NCBI GenBank assembly: GCA_030823955.1 | Contig: JAVBYO010000003.1 | Span: 1-64,000 of the forward strand | Source of the DNA: Gallionellaceae bacterium | GTDB lineage: Bacteria > Pseudomonadota > Gammaproteobacteria > Burkholderiales > Gallionellaceae | Reading direction: 5' to 3' | Length of the DNA stretch: 64,000 nt | Part shown: positions 1 through 64,000 of the stretch, one piece after another | Position numbering within the stretch: position 1 is the first letter of the stretch | How the letters are laid out: each line of letters starts with the position of its first letter | The notes under the pieces: generated by a model | What the model saw: the letters and a program-made list of their open reading frames with translations, nothing else | What the model was told of the DNA's origin: nothing | Databases searched by the model: none | Made by a program: the position numbers and the translations under genes

Positions 1-2
1 AC

Positions 3-119
3 GTATCCGTGACGGTCAACCTGATTGCCCCGATTGCGATGGAAGAAGGTCTGCGTTTCGCGATTCGCGAAGGCGGTCGTACCGTCGGTGCGGGTGTGGT
101 TGCCAAGATCGTTGAGTAA
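3..119 (+). CDS. tuf: Elongation factor Tu, C-terminal end (partial, starts before window)
   Basis: Frame reads [38 protein letters not shown], the conserved EF-Tu C-terminus. Confidence 0.97.
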
Positions 120-137
120 AGATACAATGCGCGCCCT

Positions 138-162
138 CGCGTGGCTGCGGCCACGCGTTTTC
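138..162 (+). terminator. GC-rich stem-loop between tuf and rpsJ (terminator/attenuator-like)
   Basis: CGCGTGGC-tgc-GGCCACGCG followed by TTTTCGTTCTTT. Confidence 0.5.
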
Positions 163-208
163 GTTCTTTAAACCAGCGGTTATGCCGCTATAGATGCAAG
201 AGATAAAA

Positions 209-520
209 ATGCAAAGCCAAAAAATTCGCATTCGCCTGAAGGCATTCGACTATCGTTTGATCGACCAATCCGCGTTGCAGATCGTGGATACGGCAAAGCG
301 TACTGGTGCAGTGGTCAAAGGTCCCGTGCCTTTGCCAACCAAGATCGAGCGTTTCGATGTGTTGCGTTCCCCGCATGTGAACAAGACTTCGCGTGATCAG
401 TTTGAGATCCGGACCCATCTGCGTTTGATGGACATCATCGATCCTACAGACAAGACCGTAGATGCATTGATGAAGCTGGATCTGCCTGCCGGTGTGGACG
501 TAGAGATCAAATTGCAGTAA
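209..520 (+). CDS. rpsJ: 30S ribosomal protein S10
   Basis: [20 protein letters not shown]...; start chosen at the second ATG of the 194..520 ORF. Confidence 0.97.
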
Positions 521-588
521 TTCGTGTTTCTTTAGTAGTTGAATCGGCTGACCAATTGAAGTCAGCCCCTTAATAAAAGGAAGTTAAA

Positions 589-1233
589 ATGAGTTTAGGA
601 CTTGTCGGTCGCAAGATTGGCATGACCCGCATATTTACCGACGATGGAACATCGTTGCCGGTGACTGTGTTGGACGTGTCCAATAATCGTGTCGCTCAAA
701 TCAAATCCGCCTCAACCGATGGTTACAGTGCAGTGCAGGTCGCGTTTGGTACGCGTCGTGCCAGCCGCGTGACCAAGGCTGCCGCCGGGCATTTTGCCAA
801 GGCTGGTGTCGAGGCTGCGAGCAAGCTGAAAGAATTTACCGTATCCCCTGAGCAAGCTGCTGCCATGCAAGTGGCCGGTAAGCTGGGTGTGGAGCTGTTT
901 CAGGTGGGTCAGAAGGTCGATGTTACCGGTGTGACTATCGGTAAGGGCTACGCTGGTACCATCAAGCGCCATCACTTCAAATCTGGCCGTGCCACGCACG
1001 GTAACTCCAAATCGCATAACGTACCGGGTTCCATTGGTATGGCGCAGGATCCGGGTCGCGTGTTTCCGGGTAAGCGCATGACGGGTCATTTGGGTGATGT
1101 GCAGCGTACTGTGCAAAATCTGCAGATCGTACGTATCGATGCGGAGCGTCAATTGTTGCTGGTTAAGGGCGCTGTTCCTGGCTGCCCCGGCGGTGATGTG
1201 ATCGTGCGTCCAGCAGTGAAAGTGGGGGCATAA
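589..1233 (+). CDS. rplC: 50S ribosomal protein L3
   Basis: Protein sequence and S10 operon order. Confidence 0.98.
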
Positions 1234-1859
1234 TGGAACTCAAAGTTATCAATGCAAAAGGCCAGGCGGCCGCCAGCATCTCCGCTTCGGACGACCTGTT
1301 CGGTCGCGAGTACAACGAGGCGTTGGTGCATCAGTTGGTCACCGCTTATCAGGCGAATGCACGCTCTGCCAGCAGCAAGCAGAAGGGGCGTAGCGAGATC
1401 GCCAAATCCACCCGCAAACCTTGGGCGCAAAAAGGTACCGGACGTGCGCGTTCCGGTATGGCATCCAGTCCGTTGTGGCGTGGTGGCGGTAAGATCTTCC
1501 CGAATTCGCCGGAAGAGAATTACACACAGAAGGTCAACCGCAAGATGTACCGTGCCGGTTTGGCTTCCATCCTGTCGCAACTGGTGCGCGAAGGTCGTTT
1601 GACCATCATTGACGAGTTGGCGGTGGATGCGCCCAAGACCAAGCTGCTGGCTGACAAGATCAAGGGGCTCGGTTTTGGCGCTGAGCGAGTGCTCATCATC
1701 ACCGATAGTATCGATGAGAACCTGTTTCTCTCGTCGCGCAACCTGCCGAACGTGTTGGTGCTGGAAGCTCATCAGGCCGACCCCGTCAGTCTGGTGCGTT
1801 TCAATAAAGTGTTGATGACCCGCGGTGCAGTCGCGAAGATCGAGGAGGTGCTGGTATGA
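1233..1859 (+). CDS. rplD: 50S ribosomal protein L4
   Basis: Protein sequence and operon order. Confidence 0.98.
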
Positions 1860-2173
1860 GCGCGCAAAAATTCAATGAAGAGCGTTTGCTGAACGTGCTG
1901 ATGGCCCCCCAGATCTCCGAAAAGGCGACCTATGTCGCCGAGAAGAACGAACAGGTGATCTTCCATGTGGCCTCCGACGCGACCAAGCCCGAAGTCAAAG
2001 CTGCGGTCGAGATGTTGTTCAAGGTGACTGTGGACAGCGTTCAGATCTGTAATGTCAAGGGCAAGAGCAAGCGTTTTGGCAAGTTCTCCGGTCGTCGTTC
2101 TGACTGGAAGAAGGCTTACGTGTGTCTGGCGCCTGGACAGGAAATTAATTTTGCCGCGAGCGAGCAAGGATAA
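1856..2173 (+). CDS. rplW: 50S ribosomal protein L23
   Basis: Protein sequence and operon order. Confidence 0.98.
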
Positions 2174-2178
2174 ACATC

Positions 2179-3006
2179 ATGGCACTGATCAAACTCAAAC
2201 CCACCTCTCCTGGTCGTCGCGCCGTTGTGCGTGTGGTCACTCCGGGTCTGCATAAAGGCAAGCCGGAAGCGTCTCTGCTGGAAAAGAAGACAAGAACGGC
2301 CGGTCGTAACCACAACGGGCACATCACTGTCCGTCATATGGGCGGCGGCCACAAGAAGCATTATCGTATCGTCGATTTCAAGCGCGACAAAGACGGCATT
2401 CCCGCCACTGTCGAGCATCTGGAATATGACCCGAACCGCACTGCGCATCTGGCGTTGCTGGTGTATGCCGACGGCGAGCGTCGCTACATCATCGCCCCCA
2501 AGGGTGTTGCTGTCGGCACGCAACTGTTGAGCGGTTCGGAAGCGCCGATCAAAGCCGGTAACGCGCTGCCGTTGCGCAATATCCCGGTTGGCTCGACCAT
2601 CCATTGCATCGAGATGCTGCCTAGCAAGGGTGCGCAATTGGCGCGTTCTGCTGGTGCCGCAGTTCAGTTGCTGGCGCGTGAAGGAAGCTATGCCCAGTTG
2701 CGTTTGCGCTCCGGCGAGATTCGCAAGGTGCATGTGGACTGCCGCGCAACGATCGGTGAAGTCGGCAACGGCGAACACTCTCTGCGTTCTATCGGTAAGG
2801 CCGGTGCAAATCGTTGGCGCGGTATTCGCCCGACAGTGCGCGGTGTCGTGATGAACCCGGTAGACCACCCGCACGGTGGTGGTGAAGGTAAGACTGCAGC
2901 GGGTCGTAATCCGGTCAGCCCATGGGGTGTTCCGGCCAAGGGCTTCCGCACACGTCGCAACAAGCGCACTAGCGGCATGATCGTTCGCCGTCGCTTTCAG
3001 GTTTAA
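2179..3006 (+). CDS. rplB: 50S ribosomal protein L2
   Basis: Protein sequence ([11 protein letters not shown] motif). Confidence 0.99.
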
Positions 3007-3019
3007 GGGGTAAGAAGAT

Positions 3020-3301
3020 ATGGCACGTTCAGTTAAAAAAGGCCCATTCGTTGATCTGCATCTGGTGAAGAAGGTGGAGGCAGTACGCGCCACCAGCGAC
3101 AAGCGTCCGGTGAAAACCTGGTCGCGTCGTTCCACCGTGTTGCCCGAATTCGTCGGTCTGACAATCGCGGTACACAACGGCAAGCAGCATATCCCGGTGT
3201 ACATTTCTGAAAATATGGTCGGACACAAGCTCGGCGAATTTTCTTTGACCCGCACCTTCAAAGGGCACGCTGCTGATAAAAAAGCCGCGGCCAAGAAATA
3301 A
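3020..3301 (+). CDS. rpsS: 30S ribosomal protein S19
   Basis: [15 protein letters not shown]... Confidence 0.98.
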
Positions 3302-3307
3302 GGAGGC

Positions 3308-3640
3308 ATGATGAGCACAACAGCAGTTATTAGAGGTGTTCGCCTGTCGGCACAAAAGGGCCGTCTGGTCGCCGACCAGATTCGCGGCCTGCCGGTTGAC
3401 AGAGCGCTGCAGATTCTGACATTCAGCCCGAAGAAGGGCGCCGCGATCATCAAGAAGGCGCTGGATTCGGCTATCGCCAATGCCGAGCACAACGACGGTG
3501 CCGACATCGACGAATTGAAGGTCGCGACGATCTATATCGATAAGGCCACTTCCCTGAAGCGCATGATTCCTCGCGCCAAGGGCCGCGGCAACGGTATCGA
3601 GAAGCAGACCTGTCACATTACGATTACGGTTGGGAGCTGA
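3308..3640 (+). CDS. rplV: 50S ribosomal protein L22
   Basis: Protein sequence and operon order (start may be 3311). Confidence 0.97.
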
Positions 3641-3642
3641 GC

Positions 3643-4356
3643 ATGGGACAGAAAATTCATCCAATCGGTTTCCGATTGAGCGTAACAAAGAACTGGTCTT
3701 CCAAGTGGTACTCGAACAGCAAGCATTTCTCTGATCTGTTGCTGAAGGACATCGAGGTTCGCGACTATCTGAAGAAAAAGCTGGCCGGAGCCGGCGTCTC
3801 CAAGATCGTCATCGAGCGTCCTGCCAAGAACGCCAAGATCACCATCTACACGGCACGTCCTGGTGTGGTGATCGGCAAAAAAGGCGAAGACATCGAGGCG
3901 TTGCGCAACGAGTTGAAGAAGCGCATGGGACTGCCCGACGTGGGTCTGAACATCGAAGAAGTGCGCAAGCCGGAAATCGACGCGCAACTCATCGCTGATT
4001 CGATCACCCAGCAATTGGAAAAACGGATCATGTTCCGCCGCGCGATGAAACGCGCGATGCAGAACGCGATGCGTCTGGGCGCGCAGGGTATCAAAATCAT
4101 GAGTTCCGGTCGTTTGAACGGCATCGAGATCGCACGTACCGAATGGTATCGCGAAGGCCGTGTGCCATTGCATACCCTGCGTGCGGACATCGATTACGGC
4201 ACGTCCGAAGCGCTGACCACCTATGGTCTGATCGGTGTGAAGGTATGGGTATACAAGGGTGAGCAGACGGGTCAGCAAGAAGTGGCTGCGCCTGTTGTCG
4301 CCGAACCGGAAAAGAAAGTAAGAAAGTCGGGGGCAAAACATGCTACAGCCAGCTAG
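3643..4356 (+). CDS. rpsC: 30S ribosomal protein S3
   Basis: [12 protein letters not shown]... Confidence 0.98.
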
Positions 4357-4756
4357 AAGAAAATACCGCAAGGAGCAGAAGGGCCGTAACACCGGCGTGG
4401 CGACTCGCGGCAACAAGGTCAGTTTCGGCGAATTCGGACTCAAAGCGGTAGGTCGCGGTCGTCTGACTGCGCGTCAGATCGAAGCGGCCCGTCGTGCGAT
4501 GACGCGTCACATCAAGCGCGGTGGTCGTATCTGGATCCGTATTTTCCCGGATAAGCCGATCTCGCAGAAACCCGCCGAAGTCCGTATGGGTAACGGTAAG
4601 GGGAGTCCCGAGTACTACGTCGCCGAGATCCAACCCGGCAAGATGTTGTACGAAATGGACGGCGTGGATGAGGTTTTGGCGCGCGAGGCGTTCCGTTTGG
4701 CATCGGCCAAGCTGCCTATCGCTACTACATTCGTTGTTAGACAGGTAGGGACATGA
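4340..4756 (+). CDS. rplP: 50S ribosomal protein L16
   Basis: [19 protein letters not shown]...; overlaps rpsC end. Confidence 0.98.
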
Positions 4757-4953
4757 TTATGAAGGCGAGCGAACTGAAAGCTAAATCCGCGGCAGATCTG
4801 CAACAGGAGCTGCTGTCGCTGAACAAGGCGCAATTCGGCCTGCGCATGCAGGTGGCCACCCAGCAATTGAGCAATACCAGCCAATTGCGCAAGGTGCGTC
4901 GTGACATTGCGCGCGTGAAAACTGTTTTGACTGAAAAAGGTGCGCAGCAATGA
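4753..4953 (+). CDS. rpmC: 50S ribosomal protein L29
   Basis: Protein sequence; start may be 4759. Confidence 0.96.
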
Positions 4954-5213
4954 GTGCAACGAATCTGAAACGTACACTGACCGGCACCATCGTCAGCGAC
5001 AAGATGGACAAGACGGTCACGGTGTTGATCGAGCGCAAGGTGAAACACCCTGTGCTGGGCAAAATCATCCGTGTCTCCAAGAAATACCACGCGCACAATG
5101 AGAACAACGAGTTCCATCAGGGCGATGTGGTGATGATCGAAGAGTGCCGTCCTTTGTCCAAGACCAAGAGCTGGCGTGTTTCCAAGCTGGTCGAGAAAGC
5201 AGAAGCAATTTAA
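4950..5213 (+). CDS. rpsQ: 30S ribosomal protein S17
   Basis: Protein sequence and operon order. Confidence 0.98.
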
Positions 5214-5223
5214 TTGCAATTAG

Positions 5224-5256
5224 TGCTTGTGCTTTCCGGCAAGTTTAAATAGAATG
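5224..5256 (+). promoter_or_regulatory. Putative spc-operon promoter upstream of rplN
   Basis: CTTGTG-like -35 and TAGAAT-like -10 in the only >100 bp gap inside the S10-spc cluster. Confidence 0.4.
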
Positions 5257-5347
5257 CGCGGCTTCGTTTCACCGTCGCTTGCGACGGCCTAACCCGAACG
5301 GGTTCCAAGACTAGCCGCCGCGGGCGGTCAAAGTTGGAGATTTTAAA

Positions 5348-5716
5348 ATGATACAAATGCAGTCTGTTTTGAATGTGGCCGACAACACCGGCGCACGCTC
5401 TGTCATGTGCATCAAGGTGCTGGGCGGCTCCAAGCGTCGTTATGCGGCCATTGGTGATGTCATCAAGGTCAGCATCCGTGATGCGGCTCCTCGTGCACGC
5501 GTCAAAAAAGGCGAAGTGTACAGCGCGGTCGTGGTGCGTACCGCCAAGGGTGTGCGTCGTGCGGACGGTTCGCTGATCAAGTTCGACGGCAATGCGGCAG
5601 TGTTGCTGAACAACAAACTGGAGCCCATCGGTACGCGTATCTTTGGCCCTGTGACGCGCGAGTTGCGTAACGAGCGTTTCATGAAAATCGTGTCGCTGGC
5701 ACCGGAAGTGCTGTAA
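5348..5716 (+). CDS. rplN: 50S ribosomal protein L14
   Basis: [27 protein letters not shown]... Confidence 0.98.
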
Positions 5717-5734
5717 AGCAAGCAGGGGAAAATC

Positions 5735-6046
5735 ATGCGCAAGATCAAGAAAAACGATGACGTGATCGTCATTGCCGGCAAAGACAAAGGAAATCGTGGC
5801 AACGTGCTGAACGTGCTGGACGACCATGTGTTGGTGAGCGGCATCAATAAAGTTAAGAAGCACCAGAAGCCGAATCCGGTGAAGGGTGTGGCTGGTGGTA
5901 TCGTGGAAATGGAGAAGCCTATTCATATTTCCAACGTTGCTATTTACAACGCGGCGACCAAGAAGGCCGATCGCGTTGGTGTCAAGTCGCTGGAAGACGG
6001 CCGCAAGGTTCGTGTATTCAAGTCCAGTGGCGAAGTGATTGCTTAA
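5735..6046 (+). CDS. rplX: 50S ribosomal protein L24
   Basis: Protein sequence and operon order. Confidence 0.98.
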
Positions 6047-6060
6047 GGGGTAAGAAGAGC

Positions 6061-6600
6061 ATGGCTCGTTTATACGATTACTACAAGACTTCAGTGGCCC
6101 AAGAGCTGATGAAGAAATTCGGCTACAAGTCCATCATGGAAGTGCCGCGCATCGAAAAGATCACGCTGAACATGGGCGTGGGCGAGGCGGTTGCGGACAA
6201 AAAGGTGATGGATCATGCGGTCGCCGACATGCAGAAGATCGCGGGTCAAAAGCCGGTTGTGACCAAGTCCAAGAAGTCCATCGCAGGTTTCAAGATCCGC
6301 GAGAACTATCCGGTTGGTTGCAAAGTGACTCTGCGCCGCGAGCGCATGTATGAGTTTCTGGATCGTTTGGTAACGGTCGCGATTCCGCGTATCCGTGACT
6401 TCCGTGGTATCTCCGGCAAGTCTTTCGACGGCCGTGGCAACTACAACATGGGCGTCAAAGAGCAGATCATTTTTCCTGAGATCGAATACGACAAGATCGA
6501 CGCGTTGCGTGGTATGAACATCACGATCACGACGACCGCTAAGACCGACGAAGAAGCAAAGGCGCTTCTGTTGGCGTTCAAATTCCCACTGAAGGGTTGA
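6061..6600 (+). CDS. rplE: 50S ribosomal protein L5
   Basis: Protein sequence and operon order. Confidence 0.98.
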
Positions 6601-6607
6601 GGGTGAT

Positions 6608-6913
6608 ATGGCCAAGCTATCGATAATTAACCGTGAGCAAAAACGTCGCGACACAGTGAAGAAATTCGCTGCCAAGCGCATGCAGTTGGAAGCGATCGCA
6701 ACCAACATGACATTGAGTGAAGAAGAGCGTTTCGCTGCTCGTCAGAAGATACAGGCGCTGCCGCGCAATTCCAGCCCTGTGCGTCTGCGCAATCGTTGCG
6801 CGCTGACGGGGCGTCCTCGCGGCGTGTTCAGCAAGTTTGGTTTGGGTCGTACGAAATTGCGTGAATACGCGATGCGTGGCGAGATCCCTGGTGTAGTCAA
6901 GGCAAGCTGGTAA
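6608..6913 (+). CDS. rpsN: 30S ribosomal protein S14
   Basis: Protein sequence; zinc-free type. Confidence 0.98.
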
Positions 6914-6923
6914 GGGTGAATTT

Positions 6924-7319
6924 ATGAGTATGAGTGATCCGATCTCCGATATGTTGACGCGTATTCGCAACGCGCAAATGGCGGAAAAAGTAACTGTGGC
7001 AATGCCATCCTCCAAGCTTAAGGCTGCGATCGCCAAGGTGTTGAGCGACGAAGGCTATGTGGATGGTTTCAAGGTTGTCGACAAAGAGGGTAAGCCCACT
7101 CTGGAGATCGGCTTGAAGTACTACGCCGACCGTCCCGTTATCGAGACGATACAGCGTGTCAGCCGTCCCGGTCTGCGTGTGTACAAGGGCAGCGAAGAGA
7201 TTCCCAAGGTCATGAACGGTCTGGGTATCGCTATCGTATCGACCTCCAAAGGACTGATGACGGATCGCAAAGCTCGCGCCAACGGTATCGGCGGCGAAGT
7301 TCTCTGCATCGTCGCATAA
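6924..7319 (+). CDS. rpsH: 30S ribosomal protein S8
   Basis: Protein sequence and operon order. Confidence 0.98.
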
Positions 7320-7328
7320 GGGGGAAAC

Positions 7329-7862
7329 ATGTCTAGAGTAGCTAAGAATCCTATCGTGGTCCCCGCCGGTGTTGAAGTCACCCTGGCGGCTGGCAAGATC
7401 TCCGTCAAGGGCCCCAAGGGCTCGTTGACCCAAGTGTTGAATAGTGACGTGTCTATCGAGCGTCAGGGTGATGCGCTGTTGTGCAAGGCGACCAATGACT
7501 CGCAGCAGGCCAACGCGCAATCCGGAACGATACGCGCATTGGTGGCCAACATGGTCGTCGGTGTCAATCAGGGCTTTGAGCGCAAGTTGACGCTGGTGGG
7601 TGTGGGTTATCGTGCCCAAGCCGCCGGTGACGCGCTGAACCTGACGCTCGGTTTTTCGCATCCTGTAGTACACAAGATGCCGGCGGGTGTGAAAGTCGCA
7701 ACGCCGACACAAACCGAGATCGTGTTGACCGGTTCCGACAAGCAACAGGTTGGACAGGTTGCTGCCGAGATCCGTGCATATCGTCAACCAGAGCCTTACA
7801 AGGGCAAGGGTGTGCGTTATGCGGACGAGGTAGTAATCCTGAAAGAAACCAAGAAGAAATAA
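7329..7862 (+). CDS. rplF: 50S ribosomal protein L6
   Basis: Protein sequence and operon order. Confidence 0.98.
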
Positions 7863-7873
7863 TCGAGGCTGAT

Positions 7874-8230
7874 ATGTCGAACAAGAATGAAGCGCGTCAG
7901 CGCAGAGCACGCAAAACCCGTGCAAAAATTGCTGATCAAAAGGCGGTACGTTTGGCGATCCATCGCACTAACCTGCACATCTACGCACAAGTGATCTCTG
8001 CTTGCGGCGGCAAGGTGTTGGCGAGTGCATCCACTATGGAGGCAGATGTGCGCAAGGAAGTCGGTAACGGCGGTAACGCCGCCGCCGCCGCCATCGTCGG
8101 CAAGCGTATCGCTGAGAAGGCCAAAACTGCCGGTATCACTGCGGTGGCATTTGATCGTTCCGGTAACAAATACCATGGTCGCATCAAGGCGCTGGCAGAA
8201 GCCGCGCGCGAACATGGTCTTCAGTTCTAA
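7874..8230 (+). CDS. rplR: 50S ribosomal protein L18
   Basis: Protein sequence and operon order. Confidence 0.98.
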
Positions 8231-8243
8231 TTTGAGGTAAATC

Positions 8244-8768
8244 ATGGCTAAAGCTCAAGGTAAAGGTCAGCAGCAACAAGAAGAACGCGGTGACGGCCTC
8301 ATCGAGAAGATGATCGCGGTAAACCGTGTGACCAAGGTGGTGAAGGGTGGTCGCATCATGGGCTTCGCTGCACTGACCGTGGTGGGTGATGGCGATGGCA
8401 GCATCGGCATGGGCAAAGGCAAGTCGAAGGAAGTGCCGGTCGCTGTACAAAAAGCGATGGAAGAATCCCGCCGCAAGCTGACCAAGGTCAACCTGAAGAA
8501 CGGCACTTTGCATCACGCGGTCATCGGTCGTCATGGCGCAGCCAAGGTCTACATGCAACCTGCTTCCGAGGGTACCGGTATTATCGCCGGCGGCGCGATG
8601 CGTGCCGTGTTCGAGGCTGCCGGTGTGCGCAACGTGCTGGCTAAATGTATCGGTTCCAGCAACCCTTACAACGTGGTGCGCGCGACATTGAACGGTTTGA
8701 AGTCGTTGAACTCTCCTGCCGAGATCGCTGCAAAGCGCGGCAAGAGCGTTGAAGAAATCCAGGGGTAA
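8244..8768 (+). CDS. rpsE: 30S ribosomal protein S5
   Basis: Protein sequence and operon order. Confidence 0.98.
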
Positions 8769-8770
8769 TC

Positions 8771-8956
8771 ATGGCACAAGCTAAAAAATTGAAAGTGACG
8801 CTGGTAAAGAGCGTTATCGGCACGAAAGAATCGCACCGCGCGTGTGTTCGCGGCTTGGGTCTGCGCCGTCTCAACCACACGGTTGAAGTGGAAGACACTC
8901 CCGCAGTGCGCGGCATGATCAACAAAGTATATTACCTGGTTAAGTGGGAGGCGTAA
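8771..8956 (+). CDS. rpmD: 50S ribosomal protein L30
   Basis: Protein sequence and operon order. Confidence 0.97.
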
Positions 8957-9391
8957 GTGCAACTCAATCAAATTAAGCCTGGTTCAGGCTCCAAGCACTC
9001 AAAACGCCGCGTCGGTCGTGGTATCGGTTCCGGTCTGGGCAAGACCGCCGGTCGCGGTCACAAAGGTCAGAAATCCCGTTCCGGCGGTTTTCACAAGGTT
9101 GGTTTCGAAGGCGGTCAGATGCCTTTGCAGCGCCGTTTGCCCAAGCGTGGTTTCGTGTCGTTGACACGCAATGACACTGCGCAAGTGCGTTTGTCCGATT
9201 TGCAGAATCTGCCGGTCGACACCATCGATCTGCTGGCATTGAAGCAAGCCGGTGTCGTGCCCGCGATTGCCTTGACCGCCAAAGTGATTCTGGCTGGCGA
9301 GATCAGCCGTGCAGTCAAGTTGCAAGGCCTGCAACTGACCAAGGGTGCGCGTGCCGCAGTTGAAGCTGCCGGCGGCAGCATCGCGGAGTAA
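8957..9391 (+). CDS. rplO: 50S ribosomal protein L15 (GTG start)
   Basis: [38 protein letters not shown]... Confidence 0.98.
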
Positions 9392-9399
9392 TTGAGTCT

Positions 9400-10707
9400 G
9401 TGAGCAAAGCAGTGAGCAAAGGTAAGTACGGGGATCTGAGCCAGCGTCTGTGGTTTTTGCTGGGCGCTTTGGTCGTTTACCGTATCGGCGCGCATATCCC
9501 GGTACCGGGTATCGACCCGACCGTATTGGCCGAGCTGTTCCAGTCGCAAAAGGGTGGCATCCTGGGCATGTTCAACATGTTTTCGGGCGGCGCGTTGGAG
9601 CGCTTCACCATCCTTGCATTGGGGATCATGCCGTATATCTCGGCTTCGATCATCATGCAGTTGGCTGCGATTGCTGTGCCGCACTTGGAGCAATTGAAGA
9701 AAGAAGGCGAAGCGGGTCGCCGCAAGATCACCCAGTACACGCGTTACGGTACGTTGGTGCTGGCGATTTTTCAGGCCTTCGGTATCTCGGTGGCGTTGCA
9801 GTCGCAGGCGAATCTGGTGCTGCATCCGGGAGCGATGTTCCAGCTCACCACCGTGATGACGCTGGTGACCGGAACGATGTTCCTGATGTGGCTCGGCGAG
9901 CAGATCACCGAGCGCGGTCTGGGTAACGGTATCTCGCTGATCATTTTCGCCGGTATCGCGGCGGGACTGCCCAGCGCGATCGGGAATACGTTGGAAATGG
10001 CACGTACCGGGGCATTCTCGATACCGCTGGTGCTGTTCCTGATTGTGCTGGCATTCGGTATCACCGCACTGGTGGTGTTTGTCGAGCGCGGTCAGCGCAA
10101 GATATTGGTGAATTATGCCAAGCGTCAGGTGGGTAACAAGGTGTATGGCGGGCAGAGTTCGCATCTGCCGCTGAAGTTGAATATGGCCGGGGTCATCCCG
10201 CCGATCTTCGCTTCCAGCATCATCCTGTTCCCGGCGACATTGGCAGGCTGGTTCGGTTCCGGCGACGGTATGACTTGGTTGAAGGACGTGAGCGAGAAGC
10301 TCTCTCCGGGGCAACCGATCTATGTGCTGTTTTATGCGGCCGCGATTGTGTTCTTCTGTTTCTTCTATACGGCGCTGGTGTTCAGCCCGAAAGAGACAGC
10401 CGACAACCTGAAGAAAAGCGGTGCGTTCTTGCCGGGAATACGTCCGGGAGAGCAGACCGCGCGTTATATCGAGAAGATCATGCTGCGCCTGACTTTGGTT
10501 GGCGCGGTGTATATCACGCTGGTGTGTTTACTGCCGGAATTTCTGGTGGTGAAATGGAACGTACCGTTCTATTTCGGCGGTACCTCACTGCTGATTCTGG
10601 TGGTGGTGACCATGGATTTCATGGCGCAGGTGCAGTCTTACATGATGACGCACCAGTACGACAGCTTGTTGAAAAAAGCCAATTTCAAAGGCGGGTTGAC
10701 GCGTTAA
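9400..10707 (+). CDS. secY: Preprotein translocase subunit SecY (GTG start)
   Basis: Full-length SecY sequence, operon position. Confidence 0.98.
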
Positions 10708-10926
10708 ATGAGTAAAGAAGATGTCATACAGATGCAGGGGGAGATTCTTGAATCCCTGCCCAACGCGACCTTCCGCGTGAAGTTGGAAAATGGTTTTGTG
10801 GTGTTGGGACATATTTCGGGCAAGATGCGCATGCACTACATCCGCATCCTGCCGGGCGACAAAGTCACAGTGGACGTGTCGCCGTATGATTTGAGCCGGG
10901 CGCGTATCGTGTTCCGTGCCAAATAG
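10708..10926 (+). CDS. infA: Translation initiation factor IF-1
   Basis: [29 protein letters not shown]... Confidence 0.98.
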
Positions 10927-10955
10927 TTTGTCGGATCAGGTTTTAGGAGAACGCA

Positions 10956-11072
10956 ATGAAAGTTCAAGCATCAGTGAAGAAGGTTTGCCGTAACTGCAAG
11001 ATCATACGGCGCAATCGGGTGGTTCGCGTGATTTGCAGTAGCGACCCACGCCATAAACAACGCCAGGGCTGA
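10956..11072 (+). CDS. rpmJ: 50S ribosomal protein L36 (missed by the ORF track)
   Basis: Reads [38 protein letters not shown] between infA and rpsM. Confidence 0.97.
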
Positions 11073-11102
11073 TTGAGTTTAATCGCTGCTGGATGGTATA
11101 AT
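11073..11102 (+). promoter_or_regulatory. Putative internal promoter of the alpha operon
   Basis: TTGAGT, 18 bp, perfect TATAAT upstream of rpsM. Confidence 0.5.
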
Positions 11103-11132
11103 TTTAGACTTTTTGAACGATAGGGTAGCTGC

Positions 11133-11498
11133 ATGGCTCGTATTGCAGGTGTAAACATTCCAAATCATCAACATGCCGAGATCGCGCTGACTGCGATCTA
11201 TGGCGTCGGACGTACCCGCGCGCGCGAAATCTGCGCTGCTGCCGGGATCGCCACATCCACCAAAATGAAAGATGTCAACGACACTGACATGGAGAAACTG
11301 CGCGACGAAGTCGCCAAGTTCACGGTGGAAGGTGATCTGCGTCGTGAGATCTCCATGAACATCAAGCGATTGATGGACTTGGGCTGCTATCGCGGTCTGC
11401 GTCACCGTCGCGGTTTGCCGTGCCGTGGTCAGCGTACCCGTACCAATGCACGCACCCGTAAAGGTCCGCGTAAATCTATCGCCGGCGCGAAGAAGTAA
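11133..11498 (+). CDS. rpsM: 30S ribosomal protein S13
   Basis: Protein sequence and operon order. Confidence 0.98.
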
Positions 11499-11518
11499 TT
11501 TAACAGAGGATTTGAGAC

Positions 11519-11908
11519 ATGGCTAAGACCAGCACGCGAGTGCGCAAGAAAGTCAAAAAGAACGTTGCCGAGGGTATCGCCCACGTGCACGCTTCTTTTA
11601 ACAACACGATTGTGACGATCACTGACCGTCAGGGCAATGCACTGGCATGGTCCACCAGCGGTGGTAACGGCTTCAAGGGCTCTCGCAAGAGTACCCCGTT
11701 TGCCGCCCAGATCGCTGCCGAGCAGGCTGGTAAAGCTGCGCAGGAATGCGGCGTGAAGAACCTGGAAGTGCGCATCAAAGGCCCAGGTCCTGGTCGTGAA
11801 TCCGCCGTGCGTGCGCTGAATGCCGCCGGTTTCAAAATCACCAGCGTTTCGGACATCACGCCAGTGCCGCACAACGGCTGCCGTCCGCCGAAAAAGCGTC
11901 GTATCTAA
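11519..11908 (+). CDS. rpsK: 30S ribosomal protein S11
   Basis: Protein sequence and operon order. Confidence 0.98.
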
Positions 11909-11926
11909 TTGTTGGGAGTATAGATC

Positions 11927-12556
11927 TTGGCTAGAAATCTTGATGCAAAGTGCCGTCAGTGCCGTCGCGAAGGCGAGAAGCTGTTCCTCAAGGCTGAAAA
12001 ATGTTTCACCGACAAATGTGCGGTAGAGCGTCGTGCCTATCCGCCCGGTCAACACGGCCAGAAGAAGAACCAACGTCAATCCGAATACGGCGGCCAGTTG
12101 CGTGAAAAGCAAAAGCTGCGTCGTATCTACGGCGTGATGGAAGGCCAGTTCCGCCTGACTTACAAGCGTGCTGAAGCCGCCCGCGGCATCACCGGCGAAA
12201 GCCTGTTGCAGATCCTTGAATCGCGCCTGGACAACGTTTCCTACCGTATGGGTTTCGGCGCTTCCCGCGCAGAAGCACGCCAAGTGGTGCGTCACAACTC
12301 CATTCTGGTCAACGGCAAACGCGTCAACATCCCGTCGTACCAAGTGCGTCCGGGTGATGTGGTCGAAGTGGCCGAAAAATCCAAGAACCAGTTGCGTGTA
12401 AAAGCTGCGCTGCAAGCGGCCGAACAGCGCGGTTTCCCGGAGTGGATCGATGTCGACGTCAAGGCTTTCAAGGGTACATACAAAGCTTTGCCGCAACGTT
12501 CCGAATTGCCAGCTACGATCAACGAACACCTCGTTGTCGAGTTGTATTCTAAGTAA
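11927..12556 (+). CDS. rpsD: 30S ribosomal protein S4 (TTG start)
   Basis: [26 protein letters not shown]... Confidence 0.97.
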
Positions 12557-12574
12557 TCCACGCGGAGTACATAC

Positions 12575-13546
12575 ATGTCCTATACCAATTTGCTGAAGCC
12601 TCGCATCATCGACGTGCAACGTATCTCTCCTACCCAGGCTCGGGTAGTGATGGAGCCGTTCGAGCGCGGCTACGGCCACACATTGGGCAATGCCCTGCGC
12701 CGTATCCTGTTGTCGTCCATGCCTGGTTATGCAGTGACTGAAGTCAAGATCGCCGGTGTATTGCACGAATACTCGTCCATCGACGGCGTGCAAGAAGACG
12801 TGGTTGAGATCCTGCTGAACCTCAAGGGACTGGTTCTCAAGCTGCACAACATCCGCGAAGCGACTCTGCACCTGAAGAAGTCCGGTGCCGGTGTGGTGAC
12901 TGCTGCGGATATCGAGACCAATGCCGATACCGAAGTCATCAATCCGAACCACGTGATCGCGCATCTCACCGCCGGCGGCAAGCTGGAGATCGAGATCAAG
13001 GTCGAACAAGGCCGCGGTTATGTCTCCGCGATCTCGCGTCAGCAGCCAGGCACGACCCGTCCGGTCGGCCACATCGCGCTGGATGCATCGTTCAGCCCGA
13101 TCTCCCGCGTGAGCTACTCGGTCGAGAGCGCCCGTGTCGAGCAGCGTACCGACTTGGACAAGCTGATCATGGACATCGAAACCAACAGCGCCATCGATCC
13201 GGAAGAATCCATCCGTTACGCAGCGCGTATTCTGGTGGACCAGTTCTCCGTGTTCGCCGCACTGGAAGGTACACCGGCGCCGGTTGAGAAACCACAAGCG
13301 CCTAAGGTCGATCCAATGCTGTTGCGTCCGGTAGATGATTTGGAACTGACACCGCGTTCTTCCAACTGCCTCAAGGCTCAGAGCATCCATTACATCGGCG
13401 ATCTGATCCAGCACAACGAAGCAGACCTGCTGCGCACCCCGAACTTGGGTCGCAAGTCGCTGAACGAGATCAAGCAAGTGTTGGCCGAGCATGGTCTGTC
13501 GCTGGGTATGAAATTGGAAAACTGGCCTGCGACCGCAGAGAAGTAA
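12575..13546 (+). CDS. rpoA: DNA-directed RNA polymerase subunit alpha
   Basis: Protein sequence and operon order. Confidence 0.98.
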
Positions 13547-13582
13547 GCCGGAATAGTTTAAGAGCAGTACGAAAGGATAATC

Positions 13583-13975
13583 ATGCGTCACCGTTTAGGT
13601 CTCAGAAAACTCAACCGCTCCAGCAGTCACCGTCTGGCGATGCTGCGCAACATGACCGTTTCGCTGTTGCGTCACGAAGTCATCAAGACGACTTTGCCCA
13701 AGGCAAAGGAACTGCGTCGCGTGGCAGAACCCATCCTGACATTGGGCAAGACACCAAGTCTGTCCAACCGTCGTTTGGCCTTTGCCCGTCTGCGTGACCG
13801 CGAGATCGTCACCAAGCTGTTCGACGAACTCGGTCCTCGTTATGCAGCTCGTAACGGCGGCTATTCCCGCATTCTGAAGTTCGGTTTCCGTAAGGGCGAC
13901 AACGCTCCTATGGCACTGGTTGAACTGATGGATCGCCCGGCAGAAGCTCAGCCGGTAGAAGTCGCGGACGAATAA
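13583..13975 (+). CDS. rplQ: 50S ribosomal protein L17
   Basis: [24 protein letters not shown]... Confidence 0.98.
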
Positions 13976-13999
13976 GTCTTAAGGACCAATAGCAACGCC

Positions 14000-14034
14000 A
14001 ACTAAAGCCGGACTTGTTCCGGCTTTAGTTTTTT
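14000..14034 (+). terminator. Rho-independent terminator of the ribosomal cluster
   Basis: AACTAAAGCCGGA-cttg-TTCCGGCTTTAGTT-TTTT. Confidence 0.9.
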
Positions 14035-14044
14035 GTGCATAGCT

Positions 14045-14455
14045 TCAAGAGAACCAGCGCAGGAATGCGGCAGCTGAAATGGCGGTGATCGCCAATGCGG
14101 AAGAGGATATCCACACTTTGTCGAGGTGTTGCACCTCCCAGTGTTGCCCCAGCCGCAAATAAGCGGCCAGCATCAGGATCGCTAGCGTTACGCAGATCAT
14201 CTTGATGGCGAGTGCATAGGTCGCTATCCCCGAGATATCAGGAAGCTCCTGGTAGTAATAGAACGTGGTCATGCCGAAGGTGGCACCGCTGGCCGCCTGT
14301 GTCAGCCAGCCGATCAGCACGACTTTCGCCAGCTTTTTACGCATCGCGTTCTCACGCCATTTCAGCGCGATCAGCGAACCGCCCACTACCGCAACTGCCC
14401 CAAAGTTATGGACGATCTGAATCGCCGCGTAAGTCAGGTTTTGCGCGTTACTCAT
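14045..14455 (-). CDS. Small integral membrane protein (about four TM segments)
   Basis: 136 aa hydrophobic ORF; overlaps the next gene by ATGA. Confidence 0.75.
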   Translation of the reverse strand: MSNAQNLTYAAIQIVHNFGAVAVVGGSLIALKWRENAMRKKLAKVVLIGWLTQAASGATFGMTTFYYYQELPDISGIATYALAIKMICVTLAILMLAAYLRLGQHWEVQHLDKVWISSSALAITAISAAAFLRWFS

Positions 14456-14787
14456 TGCGAGGTCACTTCAACGCAGCTTTCCAAGCCTGTTGCCATATGC
14501 GACTTGGTGTTCTCAGTCAGGCATATCTTGTGTTTGCCGGGTTTCAATGCATCGAGTTTGATACTGCCCTTGAGCTGGCGCAATACATCGATGCGTTTGT
14601 TATCGACATACAGATGCAAGTGATCGCCGTTGGTACCCAGCATGGCCTCATAGCTCATCGGAACCATGCTAGTGGTACTGACCATAGCGCCGTTGGCTGG
14701 GGAATAGATGGTGATCTTGCCGTCTGCTGCCAGAGCCTGACCATATGCTAGCGCCAGAAAGAAGGGAATCAAAAGCTTGATGTTCAT
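14452..14787 (-). CDS. Predicted exported periplasmic protein
   Basis: MNIKLLIPFFLALAYGQALAADGK signal peptide, GDHLHLYVD motif; start at MNIKLL within the 14452..14862 ORF. Confidence 0.75.
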   Translation of the reverse strand: MNIKLLIPFFLALAYGQALAADGKITIYSPANGAMVSTTSMVPMSYEAMLGTNGDHLHLYVDNKRIDVLRQLKGSIKLDALKPGKHKICLTENTKSHMATGLESCVEVTSQ

Positions 14788-14908
14788 GATCGTTCTCCTT
14801 ATGTGAATAAGCGGAAGAAACGCATCATCATCTAACAATAGTCGACAATAATTGTCAAGCAAGACACATCCCCACCCGGAGAGTGGGGACTATTTAGCCG
14901 CCAATATT

Positions 14909-17728
14909 TTAAGACTTCACCAGCTTCTTCAAATACGGCCCCGTCACGCTGGCCTTGTTCGCCGCAACATCCTTGGGTGAGCCCTGCGCCACGATGCGGC
15001 CTCCGCCTTCGCCGCCTTCCGGCCCCAGATCGATGACCCAATCCGCCGTCTTGATCACGTCCAGATTGTGTTCGATGACCACTAGGGTATTGCCCTGGTC
15101 GCGCAGGGTGTGGATGACTCTGAGCAACATATCGATGTCGTGGAAATGCAGCCCGGTGGTCGGTTCATCGAGGATATACAGCGTGCGCCCGGTATCGCGT
15201 TTGGACAGCTCCAGCGACAGCTTCACGCGCTGTGCCTCGCCCCCGGAGAGGGTGGTGGCGCTCTGTCCCAGCGTGATGTAACCCAGCCCCACATCCAGCA
15301 GCGTCTTCAGCTTGCGCGCGATGATAGGCACCGCCTTAAAGAACTCATAGGCATGCTCCACCGTCATGTTCAACACCTCGTGGATGCTCTTGCCTTTGTA
15401 CAACACCTCCAGCGTCTCGCGGTTATAACGTTGGCCGTGGCACACGTCGCAAGGCACATACACGTCCGGCAGGAAATGCATCTCCACCTTGATCACGCCG
15501 TCGCCCTGGCAGGATTCGCAGCGTCCACCCTTCACGTTGAAGGAGAAGCGCCCCGGCCCGTAGCCGCGCTCGCGCGCAGTCGGCACACCGGAAAAAAGAT
15601 CGCGTATCGGCGTGAACAATCCGGTATAGGTCGCCGGGTTGGAGCGCGGGGTACGCCCGATAGGTGACTGATCGACATTGATGACCTTGTCGAAGAACTC
15701 CAGCCCCTCGATCTCGGCATAAGGTGCGGGCTCGGCATTGCTGCCGTACAGGTGCTTGGCCACGGCGTTATACAGCGTGTCATTGATGAGGGTGGACTTG
15801 CCCGAGCCGGACACTCCGGCCACGCAGGTGAGCAGCCCAACGGGCAGGTCGAGCGTCACATCCTTAAGGTTGTTGCCGCATGCGCCGCTGATCTTTAGCC
15901 TGCGACCTTTCTCCGGCTTGCGATATTTGTCCGGCAGCGGGATGCTGCGCCGTCCGGAGAGATAGTCGCCGGTGAGTGATTGCGGGTTGGCACATACTTC
16001 TTTGGGTGTTCCTTGCGCCACGATCACGCCGCCATGCTCGCCCGCACCCGGCCCCATATCCACCACATAGTCGGCGGTCTGGATGGCATCTTCGTCGTGC
16101 TCCACCACGATCACACTGTTACCCATGTCGCGCAGGCGCTTCAACGTGTCCAGCAAGCGGTCGTTATCGCGCTGATGCAGGCCGATGGACGGCTCGTCTA
16201 GCACATACATCACCCCGGTGAGGCCGGAGCCGATCTGCGACGCGAGGCGGATACGCTGCGCCTCACCACCGGACAGTGTCTCGGCGGAACGCTCCAGCGA
16301 CAGATAGTCCAGTCCCACGTTGTTGAGGAAGGTCAGGCGGCTGGCGATCTCCAGCACGATCTTCTCTGCGATGGCCTGTTTATTGCCGGGCAGCTTCACC
16401 TGCTGAAAGAAAGTCAGTGCCTGCTTCAGCGGCAAGGCACTGAGCTGATAGATGGTGTGGTCGGCCACGCGTACATGGCGCGCTTCCTCGCGCAAGCGGG
16501 TGCCCTGGCACTCCGGGCAGGAGCAGGAGTTCAGATACTTCGCCAGCTCTTCGCGCACCGTGGGCGAATCCGTCTCCTTGTAACGCCGCTCCAGGTTGTT
16601 CACGATGCCCTCGAAGGCATGCTCGCGCAACATTTTTTTGCCGCGCTCGTTCACATAGGCGAACGGGATCTCTTCGCGGCCACTGCCGTACAACACTACC
16701 TTCTGGATCTTCTCCGGCAAGCGTTCGTACGGACGCTCCAGATCGAATTCGTAATGTTGCGCCAGACTGTCCAGCATCTGGAAATAGAACTGGTTGCGTT
16801 TATCCCAGCCCTTGATCGCGCCACCGCTTAACGACAGCGAGGGAAAGGCCACGATACGGGCCGGATCGAAGAACGAGATCACGCCCAAACCGTCGCACTT
16901 CGGGCAGGCCCCCATCGGGCTGTTGAACGAGAACAAACGCGGTTCCAGCTCTTGCAGCGAATAATTGCACACGGGGCAGGCGAACTTGGCCGAGAACAGA
17001 TGCTCCTTGCCGCTATCCATCTCCACCGCCAGCGCGCGGCCATCGGCATGGCGCAATGCCGTCTCGAACGATTCCGCCAGACGCTGCTTGATGTCGGGTG
17101 CGACTTTCAATCTATCCACCACGATCTCGATGGTGTGTTTCGAATTCTTCGCCAGCTTGGGCAGCGCATCCATCTCGCACACCTTGCCGTTCACACGCAG
17201 GCGCACGAAACCCTGCGCGCGCAGCTCGTCGAACATATCCAATTGCTCGCCTTTGCGCTCTACCACGATAGGCGACAGGATCATCACCTTGGTGCCCTCC
17301 GGCAGCGCCAGCACATGGTCCACCATCTGGCCCACCGACTGCGCCTGCAACACGATGCCGTGCTGCGGGCAATACGGGTCACCCGCGCGCGCGAACAACA
17401 GACGCAGATAATCGTGTATCTCGGTGACAGTACCCACCGTCGAGCGCGGATTGTGCGAAGTGGCCTTCTGCTCGATGGCGATGGCGGGGGAGAGTCCCTC
17501 GATCAGATCTACGTCCGGCTTCTCCATCAATTGCAGGAACTGCCGCGCATAAGCGGAGAGCGATTCCACATAACGCCGCTGCCCTTCCGCATACAGCGTA
17601 TCGAACGCGAGCGAAGACTTGCCGGAGCCGGACAAGCCGGTGATCACAACCAACTGGTTGCGCGGGATATCGAGGTTGATGTTCTTGAGATTGTGGGTGC
17701 GCGCACCGCGTATTTTGATGTATTCCAT
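14909..17728 (-). CDS. uvrA: Excinuclease ABC subunit A
   Basis: [44 protein letters not shown]..., two ABC modules; start trimmed from ORF start 17812. Confidence 0.97.
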
Positions 17729-17986
17729 GTGGAGCCAAGGCGTAGAAAAACGACCAGACAATATACGCGAAAACGGAGGCTTTCCCAACTGACAGAATCC
17801 GGCCAAATTCAATTCTCGTTTATCCTGAGATTCGAATGACTCTCGTTATCAGCACTCATCATTCATGCACGGCTAGTTTGGTATCAACAGCTAGACAAGC
17901 CAGCTCCCCAATGATTGAGTGAACAATCTGGACACACGCCAGATGGCTTACTACACTGTCTCCATTGAATCGGAGGAGAAGACTTC

Positions 17987-18229
17987 ATGGAAGTCGTCAT
18001 CAAGAAATGGGGTAACAGCGCAACAGTGCGCATTCCGGCGGCCATCAAGGCGGCAGCGCATGTCGATCTTGAGCAGTCCGGCGATGTGTGCGAAGAGCAA
18101 GGCCGCATTGTCATCGAGCCAGTACGCCGCAAGTCAGACAAACTCGAAGATATCATCGGCGGCATCACCGGCAACAATCTGCACAAACCCATCGACACAG
18201 GCACGCCAGTCGGCAAAGAAGTCTGGTAA
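17987..18229 (+). CDS. MazE/AbrB-type antitoxin
   Basis: MEVVIKKWGNSATVRIPAAIKAAAHVDLEQ... SpoVT-AbrB fold pattern. Confidence 0.85.
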   Translation: MEVVIKKWGNSATVRIPAAIKAAAHVDLEQSGDVCEEQGRIVIEPVRRKSDKLEDIIGGITGNNLHKPIDTGTPVGKEVW

Positions 18230-18298
18230 TGAATCCGCTACGTGTCGGATGCGGGTGACATCGTCTGGCACGAACCATCGCCGCTGCTGGGCATATAA
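18229..18298 (+). pseudogene. mazF toxin relic (frameshifted N-terminal stub)
   Basis: TAATG overlap start, then after one extra A the frame reads IRYVSDAGDIVWHEPSPLLGI*, matching the MazF N-terminus pattern (M)IRYVPDxGDIVW. Confidence 0.7.
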
Positions 18299-18411
18299 CA
18301 GCCTCTCGCATAGGTAGCATCATAGGCCTGCTATAGCGTAGGCTTAACTCTTGCTCCTCTACGATCACTTCCGTATAGTCAAAAATCTCCATAGTGGAGG
18401 TGAGCGGATAT

Positions 18412-20400
18412 ATGAGTGTTATTTCAGGAAAAGATAAACAGCCAAACTCAACTGAGTTCAACGCTGAATTATTGGAAATCATCGGTGCGCTAGCTCAAAA
18501 CCTTCATAACACACGTTCAGATGAATTGTGTTGCGATATTCCAATGGAAAACTTGAGTGCTTTGCATCAAGGCGAATTTGCGGAATATTCAATTGACGAC
18601 AAAACTATTCGCTTTGCTTCACTCGAAGCACGTAACCGTTGTGTTGCCTCCTATGTGTTTGAAATAAACAAAACGGAATTCACCAATAATTCGAGAATGT
18701 GGCTGGATGCAGCGTATGATCTTTGGCGCTGTGAAATTGGCAAGACTGACACTGCATCAGGGCGGCTTCTGGCTCTTGTGCATGAAACTGACGATGTTCT
18801 CTCTATCGCAGCGAATGCGATTCAGGTCAAGTCGGTGGATGTATTTGATGCGCTGCATGTCATTAAGGCAGCACTGCCATATCTTACCAAATTAGCAATT
18901 GAGGAAGTATTCAGGCTGTGTGCTGCGCAACACGAAAGCACGAAAAACGACCTTTGTGCCGGCATGATCTACAGCGAACTTGAGAGGTATTTCGTAAGGC
19001 AGCCACAGGCTGTGCGCGCAGCACACCTCTTCCTCAGAGAAACCCCCGCTGAGGGCGCAGCCAGTCTGCATTTGGTTTTCATCATGGCCCTCGCGAAGTC
19101 GTCACCAGAGGAAGCAGTCAGGTTGTCACTTGAGGACGCGAAGTCCCAGAGTGCAATTCTCAAGAGCGCAGCTTTGTATACATTGGGTCGATTGCTTGCT
19201 TCATCTATAGTCACATCCGATTCGATTCCATCGGTGTCGACAGCAATCATTGCGCACATGGTCGACTCCGTAGAACAAGTTCGCTTGTCGGCCATACATG
19301 CAGCCGCACAAGCCGTGCCAATCATCGATGTATTTGATGCTTCGCTAATTTCATTAGGGGAGGCTGGAGATCAGCATGCTCTTAGCGCATCTGCCAATGC
19401 TCTTTTTATGAATACGGCAGAAATGAAACATAAGGCTAACTTTGGCGATTGGTTTAGTTTAATGCGCAAGGTGTTGCCAAGCTCAAAAGGTGTGCTGGAT
19501 AGCTTTGATCATATTTTGGGGCAGATGATTGCCGATCCAGAGCAACAGCAATTCGCCATCTCCTGCTTGACTGAATGGGTTGAGGAAAATGCCAAGGATG
19601 TACCAAAGGATAAGTCAGCAGCAGAGTTGTTTGATGGAACGATTGGTGAAATAGCAAACCGCCCAGAGCTACTTTCACAGGTGATTACGGACTGGTTTCT
19701 TTCAGATAGTAGACAACTCGCTGCCGCTGCTGCCGGACTGCTATCTTTCTTATGGGTGCGTAAATTAAGAGAAGTCGAGTTTAGCGTGCCGCGTCTCGAT
19801 GGTTTGGAGCAAGGCGATTTGATATTTCTAGTAAGGCGTATGCTGGGCTTTGTGACTTCTGAAGAGCATCTGTTGTCGCTGACGATGTCTTTGCTTAAAA
19901 CGCAAGATGCGCCACAGCGAACTTTTGGCATAGTCCATTCCTTGCTGATAGATGAAATTGGGAGAGACTACCCATCTTCCACCATTGAAATGTTGGGGGC
20001 TGCGAGCAGTTCAGCAACGGATGCCAACTTATCAGCATTTTATTCAAGTGCAATAAAAGTGATCAAGGACCGCATCAACGTTCTTGATGCGCTACCGCGA
20101 CTTACTGAGTTGAGGCCGCCACCTAGACTTCAGCGTCAGTTTTCAGGGGCGCATGCAAAACAGATGGAGGCCGCATCTGAGGATGCAAAGAAACATTCAA
20201 TAATTCGTCAAATCGCAATGGAGATTCCAATAAAAGCGGGCATTGGGTCATTTAGTTTTCATGATGGAAATCTTACGGAGCCAACACATTTTCATTCGCT
20301 GTCCACATCAATCTCACTGCCACGGCGATATGTCATCGACACCGTTGGGTATGAAATTCACGCCATGATGTTCCGCCTTGCCAAGAGGGAGCTGTCATGA
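18412..20400 (+). CDS. Large helical protein, HEAT-like repeats; first gene of putative two-gene defence operon
   Basis: GGAGGTGAG Shine-Dalgarno before ATG 18412; alpha-helical repeat-like sequence; overlaps the next gene by ATGA. Confidence 0.8.
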   Translation: MSVISGKDKQPNSTEFNAELLEIIGALAQNLHNTRSDELCCDIPMENLSALHQGEFAEYSIDDKTIRFASLEARNRCVASYVFEINKTEFTNNSRMWLDAAYDLWRCEIGKTDTASGRLLALVHETDDVLSIAANAIQVKSVDVFDALHVIKAALPYLTKLAIEEVFRLCAAQHESTKNDLCAGMIYSELERYFVRQPQAVRAAHLFLRETPAEGAASLHLVFIMALAKSSPEEAVRLSLEDAKSQSAILKSAALYTLGRLLASSIVTSDSIPSVSTAIIAHMVDSVEQVRLSAIHAAAQAVPIIDVFDASLISLGEAGDQHALSASANALFMNTAEMKHKANFGDWFSLMRKVLPSSKGVLDSFDHILGQMIADPEQQQFAISCLTEWVEENAKDVPKDKSAAELFDGTIGEIANRPELLSQVITDWFLSDSRQLAAAAAGLLSFLWVRKLREVEFSVPRLDGLEQGDLIFLVRRMLGFVTSEEHLLSLTMSLLKTQDAPQRTFGIVHSLLIDEIGRDYPSSTIEMLGAASSSATDANLSAFYSSAIKVIKDRINVLDALPRLTELRPPPRLQRQFSGAHAKQMEAASEDAKKHSIIRQIAMEIPIKAGIGSFSFHDGNLTEPTHFHSLSTSISLPRRYVIDTVGYEIHAMMFRLAKRELS

Positions 20401-22091
20401 AACTAATTCTTGCTCAATATCTGCGTACTCTTAAAGAACGTGACGAATTTGACCGTTTGCTTCCAGACCTTCTGCTTGCGATGGGTTATGTCCCAGTCTC
20501 AAAGCCACAAACGGGAGTTCGACAGTTTGGAGTTGACTTGGCGGCGGTTGGTATCTCGCCAGAGGATGGCATTCAGGAATTACTATTGTTGGTCATTAAG
20601 CGCGGAGATATAGGTCGCGCCGACTGGGATTCAGGGCCTCAATCTGTTCGACAAAGCTTGAATGAGGTTCTTGATGTCTATTTGAAAACTCACGTCGAAC
20701 CCGCGCATGAATCTCTTAGGAAGCGAATTGTTCTTGCCACTACGGGCGATTTGAAACAGGACACACAAATAAATTGGGATAGCTACACAAAGGAACATGC
20801 AACACTTGCCTCCTTCAACTTCTGGGGTGGCGACCAAATTGCGCTACTCCTTGAGCAACATATGCTCAACGAACACATCTTCGATGCAGAAGACCGCTCC
20901 AATCTAAGGAAGTCGCTCGCCCTATCGGGCGATCTTGATTACGACCAGAAGGATTTGTACAAATTATTCCTTCGGCAACTTGGATTGACCCATGAAGGTG
21001 CACTGTCCAATCAAACCACAAAGCCTCGTGATTTGATAAAGGCCTTGCGAGTTGTCAATTTGGCTGCGCAGATTTTTGCGCACTGGTCAGAGGACGAGGG
21101 TAATTTGAAACAGGCGCAGGTGGCTGTTGAGCGTGCCGTGCTTTGGGCGTGGCACCGAATTCACCTTGAAGAAGAAAATAACAGGCATCTTTACCACCAA
21201 GAGCTTGGTGAGTTATGGATGGGGTATAACACGGCAGGGAAAAATTATTTCGAGAAGCTGCAAGGTCACTTGTATGTGGAAGACGGAATGTCTGGATATT
21301 GCCGAGAAAACGCAGAGTTCTCGCTGGTCGTTTTCGAGCAAATTGGGCTGCTCGCGTCGATTGGGCTATGTCGAGCATTGGTGATGGCAGACGAACAGAT
21401 ACAACAAGCTGGACTTCGAGATGCGGCCATTGTGGCTGATGCATTGGCTGCATTACTAGAAAACAATCCTATTTCCGGCTCGCCAGTATTTGATGGACAT
21501 GTAATTGATATCACCCTTGGGTTGCTATTGCTGCATTCCACTGGCTATAAGCTGCAGGCACAAAATTGGCTTGCCGAACTGGTTAAGCGAATTGATTACA
21601 CATTCAAGATCAAGCGCAACTTCCCAATCTGTACGGACTCAACAGATGACCTCGTAGAAGCAACAGTTTTTGGAGATGAGGAGTTGCGCGCTCGTTTGAT
21701 GAGAACATCGTGGTTGTTGCCCACTCTAGCAGCTTGGGCGGTGATACTTGAGCGCGATGATCTGTATGCTGTAATTGCAAAGAATTCAAAAACAGATTAC
21801 CCGGAAATATGTCTTCAGCTATGGCATCCAACTCAAGAGTTGCCCAAACATCTGTATTTCCATATGGCGCAGTACCAGTGCGGCGAGTCTGAAGCACCAA
21901 TCAAACTACCTGATACTGTTGAAGAGTTCCGTGACAGGGTTCAGGCGGTTCTGAATTCATCTCGGCACAATATTATTGAATCATCTCCTGCGTGGAAGGG
22001 AGGGTTGCCTGCAATTGACTTGGTGGCTTGCAGGCATTTTAGGACACCTGTTGCACCATTCCTTTGGTATCAGTTATTGCAGAATAATTAG
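20397..22091 (+). CDS. Protein with N-terminal restriction endonuclease-like (PD-(D/E)xK superfamily-like) domain; second gene of operon
   Basis: N-term FDRLLPDLLLAMGYVPVS...GVRQFGVDLAAVG...ELLLLVIKRGDIGRADWD then IVLATTGDLKQD...FNFWGGDQIALLLEQHML; ATGA coupling. Confidence 0.75.
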   Translation: MKLILAQYLRTLKERDEFDRLLPDLLLAMGYVPVSKPQTGVRQFGVDLAAVGISPEDGIQELLLLVIKRGDIGRADWDSGPQSVRQSLNEVLDVYLKTHVEPAHESLRKRIVLATTGDLKQDTQINWDSYTKEHATLASFNFWGGDQIALLLEQHMLNEHIFDAEDRSNLRKSLALSGDLDYDQKDLYKLFLRQLGLTHEGALSNQTTKPRDLIKALRVVNLAAQIFAHWSEDEGNLKQAQVAVERAVLWAWHRIHLEEENNRHLYHQELGELWMGYNTAGKNYFEKLQGHLYVEDGMSGYCRENAEFSLVVFEQIGLLASIGLCRALVMADEQIQQAGLRDAAIVADALAALLENNPISGSPVFDGHVIDITLGLLLLHSTGYKLQAQNWLAELVKRIDYTFKIKRNFPICTDSTDDLVEATVFGDEELRARLMRTSWLLPTLAAWAVILERDDLYAVIAKNSKTDYPEICLQLWHPTQELPKHLYFHMAQYQCGESEAPIKLPDTVEEFRDRVQAVLNSSRHNIIESSPAWKGGLPAIDLVACRHFRTPVAPFLWYQLLQNN

Positions 22092-22207
22092 CGCGCAAAC
22101 TCCCTAAGCGTGGCATCTTGGCATAGCGTTTGTTGCTCAGCTGGCATCGGAACGTTCGTTCCATAAGATGCGATTGCCGTCATGTACAAGGAATCCAGAC
22201 CATGTAG

Positions 22208-22552
22208 CCCCAGCCAGCTTTCTTTGAAGAGCATGAAATCCGCCGCGTGTATGACGAGGCTACTGAAACTTGGTGGTTTTCGGTGGTGGATATTGTGCAG
22301 GTGTTGACGCAGCAAACGGATTACCAGACGGCGCGAAAATACTGGAACAAGTTGAAAGAACGGCTGGGCAAGGAAGGTAGTCAACTGGTGACAAATTGTC
22401 ACCAGTTGAAAATGACTGCCGATGATGGCAAGCAGCGGCTTACCGATGTTGCTACTGCCGAAACGCCGCTGCGTTTAGTGCAGTCCGTGCCCAGTCCCAA
22501 GGCCGAACCAATCAAACTTTGGTTGGCTAAGGTGGGTTACGAGCGGACTTAA
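22208..22552 (+). pseudogene. Truncated BRO-N domain (phage antirepressor-like) gene
   Basis: Frame reads PQPAFFEEHEIRRVYDEATETWWFSVVDIVQVLTQQTDYQTARKYWNKLKERL...SQLVTNCHQLKMTADDGK...LVQSVPSPKAEPIKLWLAKVGYERT*; no ATG start and the C-terminal part is missing. Confidence 0.7.
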
Positions 22553-22637
22553 TCAGACCTTCCTAAGGCCATTGCTGTCGGGCGGCGGGCTGACCTGTTA
22601 AGATACGCCCCTCCAGAAAATCACTTGTTACTGCTTC

Positions 22638-24017
22638 ATGTCCGCTTCAGATTCCGCAATGACTCCCTTTGAACGTCGTGCCAGTATCGGCTTGGCGAGT
22701 ATCTATGGCCTGCGTATGCTGGGCCTGTTCATCATTCTGCCGATCTTTGCCTTGTATGCGGAGACGTTGCCGGGCGGGGAGAGTCATTTCCTGATCGGGG
22801 TCGCGTTGGGCGCATACGGGCTGACGCAGGCGCTGTTGCAGATCCCGGCAGGGTGGCTGTCGGATCGTTACGGGCGCAAGCCCATCATCATTGCGGGCCT
22901 GCTGCTGTTCGCGGCGGGCAGTTTCATCGCGGCCTCGGCGGATGACATCTACTGGATCATTGCCGGGCGTGTGATCCAGGGCGCGGGGGCGATCAATGCG
23001 GCAGTGATGGCGCTGACGGCGGACCTCACACGCGAGGAGCACCGCACCAAGGCGATGGCCATGATCGGCATCACCATTGGCATTACCTTCTCCATCTCGA
23101 TGGTGCTTTCGCCGCTGTTGTATCACTACATCGGCATGTCCGGTATGTTCGAGTTGATCGGTGTGCTGGCTTTTGTTTCCATCGCGGTAGTGTTGTGGTT
23201 CATCCCCGATCCGCGCATCACGCGCTTCCATTCCGATACCGAAGCGAACACCAGCAAGCTGGCCGAGGTATTGCGCAACAAAGACTTGCTGCGCATGGAT
23301 TTCGGCGTGTTCACATTACATGCGATCTTGATGTCGGTGTTCATGCAGGTGCCCTTCATTCTGCGTGCCGGGGGGCTGGATGCGCAGCACCAGTGGCAGG
23401 TCTATCTGCCGGTGATGCTCATCGCTTTTATGCTGATGGTGCCGCCCATCATCATCGCGGAGAAGAAGGCGAAGATGAAACAGGTGTTCATGTTCGCCAT
23501 CGCGCTGGCTGCCTTGGCGCAACTGGGCATTTTGTTCCTGCAGGATAGTGTGTGGGGCGTGGCAGTCGCGTTGCTGGCGTTCTTCACCGCGTTCAACGTG
23601 CTGGAAGCGACGCAGCCTTCCATTGTCAGCAAGATCGCGCCGCTGGCGGCCAAAGGCACGGCGATGGGGGTGTTCAGCAGTGTGCAGTTCCTGGGGGCGT
23701 TCTTCGGTTCGGCCATGGGCGGGTTGTTGATGCAGTTCTACGGCGGCGATGCGGTGTTGTTGTTCGCTGTGTTCATGTTGCTGCTGTGGTTGGGGGTGGC
23801 CTCCACCATGCGCGCGCCGGAAGCGCTGATGACTAGGATGTATCATCTGCCGGAGCTGGATGAAGATGCGGCAGGCAAATTGCGGCAGTCTCTGGCACAA
23901 TTGCGGGGTGTACGCGAAGTGCTGGTGGTGGGAAATGAACAGATCGCTTGTCTCAAGGTGGAGATAGGCGGCTTCGATGAAGATGCGGTAGAAAAGCTGG
24001 TGGCGAGTAATCAATAG
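22638..24017 (+). CDS. MFS transporter, YajR-like with C-terminal ferredoxin-like (YAM-type) domain
   Basis: 12-TM MFS sequence followed by about 60 aa soluble tail GVREVLVVGNEQIACLKVEIGGFDEDAVEKLV. Confidence 0.85.
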   Translation: MSASDSAMTPFERRASIGLASIYGLRMLGLFIILPIFALYAETLPGGESHFLIGVALGAYGLTQALLQIPAGWLSDRYGRKPIIIAGLLLFAAGSFIAASADDIYWIIAGRVIQGAGAINAAVMALTADLTREEHRTKAMAMIGITIGITFSISMVLSPLLYHYIGMSGMFELIGVLAFVSIAVVLWFIPDPRITRFHSDTEANTSKLAEVLRNKDLLRMDFGVFTLHAILMSVFMQVPFILRAGGLDAQHQWQVYLPVMLIAFMLMVPPIIIAEKKAKMKQVFMFAIALAALAQLGILFLQDSVWGVAVALLAFFTAFNVLEATQPSIVSKIAPLAAKGTAMGVFSSVQFLGAFFGSAMGGLLMQFYGGDAVLLFAVFMLLLWLGVASTMRAPEALMTRMYHLPELDEDAAGKLRQSLAQLRGVREVLVVGNEQIACLKVEIGGFDEDAVEKLVASNQ

Positions 24018-24097
24018 GGGGTTCCCCCACCCCAACCCTCCCCCGGAGGGAGAGGGAGCGAACGCGGAAATCCTAAATTCTTTAAAGGGAGCATGAC

Positions 24098-24565
24098 ATG
24101 TCGGTGAATAAAGTGATCTTGGTGGGGCGTTTGGGCAAAGACCCGGAGACCCGTTACATGACCAGCGGCGAAGCGGTGACCAACGTATCACTGGCGACCT
24201 CCGAGAATTACAAGGATAAGAGTGGCGAGAAGCAGGAACGCACCGAATGGCACAATCTAGTGTTTTATCGCCGTCTGGCCGAGATCGCCGGTGAATACCT
24301 GAAGAAGGGTTCGATGGTTTACGTTGAAGGCCGCATCCAGACGCGCAAGTGGCAGGACAAAGAGGGCAAAGACCGCTACACCACCGAGATCATTGTCAAC
24401 GAGATGACCATGCTGGGCAGCAAGTCCGGCGGTGCGGGTAGTTTCGAAGTGGTGGAGAATCAGGGGCAGTCGTCCGCTCCGGCTCGCAGTGCACCGGCAT
24501 CCAAGCCGTCCGCGCCGGCGGCCAAGGGCAACTTCGATAATTTCGACGACGATATTCCGTTCTAA
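24098..24565 (+). CDS. ssb: Single-stranded DNA-binding protein
   Basis: [21 protein letters not shown]...; acidic tail [11 protein letters not shown]. Confidence 0.98.
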
Positions 24566-24621
24566 GAGGATATGCTCTGGCCGCGCACCTAGTGTGCGGT
24601 CGTGCCAGTGTTCAAGTTGCG

Positions 24622-25410
24622 ATGTCCAATCTGTTTGCCAAGGTTTTGTGTGTGTTGTGGGGCATAGTGTTTGCCGCCACGGCTAGCGCTGTCGATACGC
24701 CCCTGCGTGATTGTCCGACCTGCCCCGAGATGGTGGTGATCCCGGCGGGGGAATTCGACATGGGAGACAACGAGGGCGATGCGGACGAGATACCGCTGCA
24801 TCACGTCACCCTGGTCAAATCCTTTGCGATGAGCAAGACCGAAGTCACGCAGGCCCAATGGCGGATCGTGATGCAAGACCAGAGTCGCAGCATTCTGGGT
24901 AACGATCCGAGTTTCTTCTCAAGTTGCGGTGGTGATTGTCCGGTCGAGCAGGTCAGCTGGCACGACGTGCAGATATTCATCCAGAAGCTCAATGCCAAGA
25001 CACGCAAGATCTATCGTCTGCCCAGCGAGGCGGAGTGGGAGTACGCTTGCCGTGCGGGCGTGCGGCAACGTTATTGCGGCAGCGATGAGCTGGAGAGTGT
25101 GGCGAATCATGGTGCTTCGGCAGATGAGCGAACGGGCCCCGTTCCCGTGGCAGGAAAAGCCGCCAACGCCTTCGGGCTGTACGATATGAGCGGCAATGTA
25201 TGGGAGTGGGTCGGAGACAGCTATCACGACGACTACAGAGGTGCGCCGCAGGACGGGCGCACCTGGCAGAGCGACGGCAAGCGCCGCGTGCTGCGCGGCG
25301 GCTCTTGGTTCAACGAGGTAGCCTCGCTGCGCGCGGCAAGTCGGCATAAAGAGAGTCCTGTGTTCCGTTCCAAGTTCGTTGGTTTCCGGGTGGTGCGCCA
25401 ACTTCCCTAG
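24622..25410 (+). CDS. Exported formylglycine-generating-enzyme (SUMF1/FGE-sulfatase) domain protein
   Basis: Signal peptide, MVVIPAGEFDMGD...EIPLHHVTLVKSFAMSKTEVTQAQW...RLPSEAEWEYACRAG...GLYDMSGNVWEWVGD...VLRGGSW. Confidence 0.92.
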   Translation: MSNLFAKVLCVLWGIVFAATASAVDTPLRDCPTCPEMVVIPAGEFDMGDNEGDADEIPLHHVTLVKSFAMSKTEVTQAQWRIVMQDQSRSILGNDPSFFSSCGGDCPVEQVSWHDVQIFIQKLNAKTRKIYRLPSEAEWEYACRAGVRQRYCGSDELESVANHGASADERTGPVPVAGKAANAFGLYDMSGNVWEWVGDSYHDDYRGAPQDGRTWQSDGKRRVLRGGSWFNEVASLRAASRHKESPVFRSKFVGFRVVRQLP

Positions 25411-25441
25411 TGTGTGGACAGGTGATGCAGGTACATTCACC

Positions 25442-25469
25442 TTGACAATTTCACCTGCTCACATAAAAT
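25442..25469 (+). promoter_or_regulatory. Promoter of tRNA-Lys
   Basis: TTGACA, 16 bp, TAAAAT just upstream of tRNA. Confidence 0.75.
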
Positions 25470-25482
25470 GCGCGCCTCTTCC

Positions 25483-25558
25483 GGGTCGTTAGCTCAGCTG
25501 GTAGAGCAGCGGACTCTTAATCCGTTTGTCGCAGGTTCGATCCCCGCACGGCCCACCA
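25483..25558 (+). tRNA. tRNA-Lys (anticodon CTT), CCA encoded
   Basis: Cloverleaf: GGGTCGT/ACGGCCC acceptor, loop CTCTTAA, T-arm GCAGG-TTCGATC-CCCGC-like. Confidence 0.93.
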
Positions 25559-25566
25559 AAAAAAAC

Positions 25567-25597
25567 AAGGAGTTGCACATGGTGCAGCTCCTTTTTT
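25567..25597 (+). terminator. Rho-independent terminator after tRNA-Lys
   Basis: AAGGAGTTGCAC-atg-GTGCAGCTCCTT-TTTT. Confidence 0.85.
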
Positions 25598-25732
25598 CAT
25601 TTTGGCTACTCTCCAATAGCCGGTATCGTTTTCTGAGCCGCTCCAAACTGTTATCCTAGCGTGTGTGCTTTTATGGCTTGGTGGGCAGGGCGGGAAGTGT
25701 CACCATGACAATTACAGATCGTTCGGGAGGTT

Positions 25733-26161
25733 GTGATGAAGCTCTTATGGCGCGAAGAATTAAGTGTCGGGAACAATGTGATCGATGCCGACCACAAGTA
25801 TCTTATCGAGATCATCAACATGGTTCAGCAGAGTCTGGAAGCGAAAGATAGAGCCGAGTTGAATCGATTACTCGACGATCTTTCCAATTATTCGCTGGTG
25901 CATTTCGACCGGGAAGAAAAGATCGCCAATGCGGCCGGTTATGCGCAAGCACAGCAACTCGGTTTATCCCACCAGGCGCTGATCAAGCAACTTGAGCAAG
26001 TGAGGGCAGAGATCGAAGAGATGGGGCAGGGGTGGTCGGCGGAAGTGGCGAGACACTTCACCAATTTTCTGCGCGACTGGTTGATCAATCATGTCATCAA
26101 CGAAGACTGTCTGATGAAGCCGCTGCTGGAAAAATTCTCCCCCGATTTTGATGCGAGATAA
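25733..26161 (+). CDS. Bacteriohemerythrin
   Basis: LWREELSVGNNVIDADHKYLIEIINMV...HFDREEKIA...HQALIKQ...LRDWLINHVINEDCLMKPLL hemerythrin ligand pattern. Confidence 0.93.
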   Translation: MMKLLWREELSVGNNVIDADHKYLIEIINMVQQSLEAKDRAELNRLLDDLSNYSLVHFDREEKIANAAGYAQAQQLGLSHQALIKQLEQVRAEIEEMGQGWSAEVARHFTNFLRDWLINHVINEDCLMKPLLEKFSPDFDAR

Positions 26162-26164
26162 CGC

Positions 26165-26220
26165 TTGCCCAGTCAAATAAAAAGGCTCGCGCTGATGCGA
26201 GCCTTTTTATTTGACTGGCA
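26165..26220. terminator. Long bidirectional terminator between convergent genes
   Basis: AGTCAAATAAAAAGGCTCGC-gctgat-GCGAGCCTTTTTATTTGACT perfect inverted repeat. Confidence 0.85.
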
Positions 26221-26243
26221 GGATGTTTCTGCCGCTGTGCTGT

Positions 26244-26633
26244 CTAATGGCTTTTCAATTCGCCTGTCTTGCATTTGCAGGTGCAGCAATGTCCGCCATT
26301 TTCCTTCATCGTGGCGGCGTGTTCCGTGATCCAGTGCTCATAGTCCATCAGGTGTTTTTGCCGAAACGATTCGGAGTGCTGGAACAGATATTCCAGGATG
26401 TGAAAGCGGTAACAGTCGGTGTGTTTCTTCGTATCCTTGATGTATTCCTCCCAGATGAATTCATCCGGCATGATCCCTTGTTTGCGCAGCTCGCTGTTGT
26501 AACCGAATGCCTGATAGAACGCTTCCAGATCGTCGATCCAGTATTTCTCGACATCGTCAATTTCAATGAAGCCAAAGTGACGGTTCGCGGGATCGCGCAT
26601 TCTGTAATTGATGTGAGGTAGTGAGCTGCTCAT
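26244..26633 (-). CDS. Conserved-looking hypothetical protein with Cys-rich C-terminus
   Basis: MSSSLPHINYRMRDPANRHFGFIEIDDVEKYWIDDLEAFY...GGHCCTCKCKTGELKSH; start trimmed from 26798. Confidence 0.7.
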   Translation of the reverse strand: MSSSLPHINYRMRDPANRHFGFIEIDDVEKYWIDDLEAFYQAFGYNSELRKQGIMPDEFIWEEYIKDTKKHTDCYRFHILEYLFQHSESFRQKHLMDYEHWITEHAATMKENGGHCCTCKCKTGELKSH

Positions 26634-27018
26634 ATTCGTCTCCTCGAGTAGATGCAAACAATTGGGAGTATTGCCAAGCCGGGAGCGGGAACATACGCCT
26701 TGAGGGCGCAGAATGAAATATGCCAAAAGGCCTATATATACAGCGAGCTGAACTAGGTATTCTGAACAAGACGAAATGAAACGGGTGCTTAGGTGCAAGC
26801 CTTATTGTTCATTCTCAGGAATGCCCATGAAAAAATAGTTTCTGAACCCCGCTCAAGTGGGTCTTTCAACACTGTGTTGAGCGGGCTGTCTTGCCAGACG
26901 TCGCATATCGACAGGCCGCCAGCGATTGTGACACTGGCGGCGCAAAGTCGATTTGCTGAATCGGTATGCGCTCTGTGCTAGAATGCGCCCCCTTTGAATC
27001 CAGTACAGGTAGTACATC

Positions 27019-28848
27019 ATGTCCCGCGCACTTCGTAACATCGCCATCATTGCCCACGTTGACCACGGTAAGACCACTCTGGTTGACCAACTTCTTCGCC
27101 AATCCGGCACCTTCCGCGATAACCAGAAGGTGGATGCGCGCGTGATGGACAGCAACGATCTTGAGAAAGAGCGCGGCATTACCATTCTGGCGAAGAACAC
27201 CGCCATCGAATACAACGGTACCCACATCAACATCGTCGACACACCGGGACACGCCGACTTCGGCGGCGAGGTGGAGCGCGTGCTGGGTATGGTGAACGGC
27301 GTGCTGCTGCTGGTGGACGCAGTGGAAGGCCCGATGCCACAGACACGTTTCGTGACCAAGAAGGCGCTGGCACTGGGTCTGAAGCCCATCGTTGTGATTA
27401 ACAAGGTTGACCGTCCCGGCGCGCGTCCTGACTGGGTTCTCGATCAAACCTTCGACCTGTTCGACAAGCTGCACGCAACAGATGAACAACTCGATTTTCC
27501 GGTGATCTACGCATCCGGCTTGAACGGTTGGGCCTGTCTGGATCTGAAAGATGCGCCGTCCAAAGGCGGTACTGCATCCGATATGAAGCCGCTGTTTGAA
27601 ACGGTTTTGAAGTTCGTTTCTTCGCCTCCGGGTGATCCGGAAGCGCCGTTGCAGCTGCAACTGGCTGCGCTCGATTACTCCACTTTCACGGGGCGTTTGG
27701 GTATCGGTCGTGTCCTGAATGGTCGTATCAAGCCAGGTCAGAGTGTCGTGGTGATGAACCATGCAGACCAAGTCAGTTCCGGACGCATCAACCAAGTGTT
27801 GGGCTTCCGCGGTTTGGATCGTGTACCTGTTGATAGCGCAGAAGCAGGCGACATCATTATCATCTCCGGCCTGGACGAGATCGGTATCGGCGTCACAATT
27901 TGCGACAAAGACAATCCTGTTGGTTTGCCGGTGTTGGGCGTAGATGAGCCAACCTTGACCATGGACTTCATGGTGAACGGCTCCCCCTTGGCTGGCACCG
28001 AAGGCAAGTTCGTTTCCAGCCGCCAGATACGTGATCGCTTGACCAAGGAATTGCTGACTAACGTCGCCTTGCGCGTGGAAGACACGAATGATGCGGACGT
28101 ATTCCGCGTCTCCGGTCGTGGTGAGTTGCACCTGACCATCTTGCTGGAAACCATGCGTCGTGAAGGCTTCGAATTGGCTGTCGGTAAGCCGCGCGTCGTT
28201 TACAAAGAGATCAACGGTGAGAAGTGCGAGCCGTATGAGAACCTATCTATCGACTTGGAAGATAGCCATCAAGGTGGTGTCATGGAAGAGATCGGTCGTC
28301 GTCGCGGCGAACTGACCAATATGGAATCTGACGGTCAAGGACGTACCCGTTTGGAATACCACATTCCAGCACGCGGCCTGATCGGTTTCCAATCTGACTT
28401 TATGACCATGACGCGCGGCAGCGGCTTGATCAGCCATGTATTCGACGATTACGGTCCGGTCAAGGCGGACTTGCCGGGGCGCCACAACGGCGTGCTGATC
28501 TCGCAAGATGATGGCGAGGCCGTGGCCTATGCGCTATGGAAGTTGGAAGACCGTGGCCGCATGTTCGTGGTGCCTGGCGACAAGTTGTACGAAGGGATGA
28601 TCATCGGTATCCATAGTCGCGACAACGACCTCATCGTCAACCCGATCAAGGGCAAGCAACTCACCAACGTGCGTGCCTCCGGTACCGACGAAGCGGTGCG
28701 TTTGACCACGGCCTTGAAGATGACGCTGGAATCAGCCGTTGAATTCATTGACGACGACGAATTGGTTGAACTGACACCGAAGTCCATCCGTATCCGCAAG
28801 CGTCACCTGAAAGAGCATGATCGTAAACGTGCGGTACGTTCCGAGTAA
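27019..28848 (+). CDS. typA: Ribosome-associated GTPase TypA/BipA
   Basis: [30 protein letters not shown]...; full length 609 aa. Confidence 0.97.
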
Positions 28849-28860
28849 TCGGAGTCAAAT

Positions 28861-28907
28861 GCAACAATGAAGAAGGGGCGCGCAAGCGCCCCTTCTTCAT
28901 TGTTGCC
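28861..28907 (+). terminator. Stem-loop terminator between typA and lysS
   Basis: GCAACAATGAAGAAGGGGCGC-gcaa-GCGCCCCTTCTTCATTGTTGC perfect inverted repeat. Confidence 0.85.
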
Positions 28908-28918
28908 CGAGCGGGAGA

Positions 28919-30424
28919 TCAGGATTCTGGACGCATGTGCGGGAACAGGATCACATCACGGATCGCGGCACTGTCGGTCAGCAACATCACCAGACGATCG
29001 ATGCCGATACCTTGACCGGCGGTGGGAGGCAGGCCGTATTCCAGCGCGCGGATGTAATCGCCGTCCTTGAACATCGCTTCTTCGTCGCCCGCATCCTTCG
29101 CCATCACCTGTGCATCGAAGCGCGCTTCCTGGTCTTCCGGGTCGTTCAATTCGGAGAAGCCGTTGGCGAGTTCGCGTCCGACCACGAACAGCTCGAAACG
29201 TTCGGTGATCTCGGGATGGGCATCACTGCTGCGCGCCAGCGGAGAGACTTCCACGGGATAATCGACGATGAAGGTCGGTTCGAACAGCTGATGTTCGGCC
29301 AGCTCCTCGAACAGCGAGAGCTGCAAGCCGCCCACGGCGTCTTTCGGGTTGTATTTCGCTTTCAGGTCTTGCAGTTCGTTGATGAGAAAATCGCGATCAT
29401 TCAACTGCGCATCGCTGAATTGCGGATGATATTTCTGCACTGCCTGCACCATGGTCAAGCGGTGGAACGGTTTACCCAGATCCAGTTCGCGTCCCTGATA
29501 ACTGATGACCGTGGTGCCCAGCACCTTGCGCGCGACTTCGGCGAGCAACTTCTCGGTGAAATCCATCAGATACTTGTAATCGCGGTAGGCCTCGTAGAAT
29601 TCGATCATGGTGAATTCTGGATTGTGCCGCGTGGAAACGCCCTCGTTACGGAAGTTGCGGTTAATCTCGAACACCTTCTCGAAACCGCCCACCACCAGAC
29701 GTTTCAAATACAGCTCGGGCGCGATACGCAGGTACATCTGCATGTCGAGCGCGTTGTGATGGGTGATGAAAGGTTTGGCCGATGCGCCGCCGGGGATGGG
29801 GTGCAACATCGGTGTCTCGACTTCGAGATAATCGTGGCGTGCAAAGAATTCGCGTATCGCCTGGATCACCTTGGAGCGGATGATGAAGGTCTTGCGCGTC
29901 TCTTCGTTGGTGATGAGATCGACGTAACGCTGGCGGTACTTCTGCTCCTGGTCGGTGAGACCGTGGAATTTTTCCGGCAGGGGGCGCAGGGCCTTGGTCA
30001 GCAGACGCAGCTGCGTGACACGCACCGACAGTTCGCCGGTCTTGGTCTTGAACAATACGCCGGTGGCACCGAGGATGTCGCCGAGGTCGTGGTGTTTGAA
30101 AGCGTTGTGCGCCTCTTCGCCAGTGTCGCCGTTGCTGATGAACAGCTGGATGCGTCCGCTCATGTCCTGCACGGTGGCGAAGCTGGCTTTGCCCATCACA
30201 CGTTTCAACAGCATGCGCCCCGCGACGGACACAGTGACGTGTGCGGCTTCCAGTTCATCATGCGACTTTTCGCCGAACTCGGCATGTAACGCCCCTGCCA
30301 AATTCTTGCGTTCGAAATCGTTGGGGAAAGCGATGCCTTCTTTGCGCAGGGCGCTCAGCTTGGCGCGGCGCTCGGCGATGATCTGGTTTTCGTCATGCAG
30401 TATCGGGGTCGGTTCGGTGGTCAT
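28919..30424 (-). CDS. lysS: Lysyl-tRNA synthetase (class II)
   Basis: Full-length LysS sequence. Confidence 0.98.
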
Positions 30425-30439
30425 AATCGTTCTCTTAAG

Positions 30440-31544
30440 TTAAACGCCTTGCTTCAAACTGGCCGAAATGAAGTCGTCCAGATCACCGTCCAGCACGGCC
30501 TGGGTGTTGCCGACTTCGTGGTTGGTGCGCAGGTCTTTGATGCGCGACTGGTCGAGTACATAGCTGCGGATCTGGTGGCCCCAGCCGATGTCGGATTTGG
30601 TGTCTTCCAGAACCTGTTTCTCGGCATTACGCTTGCGCAATTCCTCTTCGTACATGCGCGACTTCAGCATAGACATCGCCTCGGCGCGGTTCTTGTGCTG
30701 CGAGCGGTCGCTTTGGCACTGCACCACGATGTTGGTCGGTATGTGGGTGATACGCACCGCCGAATCTGTCTTGTTGATGTGCTGTCCGCCCGCGCCGGAT
30801 GCGCGATAGGTGTCAACGCGCAGGTCGGCGGGGTTGATGTCGATCTCGATGGAGTCGTCCACTTCGGGATACACGAACACGCTGGAGAACGAAGTGTGGC
30901 GGCGGTTGCCCGAGTCGAACGGCGATTTGCGCACGAGGCGGTGCACGCCGGTTTCGGTGCGCAGGTGGCCGTAGGCATATTCACCGCTGATCTTGAGCGA
31001 CGCGCCCTTGATGCCCGCGACTTCACCGTCGGACTGCTCCAGGATTTCGACCTGGAAGCCTTTGCGTTCGGCATAGCGGATATACATGCGCAACAGCATG
31101 GCACCCCAGTCCTGTGCTTCGGTGCCGCCGGAACCGGCCTGGATGTCGAGGAAGCAATTGGCCGCGTCCATCTCGCCGGAGAACATACGGCGAAACTCCA
31201 TGTCGGCCACGATCTTTTCGGTTTGTTCGATGTCGGCGGCGATGCTGTGCAGGCTGTCGTCATCGTTCTCGGCCAGCGCCATTTCCATCAATTCGCCCGC
31301 GTCGTTGAGTGAGCTTTCGACGCTTTGCAGATTGAGCACGACACCTTCCAGCATCTTGCGTTCTTTCCCAAGTTCCTGCGAGCGTTTGCTGTCCTGCCAG
31401 ACAGCGGGGTCTTCTGCGAGGACGACGACTTCGGCTAAACGATCCTGTTTGCCATCGTAGTCAAAGATACCTCCGCAGTTCGATGTTGCGGGTGCGCAGG
31501 TCTTGAATCTTGTTGGTTAACGCGTTGAGTTGTTCGGCTTCCAT
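30440..31544 (-). CDS. prfB: Peptide chain release factor 2, programmed +1 frameshift
   Basis: Zero frame from ATG 31544 ends ...ELRRYL TGA at CTTTGAC (31461-31466 on minus strand), then +1 frame reads YDGKQDR...[16 protein letters not shown]... Confidence 0.97.
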
Positions 31545-31610
31545 GATTTGTTTGCGGCAGACTTTAAAGGGCGCAATTATACATGCCCCCGCTTTTTCAA
31601 AGTAAGCAAC

Positions 31611-32894
31611 CTACAGGAACACCAGCCCCAACGCCACGCCCGCTGCCATCGCCGCGAATCCTCCGGCCACGTGCTGCGCCAAGGCTTTGCCGCCGATGAA
31701 AAAGAGCATGCCGAACTTGAACACCATGTTGGCGATGAAGGCGATGGCGATGGCGGTTACAGCCTGGTCGCCACTCAGTTTGTCGAGCGAAAACAGGCGC
31801 AGGCTGGACAGGGTGATGGCATCGACGTCGGTGAGGCCGGAGACCATCGCCACGACATACAGGCCGCCGCTGCCTGCGATGTCGGTGAGCCAGGCGGAAC
31901 ACAACAGCACCACGGCATACAACAGGCCGAAGCCGAGCGCGGCGTGGAGCTCGGTCGGGTTGGAGGTCTGCGGCAAGGGGAGGTCGGACTCCGTGCGCAG
32001 TCTGCTCCAACTCCATAACGTGACACTGAGTCCGCACACCAGACCGAGTGCCAGTGAAGGCAGCAATTGGGGCGTCACGGCAGGGGATACCAGTGCGCTG
32101 ACCACGGCCAGACGGATCAGTACCACCTGGCTGGCGATGAGGATGACCACGGCGGAAAGGCGGCACATACTGTCGTTGGTTTTGCTGTGTTTCGCGTACA
32201 CCATCGTCGTGGCCGTACTCGAAGCCAGACCGCCAAACACGCCCAGCAGCGGCGCCCCGTAACGGTGCCCGGTCCAGTGCAGGGCGACATAACCGGCCAG
32301 ACTCAGGCCGGAGATCAGCACTACCATCATCCATGCGTTGTGCGGGTTGAATGCGTTGTACGGGCCGAAGGTCTGGTCGGGCAGGATGGGCAGGATGACG
32401 AAACTCAGCACGGAGAATTGCAGGATGGAGACCAGATCGCGGCGCGAGAGCCGTTGCGACATGCCTTGCAGCTCCGGTTTGAAATAGAGCAGGGTGGTGG
32501 TGGCGATGGCGAGCATCACGGCGAGTTTGGACGAGCCATACCAGGTCAGCACCCCCAGCGCATAACAGATCAGCAGTGCGGCGACCGTGGTGGTGCCGGG
32601 ATCGTTGTTTTCGGTAGGGGCGTTGATATATGCAGCCACGATCATGCCCGCGATGGCGAGCAGTCCGGCGACCAGCAACCAGGGTGCTCCTGTCTTGTCG
32701 GCCAGCAGAGCGATGAGTGTGCCGAACAGGGAGACCAGCGCGAAGGTGCGCAAACCGGCTTTGGCGGATGGATTGCGTTCACGCTCCAGCCCGATGAGCA
32801 GACCGATGGCGAGACTGGTCAGAAACTGGGGTAATGCGTCGATACCGTCGCCGGGCAGAAAAACGGTTTCCATTGCGTGATCTCCTTGGAGCAT
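31611..32894 (-). CDS. MgtC/DUF4010-family integral membrane protein
   Basis: FLTSLAIGLLIGLERERNPSAKAGLRTFALVSLFGTLIALLA N-terminus typical of MgtC-like/DUF4010 proteins. Confidence 0.85.
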   Translation of the reverse strand: MLQGDHAMETVFLPGDGIDALPQFLTSLAIGLLIGLERERNPSAKAGLRTFALVSLFGTLIALLADKTGAPWLLVAGLLAIAGMIVAAYINAPTENNDPGTTTVAALLICYALGVLTWYGSSKLAVMLAIATTTLLYFKPELQGMSQRLSRRDLVSILQFSVLSFVILPILPDQTFGPYNAFNPHNAWMMVVLISGLSLAGYVALHWTGHRYGAPLLGVFGGLASSTATTMVYAKHSKTNDSMCRLSAVVILIASQVVLIRLAVVSALVSPAVTPQLLPSLALGLVCGLSVTLWSWSRLRTESDLPLPQTSNPTELHAALGFGLLYAVVLLCSAWLTDIAGSGGLYVVAMVSGLTDVDAITLSSLRLFSLDKLSGDQAVTAIAIAFIANMVFKFGMLFFIGGKALAQHVAGGFAAMAAGVALGLVFL

Positions 32895-33032
32895 TGGAAA
32901 TTAAAATGAGGAGAAGCGGGAAGGGGGAAGAGAGCAGGATGAAATCTTCTCTCTTCCCTTGTTTAGAGCAGAGGTTTTACCCTTCCCTCTTCCCTCTTCT
33001 CCCTTCCCCATAAAATATGGGTAATTTCTTCC

Positions 33033-34715
33033 TTACCAATGACGCACGATGAGTTGCAGACTCTCGCTGCCATTGTATTCATTGACAGACAGACTGTACA
33101 CGGCATGTACGCTAGCAGGGGCGGGATCGGTGTAAAAGAAACGGATGGCTTCGAAACTGCCTGCCGACGACGATAGTTTCAGCTTGAGGTGTTTCTCGCC
33201 CACCACGCGCTGGCTCTGCACACGGAAATCACCCCGGAACAGCGGTTCGGGAAACCCCTGTCCCCAGACCTGCCGTTCCAGCACGCGGGCAGTATCCAGC
33301 ACAAAATCGCCGGGCGCGAGTTCGCCGTCGGTCTCGATCTGTTTTACCAGGTCGGTGGGTGAGAGCAGGCTACGCGCGACCGTTTCGAAGGCGTCGCGGA
33401 ATGCCGTGAAATGTTCCGCGCGCAGAGTCACACCTGCGGCCATGGCATGACCGCCGAATTTTTGTAGCAGATGCGGGTGGCGTTTGGCGACGAGGTCGAG
33501 TGCATCGCGCAGGTGCAGTCCGTTGATGCTGCGTCCCGAGCCTTTCAGTTCGCCGTCTTTGCCGCGTGCGAACGCGATCACCGGGCGATGGAAGCGGTCT
33601 TTCAGGCGCGAAGCGAGGATGCCGATGACGCCCTGATGCCAGCTTTCGTCGAACAGCGCGAGGCTGTAGCCGTCGGCGGGGTTGATGTGCTCAAGCGCGG
33701 CGAGCGCGGCCTCCTGCATATCGGCTTCGATACTGCGCCGCTCTTGGTTCAGCGTATCCAGTTTGGTGGCGATCTCGGCAGCTTCGTTTGCGTCATCGCT
33801 CAGCAGGCAGCGTATACCCAGACCCATATCTTCCAAGCGCCCGGCTGCATTGAGGCGGGGGCCGACGATGAAACCGAGCTCGAACGCGGATGCGCGCGCG
33901 ACCGGTTTTTTGGCGATCTGAAGCAGTGCGGCGATGCCGCAACAGGCTCTTCCGGCGCGGATGCGCTGCAAGCCCTGCTGCACGAGGATACGGTTGTTCC
34001 CGTCCAGCCTGACGACATCGGCCACCGTGCCGAGCGCGACCAGATCCAGCAATGTGCCGAGGTTCGGTTCGCGCTGTGTGGCAAAAGCGCCGCGTGTGCG
34101 CAGTTCGGCACGCAGGGCCAGCAACACATAGAACATCACGCCCACTCCGGCCAGATGTTTGCTGGGAAATTCACAGCCGGGCTGGTTGGGATTGACGATG
34201 CAACGCGCGTCCGGCAGTCCGTCACCGGGCAGGTGATGGTCGGTGACCAGCACTTCGAGGCCGAGCCGGTTGGCTTCCGCGACACCTTCCACACTGGCGA
34301 TACCGTTATCGACGGTGAGCAGGATGTCCGGCCCGGAGCGCTGTGCCAGATGCACGATCTCGGGTGTCAGGCCGTAGCCGTATTCGAAGCGATTGGGCAC
34401 GATGAAGTCCACCCGCGCGCCGAGCATGGCCAGACCGCGCATCGCAACGGCACACGCCGTCGCACCGTCGGCATCATAGTCGGCCACGATCAGGATGTTT
34501 TTGTTTGCGGCGATCGCATCGGCCAGCAGGCACCCCATCGCGCGGACGTTCTTCAGTTGCGTGAACGGCAGCAACTGTTGCAGATCGGTGTCCAGTTGCG
34601 CTGTCTGGCTGATGTCGCGTGCCGCAAAGATGCGTGCCAGCAGCGGCGACAAGCCGGAGCTGATGAGTTGCTGTTGTGCCGCGTCGGAATAGGTGCGTTG
34701 AACGATGCTGGTCAT
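33033..34715 (-). CDS. recJ: Single-stranded-DNA-specific exonuclease RecJ
   Basis: ADYDADGATACAVAMRGLAMLGARVDFIVPNRFEYGYGL...TVDNGIAS...VTDHHLPGD DHH motifs; start trimmed from 34802. Confidence 0.96.
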   Translation of the reverse strand: MTSIVQRTYSDAAQQQLISSGLSPLLARIFAARDISQTAQLDTDLQQLLPFTQLKNVRAMGCLLADAIAANKNILIVADYDADGATACAVAMRGLAMLGARVDFIVPNRFEYGYGLTPEIVHLAQRSGPDILLTVDNGIASVEGVAEANRLGLEVLVTDHHLPGDGLPDARCIVNPNQPGCEFPSKHLAGVGVMFYVLLALRAELRTRGAFATQREPNLGTLLDLVALGTVADVVRLDGNNRILVQQGLQRIRAGRACCGIAALLQIAKKPVARASAFELGFIVGPRLNAAGRLEDMGLGIRCLLSDDANEAAEIATKLDTLNQERRSIEADMQEAALAALEHINPADGYSLALFDESWHQGVIGILASRLKDRFHRPVIAFARGKDGELKGSGRSINGLHLRDALDLVAKRHPHLLQKFGGHAMAAGVTLRAEHFTAFRDAFETVARSLLSPTDLVKQIETDGELAPGDFVLDTARVLERQVWGQGFPEPLFRGDFRVQSQRVVGEKHLKLKLSSSAGSFEAIRFFYTDPAPASVHAVYSLSVNEYNGSESLQLIVRHW

Positions 34716-34723
34716 GGGGTGGC

Positions 34724-37429
34724 TCAATCCGCTACCGGCAGCAGTTTGTTCCAGAGTGCCAGCACGGGCGTGATGTCGAGGCTGCCTGTTTCGATCCGGC
34801 ACAGGGTCTGGTTGTTCAGGCGCATCTGGTGTTGCAGGCGGCGCAGCTCGCGGTAGAGGTCGCGCACGCTATCGCTATCGTGCTGGGCTATCAGTTGCAG
34901 TTTCGCCGCAATGGCCAGCAGCGCGATGTTGCCACTGTTGGCCGTGAGTTCGGGGTGGTTCGCCGCATGGGCAAGAACTAAAAACTGCACCATGAACTCG
35001 ATGTCCACCATGCCGCCGCTGTCGTGTTTGATGTCGAACAGGCCGCTGTTGTTCGGATGCCCGTCATGCATCTTCTGGCGCATGGCGCTGACTTCACGGC
35101 GCAGTGCCGCGATGTCGCGGGGTTGGCGTAATACCCGCTCGCGGATGGTCTCGAACTGTTGTCCCACCGCGTCATCACCGGCGCAGAAGCGCGCGCGCGT
35201 AAGTGCCTGATGCTCCCACACCCAGGCTTGGCTGCTTTGATAGTCGGCGAAGGCGGCGATGCTGCTGACCAGCAAGCCGCTTGCGCCGTTGGGGCGCAGG
35301 CGCAGGTCGGTCTCATACAGACGTCCGGCAGAGGTATAACTGCTCAATACCGTGTTGATGCGCTGTGCCAATCTGGCGTAATTCTCGCCAGCCTCATCGT
35401 GCTCGTCGTCGAACAGAAAGATCAGGTCGAGATCGGAGTCGTAGCCGAGTTCGCGGCCACCGAGTTTGCCGTAGGCGATGATGGCGAAACGGGCTTGTTC
35501 GCGGTGTCTCTTGCGCGCCTCTCCCCAGCATAGTTGCAGCACGTGTCGCAGGATCAGGTCGGCCAGGTCGCTGAGATGGTCGCTCAGGGTCTCCAGCGGC
35601 AGCAGTCCTTGCAGATCCATCGCCAGCAGATGGAAAGTCTGTGCCTGTTTGAAATGCCGCAACACATCCATCTGGCGTTCCAGATCGCCGCTGTGTTCGC
35701 GCAGTTGTGCCGCCAGCAGCGCATCCAGCTTGGCCCATTCCGGGGCGCGGTAGATCTCGCGTGCGTCGAGCAATTCGTCGAGCAGGCTGGGGTGCTGGGC
35801 AAGATAATCGCAGGCCCATTCACTGGCACCGGCGAAACGCGCCAGCCGCTCCAGTGTCTGCGGGTGCTCGGTCATGAAAGCAAGATAGGTGCTGCGCCGG
35901 CTGATCTGTTCGAGCAGCTTCAGCAGGCGCGGCAAGGCCAGATCGCGTTGCGGCAACTTCTGGCTCTGGGCTATCAGTTGCGGAATGATCTTGTCGATGC
36001 GAGAGCGGCTGATCTCGGGAAGTTGTTTGTAACGGTTGCTGTCGCGTAGTTGTACGAGTTGTTCCGCAAGCTCGGCCATATTGCCAAAATCGAGTTTGCC
36101 CAATTCTTCTGCCAGCGCTGCGGTATCGAGATTGTCGTTCCAGAGCGCGCTGTCGGCCGGACTGTCGTCCTGTTCGGTGGTGAATATCTGGTTGAAATGG
36201 CGGCTGACCTGTTCGCGATACACATCGAGCCGTGCCGTCAATGCGGCGTAGTCGGGGTAAGCCATCGCTGCGGCGAGCAACTCGCGGTTAGCGGTATCGC
36301 CGGGCAAGTCTTGCGTCTGCTGGTCGTCCAGATATTGCAGACGATGTTCCAGATTGCGCAGGAACACGTAGGCCTCCCCCAGTTCTGCGGAAGTCTGCGC
36401 TTCCAGCTGGCCATTCTCGGTAAGCAGACGCAGCACGGCCTGGGTGGGGCGGATGCGCAAGGATGCATCGCGCCCGCCACGGATGAGCTGGAAGACCTGG
36501 GCGATGAATTCGATCTCGCGGATGCCGCCGGGGCCGAGCTTGATGTTGTGGGCGCGGTCGCGTCGTTCCACTTCCTGGCGGATCTGCGCGTGTAACTTGC
36601 GCATGGACTCGAAAGCGCCGTAGTCCAGATATTTGCGGAACACGAACGGCTGCGCCAGCGCCATCAGCTCATCCGCCGTGGCGGCATCGGCGGGGGCGAT
36701 GACCCGCGCCTTGATCCATGCATAACGCTCCCATTCGCGTCCCTGGCTGACCAGATATTCTTCCAGCGCGGCAAAGCTCATCACCAGTGCGCCGCTGTCG
36801 CCGTAGGGGCGCAGACGCATGTCGACGCGGAACACATAACCGTGCGCGGTGAGCTCGTTGATGAGACTGATGATTTTGCGGCCAAGCCGGGTGAAGAATT
36901 CGTGGTTGCCCAGCGGACGGGCTCCGTTGGTTTCGCCGTCTTCCGCATAGGCGAAGATCAGGTCGATGTCGGAAGATACGTTGAGTTCGCCGCCGCCCAG
37001 TTTTCCCATACCGATGACCAGCAATTCCTGCACCTTGCCGCTCTCCGTGCCGACCGGATCGCCGTGTGACTCGGTTAATATCCGGGAGGCGAAATACAAA
37101 GCGCGTTGCACGGCCAGTTCCGCCAGGGCGGTCATCGCCAGCATGACTTCATCGAGACCGGTCAATTCGCCTAGGTCGCGCAGCAGGATCTTGAGCATGA
37201 CCCGTTTGCGCAGGTCGCGCAGGGAGCGGGAAAGCTCTTCTTCCGTCGCCTGCGGCAGCGCGTCCAGCCACTGTTGCATCTCTGCGGCGTTGCAGGGCGT
37301 GGCGTAATGAGCTTGCAGCCAAGGCAACAGCTCGGGTTCAGCCTCCACCAGACGGTTGAAATAGCGGCTGCAATGCCTGCTGTGCCGGACGAGCCGGTCA
37401 AATTCGGAATCAGGGATAGCCGTATTCAT
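34724..37429 (-). CDS. glnE: Bifunctional glutamine synthetase adenylyltransferase/deadenylyltransferase
   Basis: Two nucleotidyltransferase modules (GMGKLGGGELNVSSDIDLIF; AYGKLGGRELGYDSDLDLIF). Confidence 0.96.
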   Translation of the reverse strand: MNTAIPDSEFDRLVRHSRHCSRYFNRLVEAEPELLPWLQAHYATPCNAAEMQQWLDALPQATEEELSRSLRDLRKRVMLKILLRDLGELTGLDEVMLAMTALAELAVQRALYFASRILTESHGDPVGTESGKVQELLVIGMGKLGGGELNVSSDIDLIFAYAEDGETNGARPLGNHEFFTRLGRKIISLINELTAHGYVFRVDMRLRPYGDSGALVMSFAALEEYLVSQGREWERYAWIKARVIAPADAATADELMALAQPFVFRKYLDYGAFESMRKLHAQIRQEVERRDRAHNIKLGPGGIREIEFIAQVFQLIRGGRDASLRIRPTQAVLRLLTENGQLEAQTSAELGEAYVFLRNLEHRLQYLDDQQTQDLPGDTANRELLAAAMAYPDYAALTARLDVYREQVSRHFNQIFTTEQDDSPADSALWNDNLDTAALAEELGKLDFGNMAELAEQLVQLRDSNRYKQLPEISRSRIDKIIPQLIAQSQKLPQRDLALPRLLKLLEQISRRSTYLAFMTEHPQTLERLARFAGASEWACDYLAQHPSLLDELLDAREIYRAPEWAKLDALLAAQLREHSGDLERQMDVLRHFKQAQTFHLLAMDLQGLLPLETLSDHLSDLADLILRHVLQLCWGEARKRHREQARFAIIAYGKLGGRELGYDSDLDLIFLFDDEHDEAGENYARLAQRINTVLSSYTSAGRLYETDLRLRPNGASGLLVSSIAAFADYQSSQAWVWEHQALTRARFCAGDDAVGQQFETIRERVLRQPRDIAALRREVSAMRQKMHDGHPNNSGLFDIKHDSGGMVDIEFMVQFLVLAHAANHPELTANSGNIALLAIAAKLQLIAQHDSDSVRDLYRELRRLQHQMRLNNQTLCRIETGSLDITPVLALWNKLLPVAD

Positions 37430-37540
37430 GCTGGGTCGCTTGGGGTAAAATCAAAAAGGTTAACTTGGGCATTATAAGTCCCTTGTGTTCTGTATGTTTC
37501 GCTTACGCAATATCCATTCGCGGCCACCCCGCACAAGGGC

Positions 37541-40500
37541 ATGATGCTGAACCTTCCGCAACGTTTCATTCCATCGAGATCGGGCAAATTGGCGCGCGTG
37601 GCGCTGCTGTCCGTCATGGTGCTGGGCGTTGTACTGGGAGCGATGCTGATGACGCTACGTTATCGCGTGTTGCCCGAAATCGAAAGTTATCACCATGAAG
37701 TCACCGCACTGGTCAGTCGTGCGGTCGGCCTGCCGGTGACGATAGGCAGGATAGAGGCGGACTGGCACGGCTTGCGCCCGCGTCTGGTGTTCACCGATGT
37801 GCGATTGCTGGATGGGCAGGGACAAAACGTGCTGGTCTTGCAGCGGGTGGACAACGTCGTTGCCTGGATGACGCTGTTGAGCGGGGAGTTGCGCCTCAGT
37901 GCACTGGAGATCGATAGCCCGGATATCGCCATCCGGCGCGACAAACAGGGTGTCATGTATATCGCCGGAGTGCAGTTGTCGGCCCAATCCGGCGACGGAA
38001 AACTGGCCGATTGGTTGTTGCATCAAGGGCGTATCGTCGTGCGCAACGGGCGTGTCACCTGGCAGGACGAATTGTATGACCGGCCTATGCTGGTACTGAA
38101 CCAAGTGCAGTTCCTGTTGAGCAATAGCGGCGCGCATCATCGTTTCGCCGTGCGGATCACCCCGCCGGAGCAGGTATCGACCCCCGTGGATGTGCGAGGT
38201 GATTTGGTGGGAGACAGTTTGGCCGAACTGGCGGACTGGCATGGCGAGGTATTCGCACAGATCGAGGGCGCCGATGTACGGACTTGGCAGAGTTGGCTGA
38301 CATTGCCCGAAGGATTCTCCCGTGCCAGCGGCGGCGCGCGCGCGTGGCTCGGGATCGAGTCCGGGCAACTCAAGCGCATCACTGCCGATGTGGATATGCG
38401 CGAAGTACAAGCGCGTCTCGGCTCGGAAGTCGCGCCGCTGGATATCGCTAACCTGCACGGACGCCTGGGTATACATATTCTGAAACAGGGCTTCGAGGTG
38501 TCCACGCAGGGGCTTTCCCTGTCGATGAATAGCGGTTTCAGCTTGCGTCCGACCGATCTGCTGGTGCGCCTGACCGGCGCGGAGGGGGACAGATTCGCAG
38601 CGGGAGAGGTGCGGACGAACATGATCGAACTGGCCGAGCTTCCCGTGCTGGCCGAATACGTGCCGCTGGACAGTGTATTCAGGCAGAAGCTGGCGGAATT
38701 CGCACCGCGCGGACGTATCACGGACATGCGTGTGAAATGGTATGGCGACGCAGACAAGCGCATGCGTTTCGATGTCAAAGCGCATTTCAACGCGCTGGCG
38801 GTGCAGCGTGTGGGCGATCTACCGGGAGTGGAAGGCCTCAGCGGACAAGTGAGCGGCAGCGACAACAACGGGGTATTGTCGCTAGACGCGCCGGGTTTAC
38901 GGCTGGATGCGCCGCAGCTGTTCATCGCACCGATGAGTTTCGATACGCTGACGGCGCAACTCAGTTGGCGGCGTAGCCATGGTGAATGGATCGTGCAGCT
39001 GGAGAATTTTTCCGCGCGCAACGCGGATGCCGAAGGAACTGCCTATGGCAGCTACCAGACCAAGGCAGACGGGCTGGGTGTTGCCGATATCACGCTGAAC
39101 TTGAGCCGTGCCTCGGTGCAAAGTGTGGTGCGTTATCTCCCGCGTGAGCCATTGGGCGAGGAGACGATGACCTGGTTGCAGGCCGGATTATTGGCCGGGG
39201 AAGTGGACGAGGCGCGTCTGCGCTTGCGCGGCAATCTGGACGACTTCCCCTTCCCGGACGGAAACAAAGGCCAGTTCCAGGTTCGCGCCAAAGCCCAGGG
39301 CGTGGTGGTCGACTATGCTCCGGGTTGGCCGCGGGTCGAAGAAGCGAGGGCAACGCTGTCAATCGACGGGGCGCGTCTGCAAGTCGATTCGGATTCGGCG
39401 CTGTTGGCGGGGGCCAGCGTACAGCGTGTGCAGGTCAGCATCCCGGATATGATGAGCGAGGAACCGGTGGTGCAGGTGCGCGGCGAGGCCAGCGGCGAGA
39501 CGAAGCACGGTCTGAATTTCATCAAGCGCAGCCCGGTGCGCGATTATATCGGCGGATTCACCGATGATGCGACTGCACGCGGGGTAGGCAAGCTGGACCT
39601 GCAACTCGATATCCCGCTGAGCGCAAAACCGGTCATCCTGAAGGGTAACTATCATTTCATCGACAACGAGGTCAGCCTTGGCGCGGCCATTCCGCTGGCC
39701 CGCAAGGTTTCCGGAGATTTGATGTTCACCGAATCCGCGTTGTCTACGAATAATCTGCAAGCCCAGATACTGGGTGGCCCGGCGAGTGTCGCGATCCAGA
39801 CCGAGGCGAACGGGGCGTTGAAAGTGAAGCTGCAGGGCAAGGCTGATATGAATGTCTGGCGCAAGCTCAATCCGCAACCGTTATTGCGCTCACTGAGCGG
39901 TACGGCAGACTGGACGACCGATATCGTGGTAGCGGGAGAGCAGTTCTCGGTGGTGGTGGATTCGAATCTGAAAGGGCTGGCTTCGGCATTGCCTGAGCCG
40001 CTGGCCAAGTCGGCCAATGCGGCGATCCCGCTCAAATTCGAGTTGCGCAGCGCCGGTGCCTTGCAGGATGTGATGTGGCTGCAATATGGCAGCCTGATGA
40101 ATGCGCGTATGGTGCGGCAGCAGGATAAGCAGGGTGTACGCCAGATCACGCGGGGTTATATCAACTTCGGCCCGGCCCGGCGCATTGTGGATAAGAAAGG
40201 CATCTGGTTGACCGGTGCCTTGCCATCATTGTCGCTGGACGGTTGGGAGCCTGTGTTGGCGGGCGGGGCAGGCAAGAGCGAGGTGTTCCCGCCAATTGAC
40301 GGAGCGGACATGATCGTGCAGCGCCTCACCGGCTACGGCAATGTCGTCAACGGGCTAAACGTTCATGCACGCAACCGCGACGGCACGATCACGGCACAGT
40401 TGGCCTCCAAAGAAGTGAACGGCGAGTTGAGCTGGTACCCGCAGGGGGAAGGCAAGCTCGTCGCGCGGTTCAGAAATATGACCTTGGTCGAAATGGAGAA

Positions 40501-41380
40501 ACGTGCCGCTAGCCGTGTCACTTCTACTACAGGCAAGGCCGCAGATGGAGTGGGTAAGTTACAAGATATTCCGGTGCTCGATGTGGCGATCGATAATCTG
40601 ATTTATCAAAGCAGGCCGCTCGGCAAAGTGGAGTTTTATGCAAGACAACAGGAGCAAGATATCCTGCTGGATCATTTTCGGGTGACCAATCCCGATGGCA
40701 TGTTGTCGGTCAATGGCAAGTGGGGGGCGTCACCCGCGCAGACACACTTGGTCATCAAGCTCGAATTGAACGATGTGGGCAATATGCTGGGGCGTTCCGG
40801 ATATCCCAACAGTGTTAAGAACGGCAAAGGGGTGCTGGATTGCGACCTGATATGGCCGGGTGCGCCGGAAGAATTTGCACTGGCGAAGATGGATGGTCAT
40901 TTGAATCTGAAAATGAACAAAGGACAGTTCCTGCAATTGGACCCCGGTGCGGGGAAACTGCTCAGTGTGATGAGCCTGCAATCGCTACCCAAGCGCATCA
41001 CCCTGGATTTTACCGATGTGTTCAGCAAGGGATTCGAGTTCGACAGCATCACCGGAAGTGCGCAGATCAAGCAGGGTGTGCTGTTGACCGACGATTTCAA
41101 GATCAACGGCTCGGCCGCCGCGGTCAATTTGTCCGGCCAGGTCGACCTGAACCGCGAGACACAGAACCTGCGGGTGCGGGTGTTGCCCACCATCGGTGAC
41201 AGCGTTTCGCTGCTGGCGCTTGCCGCCGTCAATCCGGCAGTCGGTGCCGGGGTATTCATCGCGAACAAGATATTGAGCGATCCGCTCGATAAATTGGTGT
41301 CGTTTGAATACAATGTCACCGGTAGCTGGCTGGACCCGAAAGTCGAAAAGACCGGCCAGAGCAAAGTCGCTCCCAAATGA
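37541..41380 (+). CDS. YhdP family AsmA-like protein
   Basis: 1279 aa, single N-terminal TM, C-terminal DUF3971/AsmA2-like region; adjacent to nitrilase and tldD as in other proteobacteria. Confidence 0.9.
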   Translation: MMLNLPQRFIPSRSGKLARVALLSVMVLGVVLGAMLMTLRYRVLPEIESYHHEVTALVSRAVGLPVTIGRIEADWHGLRPRLVFTDVRLLDGQGQNVLVLQRVDNVVAWMTLLSGELRLSALEIDSPDIAIRRDKQGVMYIAGVQLSAQSGDGKLADWLLHQGRIVVRNGRVTWQDELYDRPMLVLNQVQFLLSNSGAHHRFAVRITPPEQVSTPVDVRGDLVGDSLAELADWHGEVFAQIEGADVRTWQSWLTLPEGFSRASGGARAWLGIESGQLKRITADVDMREVQARLGSEVAPLDIANLHGRLGIHILKQGFEVSTQGLSLSMNSGFSLRPTDLLVRLTGAEGDRFAAGEVRTNMIELAELPVLAEYVPLDSVFRQKLAEFAPRGRITDMRVKWYGDADKRMRFDVKAHFNALAVQRVGDLPGVEGLSGQVSGSDNNGVLSLDAPGLRLDAPQLFIAPMSFDTLTAQLSWRRSHGEWIVQLENFSARNADAEGTAYGSYQTKADGLGVADITLNLSRASVQSVVRYLPREPLGEETMTWLQAGLLAGEVDEARLRLRGNLDDFPFPDGNKGQFQVRAKAQGVVVDYAPGWPRVEEARATLSIDGARLQVDSDSALLAGASVQRVQVSIPDMMSEEPVVQVRGEASGETKHGLNFIKRSPVRDYIGGFTDDATARGVGKLDLQLDIPLSAKPVILKGNYHFIDNEVSLGAAIPLARKVSGDLMFTESALSTNNLQAQILGGPASVAIQTEANGALKVKLQGKADMNVWRKLNPQPLLRSLSGTADWTTDIVVAGEQFSVVVDSNLKGLASALPEPLAKSANAAIPLKFELRSAGALQDVMWLQYGSLMNARMVRQQDKQGVRQITRGYINFGPARRIVDKKGIWLTGALPSLSLDGWEPVLAGGAGKSEVFPPIDGADMIVQRLTGYGNVVNGLNVHARNRDGTITAQLASKEVNGELSWYPQGEGKLVARFRNMTLVEMEKRAASRVTSTTGKAADGVGKLQDIPVLDVAIDNLIYQSRPLGKVEFYARQQEQDILLDHFRVTNPDGMLSVNGKWGASPAQTHLVIKLELNDVGNMLGRSGYPNSVKNGKGVLDCDLIWPGAPEEFALAKMDGHLNLKMNKGQFLQLDPGAGKLLSVMSLQSLPKRITLDFTDVFSKGFEFDSITGSAQIKQGVLLTDDFKINGSAAAVNLSGQVDLNRETQNLRVRVLPTIGDSVSLLALAAVNPAVGAGVFIANKILSDPLDKLVSFEYNVTGSWLDPKVEKTGQSKVAPK

Positions 41381-42291
41381 TCCAGATCACTGAAACCATC
41401 CGAAAGCCGCAGACCATGTCTTCCTCCAATTCCACCCAGGCACGCCTTGCCGCACAACAGAACGCATTCAAAGTGGCTGCCGTGCAGATGGCTTCCGGCC
41501 CCAATGTCGCGGGCAATCTGAACGAGGCGCGTCGCTTGATCGAGAATGCCGCGCAACAGGGCGCCAAGTTGGTGGTGCTGCCCGAGTTCTTCGCCATCAT
41601 GGGGATGAAGGAGACCGACAAATTGGCGGTATGCGAACAGCCGGGGAATGGCCCGATACAGACCTTTCTCAGCGAAAACGCCCGCAAGCACAAGATATGG
41701 CTGGTGGGCGGCTCCATCCCGCTGGTGGCCAATACGCCTAACAAAGTACGCAACAGTTGCCTGGTCTACAACGAACTGGGTGAGCAGGTGGCGCGTTACG
41801 ACAAGATCCATCTGTTCAATCTTGATCTGGGCAACGAGCAATACCATGAGGCAGATACCATCGAGGCGGGTGACCGGGTCGTAGTAGTGGATAGTCCGTT
41901 CGGGCGCATCGGTCTGGCGGTCTGTTACGACTTGCGCTTCCCCGAGCTGTTCCGCTCGATGAAGGATGTGGACATCATCGTGCTGCCGTCCGCCTTTACC
42001 GCAACCACAGGCAAGGTGCATTGGGAGCCGCTGGTACGCGCGCGCGCCATCGAGAACCTGAGCTACTTCATCGCGGCCGCGCAGGGCGGTTATCACGTCA
42101 ACGGTCGGCAAACACACGGGCACAGTATGGTCATCGATCCGTGGGGGCGGGTGTTGGACAAGTTGAGCCATGGCTCGGGCGTGGTCGTGGCCGAGGTGAA
42201 TCCCGGTTATCAGGCCAGCCTGCGCTCCAGCCTACCGGCATTGACGCATCGCATCCTGTCCTGCCAGCCCTGCGAAGAAGGCGGCAAATGA
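41377..42291 (+). CDS. Carbon-nitrogen hydrolase (nitrilase superfamily, NIT-like)
   Basis: [11 protein letters not shown]...[15 protein letters not shown] catalytic motifs. Confidence 0.92.
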
Positions 42292-43727
42292 AGACGCCTA
42301 CTCTCGCGCTGGCACAGCAGTCGCTGCTGACCGTACACGGTCTGAACGTGAACGACCTCGGTCATGTGTTCGGCAAGATGATGACGCACCGCGTGGACTA
42401 TGCCGATCTGTATTTCCAGTACGGACGCGCCGAGAGCTGGTCGCTGGAGGAGGGCATCGTCAAGTCGGGCAGCTTCAGCATCGATCAGGGCGTCGGAGTG
42501 CGTGCCGTGAGCGGCGACAAGACCGCCTTCGCCTATTCCGATGACATCAGTCTTGCCGCATTGGAAGGCGCGGCGGAAGCGACACGTGCCATCGCGCGCC
42601 AAGGCAAGAAGCAGACCGTGCCGATGCTGAAAGCGGGTAAAGCACACGCGCTGTATGTGCCGCATGATCCTATCGCGTCACTTGATGCGGCCAGCAAGGT
42701 CGCTTTGCTGGAGCGTCTGGAGCGTTATGCGCGGGCGCTCGATCCGCGAGTCTCGCAAGTGATGGCGGGGCTGGTAGGGGAATACGAAGTGGTGCTGGTG
42801 GCGCGCAGCGACGGCCTGCTCAATGCCGACATCCGCCCGCTGGTGCGCCTGTCGTTGCAAGTCATCGTCGAGAGCAACGGCAAACGCGAGCAGGGTTCTG
42901 CCGGCGGCGGCGGGCGTTTTGATTACGCCTATTTCGACGACGAGATATTGCAGCGTTATGCCAAAGAGGCCGTGCATCAGGCTACCGTGGCGCTGGACGC
43001 ACGTCCCGCTCCGGCAGGCAGCATGACGGTGGTGCTGGGTAGCGGCTGGCCCGGCATCCTGCTGCATGAAGCGGTCGGGCACGGTCTGGAAGGCGACTTC
43101 AATCGCAAAGGCAGCTCGGCGTTTTCTGGCCGGGTCGGCCAGCGCGTCGCCGCCAAAGGTGTGACCGTGGTGGACGACGGCACCATCAAAGACCGGCGCG
43201 GCTCGCTCAATATGGACGACGAGGGCAACCCGACACAACGTACCGTACTGATCGAAGACGGCATCCTGCGCGGTTATCTACAGGACACCATGAATGCGCG
43301 GCTGATGAAAGTGCCGGTGACCGGCAATGCGCGGCGCGAGTCGTTCGCGCATCTGCCCATCCCGCGTATGACCAACACCATGATGCTGAACGGCGATAAG
43401 ACCCGCGACGAGATCATCGCCTCGGTCAAACACGGCCTGTATGCGGCTAATTTCGGCGGCGGACAGGTGGATATCACCAGCGGCAAGTTTGTGTTCTCCA
43501 CCACCGAAGCCTACATGATCGAAGACGGCAAGATCACCTATCCGGTGAAAGGTGCCACCCTCATCGGCAACGGCCCAGAAGCATTGACACACATCTCCAT
43601 GGTCGGCAACGATCTGGCGCTCGACCCCGGTGTCGGCACCTGCGGCAAAGAAGGCCAGAGCGTGCCGGTGGGAGTGGGCCAGCCCACAGTGCGTATCGAA
43701 GGATTGGTGGTGGGCGGCACGGCGTAA
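42288..43727 (+). CDS. tldD: Metalloprotease TldD
   Basis: [28 protein letters not shown] motif; ATGA overlap with upstream gene; start trimmed from 42021. Confidence 0.96.
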
Positions 43728-43728
43728 C

Positions 43729-44700
43729 TTACTCGCCGCGAAACTCCTTGCGATAGACTGAAGGTTTGACGCCGAACGCCTGCCCAAAACAACGGCGAAA
43801 TAATGCGGGCGAAGCAAACCCCGCCGCCTCTGCCACCAGCTCAATCGGCTTGTCTGTCATTTCCAGCAGGCGTTGCGCCAAGGCCAAACGCTGATTCAGC
43901 AACCATTGCCCGACAGTTGTTCCCGTTGTCTGGCGAAACCGGCGCGTAAAAGTCCGGCGGCTCATCAGGGCGCGTTGCGCTAGTTCATCCAAGGTGTGCG
44001 CCGCGTTCAAATTCTGCGTCATCCAATCCATCACTTGTGAAAGCCGGTCGGGGGCAACCGAGTCGAACACCGGCTGCTCGATAAACTGAGCCTGCCCGCC
44101 TTGCCGAAAAGGGGAAACGACCATGCGCCGCGCAATGTGGTTGGCGACTTCCGCGCCGTGCTGTGTGCGAATCAAATGCAGGCAGCAATCTATGGCGGCG
44201 GCACATCCGGCGGAGGTAACGATGTCGCCCTCGTCCACATACAAAACATCCGGCTTTACCTTGATGCGCGGATAGCGCTGCGCTAACTCAGCCGCCCATT
44301 GCCAATGGGTGGTCGCGTTGCGTCCATCCAGCAACCCCGCCGCCGCCAACACGAAAGAACCCAGACAAAAACTGACGATACGCGTGCCGCGCTGATGTGC
44401 CTTGCGCAAGGCATCGAGCAGTTTCTGCGGCGGCGGCACCGAGGTGTCGTTCCAGCTGGGCACGATAATCGTCCCGACGCCTTTGAGTGAGGCAAGCCCC
44501 TGCGTGACTTGGATGGCGTATCCGGCATTGGTTTGTACGGCAGGCGGCTCGACTGCGCACAGCTTCACCTTGAAATCCGGCACGCTGTTGTTCTTCCCGC
44601 CCTTCTTGAAAAGGATGCACGGCACCGACAAATGGAAGGGGCTGATGCCGTCGAAGACGACGACCGCGTAACTATCCGCGTTGCTGGCTGGTTTTTTCAT
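43729..44700 (-). CDS. GlxA-family AraC-type transcriptional regulator
   Basis: DJ-1/PfpI-like N-term plus AraC HTH (LDELAQRALMSRRTFTRRFRQTTGTTVGQWLLNQRLALAQRLLE). Confidence 0.92.
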   Translation of the reverse strand: MKKPASNADSYAVVVFDGISPFHLSVPCILFKKGGKNNSVPDFKVKLCAVEPPAVQTNAGYAIQVTQGLASLKGVGTIIVPSWNDTSVPPPQKLLDALRKAHQRGTRIVSFCLGSFVLAAAGLLDGRNATTHWQWAAELAQRYPRIKVKPDVLYVDEGDIVTSAGCAAAIDCCLHLIRTQHGAEVANHIARRMVVSPFRQGGQAQFIEQPVFDSVAPDRLSQVMDWMTQNLNAAHTLDELAQRALMSRRTFTRRFRQTTGTTVGQWLLNQRLALAQRLLEMTDKPIELVAEAAGFASPALFRRCFGQAFGVKPSVYRKEFRGE

Positions 44701-44805
44701 GATGGCCTGATTGTATCTAAAAAAGTCATTCGGGCCACTGATTGAAATGCGCGCCAAAGGCGATGATGCGTCACCTTTCATTTCATCACCCACAAGGAGA
44801 CTGCC

Positions 44806-45438
44806 ATGCCTCAACCCAAACGCGCCTTGATCGTTATCGACGTGCAGAACGATTACTTCGGGGATGCACTGCCTATCGAGCACCCCGACCCGCAACAATC
44901 ACTCGCCAATATCGGCAAAATGATGGACGCAGCTCACGGTGCGAGTATCCCGGTCATCGTCGTGCAGAACATCTTGCCCAAACAGTCCCACATCATGGCG
45001 GAAGGCAGCACCGGATGCGCACTGCACGAAACCATCGCCACCCGCCCGCACGACCATCTAGTGATCAAAAAGATGCCGAGTGCATTCGCAAATACCGATT
45101 TGGATGAATGGCTGCGCGCGCATGACATCGACACGCTCACCGTGATCGGCTACATGAGCCACAACTGCAACCTCTCTACCATGCTGCACGCCTTCCACGA
45201 CGGCTACACAGTGGAGTACATCAGCGATGCCTCGGGTTCCGTCCCCTATGAGAACCGGGCTGGCCGCGCGAGCGCCGAAGAGATCCACCGCGTGATGTGC
45301 GTCGTGCTGCAATCGCGCTTCGCCGCCGTCATGTCTACCGGGGAATGGATCGCGATGCAGGCAGCAGGAACAAAACCGGAGCGGGATTCCATCTATCTCT
45401 CCAACCGTCGTGCACGCGGATTGGCGGTGCCCGCATGA
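44806..45438 (+). CDS. Cysteine hydrolase (isochorismatase family)
   Basis: RALIVIDVQNDYF...SAFANTDLDEWLRAHDIDTLTVIGYMSHNC. Confidence 0.92.
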   Translation: MPQPKRALIVIDVQNDYFGDALPIEHPDPQQSLANIGKMMDAAHGASIPVIVVQNILPKQSHIMAEGSTGCALHETIATRPHDHLVIKKMPSAFANTDLDEWLRAHDIDTLTVIGYMSHNCNLSTMLHAFHDGYTVEYISDASGSVPYENRAGRASAEEIHRVMCVVLQSRFAAVMSTGEWIAMQAAGTKPERDSIYLSNRRARGLAVPA

Positions 45439-45836
45439 ACACCCCGGTCACAAAAGGCATACACCACCTCGGCCTCACTGTGAGCAAACTGGAAGAAAGC
45501 GCGAACTTCTTCATCTCCCTGCTGGGCTGGAAAGAAGTGCGCAGAAACCCTGAATACCCTGCCATCTATGTCAGCGACGGCAGCATCATGCTTTCGCTTT
45601 GGGCAAGCAGAGAGCAACCGTCGAACCCGTTCAGCAAAGACAAAAATGTCGGGCTGCACCATGTCGCATTTCAGGTTGAGAGCGAGGCCGATTTAAACGG
45701 CATTTATACCAAGCTAAGAAATAGCGGAGTGTCCATTGAGTTTGCACCGGAGCTACTGGGGAAAGGGCCTGCGAAACATATGATGTGTTATGAGCCGAGC
45801 GGCATTCGGGTGGAGTTTATCTGGCCGGGTATCTAA
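45435..45836 (+). CDS. VOC (glyoxalase/bleomycin-resistance) family protein
   Basis: GIHHLGLTVSKLEESANFFISLLGWKEV...VGLHHVAFQVES...; start trimmed from 45297. Confidence 0.9.
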   Translation: MNTPVTKGIHHLGLTVSKLEESANFFISLLGWKEVRRNPEYPAIYVSDGSIMLSLWASREQPSNPFSKDKNVGLHHVAFQVESEADLNGIYTKLRNSGVSIEFAPELLGKGPAKHMMCYEPSGIRVEFIWPGI

Positions 45837-45915
45837 ATGCGCGGTCAATGAAAACTCTATCGCTTGTGCCAATTTAAGAATCTCGAACAGCTGCTACGAA
45901 AGCCGCCCCGTTGGA

Positions 45916-47412
45916 TTAGTTATTATTGTCTAGCGCCGCTTTTAGCGCGGCCAGATTTTCATCGTATTCCATGCGAAATCGGGTGAAGTTGTGGCCTCCA
46001 GCATGATGTTTGCTGCTCCATGAGCCGGCATTCCATCCTGCTTCTATCAAGTCAGAGGCCGCGAAGGTAAACTCCAATGCATCAGTTAGAAAGCTCGTTA
46101 AAGGTGCAACTGCAGCATAGTTGAAGTTGTCCGAGCCACCGTGGACGAAGTGGTTACGGCATTGGATCGCAGTCTTGGTGATTAACGCCAATTCTGAATA
46201 TTTACTCCCAAGACGGGACCTTACTATGTCAGCTCGGTGCAACACTTTCTTTGTCAATGAAGGTTTATTCATCCGACCTAGCGCATTCATTACACTGTCC
46301 CTTTCAATGCCCCGTAGCTTCTTGAAGATCGCGCGACATTGAGCATGTGCCTCCACAAGCTCCACAGGCATTTCTAGAGGAATAGGGACGGCTTCCTTCG
46401 GGAGAAGGTCGAACATATTGGCTGCTGCAATCAAACGGTCAGTATCGTACAAATTACCCTTGAGCAAACATGCGTCGTAGCGCGTTCGAGCCAGCCGCCA
46501 CGTAGAGTCACGAACAACCCAGTTTTTTAGGACTGTAGTGAATTCTTCCGGTCTACGTACGGCATCAAGTGGGATATCTCTTGAATGCGGAGCCTCAACG
46601 ATCTTGTCCTTCTTTTTATAACCCCGAGGTGCAAAGCTCCAGCTTAATTGCAGCGGTTCGCGCGGTTGGTCGGTCTCTCCTGCTATATCCAAATAGACCG
46701 ACTTGATGCCCTGTTTTCGTCCTGCGAGTAGTGCTAGAAATCTAACCACTGTCATGGTTCGTTCAATGCAGTCCTTAAAAGTAACTGGCATTGCGGGAGT
46801 GACCGAAACCATCATTTTATTTTTTATAGAAACACCGTTTGGCCCTCCCATGGTGTAACCAGGACAGTGATTCACAGAGATCCTACCAATCTCAGTGTCG
46901 ACAGCAATTATTTCGCGCTTACCCGTGAAATATACAATCTGTGGCATGTCGCCTACTTGAATTGTCCGATCTACCTTCTTAGATTTAACAACTGCCTCAA
47001 TGAGCGATTTGGAGTCGCCAGCATGGCCGAAAGCATCGACGTCGTAAAAAATGGAAGAAAGGTCGTTAATCGTGAAATGCACCGCTTTGATTGAAGGCTG
47101 CTCTGGCTGAAGATGTTGGGATCCTACTGTCACGAAATGGGGGAATACATCAGCATGGTGATACACCCCCTCGTCCTTGCGCCATGAATGTCCCCAGTCG
47201 CTGCAAACGCACTGTAGGCAAGTGATTTTAGAGAGGTCGTGTAGCTGACCGTGGATGAGTTGCTGAACCTCCGGCGGTCGGTTAGTTCCTTCATGGCGCA
47301 ACTGAAGGAGGGTGTTGCGACCCTTCAAGCGGAGTTCGCCGAAGACCTGAGAACCATCAGTCAATGAGAAATTGCCGAGCAGTCTCGACTTTTTAGAAGT
47401 CATTTTCTTCAT
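45916..47412 (-). CDS. ApeA-like HEPN-domain protein (putative abortive-infection RNase)
   Basis: N-terminal LLGNFSLTDGSQVFGELRLKGRNTLLQLRHEG...IHGQLHDLSKITCLQC (ApeA_NTD1-like); C-terminal HEPN motif CRNHFVHGG (R-N-x3-H). Confidence 0.75.
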   Translation of the reverse strand: MKKMTSKKSRLLGNFSLTDGSQVFGELRLKGRNTLLQLRHEGTNRPPEVQQLIHGQLHDLSKITCLQCVCSDWGHSWRKDEGVYHHADVFPHFVTVGSQHLQPEQPSIKAVHFTINDLSSIFYDVDAFGHAGDSKSLIEAVVKSKKVDRTIQVGDMPQIVYFTGKREIIAVDTEIGRISVNHCPGYTMGGPNGVSIKNKMMVSVTPAMPVTFKDCIERTMTVVRFLALLAGRKQGIKSVYLDIAGETDQPREPLQLSWSFAPRGYKKKDKIVEAPHSRDIPLDAVRRPEEFTTVLKNWVVRDSTWRLARTRYDACLLKGNLYDTDRLIAAANMFDLLPKEAVPIPLEMPVELVEAHAQCRAIFKKLRGIERDSVMNALGRMNKPSLTKKVLHRADIVRSRLGSKYSELALITKTAIQCRNHFVHGGSDNFNYAAVAPLTSFLTDALEFTFAASDLIEAGWNAGSWSSKHHAGGHNFTRFRMEYDENLAALKAALDNNN

Positions 47413-47556
47413 TCTTTGTACCTTTTACTTAACTCCACACCGTCAGTACTGAATATAAATTATAAGAGTCGGCATCGCTCTGCTGTTTCACAACAGCCAA
47501 CTTAAAGAGCGCGCTCTCATTTTCTGCATTACGCTTTCGTCTGATCTGTTGCAAAC

Positions 47557-48960
47557 TCACCCCGCCCTCCCCATCGCCTTTTCCAGCACTTCAAAAATCT
47601 TTGGTGACTGACACTGCGCGACGTTGAAGCGCAGAAACGGTGTCGCCGTTTGGCTCAGGCTGAACACGTTGCCGGGTGCCAGCACCACACCTTCATGCAG
47701 TGCGTGTTGCGACACTTTGGCGGAGTCCAGCTCGTGCGGCAGGCGCATCCACAGGAACATGCCGCCCTGCGGTTTCATCCAAGGGGTGATGCCGAGTTTT
47801 TCCAGTTTGTGCAGCGTGCGTCCCATGGTGTCGGCCAAGCGGCTGCGCAGTGCATCGACGTGGTGGCGATAGGCACCTTGACGCAGCAGGGAGTGAAGCA
47901 GTTCCGCGCCTAGGCCGTTGCTGCTGAGCGTGGTGGCCAGTTTCAGATCGACGATTTTTTCCGCCCAGTCTTGCCGCACTGCGATGTAGCCGCAGCGCGC
48001 TGAGGCCGTAAGCACTTTGGAAAAGCTGCCGATGTGAATGACCCGGTTCAGTCCGTCGAATGAGGCCAGCAGGGGCGAGGTGTTTTGCGCGAACTCGGCA
48101 TAGATGTCGTCCTCGATGATTAACAGGTTGTGATCCTCGGCGAGCTTGAGCACGCGGTGCGCGACGATGGGTGATAACACGGCACCGGTCGGGTTGTGAA
48201 AAACCGAATTGGTGATGTACAAGCGCGGTTTGTGTTGTGCCAGCAGTTCGGCCATCGCCTGCACATCCGGCCCCTGCTCGGTATAAGGCACGGCGACCAG
48301 CTGCACGCGATGCGCGCGCAGCAGTGCTTGAAAGTTGAAGTAACCCGGATCGTCGATCAGCACGGTGTCGCCCGGCTCCAGCAAAAAACGACAGATCAGG
48401 TCGATGGCCTGCGTGCCGGAATCGGTCAGGATGATCTGGCGCGCAGAGGCCGCGACACCGCGTTCGCCGAGGCGGCGGCTCAGCAGTTCGCGCAAGGCGA
48501 GGTGCCCATATGGGTGGCCGTATTCCAGCAGCCCGGCTTGCGGGTCTCTGGCCAGTCGGCGCAGGGCGCGACGGATTTCTTCTTCCGGCAACCATGAGGG
48601 CGGAAGCCAGCCGCAGCCGGGCTTGAGCATGTCGCCGTTGGCTTCGAGCGACTGGCGGATGATCCACAGTGGGTCGATGCTGCGATCTTTTGTCGCGCCC
48701 ACATCGGCCAGCGATAAAGGCGGCAGGTGCCCACACACATAAAAGCCCGAGCCGCGCTTCGCGGTGATCACGCCGTCGGCAGCCAGACGGTCATAGGCTT
48801 CGACGATGGTGTTTTTCGCGACGTTTAAACGTTCGGCCATCTGCCTGATGGAGGGCAGGCGTTCGCCCGGCACCAGCACACGGGCAGCCAGTTGTTCGCG
48901 GATGGTTTGCATCACAGTTTCTACGCGGGTGCCGTCTTTGGGGCTGGAGGTTTTCATCAT
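47557..48960 (-). CDS. MocR-type (GntR HTH + aminotransferase-like) transcriptional regulator
   Basis: wHTH RLPSIRQMAERLNVAKNTIVEAYDRLAADG + fold-type I PLP domain. Confidence 0.93.
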   Translation of the reverse strand: MMKTSSPKDGTRVETVMQTIREQLAARVLVPGERLPSIRQMAERLNVAKNTIVEAYDRLAADGVITAKRGSGFYVCGHLPPLSLADVGATKDRSIDPLWIIRQSLEANGDMLKPGCGWLPPSWLPEEEIRRALRRLARDPQAGLLEYGHPYGHLALRELLSRRLGERGVAASARQIILTDSGTQAIDLICRFLLEPGDTVLIDDPGYFNFQALLRAHRVQLVAVPYTEQGPDVQAMAELLAQHKPRLYITNSVFHNPTGAVLSPIVAHRVLKLAEDHNLLIIEDDIYAEFAQNTSPLLASFDGLNRVIHIGSFSKVLTASARCGYIAVRQDWAEKIVDLKLATTLSSNGLGAELLHSLLRQGAYRHHVDALRSRLADTMGRTLHKLEKLGITPWMKPQGGMFLWMRLPHELDSAKVSQHALHEGVVLAPGNVFSLSQTATPFLRFNVAQCQSPKIFEVLEKAMGRAG

Positions 48961-49072
48961 TTGTACCCATGAGTTTTACGGACAGTATCTTTGAATTGTA
49001 CCCATCTGTCACTGTTGGCTTGATAATTTTCAGGGGAAGATGCGGGCATTCTTTAGATGAAGAGGCGGAAGA

Positions 49073-49942
49073 ATGGGCATGGATATGCGATTAAAGGGCT
49101 GGAGTAGCGGACTGCTGGGTGTGCTGATCTTCAGCGGTACGCTCCCTGCCACACGGGTGGCGGTCGCCACGTTCGACCCGATCTTTTTTACGCTGGCGCG
49201 GGCGGTCATTGCCGGTGTGTTGGCCGCCTTGATCTTGCTGGCTTTGCGCCAGCCCCGGCCTGCGCGCAGTGACAGTCGCGCGTTGTTGGTGGTGGCGCTC
49301 GGTGTGGTGGTGGGTTTTCCGCTGTTGCTCGCGCTGGCGTTGCGTCATGTGAGTGCGGCGCATGCCACGGTGTTCGTCGGCTTATTGCCGATGGCGACGG
49401 TGATGTTCGGCGTGTTGCACGGCGATAAAAATCCGCGCGGCTTGTTCTGGCTGTTCTCGTTGTCGGGGAGTCTGGTCGTGGCGGGCTTTGCGATGGGGCA
49501 GGGTATCGGTGTTTCCTTGTTCGACGATCTGCTGATGCTGGTTGCGGTGATCGTGTGCGGGCTGGGTTATGCCGAGGGTGCGCGTCTGGCGCGGCGCATG
49601 GGCGGATGGCAGGTCATCTGCTGGGCGCTGGTGTTGGCGCTGCCCTTGATGTTGCCACTGTGCCTGTGGACGCTGCCGGGCAATCTTCAGCAAGCCGCCT
49701 GGCCCGCTTGGCTGGGCTTGGGCTACGTTTCGCTGTTCAGTATGCTGATCGGGTTTTTCTTCTGGTATCGCGGTCTGGCGCTCGGCGGCATTGCGCCGAT
49801 CAGTCAGTTGCAATTGCTGCAACCGTTCTTCGGGCTGGGGCTGGCCGCAGTGCTGCTGGGCGAACACGTCAGTGCGATGATGGTCACCTCTGCGCTGGCG
49901 GTTGCGCTGTGTGTGGTCGGGGCAAGGCGGTTTGCTAGTTAA
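49073..49942 (+). CDS. EamA/DMT-family transporter
   Basis: 10-TM DMT-like sequence divergent from the MocR regulator. Confidence 0.9.
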   Translation: MGMDMRLKGWSSGLLGVLIFSGTLPATRVAVATFDPIFFTLARAVIAGVLAALILLALRQPRPARSDSRALLVVALGVVVGFPLLLALALRHVSAAHATVFVGLLPMATVMFGVLHGDKNPRGLFWLFSLSGSLVVAGFAMGQGIGVSLFDDLLMLVAVIVCGLGYAEGARLARRMGGWQVICWALVLALPLMLPLCLWTLPGNLQQAAWPAWLGLGYVSLFSMLIGFFFWYRGLALGGIAPISQLQLLQPFFGLGLAAVLLGEHVSAMMVTSALAVALCVVGARRFAS

Positions 49943-50013
49943 AAAGATGGGGAAAGCTGTTTGAAGGCACGGGAGCAAAAACGTGCTCGCCCTACGGTAT
50001 AATCCGCACCGTT

Positions 50014-50943
50014 ATGCAGATACTTCGCGGACTTACTTCCCCCGACAAGCAGCCCCTTGCACTCACCATCGGTAACTTCGATGGTGTGCATCTCGGGCAT
50101 CAGGCTTTGCTCGAACAATTACAACTTGCCGCGCGTGAGCGCGAGCTGGTGACGGCTGCCATCGTGTTCGAGCCGCATCCGCGCGAGTTTTTTACCCCGG
50201 ATCAAGCTCCGGCACGGCTCACCAACCTGCGCGAGAAGCTGGAATGTTTTTCCGCGCTTGGTCTGGGCCGGGTGCATGTCTGTCGTTTCGATGAGAAACT
50301 GGCACACACCAGTGCGGCCGATTTCATCGATGCGCTCTACAAGAACCTATCCGCAAAACACGTGCTTATCGGCGACGATTTCCGTTTTGGCAATGCGCGC
50401 GGCGGCGATTTCGCTCTGCTGGAAAAGATGGGGCAGCAGCAGGGCGTCACGGTGAAGTCGATGAGCAGCGTGTTGCAAGACGGGGTGCGCATCTCCAGTA
50501 CCGGTGTGCGTATGGCTTTGAATGAAGGAAATCTGCATCTGGCGCGGCGTTATCTGGGGCGGCCTTACAGCATCAGCGGGCATGTGGAGCACGGTAAAAA
50601 AGTCGGGCATAAGCTGGGTTATCCCACCGCCAATATCCAGTTCAAACACAATCGTGCGCCGCTGTCGGGTGTGTTCGTGGTGCGTGTGCATATCGAGGGT
50701 GGTGCGGTGCATGAGGGAGTGGCGAGCCTCGGGGTGCGCCCGACGGTGGAGCTGAACGGCAAGCCGGTGCTGGAAGTACACCTGTTCGATTTCGCACAGC
50801 AGATCTACGGCAAACATCTGCGGGTAGATTTTCTGCATAAGCTGCGCGATGAAATGAAGTTCTCCGGTTTGGAAAGTCTAACGCAACAGATCGCGCGCGA
50901 TGTCGAGCACGCAAAGGAATGGTTTATAAAAGATGGCAACTGA
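50014..50943 (+). CDS. ribF: Bifunctional riboflavin kinase/FAD synthetase
   Basis: [17 protein letters not shown]...; TATAAT box at 49998-50003. Confidence 0.96.
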
Positions 50944-53752
50944 TTACAAAGACACTCTCAATCTTCCCGATACCCCGTTCCCCATGCGCGGCGATCTCGC
51001 CAAGCGCGAGCCGCAGATGCTGGCGCAATGGCAGGCACAGCAGCGTTACCAGCGCATCCGCAAGGCGAGCAAAGGCCGTCCAAAATTCGTGCTGCATGAC
51101 GGCCCGCCGTATGCCAACGGCGACATCCACATCGGCCATGCGGTGAACAAGATCCTCAAGGACATCATCGTCAAAAGCAAGACGCTGAGCGGTTTCGACG
51201 CACCTTATGTGCCGGGCTGGGATTGCCATGGCTTGCCTATCGAGTTGCAGGTGGAAAAGAAACACGGCAAGGCGATCCCGCCCGCGCAATTCCGCGAGCT
51301 GTGCCGCGCTTACGCCAAGGAGCAGATCGAGCGCCAGAAGAAAGACTTCATCCGCCTCGGTGTGCTGGGCGAATGGGACAACCCTTATCTGACGATGGAT
51401 TTCAAGACCGAGGCGGAGATCGTGCGTGCGCTCGGCAAGATCTATGAGCGCGGCTATCTGTATCAGGGGCGCAAGCCGGTGAACTGGTGTCTTGATTGTC
51501 AGTCTGCGTTGGCCGAAGCCGAAGTGGAATACGAAGACAAAGTATCGCCCGCGATCGATGTGGGCTTTGAGGCGGTAGATAAAGCGGCTGTCGCCAAAGC
51601 TTTCGGCATTGGTCATTTGCCTTCTGATGCCAAAGTCTATGCGGTGATCTGGACGACGACCCCGTGGACACTGCCCGCGAATCAGGCGGTGAGTGTGCAT
51701 CCAGAATTTCAATATGACCTGGTTAAGACAGACAAAGGTTATTTGATCCTGGTGTCTGATCTGGTTGCCGCCAGTTTGAATCGTTATAGCTTGAGCGGTA
51801 GTAATGACCGGGGCGATGGTACTGCCGCCACTTGTTATGGCGCGGCTCTGGAAGGACTGCATCTGCATCATCCGTTCCAAGATCGCACTGTGCCCATCAT
51901 CTGCGGCGAACATGTCACGCTGGAAGCCGGTACGGGCTTGGTGCACACCGCACCCGCACACGGTCTGGACGACTATTTCGTCGGGCAAAAATACAATCTG
52001 CCGAACGACAATCCGGTGGGTGATGACGGAAAATTCATCTCCACCACACCTGACGTGGGTGGCACCCAGCTGGCGGGTGTGTTCGTGTGGAAGGGTAATG
52101 ACATCGTGTTGCAGGTGCTGGAAGCCAGCGGCCATCTGCTGCATCAGGAAAAACTCAAACACAGCTACCCGCATTGCTGGCGCCACAAGACACCGATCAT
52201 TTTCCGTTCCACGCCGCAGTGGTTCATCGGCATGGAGCAGCACGCCGATGTGGGCGGTGAGCAGTTGCGCACCTTGGCGAATCAGGCAGTAGAAGATACG
52301 AAGTTCTTCCCGGCATGGGGTAGAGCGCGTCTCGAAGCGATGATCAAGAATCGTCCCGACTGGTGCGTGTCACGCCAACGCAACTGGGGCGTGCCGATGA
52401 CCTTTTTTGTACACAAGGAAACCATGGCGCTGCATCCCCGTACGCCGGAGTTGCTGGAGCAGGTCGCCAAGCGCATCGAGCAGCAGGGCATCGAGGCGTG
52501 GTTCTCGCTGGAGGCAAAAGAATTGCTGGGCAGCGATGCCGCGCATTACCGCAAACTCACCGACACGCTGGACGTGTGGTTCGATTCCGGTGCGACACAT
52601 GCGGCGGTATTGGCGCAACGCGGCGAACTGAAATTCCCGGCAGACTTGTATCTGGAAGGCTCCGACCAGCATCGCGGCTGGTTCCAGTCGTCTCTGTTGA
52701 CCGCTTGTGCCATCAACGGTCGCGCGCCTTACGATGCTTTGCTCACGCACGGTTTTGTGGTGGACGGGCAGGGGCACAAGATGTCCAAATCCAAGGGCAA
52801 CGTCATCGCACCGCAAAAGATTTTGGATACGCTTGGTGCAGACATCCTGCGCCTGTGGGTGGCCTCTACCGATTATTCCGGCGAGCTGACCATCTCCGAT
52901 GAAATCCTCAAGCGCGTGGTGGAAGGTTATCGCCGCATCCGCAACACCTTGCGCTTTCTGCTGGCGAACATCGCGGATTACGATCACGCAAAACATGCCT
53001 TGCCGGTAGATCAATGGCTGGAGATCGACCGTTATGCGCTGGCGTTGACGCAGAAATTGCAAGACGAAGTGAAGGCCGATTACGAACGCTATGAGTTCCA
53101 TCTGATCGCACAGAAGTTACAGGCATTCTGCTCGGAAGAGTTGGGCGGTTTCTATCTCGACATCTTGAAAGACCGCCTCTACACCGCCGGAAAAGATTCA
53201 TTGGCGCGGCGTTCGGCGCAGAACGCGCTGCATCACATCACCCATGCACTGGTGCGTCTGATGTCGCCCGTGCTGTCGTTCACGAGCGAAGAAGTGTGGG
53301 CGGTGTTGACGGGCAAGGATGATGTGAGTGTGTTTGAGGAGTTGTGGTATGACTTGCCAGAACACGCTCTGCAACAAAATTTCATCGACTCGTGGAAGAC
53401 AGTGCGCGATGTCAGAGAGTTGGCGAACAAGGCCATCGAAGAAAAACGTTCGCAGAACCTGTTGGGTTCCCCGCTGCAAGCCGAGCTTGATGTCTACGCT
53501 TTCGGAGTGACGTATGAGGCATTGTTGCGATTGGGTGATGACTTGAAATTCATCTTTATCACGTCACGTGCTGATGTCCATTTGCGAGAAGGCGGTGGTA
53601 TCGGTATCGAAGTCAAGCCGAGCGCATATACCAAGTGTGACCGCTGCTGGCATTACCGCGAAGATGTGGGCAGCGATGCAAACCATCCCACGCTGTGCGG
53701 TCGCTGTGTGAGCAATCTTTACGGTTCCGGCGAGGCCCGCCGTTATGCTTAA
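50933..53752 (+). CDS. ileS: Isoleucyl-tRNA synthetase
   Basis: [24 protein letters not shown]...KMSKSKGN; C-terminal zinc site [12 protein letters not shown]. Confidence 0.98.
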
Positions 53753-54251
53753 TGGCAATGATGCCATGCTGACAAAATGGCTTGGGTTGGGCGCGCTGCT
53801 GGTTGTGCTGGATCAACTCAGCAAGCTTTGGATCAGCAGCCATTTTTTCTACGGCGAAAGTCACACCGTCACCGGATTCTTCAATCTCGTTCTGGCGCAC
53901 AACACGGGCGCGTCGTTCAGTATGTTGAGTGATGCGGGTGGCTGGCAGCGCTGGTTATTCAGTGCTATCGCGTTCGTCGCTTCGGTGTGGATCATCTGGT
54001 TGCTGCGCAAACATCAACAGGAAAGATTGTTCTGTCTGGCGCTGGCGTTCATCCTCGGCGGTGCTGTGGGTAATCTGATCGACCGTCTGGTCTACGGCTA
54101 TGTGGTGGACTTCCTCGATTTTCATTGGGATGAACATCATTTCGCCGCATTCAACGTGGCGGATACCGCGATCAATATCGGCGCGGCCTTGTTGTTGTGG
54201 GATAGCTTCAAAAAGAAACCGGAGAAGAACGATGGATCTGTTACTCGCTAA
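53745..54251 (+). CDS. lspA: Lipoprotein signal peptidase
   Basis: [25 protein letters not shown]...[11 protein letters not shown]. Confidence 0.97.
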
Positions 54252-55161
54252 TCCGCGCGGGTTCTGCGCCGGAGTTGATCGCGCGATCGAGATCGTCGAG
54301 CGCGCGCTGGCGCTGCATGGCGCGCCTATCTATGTGCGCCATGAAGTGGTGCATAACAAGTTCGTGGTGGAAGGATTAAAAGCCAAGGGCGCGATCTTCA
54401 TCGAAGACTTGGCCGATGTGCCGCCGGACAGCATCCTTATCTTCAGTGCACATGGCGTATCACAGGCGGTGCGGCGCGAGGCGGAAGCGCGCGGATTGAC
54501 GGTGTTCGATGCGACCTGCCCGCTGGTGACCAAGGTGCATATCGAGGTATCGCGTATGCGCGAGCAGGGGAAAGAGATCATCATGATCGGACATAAGGGA
54601 CACCCCGAAGTGGAAGGTACGATGGGGCAAAGCAAAGATGGCATGTATCTGGTCGAGTCTCCCGCTGATGCCTCTCAGCTTAAAGTGAAGGACGAGAACA
54701 ATCTGGCGTTCGTCACCCAGACCACTTTGTCGGTGGATGATGCGAGTAGCATCATCGCGGCACTCAAGACGCGTTTTCCACAGATCACCGGCCCGAAAAA
54801 AGACGACATCTGTTACGCCACGCAGAACCGCCAGGATGCGGTCAAGGTACTGACGCAGCAGTGTGACCTGGTTATCGTGGTGGGCTCTCCCAATAGCTCG
54901 AATTCCAATCGCCTGCGTGAAGTGGCGACCAATCGCAACATCCCCGCCTATCTGGTCGACAATGCTACCGAGCTGGATGCGGCCTGGCTGGTAGGCAAGC
55001 ATCATATCGGTATCGCGGCGGGGGCTTCCGCGCCGGAGGTGTTGGTGCAGGAGGTGATCGCGCGCTTGCAGGAATTGGGGGCAACTCGGGTGCAGGAGCT
55101 GTCTGGCATTAGCGAAAACGTGGTGTTCCCGATCCCCAAGGCACTCAATCCGACTCTCTGA
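54232..55161 (+). CDS. ispH: 4-hydroxy-3-methylbut-2-enyl diphosphate reductase
   Basis: [26 protein letters not shown]...; start trimmed from 54100. Confidence 0.97.
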
Positions 55162-55240
55162 GCGGTTGCTCTGTCCTTCGCGGTATCAAAGATATGCGCG
55201 GTATAAATGATGAGACCGGCGTCGATGCAGAGGAAAAATC

Positions 55241-56278
55241 TTGACCGATGAATTTATTGTGATTGGTGCGGGTGCGCTGGGTTTGGCCAGTGCGGAAGCG
55301 CTGTTGCTGCAAGGTGCGACGGTGACCGTGTTGGAACGGGGCGCGGTCGGACGGGAATCTTCCTGGGCAGGCGGCGGTATTCTGTCGCCGCTGTGTCCTT
55401 GGGATTATCCTGATGTTGTCACCCGCCTCACTACACGCGGGGCCGCCTTGTTCGGTGCATGGGCGGAGAGTTTGTATCAGGCCACAGGCATCGATCCTGA
55501 ATATCAGGTTAGCGGTATGTTGGTGTTGCCGCCATTCGATATGGAAGCGGCAGAACGATGGTGTGTGGCTCATGGCATGCAGGCTATACGCGAGGGAAGC
55601 GGACTGTTGCTGCCCGATGTCGCGCAAGCGCGCAATCCGCGTTTGTTGCAATCCCAGCGTGCACGAGTGGAGCAGCTTGGGGGGCGCATTGTCGAGCATT
55701 GTACTGTGCAAGAGATAGATGCCGGTCAAGGGCGCGTCAGCCGATTGCGTACCGATTGCGGCGAGTTCAGCGCACAGCGTTATCTTGTCACCGCCGGTGC
55801 CTGGAGCGCTCAAGTGGCGGGGAAATGGGCCGGTCAGGCCGGTATCAAACCGATTCGCGGACAGATGTTGTTGTTCAAGTTTGCAACGCCGCCTTTGCGT
55901 CACATCCTGTTGCAGGACGGTCTGTATCTGATCCCGCGCAAGGACGGCCATCTGTTGGTGGGAAGCACATTGGAAGATGTCGGTTTTGATAAATTGACCA
56001 CTGCTTCCGCGCGTGAGATGTTGTTGCAACGCGCGATCACTCTATTACCCGCCTTGCGCGACCAGCCATTGGTGCAGCAATGGGCCGGATTGCGTCCGGG
56101 GTCGCCGGATAACATTCCCCGCATCGGACGACATCCCGAGCTGAAAAATCTGTATATCAACAGCGGACATTTCCGTTACGGCGTGACGATGGCACCGGCC
56201 AGTGTCGAGGTGTTGCTGGATGAGATCAACGGCAAAGAGCCGAGCTTCGATAGCTCGCCGTATCAGTGGCGAGCCTAA
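55241..56278 (+). CDS. thiO: Glycine oxidase ThiO (FAD-dependent; TTG start)
   Basis: DEFIVIGAGALGLASAEALLLQGATVTVLERGAVGRESSWAGGGILSPL... Confidence 0.88.
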   Translation: MTDEFIVIGAGALGLASAEALLLQGATVTVLERGAVGRESSWAGGGILSPLCPWDYPDVVTRLTTRGAALFGAWAESLYQATGIDPEYQVSGMLVLPPFDMEAAERWCVAHGMQAIREGSGLLLPDVAQARNPRLLQSQRARVEQLGGRIVEHCTVQEIDAGQGRVSRLRTDCGEFSAQRYLVTAGAWSAQVAGKWAGQAGIKPIRGQMLLFKFATPPLRHILLQDGLYLIPRKDGHLLVGSTLEDVGFDKLTTASAREMLLQRAITLLPALRDQPLVQQWAGLRPGSPDNIPRIGRHPELKNLYINSGHFRYGVTMAPASVEVLLDEINGKEPSFDSSPYQWRA

Positions 56279-56322
56279 GAGATTTTGCGCGGGAGAGGGT
56301 GCTGATATAATTCAGGCCGGAC

Positions 56323-56397
56323 GCCGAAATAGTTCTAGTGGTAAAACAGGGCACTCGTAACGCTCAGTCCTGAGTTCGATTCTCAGTTTCGGCACCA
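56323..56397 (+). tRNA. tRNA-Thr (anticodon CGT), atypical D and anticodon stems, CCA encoded
   Basis: GCCGAAA/TTTCGGC acceptor, CTGAG-TTCGATT-CTCAG T-arm, loop CTCGTAA; TATAAT at 56306-56311. Confidence 0.8.
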
Positions 56398-56433
56398 AGT
56401 CACGTTCTTTTGCAGTCTCAGATATTCTCGAAA

Positions 56434-56467
56434 ACCCGCATAACGTAAGGCGTTGGCGGGTTTTTTA
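56434..56467 (+). terminator. Stem-loop with T-run after tRNA-Thr
   Basis: AAAACCCGC...GCGGGTTTTTT. Confidence 0.65.
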
Positions 56468-56510
56468 ATGTCTATGTGGTCTTAGTTGTTCTCATTGCAT
56501 CTTGCTGGCA

Positions 56511-56562
56511 TTGACGGTATATTCGACGGTATAAAATATACCGCCACTTAATATACCGTCAA
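56511..56562. repeat. Left-end GACGGTATA repeat cluster upstream of int
   Basis: TTGACGGTATAttcGACGGTATAaaaTATACCGCCacttaaTATACCGTCAA. Confidence 0.8.
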
Positions 56563-56574
56563 GAATGGGGAGCA

Positions 56575-57810
56575 ATGATGGCACTAACCGCAATCGAGAT
56601 TAGTAAGACGAAAGCAACGAGCAAGCCGCAAAAATTACCTGACGGCGGCGGCATGTATTTGTACATTCATGTTAACGGTGGCAAGTATTGGCGCATGGAT
56701 TACCGTTATGGCGGCAAGCGTAAAACACTGGCACTTGGCGTATATCCAGAAGTGAGCCTAGCTGATGCAAGAGATCGGCGCGAACAAGCGCGCAAACTGC
56801 TGGCGAATGATGCAGACCCCAGCGAGGTAAAAAAGGAAGTAAAGAAAGCTGAACAGGCTGAAGCAACTAACAGTTTCAAGATAATTGCCAAAGAATTTCA
56901 CAAGATGAAATCTCCTATGTGGACGGTTAGGCATTCAGATTATTGGATGCTCTATATGGATCGATATGTATTCCCCGTCATTGGCGATAAGCCGATAGAT
57001 AAAATAGACCCAATGGATATTGTCGGCATCTTGCGCGGATTGGAAGCAGCCAAAATATTTGAGACACGCGACAGACTAGGGCAATCCATTGGTGCGGTTT
57101 TCAAATACGCAATGGCAACAGGGAGGGCTAAAACGAATCCAGCTGATATTCGCATCGCATTGGCAGACCGCCCCAAAACAAATCATTACCCCTGCATCTC
57201 TACTGCTGAAACACCTGACTTCCTTCGTGCTGTGTCGGGATATGAGCAACGCGGGAAAGTTTCCGCCATTGCAATATCAGCATTTCGTTTGTTGATGCTG
57301 ACAGCGACCCGCACCAGCGAAGTGAGATATTCCAAGTGGGCAGACTTCAACCTTGATGATGGTGCGTGGATCGTTCCTGCCGAACAAAAGGGACGGAAAG
57401 GAAAAATCGGCAAGCGCAAAGATCATGCTGTACCGTTATCAAAACAAGCTGTCGAAATACTGCGCGGACTGCATCCGATTACAGGGGAGTGTGAGTTTGT
57501 ATTCCCTAACCGAAACAAAACGGGCGAAGTTATTAGTGAAAATACAATATTGAAAATAATCGAGAGCGTCGGCTACAAAGGCAAGATGACAGGCCACGGA
57601 TTTAGAAGTTTAGCCCGTTCAGCATTGGGGGATATGGGGTACAGATGGGAAGTGTTAGAAGCGATGTTATCTCATGCTATACCGAACCAAACCGCCGCCG
57701 CATATATTCGCACTACATACTTTGAAGAACGTCGTGCGGTTATGCAGCAGTGGGCGGACTATCTCGACAAGTTAGAAGCTGGTGCAGAAATAATTCCAAT
57801 GCGAGCCTGA
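56575..57810 (+). CDS. Tyrosine recombinase/integrase (P4-type, DUF4102 N-terminus)
   Basis: LPDGGGMYLYIHVNGGKYWRMDYRYGGKRKTLALGVYPEVSLADARDRREQARKLLAND...; R..HGFR..Y-type catalytic region TGHGFRSLARS. Confidence 0.95.
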   Translation: MMALTAIEISKTKATSKPQKLPDGGGMYLYIHVNGGKYWRMDYRYGGKRKTLALGVYPEVSLADARDRREQARKLLANDADPSEVKKEVKKAEQAEATNSFKIIAKEFHKMKSPMWTVRHSDYWMLYMDRYVFPVIGDKPIDKIDPMDIVGILRGLEAAKIFETRDRLGQSIGAVFKYAMATGRAKTNPADIRIALADRPKTNHYPCISTAETPDFLRAVSGYEQRGKVSAIAISAFRLLMLTATRTSEVRYSKWADFNLDDGAWIVPAEQKGRKGKIGKRKDHAVPLSKQAVEILRGLHPITGECEFVFPNRNKTGEVISENTILKIIESVGYKGKMTGHGFRSLARSALGDMGYRWEVLEAMLSHAIPNQTAAAYIRTTYFEERRAVMQQWADYLDKLEAGAEIIPMRA

Positions 57811-58121
57811 CCCATTGGTTCGTAGAAGCCACAGGTTGGTTTAAGTTGTTTCATATTAATAACCTGCAACGCACGCCAATATCATTTGCTGCTACACAAA
57901 GCCTCAAACAGTGGGTGAGCAATCCCAGCAAGTTACGATCTGACTACGTTGCGGGAACGTGCCACTGTCGGCTTTCTGCTTCTCTATGTCGATGACCGAT
58001 AGGCATAGCCATTGGTCGAAGATGTTGTATTGTGTGTCAACTCCACACCCAAAGCTGGCGCCAGTGGAATGCTAAAATAATGCAGCAGCTCACTCGCGAT
58101 TTAAATTTTGATTGATGGATC

Positions 58122-59963
58122 CTAGTTACCCTGTTGAACAGTCGCCTTGTCTGGAATAACACCTGTTGCAATAAATTTTGCAACAGCATCTACAACTATT
58201 TCATTCATGTAGTATTGCGAATGAGTAAACGAGATTTCACCAAGTGCTTCCTGAATTTTTTTTTCAATGGATAGCACAATTAATTTTGTTTGCTCTCTCA
58301 GTTTTTCCTCTGTAATGCCGGGCACATGTTTTTGTTCACGCAGCATGATGGGCAAATAGGGCTCAACTTTTTTCCATATTCTTGATTCATTAATGCTGCG
58401 TTCTCTCTCTTGACCATCATTTATAAAAGCATAGCGCTTCGCGTTTGATTGCACTTTAGAATCATTTACCTCATTGGCGCTAAAAACAGCCTCTGAATTC
58501 AACAACAATTCCGTAACATCCCAGTTGGCTTCTCGAAGCCATTGATTGACGCCAGAGTTCACGCTTACACTTACGTAGGCATTTTTAAATTCATTACCTG
58601 GCAGTCCATAACCTGCAGACTGAAGAATTCTCAACATACTAAAATTCAGAAAATTTTCCAAAATTTTCCGAAAAGGAAAAAGAAAACTCCAATAAACAGA
58701 ATACGAAATTGCAGTCCAAATTACTCTAATTATTTCCTTCACAAATCTATAAGCTGGCTCCCCCTCTGTTTTAACCTTAGTGAATTTTGGAGGTGATATA
58801 TATTCCGCTATTCTGGGGTAAATTATGCTGTACATTAATGGCTCGGATGACATCGCAATAAGAGCCTCATCCAAATAGCGTGCATTAATCGTTAATGCTT
58901 TAATTCGAGGATCGCCATCACTTTCGTTAGCTCCTTCAGAATGCAATCTACCCACATTATTTTCGTCAAAATAGTAATTTAAATCGTTATAGCTAAACTT
59001 TTCAAATGCAACTCCCAACACACCAATAACTGAAAAAACAGGAATCCCAATTAATAAATAATTTGACCATTCAAGTGGATTGATGATCGGAGACTGCACC
59101 CATCCAAATGTTAAACCGAAGACGCCCCACACCAATGACCACACCACAATTATTTCCAACCAAATTATCAAGCACAGGCCTATTGCAAATACTGGAAACT
59201 CAAGTAATGTCACCGCAATTTGTAGAAATAATCGTTTAGAGGGATGCCAAAATTTTCGCAGGAAAGGTGTTCCTAAAAAAACGAACTTCCCAAGATGATT
59301 AACTTTTGTCTTAACAAGTTTTTGAATTTTATTATCAATATTTAGGCTGTATTCCCATCTCTTGTCGCCGGATACATCTTTTCTATAATACGCTGACATA
59401 TAGTCTTCATATATTTTGACATCAGAAGTAAGGGCTGCCCAGAACTCTTCTTCAGGTATCTCAAGATTAGTATCGTTCCAATTTCGCTTGTCGCATGCTC
59501 TATAAAATGCAGCTTTAGAATCTTTTTTCTCTTGCTTATACATTTCATGAATAAAATCACTTATAAATGATCGGAAATTTTTTTCAGAAAACTTTAAATA
59601 TAGCTCTAGCGATTTCAGGGCAACATTCCCGCCATGGCTATGTGCCACAATATGAATTCGTGCATTTGAATCTTGTTGCTCAATTTTTTTAATGTGCTCA
59701 AATAACTCGGCAGCTGCAGTTATTCGAGCAATATGGTCGTTATCTCCTGACCACAAAAATTCACTATTTATTTTTTCGGTTTTTCGATTAACCGCTCCAG
59801 TAATTCCGTAGCCCGTCAGCTTTTCCTCAAGTAGGGAACAGAAATTTTTACGGCCATTTGGATTGCACCGAAATTGGCTCGGCTTATCATGCTCAGGGGA
59901 GGCCCAAGTTCCATGGACAAGCACAATATAATGAGTTTCTACATGCTGGGCTTCATTTTTCAT
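58122..59963 (-). CDS. Alpha/beta-hydrolase (lipase-like) with central transmembrane segments
   Basis: HYIVLVHGTWASPEHD, ARIHIVAHSHGGNVALKSLE, LDEALIAMSS, ISFTHSQYYMNEIVVDAVAKFIATG; hydrophobic block LLEFPVFAIGLCLIIWLEIIVVWSLVWGVFGL; start trimmed from 60014. Confidence 0.75.
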   Translation of the reverse strand: MKNEAQHVETHYIVLVHGTWASPEHDKPSQFRCNPNGRKNFCSLLEEKLTGYGITGAVNRKTEKINSEFLWSGDNDHIARITAAAELFEHIKKIEQQDSNARIHIVAHSHGGNVALKSLELYLKFSEKNFRSFISDFIHEMYKQEKKDSKAAFYRACDKRNWNDTNLEIPEEEFWAALTSDVKIYEDYMSAYYRKDVSGDKRWEYSLNIDNKIQKLVKTKVNHLGKFVFLGTPFLRKFWHPSKRLFLQIAVTLLEFPVFAIGLCLIIWLEIIVVWSLVWGVFGLTFGWVQSPIINPLEWSNYLLIGIPVFSVIGVLGVAFEKFSYNDLNYYFDENNVGRLHSEGANESDGDPRIKALTINARYLDEALIAMSSEPLMYSIIYPRIAEYISPPKFTKVKTEGEPAYRFVKEIIRVIWTAISYSVYWSFLFPFRKILENFLNFSMLRILQSAGYGLPGNEFKNAYVSVSVNSGVNQWLREANWDVTELLLNSEAVFSANEVNDSKVQSNAKRYAFINDGQERERSINESRIWKKVEPYLPIMLREQKHVPGITEEKLREQTKLIVLSIEKKIQEALGEISFTHSQYYMNEIVVDAVAKFIATGVIPDKATVQQGN

Positions 59964-60272
59964 AATTGCTTTTCGTACTATTAGAACTAGGGAACCAATA
60001 ATGAATTGGAGCATACATTGAGTGCCTGCTCAATCTCTGCAGATACAATGTAAAATTTAGACAGAACATCAACGTCTGATTTTAGACAAACGAGTTAACC
60101 TTCAATACAACATGATCGACCGACGACTAAGCCCACTTAGCAGTCTCTGCTGAGTGGCTGAAATGCTGCTACCTAAGCAACCCAAATGGGATGTAACGCA
60201 GTTCCGAGACTCTGCCCCTTTTTGAGAACTAAAATCTTTAGCGCTCTCAATTCTATGTAGTATTCTACGGGA

Positions 60273-60983
60273 ATGATTGATCGCTACCTTTCTATCTGGG
60301 AAATCGCCCACCGCTGGCGTGACGTAAATCCAGACAAATCCGATTCCGCAGGCCTCCCTCTAAATATTCAAGATACGATTCGATATATTTGCCGTGGCGT
60401 ACTTGGCGGGGGAATTTCCCTTTTTCAGTTGGCCATCGAACAAGCTGAGCCTCTCAAAAATGGCTCTACTTTTAGATCTGAAGTAAGGCTATATATCGTG
60501 GGCGAATTCCCTAATGAGTTGGAAGGCGCCCTCACCCGAAAATACAATAAAGAAGCTCTTAATTCCTATTACATAGAAGCTGAAAATCTCTTCGATTATT
60601 GCTTATATAACCAAGTTGAAAAATCTACGACAGGCAATTGTTATGTAGATTTTCCGGCGTGCTGGTCTCACCTAAATGGATATGCATCTTCGAGTGACTC
60701 TGAGCAAGAAGATTGCGAGCCTCCAAAAATTAGCACTCAGCCGCTACGTCCCTCACAAGTGGACAAACTTATTTGCCAAGCAATCGCCAAAACCCTTTGG
60801 GATGAGTATCCACAAATGACCATCGCCGCCATGACTGAGCACAAAGCGATTCTGGAGTACGGAGGCGGGAAGCTCTACTCGGGGAAAAATACTCTCCGCG
60901 ATTGGCTCAGTGAAGTGGCTCCACCCGATGTCAAAAAACCCGGCAGACCCAAAAGCATAAAACCCAATAAAGACGTGGCCTAA
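60273..60983 (+). CDS. Hypothetical protein of the integrative element
   Basis: 236 aa; C-term YPQMTIAAMTEHKAILEYGGGKLYSGKNTLRDWLSEVAPPDVKKPGRPKS. Confidence 0.7.
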   Translation: MIDRYLSIWEIAHRWRDVNPDKSDSAGLPLNIQDTIRYICRGVLGGGISLFQLAIEQAEPLKNGSTFRSEVRLYIVGEFPNELEGALTRKYNKEALNSYYIEAENLFDYCLYNQVEKSTTGNCYVDFPACWSHLNGYASSSDSEQEDCEPPKISTQPLRPSQVDKLICQAIAKTLWDEYPQMTIAAMTEHKAILEYGGGKLYSGKNTLRDWLSEVAPPDVKKPGRPKSIKPNKDVA

Positions 60984-61061
60984 AAATACCCGCCATCCCC
61001 TAGAAATATCATTTTTTCTGTCGGCGGGAATTTTCTCACTGAAATCACTGACACAGTATTC

Positions 61062-61087
61062 GTGCTCCTTCAACAACTCAGGAGCAC
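61062..61087 (+). promoter_or_regulatory. Perfect stem-loop overlapping rep Shine-Dalgarno (candidate origin or translational control)
   Basis: GTGCTCCT-tcaacaactc-AGGAGCAC. Confidence 0.65.
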
Positions 61088-61090
61088 AGC

Positions 61091-62011
61091 ATGGATCAGA
61101 AACCCGAAATTATTACTGGAGCCGCCGGAGCCGTGAAGCCGCCCGCCCGCACTCACGCGCAGCGGGAGGTGGACGGACGGATGCACGGCGAGGTGGCAAT
61201 TACTATCCTTTCGGCACCTCAGTCTGGTGAGGCGTCCTCGGGCGGCGAAGCCGCCGCTCTTAGACTTGAAAAGAGGACATATTCCAACACAGCCAACACC
61301 GCTAAAAACCGCATCGTTTTACGAAACTACGGCAGAGGTCTTGCGGAAGTCGGCTGGTCTTTTGTCGGTCTGAGTCCAACTCACAAAGCGGCTCGCGGTT
61401 CATCCTCTCAGCGCACCCAGAATGAGGATCGTGCAGCTCGTCGCGCAAAGTCTCGATTGCGACAACTCGTCTTGAGCGCAAACCTCAATCACCTGCTCAC
61501 CCTCACTTATCGAGAGAACATCACCGACTTCAATCGCGCATCAGATGATTTAAATCGCTTCGTGCGCAAGATGAAATTTAATTTACCTTGCTGGCTTTAT
61601 GTCGCTGTCGCTGAACAGCAAGAACGAGGTGCATGGCATTGGCATCTAGCGGTTCAAGGCCGTCAAGATGTGGAATTGATTCGCACACTCTGGCGCGAAA
61701 TTGTTGGCGAAGGAAATATCGATGTCAGCGCCCCCAAAGGCACTCGCAAGGATCAGCGGCTCTATCTGGTTCAGTATCTCGGAAAGTATCTGGTCAAAGC
61801 CTTCGCAACAGGCGATAGGAAGCTCAACAAGCACCGCTTCCGCTCGTCGCGCAACATCAGGGTGCCTATGGAGTGTTTCACCCTCTCGCCGCGCTCTGAA
61901 CGCAAAGTAGAGGATGTTGCACTCGACAAGCTGAAGGAGGCATCAGGTGGTGCGGTCGGTTTCGTGTGGGATGGGGAAGGCTTGCTCGCCGGATGGGCGT
62001 GCTCTTGGTAA
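61091..62011 (+). CDS. HUH-type rolling-circle replication initiator (Rep)
   Basis: Motif I HLLTLTYREN, motif II RGAWHWHLAVQ (HUH), motif III YLVQYLGKYLVKAF. Confidence 0.8.
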   Translation: MDQKPEIITGAAGAVKPPARTHAQREVDGRMHGEVAITILSAPQSGEASSGGEAAALRLEKRTYSNTANTAKNRIVLRNYGRGLAEVGWSFVGLSPTHKAARGSSSQRTQNEDRAARRAKSRLRQLVLSANLNHLLTLTYRENITDFNRASDDLNRFVRKMKFNLPCWLYVAVAEQQERGAWHWHLAVQGRQDVELIRTLWREIVGEGNIDVSAPKGTRKDQRLYLVQYLGKYLVKAFATGDRKLNKHRFRSSRNIRVPMECFTLSPRSERKVEDVALDKLKEASGGAVGFVWDGEGLLAGWACSW

Positions 62012-62083
62012 AGGTGAAATAAACACTCACACCCACACATAAATCTCACGGCCTCTCAAGATCATTTTTATAGGAAAAACATT

Positions 62084-62311
62084 ATGCAAACCGAACTCCC
62101 AACAAACGAAATCGCTTATGAACATATGACAGACTATCTTTTGCCACGGAAGACAGTTGAGAAATTGTCCGGCTTAAGCAGGGCAACAATTTATCGCTTA
62201 ATGAAATTAGGGAAATTTCCAAACTCTGTATCTATCGGAACAGGAGCTGTGCGCTGGCGGCAGTCCGATGTTATGGCTTGGCAAATGTCACTGCCCACTA
62301 CAGCAAAATAA
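62084..62311 (+). CDS. AlpA-family phage-type regulator (excisionase-like HTH)
   Basis: LLPRKTVEKLSGLSRATIYRLMKLGKFPNSVSIGTGAVRWRQSDVMAWQ. Confidence 0.9.
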   Translation: MQTELPTNEIAYEHMTDYLLPRKTVEKLSGLSRATIYRLMKLGKFPNSVSIGTGAVRWRQSDVMAWQMSLPTTAK

Positions 62312-62325
62312 TGATGTTCGATCAA

Positions 62326-62438
62326 TACCGTCAAGCATTGGCTCATCTTGTATAATTAAAGCGTGTGAATACGTCCGTGTTCTGTATATATAATTTCGCA
62401 AGCAGCGAATGATTGACGGTATAAATGGCGGTATATTA
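62326..62438. repeat. Right-end GACGGTATA repeat cluster
   Basis: TACCGTCAA at 62326 (inverted), TTGACGGTATAaatgGCGGTATATT at 62413-62438. Confidence 0.75.
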
Positions 62439-62517
62439 TTTATGTCGACTAAATATTCGTTGCAAGAATGTGGCTTGCCAGTCGCTTTTCGACTGACAGT
62501 TTCCCATCTGATTTTCT

Positions 62518-63498
62518 TCAGGCGACCGATCTGACGCAGTTTCCGCCGTTCTTCTGTGCTTCTTGCAAGGCTTGTTCCGCTCTGGCCAAGAGGCCGGGCA
62601 ATCCGTCGTCACGTAGTTGGCAGACACCCAGCGAGACCGTGATCTTGGGCAATGCATCTCCACTGGGCAACACGATGGGCGCAGCGCTGATCGCCAGCCG
62701 CAGCCGCTCTGCCGCGATGCAGGCGGATTCTATTGCGGTCGTGTAGGGCAGGAATACGATGAATTTCGAGCCGGCATAATGTCCGGCCTGGTCTTCCGGG
62801 CGCTGGCACGAGATGACGGTGTGTGCGAAGGTCCTCAACGCCTGGTCACCTCCGAGTACGCCATATTTTTCTACATACTCGCGATGACCATCTATCTCCA
62901 GCATCACCATGCAACTGAAACGGTTGTCCACCAGGCAGCGTTTCAGGTAACGGCCCAGCTCTTTGTGTATCCAGTGCTGGTTATACAAGCCTGTCACGCT
63001 GTCCACCATGTTGAATCCCTGGTAGCCGTTATGCTGCTCCAGAGATTCGGAGGTGATCTGGTCGTTGATCTCCAAGCGCCGGCTCAGGATGCGCAGCAGA
63101 TTGAGCGCCGCCTGGTGTGATTCTTCGAGCAATGCCCAGACTGACGATAATTCGATGGCGAGTAACTCACAGTCGGTTGCGGCGATCACGAAGCTGGCAT
63201 TGTGTCTGTCGCTCAATACCGACATCTCGCCGATGCTGTCGCCTTCGCCATACATGGCGAGAGGAGGGGCGTCGGTATCGGCCAATTGGATGCGCAGGCG
63301 TCCGGACAAGATCACGTACACATATTGCGTCGCTTGTCCGGGAACCAGCAGCTTGTCATCTTTGGCAAGCCGTACCACGAGCGGCGGGGTCAGGATGCGG
63401 GTGACGGTCTCTTGTGAGGCCCCCTGAAACAACGGAATCGTTGCCAGCAAGTCGAGGTTCGCCGGTGACAGTGTGGTTGCGCTATGTTGAAGGGCCAT
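62518..63498 (-). CDS. Cyclic nucleotide-binding domain + degenerate GGDEF domain protein
   Basis: cNMP-binding pattern (VYVILSGRLRIQLAD...YGEGDSIGEMSVLSDRHNASFVIAATDCELLAI) then GGDEF-like SVTGLYNQHWIHKELGRYL...AGHYAGSKFIVFLP. Confidence 0.88.
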   Translation of the reverse strand: MALQHSATTLSPANLDLLATIPLFQGASQETVTRILTPPLVVRLAKDDKLLVPGQATQYVYVILSGRLRIQLADTDAPPLAMYGEGDSIGEMSVLSDRHNASFVIAATDCELLAIELSSVWALLEESHQAALNLLRILSRRLEINDQITSESLEQHNGYQGFNMVDSVTGLYNQHWIHKELGRYLKRCLVDNRFSCMVMLEIDGHREYVEKYGVLGGDQALRTFAHTVISCQRPEDQAGHYAGSKFIVFLPYTTAIESACIAAERLRLAISAAPIVLPSGDALPKITVSLGVCQLRDDGLPGLLARAEQALQEAQKNGGNCVRSVA

Positions 63499-63565
63499 GG
63501 TTATGCTCGCTATTCTGTATCGGTCAAATCACGCGACGATTATAGGGATAGTGTCCGTTTATGTG

Positions 63566-64000
63566 TCAGAAGAATAGATAGTCGACGACTTTCGAGATCA
63601 CGCTCTTTAGCTGATTGACCAGTTTGCGGTCTTCCTCTTCTTGTATCGCTTTCAGTCTGGCAGCTTCTTGAGCTGCCCGCGCTTGCTCAGCCCTTTGGCG
63701 TGCGGCTTCCAACTCGGCGGCTTGTTGCGCGGCCAATGCCAGCCTGTCGGCTTCCAGTTGGGCTTGCAGGCGAGCCTCTTCCTCGGCAGCTTTTGCGGCC
63801 TGCATGGCGCGGAGCTTCTCGGCTCTGGCAATTGCCAAACGCGCTTTTTCCTGGGCGGCTTTTGCTTTTGCCGCTTCGGCTTCGAGGGCAGCCTTTTCTT
63901 GTTCGGCTTTCAAGCGATAGGCTTTGACTTCTGCCGATTCTTCCGGGGCAGCCGCTGCGACGCCTGAAGCCGCAAGAGCGCTGTTATTCTGTGCCGAGGT
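63566..64000 (-). CDS. Ala/Glu-rich coiled-coil protein (partial, continues past window end)
   Basis: Frame stays open upstream of the tracked start to position 64000; AEEEARLQAQLEADRLALAAQQAAELEAARQRAEQ repeats. Confidence 0.7.
   Translation of the reverse strand, partial: TSAQNNSALAASGVAAAAPEESAEVKAYRLKAEQEKAALEAEAAKAKAAQEKARLAIARAEKLRAMQAAKAAEEEARLQAQLEADRLALAAQQAAELEAARQRAEQARAAQEAARLKAIQEEEDRKLVNQLKSVISKVVDYLFF

Follow-up and report, generated by a model that had tools for sequence, protein, structure and literature searches.

A predicted Olokun anti-phage defense operon in a variable uvrA-MFS interval of a Gallionellaceae genome

RESULTS

A coupled gene pair between uvrA and an MFS gene

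The window is a 64,000-nucleotide stretch of DNA from a Gallionellaceae bacterium (contig JAVBYO010000003.1, positions 1 to 64,000). On its plus strand, two consecutive ORFs (18412-20400, then 20397-22091), both intact, are designated oloA and oloB here after the defense system that they match. The locus contains the following features.

14909-17812, minus strand: uvrA, flanking the oloA-oloB insertion
17790-22590 (approximate edges), no strand: insertion relative to the empty uvrA-MFS site of relatives L040, L042, L043 and L045
17987-18229, plus strand: mazE-like antitoxin gene (Pfam MazE_antitoxin, E value 3.4e-5, just under the gathering cut-off)
18412-20400, plus strand: oloA, 662 aa, opening the putative Olokun operon; predicted HEAT/ARM-type alpha-solenoid
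20397-20400, plus strand: ATGA overlap of the oloA stop and oloB start, indicating translational coupling; a 4-nt overlap occurs in most homologous loci
20397-22091, plus strand: oloB, 564 aa; predicted PD-(D/E)xK-like domain at residues ~15-158, mostly helical (TPR-like) at ~184-564
22247-22552, plus strand: truncated Bro-N/antirepressor-like gene (Pfam Bro-N, E value 3.2e-7; PADLOC candidate PDC-S13, profile positions 19-114 of 286)
22638-24017, plus strand: MFS gene, the other flank
24098, plus strand: ssb, after the MFS gene

Two start codons are available for oloA, ATG at 18412 and an in-frame GTG at 18394, and a Shine-Dalgarno-like sequence, GGAGGTGAG, lies just 5' of the former. The GC content between 18 and 22 kb is 0.47 to 0.49, in contrast to mostly 0.53 to 0.61 in the flanks. 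The ORF and GC data agree with a preliminary description of this DNA, which had pointed to an ATGA-coupled, GC-poor gene pair flanked by housekeeping genes.

The gene pair matches the Olokun system

Both proteins match PADLOC profiles of Olokun. OloA corresponds to PDLC03925 (E value, 4.1e-89; protein residues 104-666 against profile positions 24-595 of 596) and OloB to PDLC03926 over its full length (E value, 2.7e-166; profile positions 1-555 of 556). The two homologues are adjacent on one strand with oloA before oloB, the arrangement that defines membership of this system. Hence, the pair very probably represents an Olokun anti-phage defense operon. The proposal of a defense operon was thereby borne out. 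The preliminary description had, however, also called the operon undescribed, naming a match to a catalogued defense system as grounds against this view; since both genes match Olokun in PADLOC-DB, that part was abandoned. The pair had looked undescribed because searches of OloA and OloB against Pfam, NCBIfam, PHROGs and PDB sequences gave no usable family match. Profile searches with the OloA and OloB family alignments likewise returned nothing usable. An NCBIfam match of OloB to HflD (E value, 8e-4; 19 bits, where the cut-off is 225) was dismissed as a chance match between helical proteins.

OloA is predicted to form a HEAT-type solenoid

The AlphaFold2 (AF2) model of OloA is an all-helical solenoid, with pLDDT values mostly between 80 and 95 over residues 20-560, and shows the antiparallel helix pairs that characterize HEAT repeats. 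When the model was queried with Foldseek, the PP2A scaffold PR65 and karyopherins ranked on top (E value, 9e-5) among 21 matches with an E value of at most 0.001, PR65 being the closest solved structure. This supports, with modest confidence, a HEAT-type solenoid, in line with the large HEAT-like helical protein suggested earlier for the first gene. OloA is less conserved than its partner, the same pairs giving 50/40/31% for OloA versus 69/59/49% for OloB.

The OloB N terminus is modeled as a PD-(D/E)xK-like domain

The first 160 residues of the OloB AF2 model follow the order helix-strand-strand-strand-helix-strand-helix-strand-helix. These elements comprise helix 15-28, strands 31-33, 48-53 and 60-68, helix 85-98, strand 108-115, helix 121-133, strand 139-143 and helix 145-158, and the remainder of the protein is mostly helical. 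The alpha-beta-beta-beta-alpha-beta order of PD-(D/E)xK domains fits this arrangement, in which D47 opens the second strand and K68 closes the third. The model was built on four sequences and has a pLDDT of 66.6 (60 to 90 within the N-terminal domain).

Restriction endonucleases came first in two Foldseek libraries, with weak E values of 0.007 to 0.011. The best PDB match was MspJI (E value, 0.007; probability, 1.00), a weak match with a full-length TM-score of about 0.2, and the best viral match (BFVD) was a phage restriction endonuclease; a SPARDA filament chain ranked lower among the PDB matches. At the sequence level, the OloB searches returned no match to any nuclease. Given the weak structural matches and the four-sequence model, a PD-(D/E)xK-like domain at residues ~15-158, as the preliminary description had proposed for the second protein, is supported rather than proven. 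An NTPase is absent from the pair.

Conserved residues suggest a candidate active site

An alignment of 24 OloB N termini, spanning 165 columns and including sequences as little as about 36% identical to that of the window, contains 13 invariant columns, including E14, E17, D19, G45, D47, K68, G70, R74 and S87. The N-terminal motifs quoted in the preliminary description were found at the residue numbers given there, and D47 and K68, which it had singled out before any alignment, are both invariant: D47 is the first-half acid (GxD) and K68 the motif lysine in 24 of 24 sequences. Together with the ATGA-coupled homologous pairs in most of about 20 loci, this invariance indicates that the oloA-oloB pattern exceeds chance.

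The acid of the (D/E/Q)xK half-motif is found in none of the 24 sequences. Residue 66, which corresponds to this position, is S in 12, V in six, T in three, I in two and L in one, as anticipated from the V seen in the window copy, and the domain may consequently be non-catalytic. Residue 90, located on helix 85-98, is E in 22 sequences and Q in the other two, and residue 82 is Q in 23 of the 24. Judging from these alignment columns, E/Q90 on the next helix could replace the missing motif carboxylate in a PD-xxK-E layout, a tentative assignment.

Olokun relatives are rare and associated with mobile DNA

OloB was detected in four of 369 genomes in a class-level sample, nine of 399 in a phylum-level sample and five of 378 in a sample of another class; among these last five, one match is marginal (E value, 4e-4) and involves an unrelated-looking protein. 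It is thus rare, occurring in about 1 to 2% of the sampled genomes. All nine OloB-positive genomes of the 399-genome sample also encode OloA, almost always as the adjacent upstream gene. Strong OloA matches adjoin OloB, the exception being genome G725, where an additional OloA fragment lies at the end of a contig. The matches away from OloB are marginal (E values, 1e-5 to 1e-3) and resemble nonspecific cross-matches among HEAT proteins. In addition, 34 plasmid records carry OloB, and the phage collection searched contained no OloB match.

Several loci deviate from the common layout. Two ISAs1 transposase ORFs separate oloA from oloB in locus L017, and oloB is split by IS3 in L031. A short OloA of about 300 aa, consisting of the C-terminal half only, accompanies full-length OloB in L016 (5096-5998) and L030 (7089-8030); this form, absent from the window, is a possible Olokun subtype. 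One genome (G584, loci L015/L075) contains an Olokun remnant in which an internal deletion joins the first ~240 aa of OloA to the last ~50 aa of OloB.

At related plasmid loci, the neighbors of Olokun include genes for CD-NTase with ThiF; TIR/SIR2/TIR; NACHT proteins; RES/Xre and AbiEii; and a helicase with a methyltransferase. The neighborhood survey agrees with the conserved pairing and the association with mobile DNA and defense islands that had been expected: OloB is normally paired with OloA, other defense genes are often nearby, and the window copy is inserted at an otherwise empty site.

The uvrA-MFS interval is a variable insertion locus

In four relatives of the same family (L040, L042, L043 and L045), matches on the uvrA side, ending at window positions 17773-17789, and on the MFS side, starting at 22574-22592, lie about 45 to 90 bp apart. 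The uvrA-MFS interval of the window carries an insertion of about 4.8 kb that includes oloA-oloB. The same interval contains a VapBC-like pair (named from sequence) in L041 and, in L083 (330-1160), a Bro-N/PDC-S13 gene that is intact and encodes 276 aa. As the interval is empty in some relatives and carries other cargo in others, it represents a variable insertion locus, and the present locus marks it as such in this lineage.

The insertion holds further cargo. The ORF at 22247-22552 is a truncated relative of the L083 Bro-N gene and a remnant of other cargo at this site. On the opposite side, the mazE-like gene is followed from ~18235 to ~18290 by a truncated mazF-like N terminus (YVSDAGDIVW), read by eye from the translation; the mazF toxin has apparently been lost from the window. 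This mazE-like/mazF remnant is cargo of the same insertion and lies outside Olokun. No direct or terminal repeats of at least 8 bp were found at the insertion edges, and no integrase was found inside.

Elsewhere in the window, positions 56323-62011 contain a tRNA-Thr gene followed by a tyrosine integrase gene (56575) and a G2P-type replication protein gene (61091). A low-GC (0.38) alpha/beta-hydrolase-like ORF lies within this region on the minus strand (58122-60014). The region looks like a small element integrated at a tRNA gene.

DISCUSSION

We propose a two-component mechanism for the window operon. OloA would act as a HEAT-type solenoid scaffold and is probably the infection-recognizing part, sensing a phage-derived or phage-induced structure. 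The helical-repeat region of OloB would dock on OloA, which would license OloB once triggered. The nuclease-like domain of OloB would then cut DNA, either that of the phage or that of both phage and host, using an active site composed of E17, D47 and K68, with E/Q90 providing the missing motif carboxylate. Sensing and scaffolding are assigned to OloA because it is less conserved than OloB, as expected for a sensing component, and because its solenoid is of a protein-binding type. We infer sensing by OloA and nucleolysis by OloB, and a nuclease mechanism appears moderately probable. More speculative is the specific form in which OloB is an active PD-xxK-E nuclease (E17, D47, K68, E/Q90) and the HEAT-type solenoid acts as the sensor that switches it, with no NTPase involved. 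If true, this would be the first mechanism for Olokun, which recent literature still lists as mechanistically uncharacterized.

Alternatively, the PD-(D/E)xK-like domain of OloB may be catalytically dead and serve as a DNA- or protein-binding module of the RecC type, so that Olokun would bind or block rather than cut. Dead nuclease domains usually lose catalytic-type residues, whereas E14, E17, D47 and K68 are invariant in OloB and residue 90 is E or Q throughout the alignment, which argues against this explanation. In its favor, the (D/E/Q)xK acid is missing from all 24 homologues, and inactivated PD-(D/E)xK domains are described in the literature (PMC1185551). On balance, we consider a dead domain unlikely. 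The family alignment narrows the question for Olokun to E17, D47, K68 and E90, which belong either to a nuclease with a relocated carboxylate or to a dead nuclease fold.

Decay of the window copy into a non-functional Olokun is very improbable. The adjoining cargo (mazF and the Bro-N gene) is truncated and a degraded remnant exists in genome G584, but both window ORFs are intact and collinear with their profiles over the whole length, none of the invariant residues has been lost, and OloB shows a dN of 0.24 with saturated dS relative to its closest relative. Finally, an undescribed two-gene defense system unrelated to catalogued ones, as the lack of matches in Pfam, NCBIfam, PHROGs and PDB sequences might suggest, can practically be dismissed, as both genes match PADLOC OloA and OloB in order and at near full length (4e-89 and 3e-166).

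The proposed active OloB nuclease can be compared with known enzymes. MspJI, a modification-dependent restriction endonuclease, is the top Foldseek match of the OloB model, with low TM-scores. It keeps the QxK motif, in place of which OloB has (V/S/T)xK. With the PD-xxK-E enzymes Cfr10I and NgoMIV, OloB shares an invariant D and K, an E or Q on the following helix, and a small or hydrophobic residue, most often S, replacing the motif acid. However, OloB has no sequence similarity to these enzymes, and any equivalence in geometry and activity is putative.

Olokun itself is credited to Millman et al. 2022 in later literature, which cites that study as the source of the anti-phage activity reported for the reference system. 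It has been reported from E. coli hotspots, Pseudomonas islands and Enterobacter. The window copy shares with the Olokun reference both proteins, their gene order, near full-length profile matches and a mobile/defense-island context. Enterobacterial plasmid copies are distant from it (about 27% identity for OloB), yet their architecture is no different. The operon described here is therefore new only as a further copy of Olokun.

Follow-up and report, generated by a model that had tools for sequence, protein, structure and literature searches.

A small integrative element at a tRNA-Thr gene in the Gallionellaceae, with a rolling-circle initiator and a structurally conserved hairpin inside the initiator gene

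How might a small integrative element that encodes an integrase and a replication initiator, and that lacks genes for transfer or for particles, be replicated and moved? The question is raised by a locus in a Gallionellaceae bacterium whose assembly is fragmented (36 contigs, 85% complete); the window analysed here is a stretch of 64,000 nt from one contig. An earlier note had described an element at positions 56398–62440, in which a tRNA-Thr gene is followed by genes for an integrase (+), a lipase-like cargo protein (−), a hypothetical protein (+), an HUH Rep (+) and an AlpA-like protein (+). All of these were found in the sequence. We conclude that the locus holds a small integrative element of ∼6.1 kb, inserted at tRNA-Thr(CGT).

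The integrase gene (int, 56575–57810, + strand) encodes a tyrosine integrase of 411 aa of the Arm-DNA-bind_3 type, which matches the Pfam families Arm-DNA-bind_3, Phage_int_M and Phage_integrase, each above its cut-off. An AlpA-family regulator or excisionase of 75 aa (62084–62311, + strand) matches PF05930 at 3.7e-15. The Rep, here called type A, is an HUH rolling-circle initiator of 306 aa (61091–62011, + strand) that matches PF23343 REP_ORF2-G2P (7.7e-13) and phrog_3419, rolling-circle initiation (5.6e-54). Its HUH motif is WHWH (residues 182–185) and its tyrosines lie at Y229-x3-Y233, both being invariant in A1; the window Rep thus has the HUH domain and catalytic tyrosine expected of a rolling-circle replicon. 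The PDB yielded no sequence match to it. The proposed combination of tyrosine integrase, HUH Rep and AlpA-type regulator is thus borne out by family matches in Pfam and PHROG, and scans with both found no structural, Zot or conjugation genes in the element, as had been claimed.

Between int and rep lie two further genes. The 236-aa protein (60273–60983, + strand) belongs to a family kept upstream of rep and ends in a basic GRPK tail; identity is 58% in the related element L007 and 23% in L011. It has no significant match in Pfam, PHROG, NCBIfam or PADLOC, and is probably a DNA-binding or regulatory protein. The cargo gene (58122–59963, − strand) encodes 613 aa with hydrophobic stretches. The lipase-like description survives as an alpha/beta-hydrolase similarity (AHSHGG), though a weak one: the match to DUF676 has an E-value of 7e-4, below gathering. 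Searches with the cargo protein gave no PADLOC defence-model match and no plasmid homologue. A 42-nt imperfect inverted repeat (76%; 58002–58043 and 60092–60133) flanks the gene, giving it the look of a cassette or of what was once a small transposon.

The tRNA-Thr(CGT) gene (56323–56397, + strand) is the integration target, and is intact and identical in element-free genomes of the same genus. The G+C content is 35–46% over most of the element, 53–55% over rep and 53–60% in the flanks; the low-G+C stretch starts at the tRNA and stops before a CRP-GGDEF gene at 62518. A long perfect direct repeat of the tRNA was sought for this element and none was found. Instead, the candidate attL core in the tRNA 3' end, TTCGATTCTCAGTTTC (56375–56390, + strand), is short and imperfect, matching TTCGACTGACAGTTTC at 62488–62503 in 13 of 16 positions, and the sequences beside the core do not rebuild a classical attB. 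The right end (attR, 62484–62503, + strand) consists of CTTTTCGACTGACA followed by GTTTC. L007, which has the same integrase type and lies at a tRNA-Ser, shows a like arrangement, again with a 13/16 core, and shares CTTTTCGACTGACA with the window at its right end; the right ends of L007 and of L129, a third element with the window-type integrase, both repeat the attR motif TTTTCGACTGACA. Furthermore, homology between L007 and the flanking host gene of other Nitrotoga genomes starts a few bases from this motif. As the right end is placed by the motif common to L007 and L129 and by the edge of host homology in L007, the length of the element is ∼6,120 bp. A right end at 62,440 was ruled out by the shared motif at 62,484–62,497; the earlier size of ∼6 kb stands, and the end itself lies near 62,484–62,503. 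The ‘right repeats’ described at 62415–62435 do exist, and are GACGGTATA-like. Arm-type sites of this kind occur on the right at 62324–62332 (−), 62415–62423 (+) and 62427–62435 (+), and on the left at 56513–56560 as four GACGGTATA-like copies, of which two are in direct orientation, ∼12 nt from each other, and the other two are inverted. It is more likely that these copies serve as arm sites for the integrase than that they form the att core.

The element is not fixed at this locus. In G010, from the same family, the syntenic genes are thiO, tRNA-Thr and CRP/GGDEF, in that order and with neither an integrase nor a Rep among them, and in G004 and G002, from the same genus, an identical tRNA-Thr adjoins thiO without the element; these comparisons supply element-free loci rather than a base-exact empty site. 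An integrase, an RNA-gene target, att repeats (with a 13/16 core) and an element-free locus in relatives together mark the element as site-specific and integrative. In a further genome, G020, the same tRNA-Thr/thiO locus holds a different sister element with an unrelated Rep (L083, 4764–10241).

The search for related int/AlpA/Rep elements with a protein of the 236-aa family, which the earlier note had suggested, was successful. Type-A Reps occur in L007 and L008 from Candidatus Nitrotoga (81–83% identity) and in L011 (67%) and, outside the family, in L080 and L081. Close relatives, from Candidatus Nitrotoga and from further Gallionellaceae, have the backbone in common with the window element, and within it the cargo, the integrase, the tRNA, the upstream gene and even the Rep vary. 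Of the two integrase types, one, that of the window, occurs at the genes for tRNA-Thr and tRNA-Ser and the second at those for tRNA-Arg, -His, -Lys, -Pro and -Thr; there are two small HTH regulators, AlpA and HTH_17, and several different upstream genes. Elements with the other integrase type (L008, L011, L083, L101, L126, L128 and L080) have perfect tRNA direct repeats of 45–55 bp, which set their ends and hence give sister-element lengths of 5.0–9.4 kb. In L130, a second integrase and a gene of the 236-aa family directly follow the element (11450–14370), possibly as tandem elements.

The slot between the integrase and the 236-aa gene holds the cargo. In relatives it contains matches to the candidate defence systems PDC-M71 (L007) and PDC-M31 (L101), a retron II-A with RT and NDT (L129), a type IIG restriction enzyme (L128) and PDC-M68/SMEK (SMEK/ABC-3C; L126). 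Because relatives use the slot mostly for anti-phage systems, the hydrolase-like protein of the window is a candidate defence gene, a role suggested by its position only. Two details of these cargo-bearing elements may be recorded: in L128 an AlbA_2/RecG-C-like protein with weak PADLOC similarity to pAgo (13805–15268) adjoins the type IIG enzyme, and the integrase frame of the retron-carrying element (L129, 6846–8608) is split into two overlapping frames, possibly by a frameshift.

Two hairpins lie at the start of rep. H1 (GTGCTCC..GGAGCAC, 61062–61087, + strand) is directly upstream of the start codon; its 3' arm contains a GGAG Shine–Dalgarno sequence, and the hairpin covaries in G020 (GTACTCC/GGAGTAC). 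It is present in six family elements and is not universal, and its pattern was absent from viral contigs. H2 (61121–61197, + strand), a long, rod-like hairpin, lies within the 5' portion of the rep coding sequence; it measures 77–86 nt across the family, in which its structure is kept. Nine gapless 86-nt copies yield 36 pairs (90.7% paired), of which 19 have changed on both sides; none of 500 shuffles reached this covariation, and slid controls were at most 42% paired. The L128-like copies have an inner stem almost wholly different in sequence, yet pair end to end. The window copy is the family's weakest (28 pairs, z −4.0). Covariance models from which the window had been left out nevertheless found it, at 33.7 bits and at 38.4 bits (E 5e-5, such E-values being rough), and its minimum free energy of −48.0 compares with −29.5 ± 4.1 under synonymous-codon permutation, with none of 500 permutations as stable. 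The stability of H2 is thus stronger than coding requires. A conserved peptide was ruled out as its cause: the encoded residues vary widely while the pairing stays. Among stem cells, 35 are G-T and four A-C; because G-T cells outnumber A-C cells, selection acts on the rep-sense strand. We conclude that H2 is a genuine structure, maintained by selection on that strand.

No Rfam family matches H2. A search by its structure picked up five more elements that Rep searches had missed, and in an order-level sample matches were found in Gallionellaceae only; a phylum-wide scan, run without a positive control, was empty. The genome G020 has at least three H2 elements (at 1375649, 1691838 and 2666584).

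The same H2 precedes an unrelated Rep, type B, in L083, L101 and L126–L130. This Rep is related to those of a 1.7-kb Mesotoga plasmid and to a Thermus phage endonuclease; structure models of it, as of the 236-aa protein, were of low confidence. The distance of H2 from the start codon differs among elements, and the hairpin is kept before both unrelated Reps. What follows H2 depends on the Rep. With type A, it is GGCGGC-loop-GCCGCC and then CTTAGACTTGA or a close variant; with type B, a covarying GGGTNC..GNACCC hairpin whose loop is CGCCTACTAACAGA or close variants. In the window the type-A structure, H3A (61234–61278, + strand), has an outer stem GTCCTC/GAGGAC and an inner hairpin GGCGGCGAAGCCGCC, followed by CTTAGACTTGAAAA. 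By analogy with origins of the phiX174 and pC194 type, the nick would probably be made at CTTG^A (61268/61269; motif 61265–61269). When the 17-mer GCCGCCCYTWGACTTGA was sought in viral contigs, its 11 matches were all chance occurrences without a Rep. The type-B hairpin is also present in L146, a distant type-B element that lacks H2. The simplest reading is that each Rep has its own origin in the hairpin after H2, with H2 itself having another function, common to the elements and specific to the lineage.

What could that function be? H2 could act in rep mRNA rather than in single-stranded DNA, as the strand would be the same in either case. H1 and H2 would then be RNA controls of rep translation only, an arrangement compatible with any route of transfer. 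They do lie at and just past the rep start, H1 sequesters GGAG, and selection on the sense strand is what is expected of an mRNA. Nevertheless, H2 is kept before two unrelated Reps at varying distances from the start codon, H1 is not universal, and an isolated copy of H2 occurs in a Mu-like prophage (L082), so that we regard translational control as an unlikely sole function, albeit one that deserves some weight. The L082 copy is an orphan rep leader (7984–8168), running from H2 through CTTGA without H1 or Rep, between Mu-like prophage genes of a Nitrotoga genome; its homology stops no more than one base from the predicted nick.

We favour, as probably the best overall explanation, a cycle of excision and rolling-circle replication from an origin inside rep, with H2 as a Rep-independent single-strand signal. 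Judging from their families and positions, the integrase and AlpA would integrate and excise the element. The excised circle would replicate by the rolling-circle mechanism, the HUH Rep nicking the rep-sense strand within its own gene, and the displaced strand would bear H2 just 5' of the nick. There, H2 may return the displaced strand to duplex, like a single-strand origin (sso), or mark it for transfer or packaging. In most rolling-circle plasmids the sso is upstream of the double-strand origin, dso (PMC4595007). Because H2 is 5' of the predicted nick, where most such plasmids have their sso, an sso-like or transfer signal is its most likely role; the sso fits further in being strand-specific. 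Rolling-circle plasmids and ICEBs1 (dso plus sso) likewise combine an HUH Rep or relaxase with a structured region on the displaced strand upstream of the dso, corresponding to the candidate dso here; unlike in those systems, the candidate signals of the element are inside the rep coding sequence.

Since the element has no transfer or particle genes, a helper is plausible, although unproven. One such helper would be a filamentous phage: the element would be an inovirus satellite with an inovirus-derived Rep and cis signals, H2 being packaging-like and the helper supplying coat, pIII and Zot. The nearest non-element Reps are indeed those of inoviruses with Zot, coat and g6p, a size of 5.0–9.4 kb would suit, and H2 is a long imperfect hairpin beside the candidate origin on the would-be displaced strand. 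However, Rep is distant from inovirus Reps (25–39% identity), and the element Reps form a clade of their own, set off by a long branch (99/100), and do not fall within any sampled inovirus group. Zot was found in none of the eight element-bearing genomes, while two inovirus-bearing relatives have it; H2 did not turn up in any inovirus locus tested, and there is no sign of packaging. IMG/VR, phage and plasmid collections yielded no close Rep relative, the only IMG/VR element being a type-B relative without H2. The inoviruses pMsip02 of Methylovorus and Inoviridae ctiKU136 have a distant Rep homologue (37–39%), pMsip02 also an Arm-type integrase, but the window element lacks their Zot, coat, pIII and g6p, and with Zot/g1 ATPase and coat genes missing it is no inovirus prophage. 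We therefore consider an inovirus satellite very unlikely. Helper dependence and satellite status, as put forward in the earlier note, are conjectural; with Zot in none of the eight genomes and none of the tested inovirus loci yielding H2, the satellite claim stays hypothetical.

Could a tailed phage move the element instead? The closest described layout is that of the Pseudomonas islands with IntY, AlpA and an inovirus Gp2-like protein, which are moved by a jumbo phage (PMC12595487). There too the integrase and AlpA are at opposite ends, a replication-type protein is encoded next to AlpA, the site is an RNA gene, autonomous transfer genes are lacking, and defence cargo is carried, which is matched here in relatives and not in the window's own cargo. 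An island of this int–AlpA–Gp2 kind would be transduced as double-stranded DNA, with Rep serving for amplification; that the type-B relative L146 sits in a 42.6-kb viral contig agrees with this. The IntY islands, however, have an ∼18-kb common region, a tmRNA site with a 14-bp repeat, RadC, YqaJ and the Gp2-like protein, whereas the present element is of ∼6 kb and its family has tRNA sites, a PF23343 Rep, the hairpins H1, H2 and H3, and an alternative, unrelated Rep. The window element, at tRNA-Thr rather than tmRNA, gave no match to Inovirus_Gp2 (Pfam), RadC or YqaJ, and there is no evidence of transduction here. We hold this route to be rather unlikely, if worth keeping in mind. The PICMI satellites of Vibrionaceae (PMC10803314) are also similar in their minimal content, with int and AlpA, rolling-circle replication, a defence gene and no capsid genes; they differ in having a DUF3987/DUF5906 primase and a site downstream of fis, where the window element has an HUH Rep and tRNA-Thr, and no primase in Pfam and PHROG scans. 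Nor did these scans find the primase-replication module or the capsid or terminase interference genes of P4 and PICI.

Finally, the HUH Rep might double as a relaxase, in which case a conjugative helper would move the nicked strand of a mobilisable element (IME). Rep-family proteins can act as relaxases (MOBT, PMC11389934) and elements of this sort can have an sso, as ICEBs1 does (PMC4595007), but searches that included Pfam and PHROG scans matched no family of relaxases, coupling proteins or T4SS components, and the Rep is of the phage/plasmid type with two tyrosines. Mobilisation of this kind seems quite unlikely.

Returning to rolling-circle replication with H2 as a single-strand signal, we suggest, tentatively and with somewhat more doubt than belief, that H2 is a Rep-independent, single-strand cis signal of a new class, concealed within coding sequence. 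It would define a family of small, defence-carrying Gallionellaceae elements, being fixed while Rep, origin hairpin, integrase, tRNA, regulator and cargo are swapped. Many small anti-phage islands lack any evident route of transfer. The present family provides a minimal, testable unit, in which two unrelated rolling-circle initiators, each with a candidate nick hairpin, stand behind one strongly covarying shared hairpin. H2 provides a structure-based handle for finding such islands, and the cargo slot is a place to look for new defence genes. If H2 does govern strand conversion or packaging, it would tell us what such islands require in order to move.
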